This document shows, piece after piece, positions 1 through 39,966 of a DNA stretch of 39,966 nt. The DNA is taken from positions 1 to 39,966 of the forward strand of contig CALUVH010000017.1 of the NCBI GenBank assembly GCA_944324175.1. Reading direction: 5' to 3'. Position 1 is the stretch's first letter. Each line of letters opens with the position of its first letter. The notes under the pieces are model-generated. The model was not told the origin of the DNA. It worked only from the letters and a program-made list of their open reading frames with translations, and did not search any database. The stretch comes from Candidatus Gastranaerophilales bacterium (GTDB lineage Bacteria > Cyanobacteriota > Vampirovibrionia > Gastranaerophilales > Gastranaerophilaceae). A program made the position numbers and the translations under genes.

Positions 1-283
1 TTTATGTCCATCGTTTATATGCGGCTAGCATATAAACTGCTCGACTTTATTTTATCGCTTGGCTTTCGCTTCGCGTTAAAGTTCTTGTCCTTAATCATTT
101 TTAGTTGAATTAACAAGTATTTAATCGTTTTCAGCTATTCTGTTTTCAATGTTCAGTCATGTCAATGCCCACTCACATTTACTTGAATATAAGCTATGCT
201 CGGGGTCATCGTGAGGTATTAACCTCTCAAATCTGAAGCTTGTTTCCAAGTCCCTGCTGCTTGTTTGTCTCACAGCATTTATT
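1..283 (-). other. Untranslated leader of a leftward transcript, probably rRNA
   Basis: No convincing open reading frame is present. On the minus strand this lies directly downstream of three strong tandem promoters. It contains hairpins: TTTATATGC (14-22) pairs with GCATATAAA (28-36), and GAGGT (213-217) pairs with ACCTC (222-226). It also contains a TTGAAAACAGAATAG-like stretch, which resembles sequences found upstream of 16S or in rRNA spacers of many bacteria. The mature RNA, if there is one, lies beyond the left edge, so the assignment to an rRNA operon is inference. Confidence 0.4.
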
Positions 284-518
284 ATCTTATTCCTTCAAAT
301 TTGTTTGTCAAGTCTTTTTTAAAATTTTCTTTAAGATTTCTTAACAATCTTTATTTCGGCTTTCAAAGTTGCTGTTCTTGCGAACTTTTTCATTATTACA
401 ACTTCAATTTGTTTTGTCAAGTCCCTTTTTAAAATTTCTTAACAATTCTTTTTTTCTGATTTAAAGTACAACGCTCAACGCGCATCTCTTATCGTAGAAT
501 AAAAAAAAATATTGTCAA
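284..518 (-). promoter_or_regulatory. Three tandem sigma70-type promoters reading leftwards
   Basis: Read on the minus strand, three perfect TTGACA -35 boxes lie at 513-518, 415-420 and 306-311. With a 16-bp spacer in each case, the -10 candidates are TACGAT (491-496), TAATAA (393-398) and TAAGAT (284-289). Each -35 is preceded by C or G plus ACT. Upstream of the two downstream copies is a repeated A+T-rich AAATTTTAAAA-type tract that could act as an UP element. Tandem strong promoters of this kind are typical of rRNA operons. Confidence 0.6.
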
Positions 519-904
519 GTGGGATAAAACTTTTAAAACTATTTATATTTCTCGACTTGTAGTGTGTAGTTTTGAATGTTCACTGTGCCAGTTCTCATAT
601 CGGGCACGTCTTTTATAGTATGACTAAAAAATTTTTTTTGCAATAACCATTTTTATATTTTTTTATTTTTACATTTTTGTATTACCTTAAAATGTTTGAT
701 ATTATTGCATCATGCTGAAATTAATATTTCTTAATAAATTCCGATTGCTCAGTTCTAATCTCTTAGATGTTATTCATTCAAAAAAGTTCCCCACAAAAAT
801 CTCATCAAAATGAATGAGGGGAATTGAGTCGCGATGACTTATAATGCTAAATATATTTTCAAATAGATAGAATAAAGTTACTGGTACTAATAAGGAGATT
901 TATG
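519..904. other. Intergenic region with a hairpin upstream of the small secreted protein gene
   Basis: No gene is seen. An A+T-rich stretch is followed by an imperfect hairpin at 787-823, in which TTCCC pairs with GGGAA and inner CTCAT with ATGAG. A TATAAT at 840-845 lies about 60 nt before the next start, but no matching -35 is visible. The Shine-Dalgarno AAGGAG is at 892-897. Confidence 0.35.
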
Positions 905-1312
905 ATGAAAAAGCTTTTAAGAAACACTATTTTTTCTACCGCGCTATTTTTAGCATGCTCATGCCCAACTTTTGCAGATGGAAATGCTTTCACTCCACTG
1001 AACTTTGATGACACAGCTTACGGCGTAAAAAATACTTCAACTACAAGCATGCCTCAACCGACAAGCGCTACTCAACAAATACAGCAGGTTGGCAATGAAA
1101 ACATGCAAAATGCTATTTTGCAACTAGACAATGCTCAAGTTGATGTTAGAAACCAATTATTGGACTGCAAGACCAAATTTGCAGAAATTGATGCTCAATA
1201 TAAAACCATCAAACAAGAAAGAGATGCTGCTTATAAACAAATGAAGGATATAGAAAAGAAAATTAAAGAAATAGACAAAACTAAAGAAAAAATCAGAAAA
1301 AATATGATGTAA
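905..1312 (+). CDS. Small secreted coiled-coil protein, function unknown
   Basis: A protein of about 135 residues, not recognised. It starts with a basic, then hydrophobic, signal peptide (MKKLLRN..., hydrophobic through LFLAC) ending near TFA-DG, which suits signal peptidase I. The Cys in FLAC is not in a canonical lipobox. A Gln/Asn/Thr-rich linker follows, then a charged Lys/Glu helix over roughly the last 65 residues that looks like a coiled coil. Two ATGs are adjacent (902 and 905). AAGGAG at 892-897 leaves 4 nt to the first and 7 nt to the second, so 905 is preferred. The gene stands alone and ends at a strong hairpin terminator. A periplasmic role is inferred only from the signal peptide. 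Confidence 0.7.
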   Translation: MKKLLRNTIFSTALFLACSCPTFADGNAFTPLNFDDTAYGVKNTSTTSMPQPTSATQQIQQVGNENMQNAILQLDNAQVDVRNQLLDCKTKFAEIDAQYKTIKQERDAAYKQMKDIEKKIKEIDKTKEKIRKNMM

Positions 1313-1341
1313 CTTATTTTATATTTTAAATAATACTCATT

Positions 1342-1380
1342 AAGCATGCTGTAGTTAGCATGCTTTTATTTTGTTTTTTA
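1342..1380 (+). terminator. Rho-independent terminator built from two GCATGC palindromes
   Basis: AAGCATGCT (1342-1350) and AGCATGCTT (1357-1365) form a 9-bp stem with a 6-nt loop. A T-rich tail follows. It lies between the small secreted protein gene and the convergent lytic transglycosylase gene. Confidence 0.8.
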
Positions 1381-1392
1381 TTATAGGCTATG

Positions 1393-3387
1393 TTAATTAT
1401 TTCCTGTATATAGGCGTATGTAATTCCAATATGAACGAAATACTTTTTTTACGTAATTTTGCGTTTCTTCGTATGGAATTTGTTCTACAAACTCGTCTGT
1501 ATCATTATAGTTTATAGACTGTTGCCAAGCTTTCAAAGAACCGATTCCACCATTATACGCAGCTATGGAAGAGATATCTTTTCCTTCAAGCATGCTTTTT
1601 AGAAATGCATAGTAGTAATTACCAAGTTTTATATTGAACGACGCATTAAAAAGATCATCCACACTAGTCATGCCAAGTCCATAGCGATGACTTATTTCGA
1701 AAGCAGTCGAAGGCATGAGTTGCATTAAGCCACTGGCACCTACTGCACTTTGCGCCAAGGGATCAAAATAGCTTTCTTCTCTTATAACAGATAACATTAA
1801 CGGCATGCTCACTCCAGTTTCATCAGAATACTTCTCTACTGTTTCATAATAATTAACCGGATATACCAACCTCCAACGCAAATCATATTTATCCGGCTTA
1901 TCTGATATTTTTTCCATGGCATCTCTTGCTACAAGCATGGAATGAGCATAATCTCCCTTTTTATACAAAACCCAACTTTTTACAAAATCATCATCGCCAT
2001 ATAACTCACTTATTACATCAAAATCCTTCAATTCAACCAATTTAACTATTATATTTTTTCTGGTGTATCGATACGGGTATGTAACCGGAGACTGAATAAT
2101 ATAATTCGTAATTATCGGACTTTGCAGACGATTTAAATGCAAATATGCTCTATAGGCATAATATGAATCAGGATATTTTGTTATTACGTTACTATAATAG
2201 GTGTTATATTTACTGTAATCATTAGTTTTTTCATATAATTTTCCCATCCAAAACATGACTTTTGGAGTTGAATTTGCATTAGGAAACTTTTTAAGATAAT
2301 CCAATCCTATTTTTTCAGCATCAGCATACTTATGCTCTTTATATTTTTGAAAAAATATATTTGCAAGCGCATCTGCTGAAAACTGACCATTCGGATATTT
2401 AAGATACAATCCGGAATAACAAGCTGGCTGATCAATATTTTTTACACTTCGACATTTTAGATTTAAAAGATAATCCTTACCTTTTTGCGGATTTAGAGAG
2501 ATTAAATCAACTACAGTCTGGAGACGATTTTTATTGGTAAATGATATATATTTGTCTATTACAGCATGCAAATCTTCATCGGATACATAATTTGAATAAT
2601 CACGTAATCCAATCTCTGTAAGATACTTTGCACGTGTATAATTTTTAAGCGCATACGATACCAACACATCAAGTGTCCAACTTTCTGCCAGCTGCGTATT
2701 ACTTAATAATAACTTTGATTTTTCATAATCACCAAAAAGATAATAGGATTTAGCCATTAATAGATAATCATCCCCATTAATTTCTTTTTTAAGCCCCAAC
2801 CAATTTTCACAAGCATTTATCGCAAGTCGACCTGTTGGTGCTTTTTTCAGATAGTGACGAAAATAATTTTCCGCATCATTCTTTTCTGAAAGAGGAAACA
2901 TTTCTTCATTATCATGATATTTGTTGATAAGCATAACACCCAAATAGTACTCCGAAGCAATTCCATAATCAGTATTCGGATATTTATTTACAATCTCTGT
3001 AAAGTATTTTTGGGCAAGTTTTGGATTTTTAAAAATTATTTCCTGAGCAGTTAAATACTTAGCTCGAACACTTAAAGCATGCCTTGGATAGTTATTAAAA
3101 AGTAACTGATATTGCTTAACAGCCGCATTATCATCTCCAAGCTCATGCGCAGCTTCAGCTTGATGATATATCGCAATCGGCTTCAGGTTTGAAAGAAAAG
3201 AGACCTTTGAAAAAAGATAATAAGAATTTGAATAATCACCTTTTTTCATATCTTCTAAGGCTTGTGAATATATCTCTTCTGTTTTAACCGGCGGCTGATA
3301 TAGCAATGCAAAAACACCACCCAGCAGCATAATCGTCCCTGCTATACTCCCTAATATTATTTTTTGTTTAAAATTCAACCCAATCAT
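1393..3387 (-). CDS. Membrane-anchored soluble-type lytic murein transglycosylase with TPR-like repeats
   Basis: A 664-residue protein predicted to cleave the MurNAc-GlcNAc bond of peptidoglycan with formation of 1,6-anhydroMurNAc. Residues about 11-30 form one hydrophobic segment that anchors it facing the periplasm. Residues about 35-500 are helical tetratricopeptide-like repeats (motifs such as AVKQYQLLFNNYP and DYLKKFPNAN), like the superhelix of Slt70 and of YfgC/YbgF-like proteins. The C-terminus is an SLT domain. The motif REESYF places the catalytic Glu at residue 538, followed by GASGLMQLMPSTA and by AAYNGG near residue 620. Length and order fit Slt-type enzymes. The gene is divergent from thiD2-thiE, with only 70 bp between starts. 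No clear Shine-Dalgarno precedes the ATG. An extended -10 TGT-TAGAAT (3397-3405) ends 9 nt before it, so the leader is very short. Confidence 0.9.
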   Translation of the reverse strand: MIGLNFKQKIILGSIAGTIMLLGGVFALLYQPPVKTEEIYSQALEDMKKGDYSNSYYLFSKVSFLSNLKPIAIYHQAEAAHELGDDNAAVKQYQLLFNNYPRHALSVRAKYLTAQEIIFKNPKLAQKYFTEIVNKYPNTDYGIASEYYLGVMLINKYHDNEEMFPLSEKNDAENYFRHYLKKAPTGRLAINACENWLGLKKEINGDDYLLMAKSYYLFGDYEKSKLLLSNTQLAESWTLDVLVSYALKNYTRAKYLTEIGLRDYSNYVSDEDLHAVIDKYISFTNKNRLQTVVDLISLNPQKGKDYLLNLKCRSVKNIDQPACYSGLYLKYPNGQFSADALANIFFQKYKEHKYADAEKIGLDYLKKFPNANSTPKVMFWMGKLYEKTNDYSKYNTYYSNVITKYPDSYYAYRAYLHLNRLQSPIITNYIIQSPVTYPYRYTRKNIIVKLVELKDFDVISELYGDDDFVKSWVLYKKGDYAHSMLVARDAMEKISDKPDKYDLRWRLVYPVNYYETVEKYSDETGVSMPLMLSVIREESYFDPLAQSAVGASGLMQLMPSTAFEISHRYGLGMTSVDDLFNASFNIKLGNYYYAFLKSMLEGKDISSIAAYNGGIGSLKAWQQSINYNDTDEFVEQIPYEETQNYVKKVFRSYWNYIRLYTGNN

Positions 3388-3457
3388 ACTACCGTAATTC
3401 TAACACAAAAAGTAATAATTTAGCAAACCAGCATTAATTTTGTGTTAAAATCAAGGT
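3388..3457. promoter_or_regulatory. Divergent promoter pair with a mirrored TTTTGTGTTA core
   Basis: TAACACAAAA (3401-3410) and TTTTGTGTTA (3438-3447) form a perfect 10-bp inverted repeat. Each arm is the start of an extended -10 box: TGT-TAGAAT reads leftwards into the transglycosylase gene (-10 at 3397-3402) and TGT-TAAAAT reads rightwards into thiD2-thiE (-10 at 3446-3451). No good -35 is seen, as expected for extended -10 promoters. The rightward -10 ends 6 nt before the ATG at 3458. Confidence 0.55.
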
Positions 3458-4474
3458 ATGAAAAGAATTATTGATGCAAACTTAAATAGAGGAACCGAAG
3501 CATTAAGAGTATTGGAAGAAATTTCAAGATTTCTTATTGAAGATTTTGAAGTGTCTGAAAATTTAAAATTAATAAGACATGAACTTAATAATTTACAAGA
3601 AAAAGATTATGACGCTTTGATTAATGCAAGAGATACTGAAAACGATATTGGTATCGCAATGAAAAATCCTGACAGACGTTCTGATATCCAAAATATCTTC
3701 AAAGCAAATATAAAACGTCTTCAACAAGTACTACGAGTGCTCGGTGAATACAGTTGCGAGCATGCCGCAATATTTGAAAAATTGCGCTATGAATCATACA
3801 TTTTGGAGAAAAAAATGTGGAATAAATTAAAAGAAAAATATAATAAGCTAAAATTAGGAGATAAAAAACTATATCTTGTAACTAATTCTGATAAATTTGA
3901 CAGCGATGACAAATTTTTAGATGCCATTGCTTCAGCCTTAAAAGGTGGAGTCGATATTTTACAACTCAGAGAAAAAAGCATGCCTGCTAATAAAATTATC
4001 GAACTCGGTCAAAAAATAAAATTACTTTGCGCGGAATACAATGCTACTTTTATCGTAAACGATAGAGTAGATATAGCATATGTTTTAGAAGCTGATGGAG
4101 TGCACCTTGGTCAAGATGACATGGATGTTGCCTCTGCAAGAAAAATTCTCGGAGATAACGCAATAATAGGAGTTTCCACCCATGCTCCCGAACAAGCAAA
4201 AAAAGCAGTAATCGATGGAGCGGATTACATCGGAATGGGACCGGTTTTCACAACACCTACAAAACCGGGTAGAAAATCTGTTGGAATTGAATACGTTAAC
4301 TGGGTTAGCAAAAACATCAATATACCTGCATTTGCAATAGGAGGAATTGACCTCAATAATGTCAAAGAAGTCATCGACAATGGTGCAAAACGTATTGCTG
4401 TAGTTCGAGCAATTATAAACGCAAATTCACCAGAATTGGCTGCTCATCAATTTTATGATATAATAAATAAGTAG
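3458..4474 (+). CDS. thiE: ThiD2-ThiE fusion: HMP-P kinase domain plus thiamine-phosphate synthase
   Basis: A 338-residue thiamine biosynthesis protein. Residues 1 to about 125 match the ThiD2 domain (DANLNRGTEALRVLEE, HELN, FKANIKRLQQVLRVLGEY), described as a hydroxymethylpyrimidine-phosphate kinase. Residues about 135-338 are a TIM-barrel thiamine-phosphate synthase joining HMP-PP with the thiazole phosphate. Visible ThiE motifs are LYLVTNSD, LQLREK, NDRVDIA, DGVHLGQDDM, GVSTH, GMGPVFTTPTKPG and AIGGID. This two-domain form is common in cyanobacteria. The ATG has only AAGG 2 nt upstream but sits 6 nt after an extended -10, so the message may be leaderless. No TPP riboswitch fits in the 70-bp upstream gap. 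manC follows after 19 bp and may be co-transcribed. Confidence 0.93.
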   Translation: MKRIIDANLNRGTEALRVLEEISRFLIEDFEVSENLKLIRHELNNLQEKDYDALINARDTENDIGIAMKNPDRRSDIQNIFKANIKRLQQVLRVLGEYSCEHAAIFEKLRYESYILEKKMWNKLKEKYNKLKLGDKKLYLVTNSDKFDSDDKFLDAIASALKGGVDILQLREKSMPANKIIELGQKIKLLCAEYNATFIVNDRVDIAYVLEADGVHLGQDDMDVASARKILGDNAIIGVSTHAPEQAKKAVIDGADYIGMGPVFTTPTKPGRKSVGIEYVNWVSKNINIPAFAIGGIDLNNVKEVIDNGAKRIAVVRAIINANSPELAAHQFYDIINK

Positions 4475-4493
4475 GGAAACTTTGGAGAAAATA

Positions 4494-5882
4494 ATGTTTG
4501 GAATAATTTTAGCAGGTGGTTCAGGTAGTAGGTTATGGCCTATTTCTAGAGATTTATATCCGAAACAGCTTTTAAATTTAAATTCTGACAAAAGTCTTGT
4601 TCAAGATACTTTTGAAAGACTTAGTAGCTTTATTCCGACTGATAATATAATCAGCACAACAAATGCTAAGCATATTTCAAATATAAAAATGCAACTTAAA
4701 GAATTAACCGAAAATCCTATTGTTTTATCAGAACCTGAAACTAAAAATACAGCACCTGCTATCGCTGTTGCAACAAAATATATTTCCCAAAATTTATGCA
4801 AAGATCCGATAATTTTAGCAGTACCATCAGATCATTTGATAAAAGATATTGATAATTTTGTAAAAAGTATTCAAAAAGGAGTTGAACTCGCTGAGAAAGG
4901 ATATATCGTCACATTTGGCGTAAAACCATCTTATGTCGAAACCGGTTTTGGATACATTCAAGTAGAAAAAAATTTAGATGATGGATTTAAGGTTAACACT
5001 TTTATTGAAAAACCCGATAGCGAATGGGTTCAAAAATACGTAAACGAAAAAACATGTTTTTGGAATAGCGGTATTTTTATGTTCAAAGCTTCTGCCATGC
5101 TTAATGAAATAAAAGAGCATGCCCAAGAAATTTATGAAGTACTGGAGCAATTAAATTTTAACAATAACAATGAAATTCCTTACTTGATTTTTGAAAAAAT
5201 GCCAAATATTTCAATCGATTACGCTGTCATGGAAAAATCTGATAAGCTTGCCATGATAGAATTAGAAAGTGACTGGAAAGACCTTGGATCTTGGGAATCA
5301 ATTTATGAAATTAGCCCCAAAGATGGAAATAATAATGTATTTATAGGGCATGTTTTAGACAAAAATAGCAAAAACTCTTTGGTATATGCTTCTTCTAAAC
5401 TTGTGACCACAATCGGACTTGACAATGCGATTATTGTCGAAACAGAAGATGCAATTTTAGCATGCTCAAAAGATAGAACTCAAGATGTAAAAGAAATTTA
5501 TGAAACTCTAAAAAAACAAAACGATGATACGCATTCTGTTCATAAAACCGTATATCGCCCTTGGGGTTTTTACACTGTAATTGCTCAAGGAAAAGGTTTT
5601 TTAACGAAAATTATCCATGTTAAATCAGGTCAAAAATTGTCCGTTCAATCTCATAATCATAGAAGTGAACACTGGGTGATACTATCAGGAACTGCTAAAG
5701 TTGTTTTAGAAAGTAAAGAAATAATCCTAAGCTCAGGTCATAGTGTTGACATACCAGTAAAAGCAATTCATTCACTCCAAAATCCTTATGAAGAAGATTT
5801 AGAAATCATAGAAATTCAAAAAGGCGATATTCTTATTGAAGAAGATATAATTAGATATGAAGATATGTATGGCAGAGTGTAA
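4494..5882 (+). CDS. manC: Mannose-1-phosphate guanylyltransferase / mannose-6-phosphate isomerase
   Basis: A 462-residue bifunctional enzyme giving GDP-mannose for surface polysaccharides or glycans. Residues 1 to about 270 are the nucleotidyltransferase: ILAGGSGSRLWP binds the nucleotide, KQLL is the signature Lys, and FVEKP appears as FIEKPD. The region continues with NSGIF and DWKDLGSW. Residues about 350-462 are the cupin-type isomerase (type II phosphomannose isomerase), with RPWGFY, VKSGQKLSVQSHNHRSEHW and the metal-binding His residues. A TTG at 4482 is in frame, but TTGGAG there is better read as the Shine-Dalgarno for the ATG at 4494, 6 nt downstream. The end is 10 bp from the convergent HExxH gene, and no terminator is seen between them. 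Confidence 0.93.
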   Translation: MFGIILAGGSGSRLWPISRDLYPKQLLNLNSDKSLVQDTFERLSSFIPTDNIISTTNAKHISNIKMQLKELTENPIVLSEPETKNTAPAIAVATKYISQNLCKDPIILAVPSDHLIKDIDNFVKSIQKGVELAEKGYIVTFGVKPSYVETGFGYIQVEKNLDDGFKVNTFIEKPDSEWVQKYVNEKTCFWNSGIFMFKASAMLNEIKEHAQEIYEVLEQLNFNNNNEIPYLIFEKMPNISIDYAVMEKSDKLAMIELESDWKDLGSWESIYEISPKDGNNNVFIGHVLDKNSKNSLVYASSKLVTTIGLDNAIIVETEDAILACSKDRTQDVKEIYETLKKQNDDTHSVHKTVYRPWGFYTVIAQGKGFLTKIIHVKSGQKLSVQSHNHRSEHWVILSGTAKVVLESKEIILSSGHSVDIPVKAIHSLQNPYEEDLEIIEIQKGDILIEEDIIRYEDMYGRV

Positions 5883-5892
5883 AATCTCCGTT

Positions 5893-6705
5893 TCAAACTG
5901 CATAAGAAAAATCAACTGATTTTAAAACTTTACTGAGCTCCATATAATGCCCATTATCTAAAAGCTCATAAAATATTTTACAAGTAACGGGTGCTAAGGC
6001 TTTTACCCATTCATTGTCTATATATAATCCTTCAACAAACCTTGCAAAAAGCTCTGTTGGACGCTCATAGTATCTTTTGTATTTACTTATTCTAGATGTA
6101 ATTCTTGACTGCTTTCTTAGCATAGACCTAAGTCTGATATACGCTGCAAAAGCTTTAGGCATGTCCGGAAAATCAGCTTCAAGATTGTCTATCGTAAAAA
6201 TTTCTTCTCTGGTTTGGAAAAAACCTCCAATTAATTTAACCCTATCATACTTTAATAGGTATCGCGCTTTTGATCTTCTTATGTACCTGTCAAATTCTTT
6301 AAACTTTTTTGAACGCAAAAATTGCGGATAATCAGATTTTATAATCTGCTCATAGAATTTAATTTTACTTTTTACCCTGTCTTTGTGTTCCAAAAGTTTC
6401 ACGCACATAGAATTTTCATCAACAAAATGAGTCACTTTTATCAACTCTTCTTTTATTAATGGGTTTTTGCTCAAAAAAAGTATCTCTAAAGACCCACCAT
6501 TTTGATTAATATCTTTTTCAAGTTTCGAATGAATGTAATGAGCAAATTCATGCAATAGCGTCGGTACAACTCGAGATTTAGGAATATTTTTAGAAATATC
6601 AATACGATTTTTCATAAAAAAACCCTGATGCCCTCGTGCATGCGTAGTTGTATTTACTTCTAACCCAAGTGAACGAAAATATTTTATTAAATCTTTTTCT
6701 TCCAT
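5893..6705 (-). CDS. Predicted zincin-type metalloprotease-like protein, HEFAH motif
   Basis: A protein of about 270 residues, family not recognised. LLHEFAHYIHSKLE is an HExxH zinc motif near residues 52-56, preceded by a short domain with HARGHQGFFMKNRIDIS. A second element, RPTELFARFVEGLY near residue 215, could give the third zinc ligand as in gluzincin-like minor proteases. The middle is basic and helical (KFKEFDRYIRRSKARYLLKY). No signal peptide or membrane segment is seen, so it is probably cytoplasmic. A GTG at 6711 is in frame, but the ATG at 6705 lies exactly 6 nt after an extended -10 TGC-TATAAT (6712-6720) with no Shine-Dalgarno, suggesting a leaderless transcript. Protease activity and substrate are unknown. 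Confidence 0.7.
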   Translation of the reverse strand: MEEKDLIKYFRSLGLEVNTTTHARGHQGFFMKNRIDISKNIPKSRVVPTLLHEFAHYIHSKLEKDINQNGGSLEILFLSKNPLIKEELIKVTHFVDENSMCVKLLEHKDRVKSKIKFYEQIIKSDYPQFLRSKKFKEFDRYIRRSKARYLLKYDRVKLIGGFFQTREEIFTIDNLEADFPDMPKAFAAYIRLRSMLRKQSRITSRISKYKRYYERPTELFARFVEGLYIDNEWVKALAPVTCKIFYELLDNGHYMELSKVLKSVDFSYAV

Positions 6706-6711
6706 AACCAC

Positions 6712-6720
6712 ATTATAGCA
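6712..6720 (-). promoter_or_regulatory. Extended -10 promoter of the HExxH gene
   Basis: On the minus strand TGC-TATAAT is a perfect extended -10 box. Six nt separate it from the ATG at 6705, so transcription would start at or next to the start codon. No strong -35 is visible. Confidence 0.55.
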
Positions 6721-6763
6721 CTTATTTAGCTACAAAATCTAATTTTTATTCAATATTTAAAAT

Positions 6764-8149
6764 TTAAAAAATCTTATACGGATTTAAAATATTGTTAGGA
6801 TCAAAAACTTTTTTTATCATTCGCATATAATCCAACGCTTGCGAATTTACAACTTTTGAAATATATTCCCGTTTAGCAGCACCTATACCATGCTCTCCTG
6901 ATAAAATGCCATCCAAACGTGCAGTAAGTTCGTATATCTCATTTTTTGCAAGTTTATACCTGCGATATTCATCTTTATCATTATAATTTATCGGGATCTG
7001 CGGATGCACACTTCCATCTCCTACATGCCCCACCATACAAACTTCTAAACGATATTTTTTGCATATCGCGCGTATTCCCATAACTAACTTTTCAAGATTT
7101 TTCCTTGGAACAATTACATCATCTGTCGTAACATTCGGTCTTAACTTTGCACAAGCCCCCATAGATGACCTGCGAGCCTGCCAGATTCTGTGATAATCGT
7201 CTTCTGTTTTTGAATACTGAATGCTTGATGCTCCGCAAGTTTCCAGAATAGAAACAATCGTTTTTTGTTGGAATTCAACGGCACTCTCAAAACCATCAAC
7301 TTCTATAATCAGCGCCGATTCTTTATCACACAAAAGCCCTGTAGGATAAAAACGCTCAACAGTCTGTATTGCATTTTTGTCCATAAAATCAATTGTTACA
7401 GGAAATATTTGTTGCTCGATTACGGCATTTACAGCATCTACAGATGCTTTTACAGTATCAAAATAAGCCATTATAACACGCGCAAGCTGGGGCTTAGGTA
7501 TTAACTTTAAAGTTGCTTCAACAACTATACCAAGTGTGCCTTCTGAACCTACAAACAAAGTATTCAAGTTATACCCTGTAGCATTTTTTATTGTACTGGA
7601 ACCTGTACGCAATAATTCACCAGATGCCGTGACAACAAGCAAATCTATCACATAATCCTTTGTCGAACCGTACTTAAAAGTTCTCGCACCTCCTGAGGAT
7701 TGTGCAATACTTCCCCCAATAGTTGAAACGGCAAGATTGGAAGGATCAGGAGGATAATATAAACCTAAAGCTTCCACCTGTCTTTGTAATTCTCCCACAA
7801 CAACTCCTGGTTGAACTTTTGCTGTCATGTTTTCTGAAGATATCTCAAGTATTTTGTTCATCTTCGAAAAATTTAAAATAATTCCACCATGCTCAACTGT
7901 ACAAGCTCCAACGACGTTAGTTCCCGCACCACGACAAATTATTGGAATTTTGTACTTATTTGCAAGTCTTACGACCGCTTGCACTTGTTCTATGTTTTCG
8001 ACAAAGACTACTACGTCAGGAAGTTTTTTTATTTCAGGTAAATTGAGCGCATCCTGTGCGTATGCGTATCTTTCTTCTATTTCAGTCAATACATTTTGCG
8101 GGGTTAATGCACTTTTTAATTCTTTTATTATATTATTCCTCATCAACAT
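6764..8149 (-). CDS. FAD-linked oxidase, GlcD / D-lactate dehydrogenase family
   Basis: A 461-residue flavoprotein predicted to oxidise a 2-hydroxy acid such as glycolate or D-lactate. Residues about 40-180 form the PP-loop/FAD-binding type 4 domain: the stretch IICRGAGTNVVG, then PPDPSN, TIGGSIAQSSGGARTFKYG and GSEGTLGIV. Residues about 215-458 are the FAD-oxidase C-terminal domain, with the metal/substrate motif VGHVGDGSVHP and LSGEHGIGAAKREY near the end. Length fits GlcD. The start overlaps the end of the giant coiled-coil gene by 17 bp, with an alternative ATG at 8143. No separate ribosome binding site is seen, so translational coupling is likely. Substrate cannot be set from sequence. 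No GlcE/GlcF partner is in the window. Confidence 0.88.
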   Translation of the reverse strand: MLMRNNIIKELKSALTPQNVLTEIEERYAYAQDALNLPEIKKLPDVVVFVENIEQVQAVVRLANKYKIPIICRGAGTNVVGACTVEHGGIILNFSKMNKILEISSENMTAKVQPGVVVGELQRQVEALGLYYPPDPSNLAVSTIGGSIAQSSGGARTFKYGSTKDYVIDLLVVTASGELLRTGSSTIKNATGYNLNTLFVGSEGTLGIVVEATLKLIPKPQLARVIMAYFDTVKASVDAVNAVIEQQIFPVTIDFMDKNAIQTVERFYPTGLLCDKESALIIEVDGFESAVEFQQKTIVSILETCGASSIQYSKTEDDYHRIWQARRSSMGACAKLRPNVTTDDVIVPRKNLEKLVMGIRAICKKYRLEVCMVGHVGDGSVHPQIPINYNDKDEYRRYKLAKNEIYELTARLDGILSGEHGIGAAKREYISKVVNSQALDYMRMIKKVFDPNNILNPYKIF

Positions 8150-11100
8150 AAGAAGCCAGCTTTTCTACATTTATACTTAATTTATTGATTAATTTTTCAA
8201 TTTTGTCAACTTTTTTGTTTAGTTTTGTATCATCTGTCTCTTCTAAAGTTGTAAGCACTTTTTCAAGTTTCATTTCTAAACGGTCAATACGTTCTTGCTG
8301 TTCTTCAAATTTTTCTTCCAGTGTTTTGAATAAATCAGCTTTTTCCGGTAAATAATTTTTTAACTCATGAATTGTATCTTTTACCTGACCAATTTCATCA
8401 GTTACGTTATCAATTTCATTTACCTTGTCAGTAAGTGAATTCATACTCACAGTTGCATTATCAACCCATTCACCCAAGTACATCAAAACTTCTTTTATAA
8501 CCTTATTAGAATTGGAAGATGCCACCATTGCATTGTTAATACCTGCAATTTTCTTTTCTATTCTTTTTTGAATTTCGGTATTATCCAAATAGTTAACTTT
8601 TTCATTCAAATTATTAACCATGCCCTTAAATGCATCAAGTCCTTCACTCAAAGATTTATATGAATTGTCAGAATTCAAAAGTAGAGTATTGGTACGAGTA
8701 CTGATACTTACAATATCTTCATTAATCTTGTCAAAATCTGCTTTAAATTTTGCAAATTCTTCCTGAGTCAAAGTAGTTTGCAAATCTTTAACCGTATTTT
8801 CGATTTTTGACACATTATCTGCTAACTGATTTAACTCATCATTTGGCGCAGACTCAGAAATATCATTCAATATTAAACGCAATTTGGCAATATCAGATTC
8901 CACATCCTGCAATGAGTATGAATAGTTATCTTCACCGGAATTATTTGCTATCAAACGCAATTGGTTTTGAACTTCTTTAATATGACCAGAAATTTCATCT
9001 GTCTTTTCTTCTACAAAACCTTTTATTTCCTCAGTTTCTTCAATAAAAGAAATCTGTTCAAATACGCTTGCTATTGCTTCAATTAAAGATTCTTTAAGAT
9101 TTTCAGCATGATCTTTAATATCTTTTGCACTAGCGTCGACATCAATTGATTTAACATCTTCTGAGATATCATCTATTTTCTTTTGCAACTCTTGCAGACA
9201 ATCATCCATTGCTATGGTTCTGTCGCTAATTTCTGTATCTTCAAGGAATTTTCTTTGAGATGAAATCATTGACTTGATGTTTTTAATTTCACCTTCTACA
9301 TCAAAACCATCAAATACATCCTTTTCAGAAAGTGCAACCACTTCATCCTGAAGTTTTTGTAGTGTACTTTCAATCTGATCGCCAGTACCAGCCAAATCAT
9401 CCATTTTATATGATAAATCTGTTAAATTCTCATTTATTCTTTCATCAGCCTCTGCGAATGTATCAATCTTTGCAGAAACAACATCTACAGATTCTATAAT
9501 TTTAGACACATCGCCCTGAACTATGTCAGCAGTATTAGTAAATTTATCTATTTTATCAGATACACCGTCTAATGATTCTGAAATTTTAGATACATCGCTT
9601 TGAACTAAATCAGTAGTATCTACAACTTTATCTATTTTATCAGATACAAAAGTTACAGATTCGCCAACTTTCAATAAGCCATCTTTTATTGTTTCTGTAT
9701 TCTCATTACAATCATCAAGTTTTGTAGAAATATCATCAATCACATCTGCCATTTTTACATCAGCATTGTGACAATCAGATACTTTTTCATGTAATGAATC
9801 CAAACTTGACACGATATGTTCATTATTTGTATTAAATTTAAACACATCAATTTTATCAGAAAGGACTTCCATAGTCTTAACAATTGCACCATCGTTAAAG
9901 GCGAAATCTTCAAACTTCTGACCGAATTCAGCAAGAGTTTGTTTTACGTCCTTATCATTATTTTCAATTTTTTCAGTAACAGTACCCAGTGAAGCAGCGA
10001 TATTTTTAGTAAAACCTGCAACTTTATCTACCGTAGAATTAACATCATCAATTTTACTTACATTTTCTGCGATGTTATTTAAAACACCGGTCATCTGATC
10101 CGCAACAGCATGGATTTCATCAGCTTTATCTGATACTTCAGAAGATTTCCTCAAAAGTTGATCATCAACAATAGAGAATGTATCCATTTTTACAGACAAG
10201 CCTTCCATAGCCTCAATAAGTTTTGCATCATAATCATGCGCAGCATCGGCTTTATCATTAAGCATATCCAAAGAAGTTGCGATATGTTCTTTGGTTGAAT
10301 CTACTTTTAAAATATCGACCTTATCTGATATTTCTTTAATCGACAACGCAATTTGCTCATCATTATTTGTAATTGTTTCAACTCTTTGAGTCAAATCTTC
10401 CACATTGTCATTAATTTTACCAACATTCAACGCGACTCTATCGGTGATAACATCTATGCTTCTTGATAGAATTTCATTAGTGGTCAATACCTTGTCTGAT
10501 ACATCATCTACACTATTCAAAACTAATTTTGTAGCTGAGGTAATCTTTTCAGACACATCATTTACTTTATCTGAAATAGCTTGCTTTTCATCTGAAAGTT
10601 TTTCATTAACTGCAAGTAAAGAACTTTTAATTATCTGTTCTTGCTGCGCAAAATTATCAGCTAAATTATTTTGAATATTTTGCCCGTTTTCTACAATGCT
10701 ATTATTAATAGTTGAAATATTATCAAGGATTTCAGCCTTATTTTCTTTTGCATTATCAGAAAGTACATCTAAACCATTAAGCATTACTTGGGCAGTGTCA
10801 GTAAACTTTGAAGATACAGCATCGACTGAACTTGCAAAAACATCACCTACAGATGAAACATTTTCTTTTAATTGTTCAAAAGCTTCAGCAATTTTCTCAT
10901 TATTGGATGATATATTTTCAATTTTACTGTTAATATCATCAACTGCTTGACCATTTTTTTCTATGTTTAAGGCTATTACATCTGACTTTTCACTAACATT
11001 ATCTAAAGCTCGAGCGATACGGTCATCAGTATCAGAAAAAGCATCTACCTTCTCAGATAATATATCCATTTTCTCGCTAATCTTGTCTGCTGAATCGCCT

Positions 11101-14100
11101 ACTATCTCAATTTTATCACTTATTGAATTTATTAAATCCTTTGATCGTTCACTTTCTTCTCCGACAGCTTCGATTTTTTGAGTCAATGTATCCATTGTCT
11201 CAATCACGCGTTCATCAGTCATTCCAAAAGCTTCTACTTTATTTGTAAGTTCATCTATACTATCTACAACTTTTTCTGAATTATTTCCCAAAATTTCTAC
11301 TTTATCGGAAATATTATTCAAAGATTGGTTGATTTCATCATCTGAAACTGAAAACGTCTCTATTTTATCAAGCACAACATCAATAGTCCTTGATATTCTA
11401 TCATCGGACTCATTGGCTGAATCCATTTTTTCATTTAACAATTGCACATCATTAAGTAACTGAACTTCAGAATTTGCTGATTGATCAACTTTTTCTAATA
11501 ATGAATCTATCGTTTGAGATATCTTACCATCAGTTTCATTGAGTGAATCCATTTTTTCATTAAGGTATTGCATACCTTGAGTGATTTGTTCATTGTTTGA
11601 GGCATCGTCAATTTTATTAGAAATCAAATCCAAAGCTTGTGTTATCTGTTCATCAACAGCTGCAAAAGTATCAACTTTATCTGAAATAGCTGCAACAGAT
11701 TGAGCCAACTCTTCTGATTTTTGAGCGACTTCAGATGTCTTATCTGAAATTTCTGAAATTGCATTACTTACACCTTCACCGCGAATGTTAATTGTCTCAA
11801 CCGTTTCATTAACCGATGCCAACTCTTGAGATAATTGCTCAGCATTTTGGCGCAACCCGCTAAATTTTTCTGCAACATTCATTAGTGAATTTGCAATTTG
11901 TTCATCCGTTGAGCCTAAAGTGTTAAACTGTTCCTGAAATTCTTGGATTATCTGAGCATTTTTTTCAGCTTTTTCGCTTAAGTTGTCCACTTTAGAATTT
12001 AGTGATATTAACGCTTCGGTATTTTCACCACTACCACTTGGAAGATTTTCAAGTTTCTCTAAGATTTCAACAGCTTTGCTATCTATGCCACTTACTTTTT
12101 CATGTAATTCAACGTCAGCACCTTTTTCAAGCAAAGTATCCACTTTTTCATGTAATACATCCATAGAAGCTGTCGAAGATTTTGCGACCTCTTTCATTGC
12201 GATAAGGATAATATTTTTTAAATCCTTAAGACCGGACATAATTTGCATTCTGCTATTACCAAGTATCTCGTTGAACTCATCATTTGAATAGCGGATTCCC
12301 AGTTCCTCAACCTTCACACCCAATTGATTTAATATTAAAAGAATTTCTTCTTTTGCATCAACATCATCATCTTTTGAAGATTGTCTGGACTCTAATTCTC
12401 CTAACTTTGTACTTAATTCACTTTTAAGCGTGTCAACAGACCACATTAGATCGTTAGCACTCACAGGCGCACCAATGTGAGATTTTAAATCTTCTAAAAC
12501 TGATTCCAGTTTAGCATTCAATGCATTTGTGACATCAACAGCTACACTTGAAAGTAAAGTACCACAGTTTTCATTTATCTCATTTATCTTACCGTCAATA
12601 TTAACAAGAATAGACTTCCACTCACTCATAATTTGAGAATTTTCATTCAAATTATTTTCAAGGTTTTTGCCTATTTCATCAGCAATAGTTCTAATTGCCT
12701 CAAGGTTCCCTTGCGCTTGGGAGGAAAACACTTGATCCATTCCATTAATTTTATCAATTGTCTCACTATAAATTTTCTCTAACCCTTCAGATAAAGTTTG
12801 ACTTTGTCCTAGTGTCATTTGCATCTGAGAATTGACATTTGCATAGACTTGCGACAATTGTTCTTTTAACTCAATTAAATTATCTGAAAAATCATTTTCT
12901 GTTATCGCCTTAATTCCATTTTTTATAGGCTCTAAAGCCTGCATTAAATCATCTGTTTTGCCGCTTAAAACCTCAACAACTTCTTGATTGAAGTTTTCGG
13001 TTCCATCCTTGATTTCCGACAATTTAGAAATATAACGCTCTGCATTTTCTGAAAAATTCTTTTGTAACTCAAATAATTTAGCTGAAATTTTGTCCTCTAA
13101 TACAACACCTTCTGATTTGTAAGCATCAGTTACCTCTGATATAAAATCTTTTAATTGCTCACTTAACCCCTTAATCTCATTAAAATTAGCAGGTACATCA
13201 TTTGCAAGGTAATTATTAACAAAATCCAGTTTTGTACTTACAACACTTATTGCAGAGTTTATCAAATCAGCATTTTCAGAAGCTTTTTGATGAAAATCGA
13301 ATGACACATCATCCAGTTTTGCAGAAAGTTCACCCAAACCGTTTTTTACAGTATTCAAATTGTCATTACTTATAGCATCTATACTACCTGCAATGCTATT
13401 TAATTTATCCATAAAGTCTAGCGATTGAAGAGATTTAAGAATCTGTTCAATCTTCTCTTTATTTTCAACTAAGTCATTGTTGAGAAAATTAGAATTATCA
13501 ACTATTTTTTTAATAAAGTCTGTCAAATCAGCTCTAAAAGCATTGAAGTCCTCTTCTGTAATTACAGCCGAAAGTTTTTGATCCAACTGTTGCAGACTAT
13601 GAGCAACATTATCATATTCACCGATATCTTGCATCATTGTCTTTACATTATCCATCACATATGCAAGTCCGTCAATTTTGCTTGAAATTGTATCAAAATC
13701 GAGCGAAAGACTAATTTCACTAATATGTGAATCAATATCATTAACACGATCGATTATATCTTCAATTTTTTGCTGTGCAAAGTCAAAATTTTCTCTAGTC
13801 ATGAGCTGAGCTACAGCACGAGCCAGTTCGTCATTTTTTTGATCAAAAATTTGTAAAGAAGACAAAATACCATTGGTTGCAAGATAAATTGTCTCCAGCT
13901 CTTTTTTTATAATATCATTTTGTACCGTCGGATCCATCGACATTATATTTTGTATAATGGATTGCAAACTATTGTTAACATCAATTATATTAGCCTCAAA
14001 ACCGTGATTAAGATTTTCAATAGCAGCGAGTTTTTCTGAAAGTTTATTTTCAGATGCAGCTTGAGCTGATGCAAGTGCAGCACCGTTTGAATTGATATAA

Positions 14101-14759
14101 TCTTTTATATCTGCAGTACGCATCTCAATCAATTCACGATAATTACTTGATTGTACAACTAAATTTTCACCAAGTACCCTTATGTCATCCGCAAGAGCGC
14201 CAAAATTTTGTGTATTTTTATCATCAGCACTTTGACGCTCACTTTGCATTTGCGCATGCTGTCTTGATATCTCTTGAGAAATATTTTCTATCAAGTCACG
14301 AGTCGTATCAAAGTTAAAAGAAATTCTCTCTGAAACATCATCGCTTACTTTTACAATTGAAGAATTTACACTATTAATTTCACTAACAATGCTTCGCAAA
14401 TTTTCACTATTTTTTTCTAAGAAAGACTTTTCAAGATTTTCTAAATTATCTTCAACTTTTTGAATTAAAGAATCTATATCAGTAGCCTTAGCATTTAATT
14501 CCTGATTGGAACTTATATACCTGAATGCTTGACCAAACTCTTCATATTTCACTTGGTTACTTTCATAGTGGTTGTTAATTTCATTTCTTAATTCAATCAA
14601 ATAATCCTTCAAAGCAGCATTTGCCTCAACATCATCAGCTATTGTCTCTATCTTTTCCATAACAACAGCTAATCTTTTTTGGATTTCATCTGAACTAATA
14701 TCCGTATCCAACTTTAATGTTCTTAGTATTTCAGCAATTTCTTCAATTGTTTGTGACAT
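8133..14759 (-). CDS. Giant repetitive coiled-coil protein (2208 residues), function unknown
   Basis: Not recognised beyond being a very long coiled coil. It has no signal peptide and no membrane segment (start MSQTIEEIAEILRTLK), so a cytoplasmic filament, scaffold or nucleoid/cell-shape role is possible but unproven. It is acidic and rich in Asp, Glu, Ser, Asn, Ile, Val and Lys. Residues about 1025-1805 (DNA about 9350-11685) contain many tandem 21-residue units with consensus (S/N)-(E/D)-K-(V/I)-(D/E)-x-F-x3-D-(E/D)-(R/K)-I-x3-(L/M)-D-x-(L/I). Variants of 18, 20, 23 and 28 residues also occur. Flanking parts are less regular coiled coil. AAGGA is about 12 nt before the ATG. The end overlaps the FAD oxidase start. 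The antisense reading frames over this gene are treated as shadows. Confidence 0.85.
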   Translation of the reverse strand: MSQTIEEIAEILRTLKLDTDISSDEIQKRLAVVMEKIETIADDVEANAALKDYLIELRNEINNHYESNQVKYEEFGQAFRYISSNQELNAKATDIDSLIQKVEDNLENLEKSFLEKNSENLRSIVSEINSVNSSIVKVSDDVSERISFNFDTTRDLIENISQEISRQHAQMQSERQSADDKNTQNFGALADDIRVLGENLVVQSSNYRELIEMRTADIKDYINSNGAALASAQAASENKLSEKLAAIENLNHGFEANIIDVNNSLQSIIQNIMSMDPTVQNDIIKKELETIYLATNGILSSLQIFDQKNDELARAVAQLMTRENFDFAQQKIEDIIDRVNDIDSHISEISLSLDFDTISSKIDGLAYVMDNVKTMMQDIGEYDNVAHSLQQLDQKLSAVITEEDFNAFRADLTDFIKKIVDNSNFLNNDLVENKEKIEQILKSLQSLDFMDKLNSIAGSIDAISNDNLNTVKNGLGELSAKLDDVSFDFHQKASENADLINSAISVVSTKLDFVNNYLANDVPANFNEIKGLSEQLKDFISEVTDAYKSEGVVLEDKISAKLFELQKNFSENAERYISKLSEIKDGTENFNQEVVEVLSGKTDDLMQALEPIKNGIKAITENDFSDNLIELKEQLSQVYANVNSQMQMTLGQSQTLSEGLEKIYSETIDKINGMDQVFSSQAQGNLEAIRTIADEIGKNLENNLNENSQIMSEWKSILVNIDGKINEINENCGTLLSSVAVDVTNALNAKLESVLEDLKSHIGAPVSANDLMWSVDTLKSELSTKLGELESRQSSKDDDVDAKEEILLILNQLGVKVEELGIRYSNDEFNEILGNSRMQIMSGLKDLKNIILIAMKEVAKSSTASMDVLHEKVDTLLEKGADVELHEKVSGIDSKAVEILEKLENLPSGSGENTEALISLNSKVDNLSEKAEKNAQIIQEFQEQFNTLGSTDEQIANSLMNVAEKFSGLRQNAEQLSQELASVNETVETINIRGEGVSNAISEISDKTSEVAQKSEELAQSVAAISDKVDTFAAVDEQITQALDLISNKIDDASNNEQITQGMQYLNEKMDSLNETDGKISQTIDSLLEKVDQSANSEVQLLNDVQLLNEKMDSANESDDRISRTIDVVLDKIETFSVSDDEINQSLNNISDKVEILGNNSEKVVDSIDELTNKVEAFGMTDERVIETMDTLTQKIEAVGEESERSKDLINSISDKIEIVGDSADKISEKMDILSEKVDAFSDTDDRIARALDNVSEKSDVIALNIEKNGQAVDDINSKIENISSNNEKIAEAFEQLKENVSSVGDVFASSVDAVSSKFTDTAQVMLNGLDVLSDNAKENKAEILDNISTINNSIVENGQNIQNNLADNFAQQEQIIKSSLLAVNEKLSDEKQAISDKVNDVSEKITSATKLVLNSVDDVSDKVLTTNEILSRSIDVITDRVALNVGKINDNVEDLTQRVETITNNDEQIALSIKEISDKVDILKVDSTKEHIATSLDMLNDKADAAHDYDAKLIEAMEGLSVKMDTFSIVDDQLLRKSSEVSDKADEIHAVADQMTGVLNNIAENVSKIDDVNSTVDKVAGFTKNIAASLGTVTEKIENNDKDVKQTLAEFGQKFEDFAFNDGAIVKTMEVLSDKIDVFKFNTNNEHIVSSLDSLHEKVSDCHNADVKMADVIDDISTKLDDCNENTETIKDGLLKVGESVTFVSDKIDKVVDTTDLVQSDVSKISESLDGVSDKIDKFTNTADIVQGDVSKIIESVDVVSAKIDTFAEADERINENLTDLSYKMDDLAGTGDQIESTLQKLQDEVVALSEKDVFDGFDVEGEIKNIKSMISSQRKFLEDTEISDRTIAMDDCLQELQKKIDDISEDVKSIDVDASAKDIKDHAENLKESLIEAIASVFEQISFIEETEEIKGFVEEKTDEISGHIKEVQNQLRLIANNSGEDNYSYSLQDVESDIAKLRLILNDISESAPNDELNQLADNVSKIENTVKDLQTTLTQEEFAKFKADFDKINEDIVSISTRTNTLLLNSDNSYKSLSEGLDAFKGMVNNLNEKVNYLDNTEIQKRIEKKIAGINNAMVASSNSNKVIKEVLMYLGEWVDNATVSMNSLTDKVNEIDNVTDEIGQVKDTIHELKNYLPEKADLFKTLEEKFEEQQERIDRLEMKLEKVLTTLEETDDTKLNKKVDKIEKLINKLSINVEKLASYVDEE
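9350..11685 (-). repeat. Block of tandem 63-bp (21-residue) coding repeats
   Basis: In the giant coiled-coil gene, successive units such as NEKMDSLNETDGKISQTIDSL, LDKIETFSVSDDEINQSLNNI and TNKVEAFGMTDERVIETMDTL align without gaps at 21 residues, which is three heptads. The units are diverged at DNA level, so this is an old repeat. Insertions of 2 or 7 residues (units of 23 and 28) occur in the C-terminal half of the block. Confidence 0.75.
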
Positions 14760-14939
14760 TTCTCTTCTCTTTCCTTGATTAAAAGTTAGTATAATCTCCC
14801 CATAATAATATAGTAACAGAATAACATAAAATAACGCAAAAATGTTAACGAATTTTATTACAATTGTAAAGAAAAAGTGTTTTATTTTATTTTTAGTGCT
14901 AGTATTGGAATTAGACGAAAGAAATTTGGGCGAGGTACT
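14760..14939. promoter_or_regulatory. Divergent intergenic region between the giant gene and the oxidoreductase operon
   Basis: An A+T-rich region of 180 bp. Rightwards, an extended -10 TGC-TAGTAT (14898-14905) lies about 35 nt before the ferredoxin start at 14940, with no clear -35. Leftwards, the Shine-Dalgarno of the giant gene is present but no confident promoter is seen. Confidence 0.35.
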
Positions 14940-15152
14940 ATGAACTACATAACCATTGATAAAGAAAAATGTAAGGCTTGCTATTTATGCATTAATGAAT
15001 GCCCGAAAAAGCTTTTACAAGTAAGTAAAGATACCAATAAACTTGGGGATCACGTAGTTGAATTTAATGACCCTGACAACAAATGTCTGGGATGTGCAAT
15101 GTGTGCGACGAGATGTCCTGATATGGCAATTACAGGTGTTTATAAAGGATAA
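14940..15152 (+). CDS. korD: 2-oxoacid:ferredoxin oxidoreductase, delta (2x[4Fe-4S] ferredoxin) subunit
   Basis: A 70-residue ferredoxin carrying two clusters: CKACYLCINECP and CLGCAMCATRCP. It would pass electrons from the TPP-bound reaction centre to external ferredoxin. The reading frame is open back to 14877, but that extension is not ferredoxin-like. GAGG at 14932-14935 lies 4 nt before the ATG at 14940, giving MNYITIDKEKC. It is the first gene of a four-gene operon (delta, alpha, beta, gamma), 5 bp from the next gene. Confidence 0.92.
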   Translation: MNYITIDKEKCKACYLCINECPKKLLQVSKDTNKLGDHVVEFNDPDNKCLGCAMCATRCPDMAITGVYKG

Positions 15153-15157
15153 GTTTT

Positions 15158-16237
15158 ATGGCTGAATGTTTAATCAAGAATAGTAAAAAAGTTTTAATAA
15201 AAGGTAACTATGCAATAGCGCAAGCCGCAATTAAAGCAGGTTGTGAATGCTATTTCGGATATCCGATAACTCCACAAAGTGAAATAGGTGAGTATATGAG
15301 TGGAGAAATGCAAAGATTAAAACGAGCTTATGTTTCGGCAGAGAGTGAACTTGCAGCGATAAATATGGTAGTAGGGGCATGCTCTACAGGAGCAAAAGCC
15401 ATGACTTCCTCCTCATCATGCGCTGTCGCACTGATGCAGGAAGCTCTGTCTTATGCAACATCAGATGAACTGCCTGTCGTACTTATAAGCGTTATGCGTG
15501 CCGGCCCTGGGCTCGGTAATATCTATCCTTCACAAGGTGACTATAATCAAGCGACAAAAGGTGGCGGAAACGGTGATTATAAACTTATCGTACTCTCACC
15601 GTCTACAGTACAAGAATGCATTGACTTAACTTACAAAACATTCTATCTTGCTCATAAATACAAAAATCCAACTGTACTATTAGCTGACGGTCTGCTTGGA
15701 CAAATGATGGAACCTGTTGAATTTTCTGAGTATCCATACCCTGAAATAGATAACTCAGGATGGGCATTAACTGGAGCTAAGGGCAGATCTGCAAGAAAGA
15801 TAAGATCATATGCGCCATTGGAAGCTCCACAGTGCGAACATGTTAAAAATATGTTTAATAAATACAAACTGCTTGAAGAAAATGAAGTTATGTATGAAGA
15901 ATATGGTACAGAAGATGCAGATTTAGTTGTAACCTGTTTTGGCAGTCTTGCTCGTAATGTAAAATCAGCAATAAAAAGATGCCAAGAAAAAGGTTTAAAA
16001 GTCGGATTTTTCAGACCTATTACATTATTCCCGTTCCCAAATAAACGCCTAAAAGAAATATCCAACAACGCGAAAAAAATTCTTGTCACGGAAGTTAATA
16101 TGGGACAAATGTTGAATGATGTAAAACTCGCAGTAAACGGGAAAATACCTGTTGAGTTTTATGGAAAACCTGTAGGTGCTTGGCCTAACGTAGACGACAT
16201 TGTGGAAGCCATAGAAAAAGAAATTAAAGGGGTATAG
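15158..16237 (+). CDS. korA: 2-oxoacid:ferredoxin oxidoreductase, alpha subunit
   Basis: A 359-residue alpha subunit of a 2-oxoglutarate or branched-chain 2-oxoacid:ferredoxin oxidoreductase. This enzyme makes the acyl-CoA, CO2 and reduced ferredoxin. Motifs are GNYAIAQAAIKAGCECYFGYPITPQSE with the YPITP signature, AESELAAINMVVGAC, and the C-terminal PITLFPFP. Length fits KorA/VorB. A ribosome site AAAGGA lies in the end of korD. Oxoglutarate versus branched-chain substrate cannot be told from sequence alone. Confidence 0.92.
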   Translation: MAECLIKNSKKVLIKGNYAIAQAAIKAGCECYFGYPITPQSEIGEYMSGEMQRLKRAYVSAESELAAINMVVGACSTGAKAMTSSSSCAVALMQEALSYATSDELPVVLISVMRAGPGLGNIYPSQGDYNQATKGGGNGDYKLIVLSPSTVQECIDLTYKTFYLAHKYKNPTVLLADGLLGQMMEPVEFSEYPYPEIDNSGWALTGAKGRSARKIRSYAPLEAPQCEHVKNMFNKYKLLEENEVMYEEYGTEDADLVVTCFGSLARNVKSAIKRCQEKGLKVGFFRPITLFPFPNKRLKEISNNAKKILVTEVNMGQMLNDVKLAVNGKIPVEFYGKPVGAWPNVDDIVEAIEKEIKGV

Positions 16238-16239
16238 AT

Positions 16240-16995
16240 ATGACAACACAAATTTTTGATATACCAAAGTCATTCAAAAAAGATATGAAATACACATTCT
16301 GCCCCGGATGCGATCATGGGGTAGCAATAAGACTTATTGCAGAGATACTGGATGAGCTTAATCTTAAAGAAAGTTCCATTATGGCAACATCCATCGGTTG
16401 CTCTGTTACCCTGTATGACTTTTTAGAAGTGGATGCAATCGAAGCACCTCATGGCAGAGCTCTTGCAGAAGCAACCGGAGTAAAAAGAGCAAGACCTGAT
16501 AAGTTTGTATTTACCTACCAGGGTGATGGAGATTTTGCCTCAATCGGGCTGGCCGAGAGCTTACATGCTGCACTTCGCGGAGAAAATTTGAGTGCTATAT
16601 GCATAAACAACACAACTTATGGAATGACCGGTGGTCAATTGGGACCTACAACTCTTTTGGGACAAGTTACAACAACTTCACCTACCGGTAGAAATGTTGA
16701 ATATTACGGATATCCAATAAAAATAGCAGAACATGTTGCACTATGCGAAGGCACTGCTTACAGTGCAAGGGTATCACTTGATACTGTAGCTAATATTAAA
16801 AAAGCAAAACAAGCTATAAAAAAAGCTTTTGAGGTTCAAATCAACGGCCTTGGATTCGGGTTTGTTGAAATTTTGTCAACCTGCCCTACAAACTGGAAAA
16901 TGACACCTCAACAAGCTCATGAAAGAGTAAGAAATGAAATGATGCCAATATTTAAACCTGGCGTATATAAAGATGTTACTTTACAAGAAAATTAG
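16240..16995 (+). CDS. korB: 2-oxoacid:ferredoxin oxidoreductase, beta (TPP-binding) subunit
   Basis: A 251-residue TPP-binding subunit. CPGCDHG near residue 25 gives cluster/active-site cysteines. GDGDFASIGLAE is the TPP/Mg-binding motif, completed by NNTTYGMTGGQ. It begins 2 bp after korA with its Shine-Dalgarno (AAAGGGG) inside the korA end. It pairs with alpha as the catalytic core. Confidence 0.92.
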   Translation: MTTQIFDIPKSFKKDMKYTFCPGCDHGVAIRLIAEILDELNLKESSIMATSIGCSVTLYDFLEVDAIEAPHGRALAEATGVKRARPDKFVFTYQGDGDFASIGLAESLHAALRGENLSAICINNTTYGMTGGQLGPTTLLGQVTTTSPTGRNVEYYGYPIKIAEHVALCEGTAYSARVSLDTVANIKKAKQAIKKAFEVQINGLGFGFVEILSTCPTNWKMTPQQAHERVRNEMMPIFKPGVYKDVTLQEN

Positions 16996-17015
16996 TTATT
17001 GAAGGAATAGTGGTG

Positions 17016-17561
17016 ATGGAAAAGAATTTTATAATTGCCGGATTTGGCGGTCAGGGTGTACTTTTAGCAGGAGAAGTTTTAGCAAATGCATTTATGATCT
17101 CAGGTAAAAATGTTACTTGGTATCCATGCTATGGAGCAGAAATGCGCGGAGGAACTGTCAACTGTGAAATAGTTATGAGTGACGATGAAGTAAGTGCTGT
17201 AAATAAAAAAGAAGCAGACTTTGTCGTAGCTTTGAATCAAGCATCTTTTAATAAATTTGTGTCTAAAATAAAAAAAGGCGGATGGATGATTGTCAATTCG
17301 TCACTTGCAAAAGAAATTAAGACTCGCACAGATATTAATTATTTATTTGCACCTATAACCAAATTGGCTGAAAATCTTGGTAATATAAAAATGACTAATA
17401 TTCTTGCATTGGGTCTACTTGCTAAAGCAAGTAAACTAGTTTCAGTAGAAGCTCTCAGCCATGCGTTGGATACGGTTATTCCTCCGCATAGAAAAAATCT
17501 TTTGCCATTGAACCTAAAAGCCTTGCAAATAGGCTATGAATACGAATTGCTACCTGTGTAG
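17016..17561 (+). CDS. korC: 2-oxoacid:ferredoxin oxidoreductase, gamma subunit
   Basis: A subunit of about 181 residues of the POR/KOR gamma family: FIIAGFGGQGVLLAGEVLA, SYGAEMRGG in the form CYGAEMRGGTVNCE, and PPHRKNLLPLNLKAL at the end. GTG codons at 17010 and 17013 precede the ATG at 17016. AAGGA at 17002-17006 spaces best (9 nt) to the ATG. It is the last gene of the operon. No strong terminator follows, only an imperfect repeat of GATTTAAAAT around 17561-17590. Confidence 0.92.
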   Translation: MEKNFIIAGFGGQGVLLAGEVLANAFMISGKNVTWYPCYGAEMRGGTVNCEIVMSDDEVSAVNKKEADFVVALNQASFNKFVSKIKKGGWMIVNSSLAKEIKTRTDINYLFAPITKLAENLGNIKMTNILALGLLAKASKLVSVEALSHALDTVIPPHRKNLLPLNLKALQIGYEYELLPV

Positions 17562-17581
17562 ATTTAAAATCAGCTAAAAAG

Positions 17582-17610
17582 TTGATTTAAAATTAACAGA
17601 ATAATACTAT
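17582..17610 (+). promoter_or_regulatory. Promoter of the small coiled-coil gene at 17638
   Basis: TTGATT (17582-17587), a 17-bp spacer and TACTAT (17605-17610). The GTG start with AGAGG lies about 28 nt downstream. Confidence 0.55.
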
Positions 17611-17637
17611 TCTATTCATGTTCAAAAGAGGTTTAAA

Positions 17638-17868
17638 GTGAAAAAAGAACTTATTAAATCAATCAAAGAAAAAGAAATTCAACTGGCGAAATTAAGAGAA
17701 CATGTAGACAAGAGTTCTGTATGCTCTGATTTGTATAATAAAGTCGTTTTACAAAAAGCAATCCTGAAAAAAGAACTGGATGACCTGAATAGAAACAAAT
17801 TAGCAGATAAAGTCCGCTACTTATTCCCGCGCAAAAAAACTCTTATCTGTGATTATTTCAAAAAATAG
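17638..17868 (+). CDS. Small charged helical protein, function unknown
   Basis: A 76-residue protein, not recognised. It is a Lys/Glu-rich helix (MKKELIKSIKEKEIQLAKLREH) followed by a basic tail (VRYLFPRKKTLICDYFKK). No signal peptide or membrane segment is seen. It starts with GTG, supported by AAAGAGG 7 nt upstream and a good promoter. It lies alone between the kor operon and the membrane-protein pair. Confidence 0.6.
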   Translation: MKKELIKSIKEKEIQLAKLREHVDKSSVCSDLYNKVVLQKAILKKELDDLNRNKLADKVRYLFPRKKTLICDYFKK

Positions 17869-17912
17869 ACAAATCTAAAATAGCCCTATAATGTGCCTTT
17901 GAGCGTATTTTT

Positions 17913-17998
17913 GTATACCCATTTGTGTACACAAAATTGTATATACATTTTCGTCGACTTCCAGAATTTTTCCAATAAGTTAAACTGATTATGTATAC
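17913..17998. promoter_or_regulatory. Cluster of palindromic operator-like sites
   Basis: A perfect 14-bp palindrome TTTGTGTACACAAA (17922-17935) is flanked by GTATAC (17913-17918) and by the perfect palindrome TGTATATACA (17938-17947). Centres are 13 and 14 bp apart. A fourth GTATAC lies at 17993-17998. This resembles a multi-dimer repressor site upstream of the membrane-protein gene at 18080. The rest of 17869-18079 is A+T-rich without a gene. Confidence 0.45.
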
Positions 17999-18079
17999 TC
18001 CTATTATTATATATAACACTAGTATTTAACTCTTGCTAATAAGATTAATGTATAGTAATATTGATAAAAAAGTATTTTT

Positions 18080-18526
18080 ATGATAAATAGTGTAATTAAA
18101 TTAATTTTATTTATAGTTTATTTTATTTTAATATCATACCTGCCATTAATTATCTGGGTATTATTTGTGTTTTATTTTACAACAGATATAACAAACATCT
18201 TTACAGGTATTATATCAACTATAATAATATTATTAAGTATACTTACTTTGTTTAAAATACAATGGCTGTTTTTATATATTCCTGTTTTAAAAATTATAAA
18301 TAAACCAACAAATATATTGCCAGACAAAATTTTTAAAAACGTAAAAATAGCTGATAAAATTATGCTCTCTTGTATTTTAATTGATGTATTGGTTATCATA
18401 ATTAATTATAATCTTATTTGTGATACTTTTAATAATATTTGGTTCTATATCATCTATTTATCATTTAGCAGTAATTATTTAATTATATATCATTTAACAA
18501 TAGAAAATTCAAAACTAAACACATAG
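18080..18526 (+). CDS. Small integral membrane protein, first of a paralogous pair
   Basis: A 148-residue protein of unknown family with about four hydrophobic segments (near residues 5-33, 45-75, 92-112 and 117-140). It shares with the next gene the same length, an FKIQWL...IP motif in segment 2 and a NYLIIY motif near the C-terminus. No Shine-Dalgarno is visible before the ATG. Codon use is extremely A+T-rich even for this genome. Function unknown. Confidence 0.6.
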   Translation: MINSVIKLILFIVYFILISYLPLIIWVLFVFYFTTDITNIFTGIISTIIILLSILTLFKIQWLFLYIPVLKIINKPTNILPDKIFKNVKIADKIMLSCILIDVLVIIINYNLICDTFNNIWFYIIYLSFSSNYLIIYHLTIENSKLNT

Positions 18527-18547
18527 AAATTAATTATATAAATATAA

Positions 18548-18576
18548 TTGAAAATTATGCTATTCTATTTTATATT
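18548..18576 (+). promoter_or_regulatory. Promoter of the second membrane-protein paralogue
   Basis: TTGAAA (18548-18553), 17-bp spacer, TATATT (18571-18576), about 37 nt before the ATG at 18614. Confidence 0.5.
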
Positions 18577-18613
18577 CGGACAATAGATTACTAGTTGGAA
18601 ATAAGGTTATTTC

Positions 18614-19060
18614 ATGAATAAACATTTAAAAGGCATCATATTATTTATTATTTACTTAATAATTATAATATATTTGCCTTTTATTGTTTACACTTTTGCA
18701 TTAACCCTCATTCATTTTAAATTCATCTTTTCAGTATTTGTTTTTTATTTTTATGTAGCATTTAGTTTATTACAGGTTTTCAAGATACAATGGCTGTTGT
18801 TGTTAATACCGGCAATTCTCATAATTAAAACATCTAAAAATCCATTTATAATAAGGTTATTGACGGATTTAAGACTAAATAATAAACTATTGTTATTAGC
18901 ATTATTTTTTGATATTGCGGTATTGATTATAGAATTTAACTTAATTGAACAAAAACTTGGTTTTCAACTCTATTCAATATATTATTCTCTTACTGGAAAC
19001 TATTTAATCATATATCTGTTTACTCTATTTTATAACTTTAAAAAGAAGAATTCTCAATAA
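18614..19060 (+). CDS. Small integral membrane protein, second of a paralogous pair
   Basis: 148 residues with about four hydrophobic segments, parallel to the preceding gene (VFKIQWLLLLIP, NYLIIYLFT), but otherwise strongly diverged. It has its own promoter and AAGG about 8 nt before the ATG. It is likely a tandem duplication. No enzymatic motif is seen. Confidence 0.62.
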   Translation: MNKHLKGIILFIIYLIIIIYLPFIVYTFALTLIHFKFIFSVFVFYFYVAFSLLQVFKIQWLLLLIPAILIIKTSKNPFIIRLLTDLRLNNKLLLLALFFDIAVLIIEFNLIEQKLGFQLYSIYYSLTGNYLIIYLFTLFYNFKKKNSQ

Positions 19061-19113
19061 ACCTGACAAAACAGATTTAATAATATAATCCACTTTATAA
19101 CTAAAAATAAATT

Positions 19114-19142
19114 TTGTGTTTTCTCTCTTTTCATGTTATAGT
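19114..19142 (+). promoter_or_regulatory. ppdK promoter
   Basis: TTGTGT (19114-19119), 17-bp spacer and an extended -10 TGT-TATAGT (-10 at 19137-19142). The leader is about 48 nt to the ATG at 19197, with AAGGAG as ribosome site. Confidence 0.5.
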
Positions 19143-19196
19143 TTCTTTAACGGTGTTTTGATTATATTTTTATAAAAAAGAAGGAGAATTAAAACT

Positions 19197-21842
19197 ATGA
19201 CAGAAAAACGCGTTTGGCTTTTCAGAGAAGGTAACGCAGGTATGCGTAATCTCCTTGGAGGCAAAGGTGCAAACTTGGCTGAAATGACTAACTTAGGGCT
19301 TCCTGTACCTCCGGGATTGACTATTACCACTGAAACCTGTATGGATTACATTAACCATGGCAACAAAATGCCGGAAGGCTTGATGGATGAAGTAAAAGTT
19401 GCATTGAAAGATATTGAAAATCAAACAGGTAAAAAATTCGGCGACAGCCAAAATCCATTATTGGTATCAGTACGCTCAGGTGCAAGACTTTCTATGCCTG
19501 GTATGATGGAAACTATTCTTAACTTAGGTTTAAATGACGAAACTGTAGAAGCTATGGTTAAATTAACAAACAACCCTAGATTCTGCTATGATTCATATAG
19601 AAGATTTTTAACTATGTTCGGCTCAGTTGCTTGGGACATGGACAGACAAAAATATTTTGAAGCTGAAGTAGAAAAAGTAAAGGAACGCGAAGGTGTTAAA
19701 GAAGATACAAAAGTTTCAGCTGAAGGTTGGAAATCTTTAATCCCTGTATATAAAAAAGTAATTAAAGAAGTAACAGGAAAAGAATTTCCACAAGATCCAT
19801 ACGTTCAATTACAAGAAGCAATCGAAGCTGTATTCCGTTCTTGGAACATCCCTCGTGCTGTAGCATACAGAAACATGAATAAAATTGATCACAATTTTGG
19901 TACAGCAGTAAACGTACAGACCATGGTATTCGGAAACATGGGTGACGACTGTGCAACCGGCGTTTCATTCACACGTAACCCTGCAACAGGCGAAAATAAA
20001 TTCTATGGTGAATACTTAACAAATGCTCAAGGTGAAGATGTTGTAGCAGGTATCAGAACTCCAAAACCTATTTCTGAACTTGAAACAGAAATGCCTGAAT
20101 TGTACAAACAATATGTTGATATCGCGAAAAAACTTGAACTTGGATATAAAGATGTTCAAGACATGGAATTCACAATTGAAAAAGGTAAATTATGGATTTT
20201 GCAAACTCGTAACGGTAAAAGAACTGCCGCAGCTGCAGTAAAAATTGCAGTTGACATGTGCGAAGAAGGCATTATTACTAAAGAAAGAGCTATTCAACTT
20301 GTAGATCCATACTCAGTAAACCAAATCCTATTACCTTGTTTTGATACCAAGGCAATGGCTGAAGCACATAAGATTTGCCAAGGTGTCAACGCATCTCCTG
20401 GAGCTGCTGTAGGTAAAATTGTATTTGACACAGAAGAAGCAGCAAAACGCGGAGAAGCAGGCGAAAAAGTTATTTTGGTTCGTGTGGAAACTTGTCCTGA
20501 TGACATCCATGGTATGGCAGTTTCACAAGGTGTACTAACCCTTAGAGGTGGTGCTACATCACACGCAGCAGTTGTTGCTAAAGGTATGGGAAAACCTTGC
20601 GTTTCTGGTTGCGAAGATTTGAAAATAGATTTAGCTAATGAGACTTTGACAGGCTGCGACGGTACTGTATATCGCAAAGATGACATCATTTCACTTGATG
20701 GTGGAAAAGGTATCGTAATGGAAGGCGCTGTAAAACTCGTTGAAGCTAAAATTGACGATAATTGGAATAAATTCTTTACTTGGGTTGATGAAATCAAACA
20801 ACTCAAAGTAGAAGCAAATGCTGATACTCCTAAAGATATCGAAAACGCTATAAAATTTGGTGCTGAAGGTGTAGGGCTTTGTCGTACAGAACACATGTTC
20901 ATGGATCCGGACAGACTGCCTTGGGTTCAAAAGATGATTATTGCAGGTACTCCTGAAGCAAGAAAAGAAGCATTAGATAAACTTCTTCCAATGCAGTACT
21001 CAGATTTTTATGCGATGTTCAAAGCATTGGGCGATAAACCTCTTACAGTAAGACTTCTTGATCCACCATTACATGAATTTTTACCTTCTAAGGAAGACCT
21101 TATCGCCGAAGTAGCGACACTAAAAGCATTGGGTAAGGATTCAAAAGAAAAAGAAGAATTACTCCATGTAGTAGAGGGACTTTCAGAATCCAATCCGATG
21201 ATGGGCTTAAGAGGATGCCGTTTAGGATTAACTTATCCAGAAATCAATGAAATGCAAGTAAGAGCAATATTTGAAGCTTGTTGCGACTTGAAAAAAGAAG
21301 GCGTTAACGTAAAACCGTGGGTTATGATACCTCTAATCGGTCATGTTAACGAGCTTAAAGTAGCACAAGAAATTTTAGTAAGAGTTGCAAAAGAAGTAAT
21401 GCAGGAAAAAGGTATTGAAGTTGATTATAAATTCGGTACAATGATAGAAATTCCTCGCGCAGCTTTAACTGCTGATGAAATTGCTGAATACGCAGAATTC
21501 TTCTCATTTGGTACAAACGACTTGACTCAAATGACATTCGGTTATTCTCGTGATGACGCAGAAGGTAAATTCCTCAACCGCTACGTTGAACAAAAAATCC
21601 TACCTTCAAATCCTTTCGAAACACTCGATCAAAAAGGAGTTGGTCAATTGATTGAAATGTCAATGGAAAAAGGTAAAAAAGTAAATTCTTCATTAGTAGG
21701 CGGTGTTTGTGGAGAACACGGTGGTGATCCTGATTCAGTCAAATTCTGTCACAAAATCGGACTGGATTATGTTTCTTGTTCACCATTTAGAATTCCACAA
21801 GCAAGACTTGCAGCAGCTCAAGCTGTAGTTGAAAATAAATAA
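19197..21842 (+). CDS. ppdK: Pyruvate, phosphate dikinase
   Basis: An 881-residue enzyme interconverting pyruvate + ATP + Pi and PEP + AMP + PPi, cytoplasmic. The N-terminal ATP-grasp domain has LLGGKGANLAEM and VSVRSGARLSMPGMM. The phosphohistidine domain has GGATSHAAVV with the catalytic His at residue 456. The C-terminal PEP-binding TIM barrel has GVGLCRTEHMF, FGTNDLTQMTFGYSRDD and GVCGEHGGDP. Length and domain order match bacterial PPDK. AAGGAG precedes the ATG and a strong terminator follows. In an anaerobe it would link glycolysis to the ferredoxin-dependent oxidoreductase pathway. Confidence 0.97.
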   Translation: MTEKRVWLFREGNAGMRNLLGGKGANLAEMTNLGLPVPPGLTITTETCMDYINHGNKMPEGLMDEVKVALKDIENQTGKKFGDSQNPLLVSVRSGARLSMPGMMETILNLGLNDETVEAMVKLTNNPRFCYDSYRRFLTMFGSVAWDMDRQKYFEAEVEKVKEREGVKEDTKVSAEGWKSLIPVYKKVIKEVTGKEFPQDPYVQLQEAIEAVFRSWNIPRAVAYRNMNKIDHNFGTAVNVQTMVFGNMGDDCATGVSFTRNPATGENKFYGEYLTNAQGEDVVAGIRTPKPISELETEMPELYKQYVDIAKKLELGYKDVQDMEFTIEKGKLWILQTRNGKRTAAAAVKIAVDMCEEGIITKERAIQLVDPYSVNQILLPCFDTKAMAEAHKICQGVNASPGAAVGKIVFDTEEAAKRGEAGEKVILVRVETCPDDIHGMAVSQGVLTLRGGATSHAAVVAKGMGKPCVSGCEDLKIDLANETLTGCDGTVYRKDDIISLDGGKGIVMEGAVKLVEAKIDDNWNKFFTWVDEIKQLKVEANADTPKDIENAIKFGAEGVGLCRTEHMFMDPDRLPWVQKMIIAGTPEARKEALDKLLPMQYSDFYAMFKALGDKPLTVRLLDPPLHEFLPSKEDLIAEVATLKALGKDSKEKEELLHVVEGLSESNPMMGLRGCRLGLTYPEINEMQVRAIFEACCDLKKEGVNVKPWVMIPLIGHVNELKVAQEILVRVAKEVMQEKGIEVDYKFGTMIEIPRAALTADEIAEYAEFFSFGTNDLTQMTFGYSRDDAEGKFLNRYVEQKILPSNPFETLDQKGVGQLIEMSMEKGKKVNSSLVGGVCGEHGGDPDSVKFCHKIGLDYVSCSPFRIPQARLAAAQAVVENK

Positions 21843-21855
21843 TTGAAACGTTTTG

Positions 21856-21890
21856 AAAAAGGGGAAATAAAATTATTTCCCCTTTTTTTT
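21856..21890 (+). terminator. ppdK rho-independent terminator
   Basis: A long stem in which AAAAAGGGGAAATAA pairs with TTATTTCCCCTTTTT, followed by a T tract, ending just before the FkbM gene. Confidence 0.85.
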
Positions 21891-21912
21891 ATTAATGTTG
21901 GGGAGGGAAAAA

Positions 21913-22689
21913 GTGACTATTAAAAACTTCATAAAAAAAATACTTAAAATTAAACCTGACTATATCAAACTATATATTGATAAGTTTGCAGCAGCGAATT
22001 ACAAGTTATACAAAGCGAACAACTTAATTCACATAGAAGGTCAAGGACTTAAAATTCAAGGGAAAGCCTACAATACTATTTGGACAGCACACGACGTCTT
22101 ATGTCGAGATGAATACCATTTCGAAATGACAGAACCATATGTTATGTTTGATATTGGATTTAACCTTGGTATTACAAGTCTTCACTGGGCAAAAAACGAA
22201 AATTTAAAACAAATATATGCCTTTGAACCCTTTAAACCGACTTATGAGCAGGGTGAAGTAAATCTTAAAAACAACCCAGAATTAGCAACAAAAATTGAAT
22301 TGTTTAAATTTGGTCTCGGAAATGAAAATAAAGAAGTTGAAATACACTACAATCCGGAACGTCCTGGAGCCATGAGTAGTGTTAAAGATAGTTTACAAGG
22401 TAAAATCGAAAAAATACAAATAAAAAATGCATCTGAAATATTAAAGCCACTATTTGAAAAACATCAGGAAAAGAAATTCTTAAAAATAGATACTGAAGGT
22501 GCAGAAAAAGAAATTTTACCTGATTTAGATTCTTCAGGATTACTCAAAGATATTGACGTCATAATAATGGAATGGCATGACGAGAATCCTCAATATTTGA
22601 TAGATATTCTCACAAAAAACAACTTCAATGTACACTGCATACATTCCGTAGGAAATATTCTTGGTATGATTACAGCTTTTAAAAAATGA
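21913..22689 (+). CDS. FkbM family SAM-dependent methyltransferase
   Basis: About 258 residues. The SAM-binding motif is FDIGFNLGITSL, then YAFEPFKPTYEQ, and the family-typical LKIDTEGAEKEIL followed by IIMEWH. FkbM-type enzymes O-methylate sugars, lipids or polyketides; the substrate here is unknown, although glycans are plausible. The frame is open from an ATG at 21895, but GGGAGGG (21901-21907) then falls inside the coding part. That sequence is an ideal Shine-Dalgarno for the GTG at 21913, which is chosen here. The gene follows the ppdK terminator and ends at its own. Confidence 0.82.
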   Translation: MTIKNFIKKILKIKPDYIKLYIDKFAAANYKLYKANNLIHIEGQGLKIQGKAYNTIWTAHDVLCRDEYHFEMTEPYVMFDIGFNLGITSLHWAKNENLKQIYAFEPFKPTYEQGEVNLKNNPELATKIELFKFGLGNENKEVEIHYNPERPGAMSSVKDSLQGKIEKIQIKNASEILKPLFEKHQEKKFLKIDTEGAEKEILPDLDSSGLLKDIDVIIMEWHDENPQYLIDILTKNNFNVHCIHSVGNILGMITAFKK

Positions 22690-22695
22690 CCAACT

Positions 22696-22723
22696 AAAAA
22701 GCTCCTTTAAAAGGAGCTTTTTT
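22696..22723. terminator. Bidirectional terminator between convergent genes
   Basis: AAAAAGCTCCTT (22696-22707) pairs with AAGGAGCTTTTT (22711-22722) with T or A tracts on both sides. It serves the FkbM gene rightwards and the 155-residue membrane-protein gene leftwards. Confidence 0.85.
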
Positions 22724-22729
22724 AATAAA

Positions 22730-23197
22730 CTAATCTTTTTTAGCTTCAGTCTCGGCTTTATTTTGCGGATTTTCAGCTTTGCCCTCTGCTTTTTGAGGCT
22801 TTTCCGGTATTTCTTCTTTAACGTAGAAAATAGGCATTGCATTATGTTTTTCAAAAATCTTATTAGCATTTTTAGCATTTTTCATACCAAAACCTGCAAC
22901 AGATGCAATACCCCCAGCCAATCCGAATAGCATTACAGACAATGTTTTCAATATTGGATTAGCCCCTTTTGACGCCATAGACCCAACAAACATTGATGCA
23001 ACTGTTATAACCCCTGCCAAAACACCATTTTTTGTACGGTTTTTATTCTCTTTTTTGTAATCAGAAATAAATTCATCTGCCTTTTCTTTAGGAACAGAGT
23101 AGTGACTTACAATGTCTTTTCCAAAAAACTTAGACTTAGCGTCAACTTGAACTCTTCCACCATCCAAAGGTTTTGCTACCTCAATACTTAATGCCAT
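22730..23197 (-). CDS. Small membrane protein with acidic-basic tail, paralogue of its neighbour
   Basis: 155 residues, not recognised. An N-terminal soluble part (SIEVAKPLDGGRVQVDAKSK, SHYSVPKEKADEFI) is followed by two hydrophobic segments (about residues 58-75 and 83-105) and a Lys/Glu/Ala/Pro-rich tail. Layout and motifs match the next gene upstream: VEV...RV near the start, a Y-x-V-x-x-E-x-x-D-x-F segment, then N-R before the first hydrophobic segment. AGGAGGT lies just before the ATG. It is probably co-transcribed with the 126-residue paralogue (28-bp gap). Confidence 0.68.
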   Translation of the reverse strand: MALSIEVAKPLDGGRVQVDAKSKFFGKDIVSHYSVPKEKADEFISDYKKENKNRTKNGVLAGVITVASMFVGSMASKGANPILKTLSVMLFGLAGGIASVAGFGMKNAKNANKIFEKHNAMPIFYVKEEIPEKPQKAEGKAENPQNKAETEAKKD

Positions 23198-23225
23198 ATT
23201 TTACCTCCTATACTTCTTTTATACT

Positions 23226-23606
23226 CTATGAGTTTATTTTATCTGTAACATCTTCTGCATTGTAGTTTTCCATAGCAGCTTTATTCATTTTTTTATTAAG
23301 CATGTCGTCAGTTTTCAACGAACCAAGCAAAGCAACAGCGCCTACTCCAACACCTGACAAAATCTTACCCAACGTACCAAACTTAACAACTGCTCCTACA
23401 AGTACTCCTACAAGAGCACTCAATGTATAAGTCATCACTTTTTGAAATTTTCTATTGGAATTAAGCATCTTTTTTTGAGAAACAAATTTGTCTGAATTCT
23501 CAGCAGAAACAGCATAATAGCGCTCGATGGGCTTCCTTTTAGACCCTGAACTTTCTTTTATTAAAACCCTATTATTTTCTATATTTTTTACCACTTCTAC
23601 AGACAT
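23226..23606 (-). CDS. Small membrane protein, paralogue of the 155-residue protein
   Basis: 126 residues: a soluble start (SVEVVKNIENNRVLIKE, YYAVSAENSDKF), then two hydrophobic segments rich in Gly/Val (about residues 57-75 and 80-97) and a short polar tail. It is the same design as the following gene and probably a tandem duplicate. The ribosome site is AGGAG. Unknown function. Confidence 0.68.
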   Translation of the reverse strand: MSVEVVKNIENNRVLIKESSGSKRKPIERYYAVSAENSDKFVSQKKMLNSNRKFQKVMTYTLSALVGVLVGAVVKFGTLGKILSGVGVGAVALLGSLKTDDMLNKKMNKAAMENYNAEDVTDKINS

Positions 23607-23698
23607 AATTTGCTCCTACACACCTACATCTGTATAAAAAACAAATCTCTTAATAATTTGCGCATCTTTTTGTTTAATTGCAAAAACTGTTACAGAAC

Positions 23699-23959
23699 TT
23701 AATTCAACAATTCATTAAGCTTACCACTTTTATGCAAAGCTTCCAAATCAGTATACCCGCCTACATAAGTATCATTTATAACTATCTGAGGAACAGTTTG
23801 AACATTTCTGCTATACTTTGCAGAAAGTTCACTGCACATGCCTGCAAAATCATTATCTACATTGTATTCTTCATATTCAAGCCCTAGCATTTGCAGTAAT
23901 TTTTTTGCTTTTACACAAAACGGACAAGTACTGGAAGTGTATACAGATATTTTATTCAT
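23699..23959 (-). CDS. grxC: Glutaredoxin
   Basis: An 86-residue glutaredoxin for thiol-disulfide exchange. The active site CPFC is at residues 12-15, followed by TVPQIVIND and GGYTDLEAL, the cis-Pro and glutathione-binding segments. Length is typical. AAGGAGA precedes the ATG. It is on the same strand as the CheR-like gene upstream, 26 bp away. Confidence 0.92.
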   Translation of the reverse strand: MNKISVYTSSTCPFCVKAKKLLQMLGLEYEEYNVDNDFAGMCSELSAKYSRNVQTVPQIVINDTYVGGYTDLEALHKSGKLNELLN

Positions 23960-23985
23960 AAAATAAACTCTCCTTTTTATAGTAA

Positions 23986-24756
23986 TTAAACCATTTTTTC
24001 ATAAACCTTGTCAATATATGTTCCCTTAAAACCATTTTTTGTAAGTGCTTCAACAGCTTTTGAAGCTATTAAATCATACTCTCCAAGCACAACAACGGAA
24101 CCTTTTTTCAATTTATTACCCAACCTCAAAGCCAAAATTTCTTGTTCATAATCCTCCAAATACATCCACATATTACGTAATAACACTGCTGAATTTTCAC
24201 CATTCATTTCTGATATTTGAGTAAACACATTAGCTTGCTTAAAATCTATTTTATCCCTTGTTTTCTGATTAAATTGAACAAACTTTCCCTTTCCTTGCTC
24301 ATTTACATAACTTAAAAAATTACCCTCACGAAACCTATTTTTGATTTTCAACTTCAACAAATCAGTACAGGTATATGGTTGAGGCAAAAGTGGTATTTTA
24401 CCTGTCTTTGCAGTGTTCACGAGATCAGCATTCAAATCAAAGGCTTTTATTGGGAAAAATTTTTCAGCGATTTTACTTTTAAGGTTTTGTGCTATAGCCA
24501 TGACCAGCGTAAAGGGTTCTGTCCCGTCAGAACAAGCACCGTTATAGATATTAACTTTATCCGCATTAGCGAAATGCCTTTCCAAATATTTTACAAAAGC
24601 TTTCCATTGGAAATCCCCCCTAAAAAAGTAAGTAAAATGAGGAGCTTGACCATTAGAAAGCCTCATCACATTTGAGGTGAAAGCCTGTTCAGTATTATTT
24701 TTTAGCTGTCGTTTTTGGGAGTAGAAAAACGATTGAGGGTTCAATGTAACTTGCAT
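23986..24756 (-). CDS. CheR-like SAM-dependent methyltransferase
   Basis: A 256-residue protein. NIYNGACSDGTEPFTLVMAI aligns in pattern with the CheR SAM motif (GCSTGEEPYSLA). IKAFDLNADLVNTAKTGKI matches the following CheR acidic motif and A-x-x-G segment. LLRNMWMYLEDYEQEIL corresponds to the RN...Y region after strand 4. It is degenerate compared with true CheR, and no chemotaxis gene is nearby, so a different target is likely. The ATG lies 6 nt after a TTTAAT (24763-24768) with no clear Shine-Dalgarno, so it could be leaderless. Confidence 0.65.
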   Translation of the reverse strand: MQVTLNPQSFFYSQKRQLKNNTEQAFTSNVMRLSNGQAPHFTYFFRGDFQWKAFVKYLERHFANADKVNIYNGACSDGTEPFTLVMAIAQNLKSKIAEKFFPIKAFDLNADLVNTAKTGKIPLLPQPYTCTDLLKLKIKNRFREGNFLSYVNEQGKGKFVQFNQKTRDKIDFKQANVFTQISEMNGENSAVLLRNMWMYLEDYEQEILALRLGNKLKKGSVVVLGEYDLIASKAVEALTKNGFKGTYIDKVYEKMV

Positions 24757-24797
24757 ATTTGCATTAAACCCTCACAATTTTTTTTTTTGCCAGTTTG

Positions 24798-26426
24798 TTA
24801 AATTATTTTTTTCTGATCGAACTCTTTACCACCGACGATTTTCAAATGCCTTTGAGCGCCCTCGCCTACTGATTTTGAAATTAAGTTATGCTGCTCAACA
24901 AGTTCATGCTGTAACTTTCTAATCTGTTGATTTTGAGGTTGTAACTCGACATGCTCAGCCCCTGCAAGAATTTTATTTATCGCAGCCTTAGCCTCATCAA
25001 GCGCCCGTTCGGCTTCGTCATAGTAACCCTGTAGCGTTTCGACCTCTGTGATATCCAAAGCCTCTTTCAACACTTTTTGAATTTGAGCCATAGAATTTGT
25101 CTTGATATAGAAAATTCTCAACCTGTAATCATTCGCTGTACTTAAGATTTTAGCGCCACCTTTAGCGAAGTTTTTATGCGCGATTACAATATCAGCCTCA
25201 TCAATATTTCGGGTAATTTCGACATTCAAATCAAGCCGTTCAATAATCTTTTCAACAATACTCCTTGAGACCGCATAAAGATATATCTTTTTGAATTTTT
25301 TAACTTCATCGACATACTTTTGACGGGAGAATGAAAACTTCAAGCTGTCATCAGGATTAACATTTGCTTGCTGAGGAGGGATGCTTTGTTGTGGCTCAAT
25401 TTTCACATCTTCGACCTTATTTTCAGTTATTTCACATTTTTGATCGTAGTTTTTATCAACCTTTCTAATCTCAGGTCTGATAGGCCATCCGCGCAAGATA
25501 TAATCGACCGCTTCAGCAGTGTTTTTGTAAACGGCAAGGGTGTTTCTGTCCAAAATTTCTATTACGATGTCGAAAGTTGGCTGTTTTTCTCGCTCTAATA
25601 CAGTCTTTTGAGAAGCGCGACGCTTAGCTTCATCATCCCCTAAAGTAACCGATTGAACGCCTCCGACCAAGTCAGACAGTGTCGGGTTTTTTATGAGGTT
25701 TTCAAGACTATTACCATGAGCTGTCGCGATAAGCATCACCCCTCTTTCAGCTATGGTTCTGGCAGCTTGCGCTTCGGCTTCCGTACCGATTTCATCGACC
25801 ACAATAACCTCAGGAGTGTGGTTTTCAACCGCTTCTATCATGATATCTTTTTGAAACTCCGGCTGACGGACTTGCATTCTTCTTGCATGACCGATAGCAG
25901 GGTGAGGAGTATCGCCGTCCCCTGCAATTTCATTCGAGGTGTCGACGACCACAACTCTTTTACCTAACTCATCAGCTACAAGCCTTGAAATTTCTCTTAG
26001 CTTGGTTGTCTTACCAACCCCCGGACGTCCGAGAAATAAAATACTTTTTCCCATCATACAAAAATCTTTTATACAAGCAATAGTCCCCGTAACAACTCTA
26101 CCTATCCTGCACGTAAGACCGATAATTTTGCCTTGCCTGTTTCTTATCGCGCTAATTCTGTGGAGTGTTCCGGGGATTCCAGAACGGTTGTCCGATGTAA
26201 ACTCTTGGACACGACTTGTGATATATGAAATGTCATCGTCTGTAACAACATTATTACCTAAATACTCTATTTTACCGCCCGAATGTCTTATCTCGGGCGT
26301 TCTCCCGATGTCGAGCACAAGCTCTATCACATCATCTAATTTTTCATAGCTCAAATACCGTTTTACACTATCCGGTAGAATGTTTATCAACTTCTCAAGA
26401 TCATTTTGAAATTCAAGGTTGCCCAT
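24798..26426 (-). CDS. AAA ATPase with C-terminal R3H domain (Ycf45 / SpoIIIAA-like)
   Basis: A 542-residue P-loop ATPase of the cyanobacterial and plastid Ycf45 type. Walker A GRPGVGKTT is at about residues 133-141 and Walker B is VIVVDEIGTEAEAQAA. VVVDTSNEIAGDGD and ATAHGNSLENLI complete the SpoIIIAA-like core. After a linker, the C-terminus carries a predicted single-strand nucleic-acid-binding R3H domain: RKLQH gives the R-x3-H motif, then LVEQHNLISKSVGEGAQRHLKIV. The cellular role of the family is poorly known; nucleic-acid binding is inferred from R3H. Ribosome site GAAAGG. This family is one of the best lineage hints in the window. Confidence 0.9.
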   Translation of the reverse strand: MGNLEFQNDLEKLINILPDSVKRYLSYEKLDDVIELVLDIGRTPEIRHSGGKIEYLGNNVVTDDDISYITSRVQEFTSDNRSGIPGTLHRISAIRNRQGKIIGLTCRIGRVVTGTIACIKDFCMMGKSILFLGRPGVGKTTKLREISRLVADELGKRVVVVDTSNEIAGDGDTPHPAIGHARRMQVRQPEFQKDIMIEAVENHTPEVIVVDEIGTEAEAQAARTIAERGVMLIATAHGNSLENLIKNPTLSDLVGGVQSVTLGDDEAKRRASQKTVLEREKQPTFDIVIEILDRNTLAVYKNTAEAVDYILRGWPIRPEIRKVDKNYDQKCEITENKVEDVKIEPQQSIPPQQANVNPDDSLKFSFSRQKYVDEVKKFKKIYLYAVSRSIVEKIIERLDLNVEITRNIDEADIVIAHKNFAKGGAKILSTANDYRLRIFYIKTNSMAQIQKVLKEALDITEVETLQGYYDEAERALDEAKAAINKILAGAEHVELQPQNQQIRKLQHELVEQHNLISKSVGEGAQRHLKIVGGKEFDQKKII

Positions 26427-26761
26427 AGCTTTTCGCCTTTCTTATTTTGATATTCAATTGTTATATTCAAAATATGATTACTGGCTAAATTATTTTCTCT
26501 CTCACTTATATTATACCACTTTTTGAGGAAAAATCATCGTTCTTTAGAACTACATCTGTAGCAATTTTACAAAATTTAACACAGCGAAAATACGCACATG
26601 TACTCTGGAAAGTTGGCACGTAGTACCGCCTTTTGAAGGGGTTTAAAAGCCTGCAACGATTTTTATAAACGACGGCTTTTTTATTGTCGGATTAGTAAAT
26701 CCGACCTACAGCAACAGCTGAGCTACAAAAAAGGGGGAATTTGGAAATGGAGAGAGGGGGG
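26427..26761. other. Intergenic region with hairpins and a REP-like element
   Basis: No gene is seen. AAAAGCC (26645-26651) pairs with GGCTTTT (26674-26680) followed by T's. A REP-like hairpin lies at 26686-26709. The rest is A- and G-rich. Confidence 0.5.
26686..26709 (-). repeat. REP-like hairpin (copy 1)
   Basis: On the minus strand GTAG is followed by the 8-bp stem GTCGGATT/AATCCGAC with a 4-nt loop. The GTAG tetranucleotide at the foot of a hairpin is the known mark of REP elements used by REP-associated transposases. A near-identical copy lies at 38591-38614 and a variant at 38447-38469. The flank AACAGCTGAGC is shared with the variant. Confidence 0.6.
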
Positions 26762-26789
26762 AAAAAAAACAGGTGCCAATTAGGCACCT
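26762..26789 (-). terminator. Terminator of the first pilin-like gene
   Basis: AGGTGCC/GGCACCT stem (26771-26789). On the minus strand it is followed by eight T's. It lies about 60 bp beyond the stop codon at 26851. Confidence 0.85.
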
Positions 26790-26850
26790 GCGGGTTGTTG
26801 TTTTAAAAAATTATTTGCATTATGCACATTATAAAAGCGCATCGTTGCGT

Positions 26851-27966
26851 CTATTTAAAACACCTAGCGCGGTGGCTAGAATCGTCCACATTGTAGTTGG
26901 ACCAGAGACTGCTGGAAGAGTCGAAGTAGCGCTCGCATGCGTTGCTGGTACCCTCGGACGCACTCGACCAATAGTACCAGCCGTTAGTGGACCAGTTGAG
27001 CTCAGCTGCTCGGGTTGCATCTGGAGTTATGTTGCTTCTGGTTTCTTGTGCTCCTATCGGGTTGTCTTGTTTGTATATGTATGTCGCTACGTCTGCCAAT
27101 TCTTGCATCGTTGGTAATCTCATATCATCGCCACATGCTTTCTTTGCTCCTGCCCAATAGTTTGTTGAACAAGATGTGTTTTCACTATCTGAGCGTTCAT
27201 CGTACTCGTGGTCGGGACTTCCTTCACATGTGTTTATTGAGGTTATTGGATAGATATCGCTTGCCGCTATGCATTTGTCTTGGAATTTCATATCGCAATC
27301 AGAAATTGTTGCATTCTTTAATTGGATATCATCACCTACTCTATTTGGACCTTTCTTACCGTTTACATCTATCAACATACTCATGCAACCTACCTGACCG
27401 TTTTGTCCTTCTGAGCTGAATGGGTCGACACTGCTACAATTCGGGTTATATGCCATAACTACCGTTGTACCATCTGCTATTACAAACCCCATTGTATTTG
27501 TACCCCAATCTTTTTGCCCTAAACTATTTGCAGTTGTTAGGCTGCTTACTTCTACTTCTGTTTCTTTATCGCCTGTTTGCACAAACTTCGGTGCGTAGCA
27601 GTTTTCTAATTTATCGTTTTCACAGGTTTTGATTACTTTTACATACTTCTTAAAATAGTTCATGTAATCTTCTGTTGTACTTGCTACTCCTGTCATTACG
27701 CCGTCTATGTTCATTTGACGCGTCGCTTCAACAAGCTTCTTGTCCCACAAGTCTTTTGCCGTTTTCCAAGCTTTGTCGTTGTGGTTCTCTATCATACTTG
27801 GAATTGTCAATGCCGCCACTATTCCGATTATGCTAAGCGTGATTAGCACTTCAGCCAGAGTAAATGCGCTCCGACCAAAACCAAGGTTTAAATGTGGATT
27901 TCGTCCACCCTCAGCCAATGTAAACGCGGTTCGTGCTAAATAATTCTTGTGTTTGTTTTTTGCCAT
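26851..27966 (-). CDS. Pilin-like surface protein with variable C-type-lectin-like C-terminus (copy 1)
   Basis: 371 residues. Two class III-type prepilin motifs lie near the start: AFTLAEGGR, then SAFTLAEVLITLSIIG with the typical ~20-residue hydrophobic helix. Ala replaces the usual Gly before Phe. The middle (residues about 50-270) has paired cysteines and is nearly identical to the copy at 38727. The end has RLPTMQELADVA and a motif W-S-x-YYWSS-x-EGT...RYF-x-SSS...RARCF. This resembles the fib_succ_major/DUF1566-type C-type-lectin fold used by DGR variable proteins. Codons differing from copy 2 cluster here. AAAGGAG lies ahead of the ATG. It is likely exported and assembled or displayed by a type IV pilus or type II secretion machine encoded elsewhere. 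Confidence 0.82.
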   Translation of the reverse strand: MAKNKHKNYLARTAFTLAEGGRNPHLNLGFGRSAFTLAEVLITLSIIGIVAALTIPSMIENHNDKAWKTAKDLWDKKLVEATRQMNIDGVMTGVASTTEDYMNYFKKYVKVIKTCENDKLENCYAPKFVQTGDKETEVEVSSLTTANSLGQKDWGTNTMGFVIADGTTVVMAYNPNCSSVDPFSSEGQNGQVGCMSMLIDVNGKKGPNRVGDDIQLKNATISDCDMKFQDKCIAASDIYPITSINTCEGSPDHEYDERSDSENTSCSTNYWAGAKKACGDDMRLPTMQELADVATYIYKQDNPIGAQETRSNITPDATRAAELNWSTNGWYYWSSASEGTSNACERYFDSSSSLWSNYNVDDSSHRARCFK

Positions 27967-28009
27967 GTTGGACTCCTTTTTTCTTCTAATTAAATTTATT
28001 TTTGATATA

Positions 28010-28015
28010 ATTCTA
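28010..28015 (-). promoter_or_regulatory. Conserved -10 box of the first pilin-like gene
   Basis: TAGAAT on the minus strand sits in a block (AATCAACTTAAAA...GTAGAATTAT) that is also conserved before the second pilin-like gene (TAGAAT at 39897-39902). A -35 is not clear. Confidence 0.4.
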
Positions 28016-28051
28016 CTTTTTAAGTTGATTTGTCGCCTTTTATAAACTTCA

Positions 28052-28073
28052 ACACAAGTTATTCAACTTGTGT
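28052..28073 (-). promoter_or_regulatory. Conserved leader hairpin before the first pilin-like gene
   Basis: ACACAAGTT-N4-AACTTGTGT, a perfect 9-bp stem with a 4-nt loop and no T tract. The same stem is before the second pilin-like gene at 39939-39960 with a different loop. It may be a terminator, an attenuator or a protein-binding site. Confidence 0.5.
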
Positions 28074-28221
28074 CGGTTTCTGATTGCGGGCGAAAACCCT
28101 TATTGGAGCCTTTAAATAGCCCCCTCTCCCTGTGAAAACCTGTATCACTAGACTTTTCAGGCATTAACCCCATGCCTGTGTCTTTTTCTTTTGCTACTCT
28201 ATAAATAAAATTATTACTCAT
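28063..28221 (-). CDS. Possible 52-residue leaderless leader peptide
   Basis: Starts MSNNFIYRVAKEKD and ends ...TDTS, unrecognised. The ATG at 28221 lies 6 nt after TATAAT in a good promoter. The frame is open up to 28326, but that extension lies upstream of the -10 and is discounted. The stop codon falls inside the conserved hairpin before the pilin-like gene; the second copy also has a stop after GAC-ACA-AGT. It could be a real small gene, a leader peptide or chance. Confidence 0.3.
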   Translation of the reverse strand: MSNNFIYRVAKEKDTGMGLMPEKSSDTGFHRERGLFKGSNKGFRPQSETDTS

Positions 28222-28227
28222 ATTCTG

Positions 28228-28256
28228 ATTATATCGTATTTTTTGAAGCTCGGCAA
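28228..28256 (-). promoter_or_regulatory. Strong promoter upstream of the pilin-like leader region
   Basis: On the minus strand TTGCCG (28251-28256), 17-bp spacer and perfect TATAAT (28228-28233). It reads towards the pilin-like gene through the hairpin at 28052-28073. Confidence 0.55.
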
Positions 28257-28351
28257 GGAGGACGGTAAAATTTCCTTCATTTACACGAGAAAAAGCCTCA
28301 CTTTTCAACATAGCAAGGCTTCGCATTTCGTTACAATATGGAACTTAAAAA

Positions 28352-28630
28352 TTAAATATTATGCATATTGTCGAAAATTTCTTTTCGCTGCACCCACACT
28401 TCCATACCAAGCTCACGACCAGCGCTAATCAAATTTTCTTTTATTTCTTTAAACGAATACTTTGATTTTTCAATATTACCAAGCAAAAACATTACGAAAT
28501 GTCCTTGCATTAAAGTTTGCTTAATATCTTCGATATTCACCTCGTTATCTGCCAAAACCGTCGTAACTTTGGCTACAATTCCGACTTTGTCAACCCCTGA
28601 TACCGTAACTATTATTTGTTGATCTGACAT
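28352..28630 (-). CDS. ACT domain protein, UPF0237 family
   Basis: 92 residues. IIVTVSGVDKVGIVAKVTTVLADNEVNIEDI is an ACT domain, an amino-acid or small-ligand sensing fold. The tail LGMEVWVQRKEIFDNMHNI is typical of UPF0237. The frame is open upstream into the symporter gene, but the ATG at 28630 overlaps the symporter stop codon (TAATG) and has GGAGG just upstream, so it is the start. Translational coupling to AgcS suggests a sensing or regulatory link to amino acids, which is inference. Confidence 0.88.
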   Translation of the reverse strand: MSDQQIIVTVSGVDKVGIVAKVTTVLADNEVNIEDIKQTLMQGHFVMFLLGNIEKSKYSFKEIKENLISAGRELGMEVWVQRKEIFDNMHNI

Positions 28631-30183
28631 TATTCTTCCTCCGGAATTACTTTGACAGGCTCTGCTTTTGTCCAATCCCTGTTTAGCCAAGCTGCAACAT
28701 TATGACGTTTTACATAATCTTTGAAATCCGCTTTAATTTCAGGAGATAAAATGTACAATGCAATAATGTTAGGTACAGACATCGCAATCATCATCGCATC
28801 AGTAATGTTGATTACAGAAGCTACATTCATCGCTGAACCAACGATTATAAACAAACAGTAAATAACATCAAAAGTTAAATTACGCTTATGACCTTCACCA
28901 ACTAAAAATGTCCAAGCTTTTTGCCCGTAATATGCCCAAGAAATCAATGTTGATAATGCAAACAAAATTACAACCAGCGACAAAATATATGGGAAAAATG
29001 ATATTACTGATTGAAAAGCAGATGATGCTAATTCAATACCTGAAATCTGACCAACCTGAGTTGTATCTAAAATACCTGAAAATACAATCGCAAAAGATGT
29101 CAACAGACATAAAATACCTGTCAATAGGGTTTCCAAAAGTGCCACAAAGCCTTGACTTATAGGCTCATTGGTTTTAACCGCCGCATAAGCAATCGCAGCT
29201 GCACCGGTACCAGCCTCGTTAGACTGAACTGATCTTCTCAAACCTATTATTATTGTTCCAAACACACCGCCTGCAACCGCATGTGGTGAGAATGCTTCTC
29301 TTATTATCAAAGCTATTGCATGAGGGATATGTACAAAATTTGCAAATATAACAATTAATCCTGCACCAATATATAAAAAGCACATTGTAGGGACTAAAAT
29401 GGTCGTAATCTTTGAGATACTTTTAATACCATCAACAACTGCAAGCCATACCAATATCGCTATAATTAGACCGAATATCCAAGTATAACCGTTCAAAATA
29501 CTGTGAGCTCCGCCTGTAATCAAAACAAGCTGGTGAGCTGATTGGTTTATTTGAATCATGTTACCACCTGATATCGCCCCGCCGATACAAAGCACAGCAA
29601 AAATTACAGACAAAGGCTGACCAAGCCATCTCATTTTCTTTCTTGTAAGCCCGTGAGCAATATAGTGCATCGGACCGCCTGATACTGTACCATCAAGGTT
29701 AAATCTTCTGTATTTTACAGCCAATGACGCCTCGACAAACTTTATTGACATACCAAGTATTGCGCCAGCAAATATCCAAAAAGCTGCGCCAGGACCGCCT
29801 ATCGAAATGGATATCGCAACGCCCGCAATACTTCCAATACCGATAGTTCCTGACAATGCTGTCGCAAGCGCTTGAAATGATGAAACTTCACCACTTGAAC
29901 CACTGCTTTTATCACTAGGTTTAGCGACAATATCAATTGCGTGCTTTAATCCCCATATTGAAACACCTCTAAAAAATAATGTGAAAAATATTCCCGCTAT
30001 CAATATCCAAAAAATAATTATAGGAACTTTTGAACTCCCAATCATTACATGGTAAAAAATAAGATTTGCAACCGCATCAGATACCGGTGCTACATGTTTG
30101 TCCATAAATGCATCCACATTCATTGCATTTGCATTTTGAACATTGAATAAAAGTGTCAAAAGTACGATTAAAAATTTGTTCAT
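28630..30183 (-). CDS. agcS: Sodium:alanine/glycine symporter, AgcS family
   Basis: About 517 residues, roughly eleven hydrophobic segments. Family motifs: GTIGIGSIAGVA, GGPGAAFWIF, FVEASLAVKYR, GGPMHYI, IIGLRRSVQSNEAGTGAAAIAYAA and ISWAYYGQKAWTFL. It takes up alanine, glycine or similar amino acids with Na+. The N-terminus carries an extra hydrophobic segment ending NANA that may be a cleaved signal. A TTG at 30186 is in frame, but AAGGA fits the ATG at 30183 better (8 nt). Coupled to the ACT gene downstream. Confidence 0.93.
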   Translation of the reverse strand: MNKFLIVLLTLLFNVQNANAMNVDAFMDKHVAPVSDAVANLIFYHVMIGSSKVPIIIFWILIAGIFFTLFFRGVSIWGLKHAIDIVAKPSDKSSGSSGEVSSFQALATALSGTIGIGSIAGVAISISIGGPGAAFWIFAGAILGMSIKFVEASLAVKYRRFNLDGTVSGGPMHYIAHGLTRKKMRWLGQPLSVIFAVLCIGGAISGGNMIQINQSAHQLVLITGGAHSILNGYTWIFGLIIAILVWLAVVDGIKSISKITTILVPTMCFLYIGAGLIVIFANFVHIPHAIALIIREAFSPHAVAGGVFGTIIIGLRRSVQSNEAGTGAAAIAYAAVKTNEPISQGFVALLETLLTGILCLLTSFAIVFSGILDTTQVGQISGIELASSAFQSVISFFPYILSLVVILFALSTLISWAYYGQKAWTFLVGEGHKRNLTFDVIYCLFIIVGSAMNVASVINITDAMMIAMSVPNIIALYILSPEIKADFKDYVKRHNVAAWLNRDWTKAEPVKVIPEEE

Positions 30184-30243
30184 CAAAAAATTCCTTATAA
30201 AATTATCTCTCGGCTCTCTATTGAGTGTAAACCAACTTTGATT

Positions 30244-30275
30244 ATTGTAGCAGAAACATGAAAATATGTTGTCAA
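30244..30275 (-). promoter_or_regulatory. Possible agcS promoter
   Basis: On the minus strand a perfect TTGACA (30270-30275) and an extended -10 TGC-TACAAT (-10 at 30244-30249). The spacer is 20 bp, longer than ideal, so the extended -10 may act alone. Confidence 0.35.
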
Positions 30276-30279
30276 ATAT

Positions 30280-31362
30280 TTACAAAATCTTAAAAATTTG
30301 TTGCAAATAATGCTCACACGCAAGCTTTTTTGTGAAATTTTGAATTGTACTGTAACTATTCTTACGCAAGACTTTCAAGGAAATATCATCTGAATTTTTT
30401 ATGTACTTTAAACATTCACAAATATCAGCTACCTCAGGAGAAATTAAATAGCCATTCTCACCATTTTTGATGATACCATCAACTCCGTCTTCTTTCACTC
30501 CGACTGTAATACAACCTGATGCCATAGCTTCCAAATAGACCATTCCAAAAGTTTCATTCACACTAGGTAAAATAAAAATATCACTTTGTCGCATATATTC
30601 AAGCACTTGATTTTTAGACAAATGTCCGGTAAATTTTGCACTTGGGTCAATTTTTTGAAGCCTATGTCTTTCTTTACCATCGCCAATTACTGTCAGCTCA
30701 ATACTTTCAACTCCCTTACAAGCCTTTATGACTTTATCTATATTTTTACGTTTTTTAAAATTCGCACAAGTCAATACCTTGATTTTATTTTTGTTAAAAT
30801 CCTCACCGCTTCTATCAACTATTATATCTTCATCTACACCTGAATATGCGACAAAAGCCTTACTTTCAAACTCCGGATACATCTTAATCAAACGTTTTTT
30901 TATCACATCCGAACGACAAGCTAAGAGTTTTGCCCGCCTAAATGCCAATAAAAGTTTTTGTTTAAAATATATCGAATACAAAGGCTTTGTAAGCACTTCC
31001 AAATCAGAAATGTGTACCCCGCACACCAAAGGTAAATCAAACTTACAGGCAAGTTTGTATGCAAAAATTGACCCCGATGGCATATGTGCCACTATTACAT
31101 CTGCTAAAATCTGATTATTAATTTTTTGGGTTACGTCAAACAAAAATGGCGTATGGTAATTCAAATTCAATACTTCATCATATTGACCACTTTTGTAAAA
31201 CTTTTTTCCACGCAAAAAAGAATTAAAAAGAAAATTCGGTTTTATAACATCTACACTGACACCTAAATTTTTAAACCCTTGAACAAAATCAAACAATGTC
31301 CTTGGGGTTGTTAATTCATCATTTTTTACAGGATATAAATCAGTTATAAAAAGAATTTTCAT
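30280..31362 (-). CDS. Glycosyltransferase family 4 (GT-B fold)
   Basis: 360 residues. N-terminal MKILFITDLYPVKND is the acceptor domain start. The C-terminal GT4 part has VLTCANFKKRKNIDKVI, LTVIGDGKER, FTGHLSKNQVLEYM, and SDIFILPSVNETFGMVYLEAMASGC with the E-x7-E catalytic motif. It transfers a sugar from a nucleotide sugar to a surface glycan or lipid carrier; specificity is unknown. The ATG directly follows the rfbA stop (TAG-ATG), so both are one operon. Confidence 0.9.
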   Translation of the reverse strand: MKILFITDLYPVKNDELTTPRTLFDFVQGFKNLGVSVDVIKPNFLFNSFLRGKKFYKSGQYDEVLNLNYHTPFLFDVTQKINNQILADVIVAHMPSGSIFAYKLACKFDLPLVCGVHISDLEVLTKPLYSIYFKQKLLLAFRRAKLLACRSDVIKKRLIKMYPEFESKAFVAYSGVDEDIIVDRSGEDFNKNKIKVLTCANFKKRKNIDKVIKACKGVESIELTVIGDGKERHRLQKIDPSAKFTGHLSKNQVLEYMRQSDIFILPSVNETFGMVYLEAMASGCITVGVKEDGVDGIIKNGENGYLISPEVADICECLKYIKNSDDISLKVLRKNSYSTIQNFTKKLACEHYLQQIFKIL

Positions 31363-32232
31363 CTAGCGTAAAATCCTTTTTATATAATCATAATATTCAT
31401 TATTAATATCATTCGGTATTAATGTAAAAAGCTGTTCTTTTGTCATGAAACCGAGTCTATATGCTATTTCCTCCAGACAAGCAATTTTTATCCCCTGATT
31501 TTCTTCTACTGTACGGACAAATTGACTGGCTTGTAAAAGTGAATCATGCGTACCGGTATCGAGCCAAGCAAATCCCCTGCCTAACAATTCAACATCTAAA
31601 TTAGAATTTTTTAGATAAATATTATTCAAATCTGTAATTTCTAATTCATTTCGAGCTGAAGGAGTAAGTGATTTTGCATATTGAACAACCTTATTATCAT
31701 AAAAATATAGACCAGTGACAGCATAGTTTGATTTCGGTTGTTTGGGTTTTTCTTCAATTGACAAGACATTATTATTCTCATCAAATTCGACTACTCCGAA
31801 TCTTTGAGGATCTTTTACCTGATACCCGAAAACTGTTGCTTTACCGATTTTAGCTTTTTCAACAGCCAACTTAAGACGACCAGAAAATCCATTCCCATAA
31901 AAAATATTATCACCAAGCACAAGCGCAACATCATCTGCAGCAATAAATTTTTCACCAATGATAAAAGCCTGCGCTAGTCCTTGCGGTTTTGGCTGCTCTT
32001 CATAGGAAAAATTTACACCAAACTTTGAGCCATCACCTAGTAATTTTCTAAAATTCGGTAAATCTGTAGGAGTCGAAATAATTAATATTTCACGTATACC
32101 TGCTAACATCAAAACAGAAATAGGATGATAAATCATAGGTTTATCATAAATAGGCAAAAGCTGCTTTGAAACAGCAAAAGTACTCGGATATAATCTGGTC
32201 CCTGATCCACCTGCTAAAACAATGCCTTTCAT
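31363..32232 (-). CDS. rfbA: Glucose-1-phosphate thymidylyltransferase
   Basis: 289 residues making dTDP-glucose, first step to dTDP-rhamnose and related sugars. Motifs: [53 protein letters not shown] and [15 protein letters not shown]. Length is typical. GGAGGAGGG is the ribosome site. rfbB, rfbC and rfbD are not in the window. A TTAAAG-N17-TAGAAT with TG extension lies in the 35-bp gap after the TolC gene, so it may have its own promoter. Confidence 0.95.
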
Positions 32233-32267
32233 CTTCCCTCCTCCGCTGAAATTCTAACATAAAAACA

Positions 32268-33677
32268 TTAAGTCTTTAACTCGATAATTTCATTATCATC
32301 AGGATTTATGTTTTTACCGATAGACTTTTCTAACTGTGCCTTAGCTGAGTTATATTGATATAAAGCACTATAATAATTCAGTTGAGCATTTTGATATAAA
32401 ATCTGCGCATCCTTTAATTCGGTCGGACTAGCTTCGCCAACTCTATATCGACCATATGAAAGCTCATAATTTTCTTTTGCTTGTTTCACCTGCAAAAGAG
32501 CAACCGGCATTTGATTTTTCTTTTCTTGCAAGGTCAAATAAGCATTTTGAATTTCTAAATAGATTGTATTTTGAGTATTTTTAGCATTCGCAATTTCTTT
32601 ATCATATAAATACCTTGCCTCAGAAATTTCATTTTTTATTAACATACCGTTAATAGTAGGGAAATTCAAATATCCACCAAGGTTATAACCATGGTTAGAA
32701 ACCCAGCTTTTACCACCTATTTGCAATTGCCCTTCAACAGATAATGTAGGGTAATAAGATTTTTTAACTAATTTCAAAGTTTGATTTGCAGTCTCTACCT
32801 TTAACTCTGCCAACTTTAGTTCAGGTCGTGCCTCTCTTGCTATATCAATAGCCTGCTCAAATGTCATATCAACAGGTTGATAGCGCAATTTATCCTGTAC
32901 ATTATATCTATCTATAAATGGGACTCCCATAACATTGTTTAGCTTCGCAACAGCAAGATTTACAGCATTATCTGCCTGAATATATTTAAGCTTTGCATCA
33001 CTCAAATTTGCCTCGGCAATCGTCACGTCAACTTTAGGGTTCATACCTATTTCATAAAAAGCTTTTGCTTGATTATAAAACAATTCAAACTTATCTACTG
33101 TATCTTGAGCAACTTTTCTGTTTTCAAAAGCATACAATAAATTATAGTAAGCATCTTTTGTCTGAAATACAACATCATTTATTATTGCAGCTAAAGTAGT
33201 TTTATACCCCTCGTAGTCCAATCTTCTAATTGTTGCTTGATTTTGCGTAACTCCAAAGTCATACAACATCTGCTGCAGTGTAACCTGCCCTAAAACATAA
33301 TAATTGAAAGTTAAATTCTGTCCCAATGCGTCAGATAATTGTAATTGTCTAATTCTTGTATATCCTGTCTGCCAACTGATTTGAGGAAAATAATTTGACC
33401 AGACCTGTTTTATCCTTGTGTCAGAGGCCAAAATATCGTGAAATGCCGCATTTATTTGAGGGTTATTACCTAACGCAAGCTCCAGACATCTTTCAAGCGT
33501 CATATCAATATTTTTTTCAACTCCACCTTCAATAATGAAGTTTGAATCCGACTTTTGAGGCAATACCGCATCTGCCTGAGGATATTCATCTTCAATAATC
33601 TTGTTTCCAATATCGTTACAAAAACCAATATTCCCAAGTGAAATTATTAAACATAGTAAAAATATTTTTTTAAACAT
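32268..33677 (-). CDS. TolC-family outer membrane efflux protein
   Basis: 469 residues with a signal peptide (MFKKIFLLCLIISLGNIGFC). The two OEP repeats begin with LERCLELALGNNPQINA and with FEQAIDIAREARPELKLAELKVE. The C-terminal coiled coil includes SYGRYRVGEASPTELKDAQ. It is the outer membrane exit duct for the RND pump and implies a diderm envelope. It starts 2 bp after the RND gene, whose end supplies GAAGG as ribosome site. Confidence 0.93.
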   Translation of the reverse strand: MFKKIFLLCLIISLGNIGFCNDIGNKIIEDEYPQADAVLPQKSDSNFIIEGGVEKNIDMTLERCLELALGNNPQINAAFHDILASDTRIKQVWSNYFPQISWQTGYTRIRQLQLSDALGQNLTFNYYVLGQVTLQQMLYDFGVTQNQATIRRLDYEGYKTTLAAIINDVVFQTKDAYYNLLYAFENRKVAQDTVDKFELFYNQAKAFYEIGMNPKVDVTIAEANLSDAKLKYIQADNAVNLAVAKLNNVMGVPFIDRYNVQDKLRYQPVDMTFEQAIDIAREARPELKLAELKVETANQTLKLVKKSYYPTLSVEGQLQIGGKSWVSNHGYNLGGYLNFPTINGMLIKNEISEARYLYDKEIANAKNTQNTIYLEIQNAYLTLQEKKNQMPVALLQVKQAKENYELSYGRYRVGEASPTELKDAQILYQNAQLNYYSALYQYNSAKAQLEKSIGKNINPDDNEIIELKT

Positions 33678-33679
33678 CT

Positions 33680-36600
33680 TTAACCTTCATTATTATTATT
33701 TTCTTTTATTTTTTTTGCCATGGCTAATTTTAGTTCTTCAACCATAACATAAAACGCTGGGACGAGGAATGTACCAATGAAAGCAACCGCCATCATACCT
33801 CCAAATACCGTCATACCAACAGAATGACGACTTGCTGCACCTGCACCTGAGGCAAAAACCAACGGTAACAAGCCTAAAATAAATGCAATATTAGTCATCA
33901 TTACAGCTCTGAAACGCAGTTTCGCTGCCTGAAGTGCGGCTTCTTTAATTCCCATACCCGCTTCATGGGCATCTTTTGCGAATTCTATAATCAAAATAGC
34001 CTGCTTTGTACTCAAACCGATTAACATTACAAGCCCGATTTGAGAATACAAATCAAGTGAATACCCTGAAACGTACTGGAAGAATAATGCACCGACAAGT
34101 GCAACAGGTGAAATAAGAAGTACCGCAATCGGTAACATCCAGCTTTCATATAACGCAACTAGGAACAAATACACAAATACCAAAGACATTGCAAGAATAG
34201 GTCCGATTTGTCCTTCTGACTCATGCTCTTGAAGTGAACTTCCTGACCAAGCAAAGCCCATGTCTTTAGGTAACACTTCATCAGATACCTGTTCCATTGC
34301 ACTCATCGCTTGACCAGAACTTACTCCTGTCGCTGCCATACCATTAATTGTAATTGCATTATACATATTAAAACGGGTCAAACTATAAGGTCCGACAATA
34401 TCTTTTATCTTTACGACAGAAGATAAAGGAACCATACCGCCATATGAATTTTTCACATAAATTTTATCAATATCAGCAGGTTTTTCTCTAAAAGGAGCAT
34501 CCGCCTGCAAATATACACGATATACACGACCGTATTTATTAAAGTCATTTACATAAGATTTACCGAAATACCCGGCTAAAGCACTATAAATTTCCGAAAT
34601 TGGAACATTTTGAGCTAAAGCTTTTGGCTCATCAATATCAATCAACATTTGTGGTAAATTTGCTGTGAATGAAGTGTATACAAGCGAGAAAGCAGGATTT
34701 TTATTTGCAGCGGCAATAAGTTTCATAGCTTCTTCATACAATTCCTGAGGAGTTCTGTTACCTTTATCAAGCAGCTGATACTCAAAGCCACCAAACATAC
34801 CTAAACCGGAAATAGCAGGAGGTGAGAACGATGCAATTGTAGCAGACGGGTAGTTAGCGAACTCAGTTTGCATTTTTTTCAAAATACTTTGCATTGATAA
34901 AGAACTTTTCTTACGAAACTTATATTCATCCAAATCCGCGACTATCAAGGCCGTATTTTCACCGGAAAAACCAACGAGTGTAATAGTGTTATGAACACCA
35001 TCCATATTCAAAATACGTTGCTCAATTTCACTTGCAACAATGTCGGTTCTTGATGCAGAAGATCCCTCAGGTAACTGAATTTGAGAGAAAATAGCACCTT
35101 TATCCTCTGTCGGTAAAAATCCTGTTGGAATTATTTTAAACATAAACAAAATAAATGCAACAATAGAGAAAAAAGTCACCAAAGTTATTTTAGGCGAATT
35201 AATGAATATTTGCGCACCAAGCAGGTATTTATCTCTTACTTTATTAAACCATTCATCGAATTTTTTAATGAATGCAATTTCACTTTGCTGATCGTTTGTT
35301 TTCAAAATCATTGAACAAAGTGCAGGAGCAAGAGTCAACGCAACAAGCGTAGATAAGCCGATAGATGTAGCAATACATAACGCGAATTGTCTAAACATTT
35401 GTCCTGTAATACCGGCCATAAAGGATACAGGCACAAATACCGCCATCAATACAAGGGAAGTTGCCAGAACAGCTCCAAATACCTCAACCATTGTCACCTC
35501 AGTAGCTTCACGAGGTGATTTACCTTCCTGAATATGTCTTTGTGTATTTTCAAGTACAACAATCGCATCGTCAACAACAAGACCTACAGCAAGTACAAGT
35601 CCAAATAAAATTAACAGGTTTATTGAAAAACCAAGTAAATTCATGAATATAAATACACCGATTAACGATACAGGAATTGCACAAAACGGGATAAATGCAG
35701 CTCTCGCACTTCCTAAAAATAAATATGTAACAATACCTACCAAGATGATAGCTAGCGCGATTGCATTAACAACTTCGTTAATTGACTCCCTTACGAATTC
35801 TGTTTCATCGTGCTGGATTTTATATTCAATCCCCTGAGGGAAACCTTTACTTAACTCTTCCATTTTCTTTTGGATTTTATTAGACAAATCAATAGCGTTT
35901 GCTTCCGGTAACTGTTGAATTGAAATAATCGCAGAATTTTTACCGTTAATTCTTGAAAAATAAGAATAACTTTCAGCTCCCAGCTCAACTCTGGCAATAT
36001 CTTTCAAGCGCACTTGAGAGCCGTCAGGTTTTGAGCGCACTATGATGTCTTCAAACTCTTTAACATCTTGCAAACGTCCGGGAGTTCTCAAGGTAAGTTT
36101 AATCATCTGCTTATTGACCATAGGCTCAACCCCCAAATCACCTGCCGGAGCTTGAGTATTTTGTTGAGTAATCGCACTGTTTACATCGCTTACTGAAATC
36201 CCGAGGTTAGCCATTTTAGTCGCATCCAACCAAACCCTCATAGAGTAATCAGATGAACCGAATACTGATACTTTACCTACACCTTTGATACGAGCAAGTT
36301 CGTCCTTAATATAAATTGAAGCATAGTTTGCAATGTACAAGTTATCATAAGTACCTGAAGGTGAGTTAACAGAAATCATTAAAAGCCCAGGACCACCCGT
36401 AGACTTTTTAACAGAAAGCCCATATCGTCTAACCTCTTCAGGCAAACGCGGAGTCACTAGCTGCAACTGGTTTTGAACGTTTACAACCGCCATATCAGGA
36501 TCAGATCCGATGTTAAAATACAAAGTTAATTGATATTGACCGTTTTGCGAAGTCGAAGACATGTAAATCATATCCTCAACACCGTTTAACTGAGCTTCAA

Positions 36601-36808
36601 CAGGAGCAGCAATTGTAGATTCGATAACGTCAGAACTCGCACCTGCATAAGTAGCAGTTACAACAACTTGCGGAGGCGTAATTGAAGGATATTCTTCCAA
36701 TGGAAGCATTTTTATCATTAAAATACCCGCTAGCATAATTACAAGGGATATTACAATCGCAAGTTTAGGTCTTTGTATAAATATATTGGATGTTTGCTTT
36801 TCTGACAT
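33680..36808 (-). CDS. RND-family multidrug efflux pump, AcrB/MexB-like (HAE1)
   Basis: 1042 residues, twelve membrane helices, two large periplasmic loops. It begins SNIFIQRPKLAIVISLVIMLAG, as HAE1 pumps do. LVLAVGLVVDDAIVVLEN holds the two proton-relay aspartates of helix 4. Also seen are GLSTKQAILIIEFAKD and MTVFGGMMAVAFIGTFLVPAFYV in the last helices. It exports hydrophobic compounds, drugs or bile-type molecules using the proton gradient. Middle gene of the MFP-RND-TolC operon. Confidence 0.96.
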   Translation of the reverse strand: MSEKQTSNIFIQRPKLAIVISLVIMLAGILMIKMLPLEEYPSITPPQVVVTATYAGASSDVIESTIAAPVEAQLNGVEDMIYMSSTSQNGQYQLTLYFNIGSDPDMAVVNVQNQLQLVTPRLPEEVRRYGLSVKKSTGGPGLLMISVNSPSGTYDNLYIANYASIYIKDELARIKGVGKVSVFGSSDYSMRVWLDATKMANLGISVSDVNSAITQQNTQAPAGDLGVEPMVNKQMIKLTLRTPGRLQDVKEFEDIIVRSKPDGSQVRLKDIARVELGAESYSYFSRINGKNSAIISIQQLPEANAIDLSNKIQKKMEELSKGFPQGIEYKIQHDETEFVRESINEVVNAIALAIILVGIVTYLFLGSARAAFIPFCAIPVSLIGVFIFMNLLGFSINLLILFGLVLAVGLVVDDAIVVLENTQRHIQEGKSPREATEVTMVEVFGAVLATSLVLMAVFVPVSFMAGITGQMFRQFALCIATSIGLSTLVALTLAPALCSMILKTNDQQSEIAFIKKFDEWFNKVRDKYLLGAQIFINSPKITLVTFFSIVAFILFMFKIIPTGFLPTEDKGAIFSQIQLPEGSSASRTDIVASEIEQRILNMDGVHNTITLVGFSGENTALIVADLDEYKFRKKSSLSMQSILKKMQTEFANYPSATIASFSPPAISGLGMFGGFEYQLLDKGNRTPQELYEEAMKLIAAANKNPAFSLVYTSFTANLPQMLIDIDEPKALAQNVPISEIYSALAGYFGKSYVNDFNKYGRVYRVYLQADAPFREKPADIDKIYVKNSYGGMVPLSSVVKIKDIVGPYSLTRFNMYNAITINGMAATGVSSGQAMSAMEQVSDEVLPKDMGFAWSGSSLQEHESEGQIGPILAMSLVFVYLFLVALYESWMLPIAVLLISPVALVGALFFQYVSGYSLDLYSQIGLVMLIGLSTKQAILIIEFAKDAHEAGMGIKEAALQAAKLRFRAVMMTNIAFILGLLPLVFASGAGAASRHSVGMTVFGGMMAVAFIGTFLVPAFYVMVEELKLAMAKKIKENNNNEG

Positions 36809-36852
36809 TTACCATTCCTTTAAACTTTATAATTTAGATTTTTAATTTACAA

Positions 36853-38040
36853 TTATTTTTTATTCTCTTGTTTTTTATCTGAAGAATCACCTTCTGCTTT
36901 TTTAATTTTAGCCATCTCTTCAGCGCTAACAACCGTCACAGGCTTAGCAGGAGTAACCTTTTGAATACCGTCGACTATAACCCTGTCGCCTTTGACAAGA
37001 CCTTCACCCACAATCCACTTATTACCGCTTTGTCCGACGGTTTTGATGTAAGTCAACTGAGGCAAATCTTGCTCATCAAGCTTATATACATATTTACCTG
37101 CTTGATTTTCTTGTACAGCGGTCTGAGGTACAACCGGAACAAGTGAAGGTCGATTAGCAAAAAGCTTTACCGTAACAAATTCACCATGAATTAAGGTATT
37201 GTTAGGGTTTTTGAATGTAGCACGCATTGTAACTGTACCTGTAGACTGATCAACTTTGTTGTCTTGGAAGTCTTGAACACCGTCAATGTCATATTTTTCG
37301 CCGTTTGGCAAAAGCAGTTCTACACGTCGGTTTTTATTATCTTCTTTATCCGATGCCGAAATAGCCGCAAACTCAGTAGAATCGAGCGGGAATGTGACAT
37401 ATATCGGGTTTGTGCTGTTAATTGTAGTTAGCGCACCGGAAGAAGGTGAAACATAGTTACCAACAGTAACTGTTATAATACCTACACGACCATCGACAGG
37501 TGATTTTACATTTGTGTAGCTCAAGTTTCTGTTTGCATCGCTGTAAGCAGCCTGAGCAGACGCCAACTGCGCACGCAACGAATCACGTTGAGAAAGCAAA
37601 TTATCATATTGAGCCTTTGCGATGTAATCTTTTTTCACAAGCTCTTGAGCACGTTGAAGTTGTTTTTCCGCATAAGTAAGCTGCGCTTTCAGGTTTGCAA
37701 CATTTGCCCCAGCGACTTTTGACGCGTTAGAAAACTCCGTCGGTTCTATCAAGAAAAGTGTCTGACCTGCTTTTACAAAATCGCCTTCTTTAAAATAGCT
37801 TTTTTGCAAATAACCGGCGATACGCGCAAGCACATCTACCCGATATTTTGAGGTGACACGCCCAGGGGCTTCGTATGTCCTTATTATATTTTCTTCTGTA
37901 ACCGTATCTATCTGTACCTTTGGTGCAGGCTTGTTCTTAGCTGAATTACCTGACATATACTGGGTATACGCCGAATAACCATACCTTAGCAATACCGCAG
38001 CAATAACTATCGCTATGATAATTATAATATTTTTTTTCAT
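36853..38040 (-). CDS. RND efflux periplasmic adaptor (membrane fusion protein), AcrA-like
   Basis: 395 residues. An N-terminal membrane anchor (IIIIIAIVIAAVLLRYGY), then beta-barrel and lipoyl halves (VDVLARIAGYLQKSYFKEGDFVKAGQTLFLIEP and NVKSPVDGRVGIITVTVGNYV) around a coiled-coil hairpin. The C-terminal barrel has VVPQTAVQENQAGKYVY and GDRVIVDGIQKV. The tail is Lys/Glu-rich. First gene of the operon, with GAGGGAGAG before the ATG. Confidence 0.95.
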   Translation of the reverse strand: MKKNIIIIIAIVIAAVLLRYGYSAYTQYMSGNSAKNKPAPKVQIDTVTEENIIRTYEAPGRVTSKYRVDVLARIAGYLQKSYFKEGDFVKAGQTLFLIEPTEFSNASKVAGANVANLKAQLTYAEKQLQRAQELVKKDYIAKAQYDNLLSQRDSLRAQLASAQAAYSDANRNLSYTNVKSPVDGRVGIITVTVGNYVSPSSGALTTINSTNPIYVTFPLDSTEFAAISASDKEDNKNRRVELLLPNGEKYDIDGVQDFQDNKVDQSTGTVTMRATFKNPNNTLIHGEFVTVKLFANRPSLVPVVPQTAVQENQAGKYVYKLDEQDLPQLTYIKTVGQSGNKWIVGEGLVKGDRVIVDGIQKVTPAKPVTVVSAEEMAKIKKAEGDSSDKKQENKK

Positions 38041-38059
38041 TATCTCTCCCTCAATGTCT

Positions 38060-38104
38060 GTTGTTTTTACAACAATGTTAACATAAAAATTTATAACTTG
38101 TCAA
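38060..38104 (-). promoter_or_regulatory. Promoter and small inverted repeat before the efflux operon
   Basis: On the minus strand a perfect TTGACA (38099-38104), 18-bp spacer and extended -10 TGT-TAACAT (-10 at 38075-38080). Directly downstream is GTTGT-N4-ACAAC (38060-38073), a short inverted repeat placed where a repressor of a drug pump could bind. Confidence 0.5.
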
Positions 38105-38114
38105 CAATTTTTAC

Positions 38115-38420
38115 TTAATTTAGGAAGTAATTTTGTTGGGGTAGAATGAAGTGTACCCCAACATTACAATTCTTAGAAAAATGATATTTTATTGACATAA
38201 TAATTTTTGGATACTCTTTAATATCGCAAGGATTTAGAATTACATGGATATGATTAAGAAGTATGCATATTGCCACAATCTCAAACTTAAAATAACGTTT
38301 TGCATTTTTAAATGATCGCCGCACTAGATCTATATTATCAATAAATATATTTTTACGATTGTATGAAACGATTATTATGTGAATGTAACTATTTGGAATA
38401 AAAACACGTCTATAATTCAT
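38115..38420 (-). pseudogene. Truncated REP-associated tyrosine transposase (RAYT / Y1_Tnp, IS200-like)
   Basis: 101 residues against about 150-180 for intact family members. MNYRRVFIPNSYIHIIIVSYNRKNIF is a typical start. ILLNHIHVIL holds the His-x-His metal motif near residue 58, and YPKIIMSIKYHFSKN follows. The frame is lost at about residue 88, and the catalytic Tyr region (HYNP...) is missing. The lost end coincides with a hairpin, TGTTGGGGTA (38134-38143) pairing with TACCCCAACA (38154-38163). It is therefore a broken copy and probably inactive. Confidence 0.75.
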
Positions 38421-38446
38421 ATTTTTATCTTACATCAAATATTTTT

Positions 38447-38469
38447 GTTGAGGTGAAACCCCAACCTAC
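38447..38469 (-). repeat. REP-like hairpin (variant)
   Basis: On the minus strand GTAG is followed by GTTGGGGT, a 3-nt loop and ACCTCAAC (one mismatch or G-U pair). It lies 27 bp upstream of the transposase remnant. The stem sequence GTTGGGGT recurs in the hairpin at the remnant's far end. The flank CCTACAGTAACAGCTGAGC is shared with copy 1. Confidence 0.55.
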
Positions 38470-38590
38470 AGTAACAGCTGAGCCGTCAGGCTCTAATTCA
38501 AAATAATTCAAACAGGCGCCTGCAATTAGGCACCCTTTGATATGATTGCTTTTTACTCGCGCGTAACGCGATTTTATAGTTCTTTTTATT

Positions 38591-38614
38591 GTCGGATTGG
38601 TAAATCCGACCTAC
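38591..38614 (-). repeat. REP-like hairpin (copy 2)
   Basis: GTAG plus GTCGGATT/AATCCGAC stem with loop TACC on the minus strand. It differs from the copy at 26686-26709 at one loop base. Confidence 0.6.
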
Positions 38615-38726
38615 AGTAACTGCGTTATTTGAGACAATATTGGTGTTTTAGGTTAAAAACATCGTTTTTCGCGTTTTAACCATGCTCATGAGGGCGCTAT
38701 TACCCGCAAATGAGACGCTTTAACGA

Positions 38727-39845
38727 TTAATTACTAAAACATCTAGCACGGAAGTTTGAGTCGTACACGCCATAATTGTTCCTGTTAGTGCTGGAAGAGC
38801 CGAAGTAGCGTAGGAGTGCGTAGCAGGTACCGTCAGGCTCGCTCGACCAATAGCTCCAGCTAATGGACCAATTGAGTTCCGCTACCCGATCCGAATCTGG
38901 GGTTATACCATCTCTATATGCATCTCCTATCGGGTTATCTTCCTGTTTGTAGATGTATGTTGCTACATCTGCAAGTTCTTGCAGCGTTGGTAATCTCATT
39001 CCATTCTCTACGCATGCTTTCTTTGCTCCCGCCCAATAGTTAATTGAACAAGAACTGTTTTCACTATCTGAGCGTTCATCATAGTCATGGTCAGGACTTC
39101 CTTCACACGTGTTTATTGCTGTTGTTGGATAGATATCGCTTGCGGCTATACATTTGTCTTGGAATTTCATATCACAAGTGGAGATTGTTGCATTCTTTAA
39201 TTGGATATCATCGCCTACTCTGTTTGGACCTTTCTTGCCGTTTACATCTATCAACATACTCATACAACCTACCTGACCGCTTTGACCTTCTTTACTGAAT
39301 GGGTCTACGCTACTGCAATTCGGATTGTATGCCATTACTACTGTTGTACCGTCTGCTATTACAAATCCCATTGTATTTGTATTCCACTCTTTTTGTCCTA
39401 GTTTGCTTGCGGTTGTTAGGCTACTTACTTCTACTTCGGTTTCTTTATCGCCTGTTTGAACAAACTTTGGTGCGTAGCAGTTTTCTAATTTATCGTTTTC
39501 ACAGGTTTTGATTACTTTTACATACTTCTTAAAATAATTCATGTAATCTTCTGTGCTGTTTGCTACTCCTGTCATCACGCCGTCTATATTCATTTGACGG
39601 GTCGCTTCTACAAGTTTTTTGTCCCACAGGTCCTTTGCTGTTGACCAAGCTTTGTTGTTATGGTTCTCTATCATGCTTGGAATCGTCAGCGCTGCAACTA
39701 TTCCGATTATGCTCAGTGTGATTAGCACTTCTGCTAAAGTAAAGGCACTTTTACGTTGACACAGGTTCAAATGTGGTCTTCGACCACCCTCGGCTAAAGT
39801 AAACGCAGTTCGCGCTGAATAATTCTTTTGTTCGTTCTTTGTCAT
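38727..39845 (-). CDS. Pilin-like surface protein with variable C-type-lectin-like C-terminus (copy 2)
   Basis: 372 residues, closely similar to the protein at 26851-27966. It has the same doubled A-F-T-L-A-E start, the same hydrophobic pilin helix, and a nearly identical cysteine-bearing middle. The last ~50 residues keep the frame W-S...YWSS...GT...RYF-x-SSS...RARCF but differ at many scattered positions (for example GTSNACERYFD in copy 1, GTCYALLRYFG here). One codon is missing near NWS. AAAGGAG precedes the ATG. A role as an exported adhesin or receptor-binding protein is inferred from the fold pattern. Confidence 0.82.
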   Translation of the reverse strand: MTKNEQKNYSARTAFTLAEGGRRPHLNLCQRKSAFTLAEVLITLSIIGIVAALTIPSMIENHNNKAWSTAKDLWDKKLVEATRQMNIDGVMTGVANSTEDYMNYFKKYVKVIKTCENDKLENCYAPKFVQTGDKETEVEVSSLTTASKLGQKEWNTNTMGFVIADGTTVVMAYNPNCSSVDPFSKEGQSGQVGCMSMLIDVNGKKGPNRVGDDIQLKNATISTCDMKFQDKCIAASDIYPTTAINTCEGSPDHDYDERSDSENSSCSINYWAGAKKACVENGMRLPTLQELADVATYIYKQEDNPIGDAYRDGITPDSDRVAELNWSISWSYWSSEPDGTCYALLRYFGSSSTNRNNYGVYDSNFRARCFSN

Positions 39846-39896
39846 TTGGACTCCTTTATTTTTATTATTCTGACCATTAATTCCTTTTATTAAATA

Positions 39897-39960
39897 ATTC
39901 TACCTTTTAAGTTGATTTATTGCTCTTTATACACATCAACACAAGTTCACTAACTTGTGT
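39897..39960 (-). promoter_or_regulatory. Conserved leader of the second pilin-like gene
   Basis: TAGAAT (39897-39902) and, further upstream, the hairpin ACACAAGTT-N4-AACTTGTGT (39939-39960). Both match the first copy in sequence and spacing. Confidence 0.5.
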
Positions 39961-39966
39961 CTTTTT

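Follow-up and report, generated by a model that had tools for sequence, protein, structure and literature searches.

Genomes of Candidatus Gastranaerophilales encode a giant coiled-coil protein that, judged from sequence comparison, represents a real, conserved, and unnamed family. It is described here from a window of 39,966 nucleotides, the whole stretch of DNA that was analyzed. On balance, we favor the view that this core protein of the order Gastranaerophilales is a homo-oligomeric coiled coil that acts in the cytoplasm as a scaffold or tether, a reading that draws on its conserved ends, its charged and nearly proline-free helical rod, purifying selection, near-universal presence, and the variability of the rod. 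No paper describing the protein was found in the open-access literature.

Gene and predicted protein

8133..14759, minus strand: gene for the giant coiled-coil protein, 2208 amino acids (ATG at 14759, stop at 8135..8133)

An earlier, sequence-only reading of the window had placed an open reading frame of 2208 residues at 8133-14759 without naming its strand. A reading-frame check of the window confirmed a single unbroken frame of 2208 codons and assigned it to the minus strand (14759..8133), the plus strand over the same interval being closed by many stops. The start at 14759 is supported by the N-terminal sequence M(A/S)QTIEEIAEIL, which is conserved throughout the genus. The predicted product has a mass of 245 kDa, a pI of 4.3, and a composition of 10% aspartate, 10% glutamate, and 0.3% proline, with seven prolines, four cysteines, and three tryptophans in all. 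Its N terminus is a charged helix. No signal or transmembrane segment was detected in the protein (highest 19-residue Kyte-Doolittle mean, 0.98) or in 80 relatives (highest mean, 1.45), which agrees with the earlier statement that such segments are absent and supports its view of a giant, by sequence cytoplasmic, and largely helical coiled coil.

Single-chain AlphaFold2 models, all of low confidence, consisted of helices only, both for the C-terminal block (pLDDT 61, pTM 0.22) and for residues 1 to 560 (pLDDT 70, pTM 0.28); the longest unbroken helix spanned 183 residues. Such low model confidence is as one would expect of an extended oligomer modeled as one chain. No solved chain matched the whole protein at E 0.001, and a profile of its C-terminal part matched only assorted coiled coils among solved structures.

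Distribution in the order

Relatives were found in 36 of 59 genomes when the whole protein served as the query. The C-terminal profile, built from ~330 residues, matched 271 of 286 sampled Gastranaerophilales genomes and, counted by table rows, 258 of the 264 from the window's family; by these profile matches, the gene is a core gene of the order and near-universal in that family. A few genomes of the window's family had no match, so that the protein is not strictly essential, although some of these gaps are contig breaks. Matches in genera g21, g26, and g50 were weak (E 1e-14 to 1e-4) and uncertain, and no clear homolog was seen in families f2 to f5 of the order. Across genomes sampled from the entire class, a single one from outside the order gave a match, an unconvincing one (E = 2.7e-4). 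Among GTDB contigs, 294 relatives were confirmed and 80 kept, most of them titled Candidatus Gastranaerophilales or Melainabacteria and a few coming from metagenome bins with other names.

Conserved ends and purifying selection

14439..14759, minus strand: conserved N terminus (M[AS]QTIEEIAEIL...), residues 1-107, at least 64% identity within the genus and recognizable family-wide
13812..14030, minus strand: N-terminal node, residues 244-316, 57% identity in G018 over 245-316
8136..9212, minus strand: C-terminal block, residues 1850-2208, the family-defining part, 84-85% identity in the genus
8460..8474, minus strand: GEWVD, residues 2096-2100, with G, E, W, and D invariant in 47 sequences
8274..8291, minus strand: RIDRLE, residues 2157-2162, an R-h-x-x-h-E trimerization motif with R and L nearly invariant and E invariant

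Conservation is seen at both ends of the protein. The N-terminal node reads LNHGFEA.IIDVN..LQ.I..N....D.T.QNDIIK.ELE.IY..TN..L..L...DQKNDE, and mean identity within the genus at residues 201 to 300 is 0.89. In the alignment of 47 C-terminal blocks, invariant residues fall within F.EE.EEIKDFVEEKT, Y.Y.LQDVESDIAKLR, S.RTNKLLL.SDES, GEW.D, and RIDRLE, and most of the sequences terminate with SYVDEE, in full or shortened. The R-h-x-x-h-E motif occurs once in the protein, in register with the neighboring a/d positions, and lies 45 to 75 residues from the end in 72 of the 80 relatives. In longer coils, this motif is necessary but not sufficient for trimerization. In FapF, it has been mutated and shown to matter (PMC6173795).

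For one pair of relatives (L033/L034; dS = 0.5-0.64), dN/dS was 0.029 for the C-terminal block, compared with 0.052 for the N-terminal half and 0.054 for the rod, values from which purifying selection is seen to act along the full length of the protein.

Repeats in a variable rod

10932..11690, minus strand: regular array of 12 units of 21 residues (three heptads), residues 1024-1276, from repeat analysis
9345..10328, minus strand: degenerate 21-residue units plus 28-residue units (1678-1789), residues 1478-1805, from repeat analysis

The sequence-only reading had described residues ~1025 to 1805 as built from 21-residue units. The repeats are real: identity at lag 21 over residues 1025 to 1805 was 0.170, whereas shuffles preserving position modulo 7 gave 0.093 +/- 0.010 (highest of 500, 0.120), and the pattern [SNTHLE][EDNTVAQ]K[VIMLAST][DE] occurred 24 times in residues 1025 to 1850, against 1.7 times (maximum, 7) in shuffles. 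The clean array, however, is confined to residues 1024 to 1276, where one of the 12 units has 20 residues and another is split 14+7; residues 1278 to 1477 are nearly devoid of 21-residue units, a few recur in 1478 to 1560, and residues 1678 to 1789 contain 28-residue units. The hydrophobic period is 3.50 at residues 900 to 1300 and 3.62 to 3.66 (hendecad-like) across most of the N-terminal half, indicating that heptad and hendecad-like stretches alternate along the protein. At the DNA level, one short 84-bp tandem array (9473-9662) alone scored well, which marks the repeats as old.

As the defining feature of the protein, the 21-residue units did not hold up. They were present in all six genomes of the window's genus and absent from the other genera examined, some of which had internal periods of 33, 58, 62, 66, or 89 residues and others no clear period; conservation instead marks the ends and the locus. 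The length of complete relatives varies from 1074 to 2675 amino acids (median, 1868), and in these sequences the ends are constant while the length and repeat period of the rod change between genera.

Apparent absence of MreB and cell shape

In 58 genomes of the order, including that of the window, hits to the MreB profile (PF06723) reached at most ~85 bits and came mostly from ORFs of ~615 amino acids, as DnaK would give; three of the 58 genomes had no hit at all. In the other orders of the class, MreB is present in 90 genomes, almost always with more than 400 bits, and Vampirovibrio, which belongs to another order, keeps mreB (PMC4451040). By this comparison of profile scores, the Gastranaerophilales seem to be without MreB. 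Bactofilin was not found in the window's genome. One member of the order has been reported to form rod-shaped cells of 1.1 x 0.5 um (PMC5877343). The apparent absence of MreB, together with a rod-shaped member, makes a cell-organizing role for the giant protein attractive and plausible, as a correlation.

A stronger form of this idea would have the protein act as a cell-shape or wall-organizing cytoskeletal element that replaces MreB, seemingly lost from the order. Besides the observations above, it can draw on cyanobacterial coiled-coil-rich proteins, which affect morphology and cytokinesis (PMC7002697). We nevertheless consider it fairly unlikely: the association is correlation only, and families f2 to f5 are without MreB as well, yet have no clear giant protein.

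Genomic context

6764..8149, minus strand: GlcD-like FAD-linked oxidase directly downstream of the giant gene, with PF01565 and PF02913 over cut-off
8133..8149, minus strand: 17-base overlap of the giant and GlcD genes, with the GlcD ATG inside the codons for Y-V of the final SYVDEE
14877..17561, plus strand: divergent operon for a 2-oxoacid:ferredoxin oxidoreductase (KorD, A, B, C)

The giant gene stands between the divergent KorDABC operon and the GlcD gene, which follows it on the same strand and whose product scored 444 bits against TIGR00387, under the cut-off of that model. Among the best-matching loci, which represent the closer relatives in the family, all 79 that extend beyond the giant gene have a GlcD-like FAD oxidase directly 3' of it. 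The two genes share 17, 14, or 11 bases in 77 of these loci, and KorA was divergent at each of the 69 whose upstream sequence was available. Since the GlcD start codon lies within SYVDEE, the conservation of that terminus may partly serve GlcD. In outgroup families, GlcD occurs without the giant gene in front, and by this comparison the linkage of the two genes is derived. Some shorter relatives adjoin a UDG-like gene (L055, L056, and L059) or a CutA-like gene (L048, L052, and L058), both names coming from reading the sequences and not from a profile search. One locus, L046, carries giant, GlcD, CutA-like, and MP272 genes in one row, and this chain of neighbors ties the long and short forms together as orthologs.

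The constancy of these neighbors would suit a scaffold for metabolic enzymes, namely GlcD and perhaps the 2-oxoacid:ferredoxin oxidoreductase. That the linkage is derived, that shorter orthologs adjoin other genes, and that overlap between neighboring genes is common without physical interaction all speak against such a role, which is decidedly unlikely in our assessment.

Several other genes at these loci were recorded. The UDG-like gene lies directly 5' of shorter or divergent relatives from two families of the order (L055, 2665-3333; L056, 5837-6478; and L059, 4598-5170) and is apparently an ancestral neighbor. MP272 (window 5893-6711, minus strand) has 272 residues and an HEFAHY motif of the HExxH, zincin-like type; many relatives keep it downstream of the giant and GlcD genes, and it had no match in Pfam or NCBIfam. 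In outgroup loci L147 to L166, a gene of ~400 codons follows GlcD and is GlcF-like (PF02754) where hits overlap it (G038, G040, G041, and G045); in the window's clade, no GlcF-like partner adjoins GlcD, and the PF02754 hits of the genome are on another contig (C26). Elsewhere in the window, two paralogous pseudopilin-like proteins (26851-27966 and 38727-39845, both minus strand) have the prepilin motif FTLAE twice near the N terminus and a divergent, Y/S/N-rich C-terminal end. A diversity-generating retroelement at these genes is unlikely, as the genome has no reverse transcriptase match and the differences between the copies involve every kind of base. Two adjacent 148-residue hydrophobic proteins (18080-18526 and 18614-19060, plus strand) look like paralogs, the first of which had no Pfam match.

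Comparison with known families

The earlier reading knew no named family for the protein, and the profile searches support it on this point. The sole curated cut-off that the protein passed, marginally, was that of DUF1664 (PF07889; 36.6 bits against a gathering score of 34.6), with its best stretch in the rod at residues 953 to 1031, away from the conserved blocks; on its own, the C-terminal block scored 20.6 bits, under the same cut-off. SpiroCoCo (NF047515) is likewise a long bacterial coiled coil, and its profile matched the rod at 46.4 bits; its cut-off of 125 bits was not reached, however, and the match lies in the variable rod, outside the conserved ends. EzrA (PF06160) was rejected at 19.9 bits against 39.6, the giant protein having no N-terminal transmembrane anchor.

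In architecture, the protein looks like the bacterial coiled-coil-rich proteins. This intermediate-filament-like class is united by architecture and not by sequence (PMC7002697, PMC6599971), and its members crescentin, FilP, and Scy, as well as the cyanobacterial Syc2039, Slr7083, and Fm7001, are also cytoplasmic, lineage-restricted, and built on a long coiled-coil rod. The giant protein shares the extended cytoplasmic coiled-coil rod, as indicated by its composition, periodicity, lack of transmembrane segments, and low-confidence, helix-only models. It differs from the class in being much longer (the cyanobacterial candidates have ~280 to 650 amino acids; PMC7002697), in its conserved C-terminal block of ~350 residues with a trimer motif, in a repeat unit that changes between genera, and in matching no solved chain at E 0.001.

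In its length and its regular heptads, the coiled coil is also reminiscent of the arms of SMC and Rad50, whose profiles matched the rod (TIGR02168, 102 bits). A chromosome-organizing rod without an ATPase, acting alongside SMC, could be imagined from these matches and from the UDG-like neighbor of some shorter forms. SMC and Rad50, however, have ATPase heads, whereas the giant protein has no Walker A or LSGG (ABC signature) motif, scored far under the TIGR02168 cut-off of 567 bits, and did not have Pfam SMC_N among its hits. Shuffling within positions modulo 7 and shuffling of 7-residue blocks, both of which also upset the register at units of other than 21 residues, each abolished the SMC-type matches, and these controls did not support composition alone as their cause. 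We still regard the matches as generic, since a single 400-residue segment hit 23 unrelated families, in each case below the cut-off and confined to coiled-coil arms. The net negative charge of the protein is ill suited to DNA binding, and the window's genome has a genuine SMC gene at another place; a chromosomal role is thus very improbable, and the suggestion of a partition scaffold made in the earlier reading found no specific evidence.

A phage tail tape-measure protein or secreted adhesin can practically be set aside: weak matches to PHROG tape-measure profiles (best, 52 bits) are outweighed by the lack of any relative among 2.9 million viral contigs, the conserved metabolic and housekeeping neighbors, the core-gene distribution, and the lack of a signal, anchor, or transmembrane segment. 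Of the homologies that the sequence-only reading had named as grounds against itself (phage tape measure, SMC-like, or secreted adhesin), none was found: there was no SMC head, no phage context, and no secretion signal.

Discussion

We return to the scaffold or tether as the preferred reading of the giant protein. Its chains would pair in parallel, nucleated near the C terminus by RIDRLE, and the oligomer is probably a trimer, since the motif is unique in the protein and is kept in 72 of 80 relatives with its R, L, and E highly conserved. Binding of partners, or of further copies of the protein, would fall to the conserved blocks at the ends (GEW.D and neighbors). With ~0.148 nm per residue, a continuous rod would hold its ends ~160 to 400 nm apart over the range of 1074 to 2675 amino acids. 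For the protein of the window, the earlier argument from size stands as arithmetic (2208 x ~0.148 nm = ~330 nm, if one continuous coil), to be set beside the cells of 1.1 x 0.5 um reported for one member of the order. Alternatively, the rods would pack side by side into bundles. A filament or a spacer, as suggested in the earlier reading, may still apply, as may an anchor of poles or wall or a span to another structure.

A more far-reaching proposal, unlikely in our judgment, is that in an order without MreB, a protein with fixed ends and evolvable rod length could be a shape-giving or space-measuring scaffold whose rod would have been re-amplified from different units in each genus.

With this family, an uncultured and widespread gut order gains a core protein that belongs to no named family. 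The protein would be a concrete candidate for how apparently MreB-less cells, at least one member of which is rod shaped, organize themselves, and its constant ends, combined with a rod of variable length and unit, may offer a ready-made series in which to ask how the length of a coiled-coil scaffold is set.
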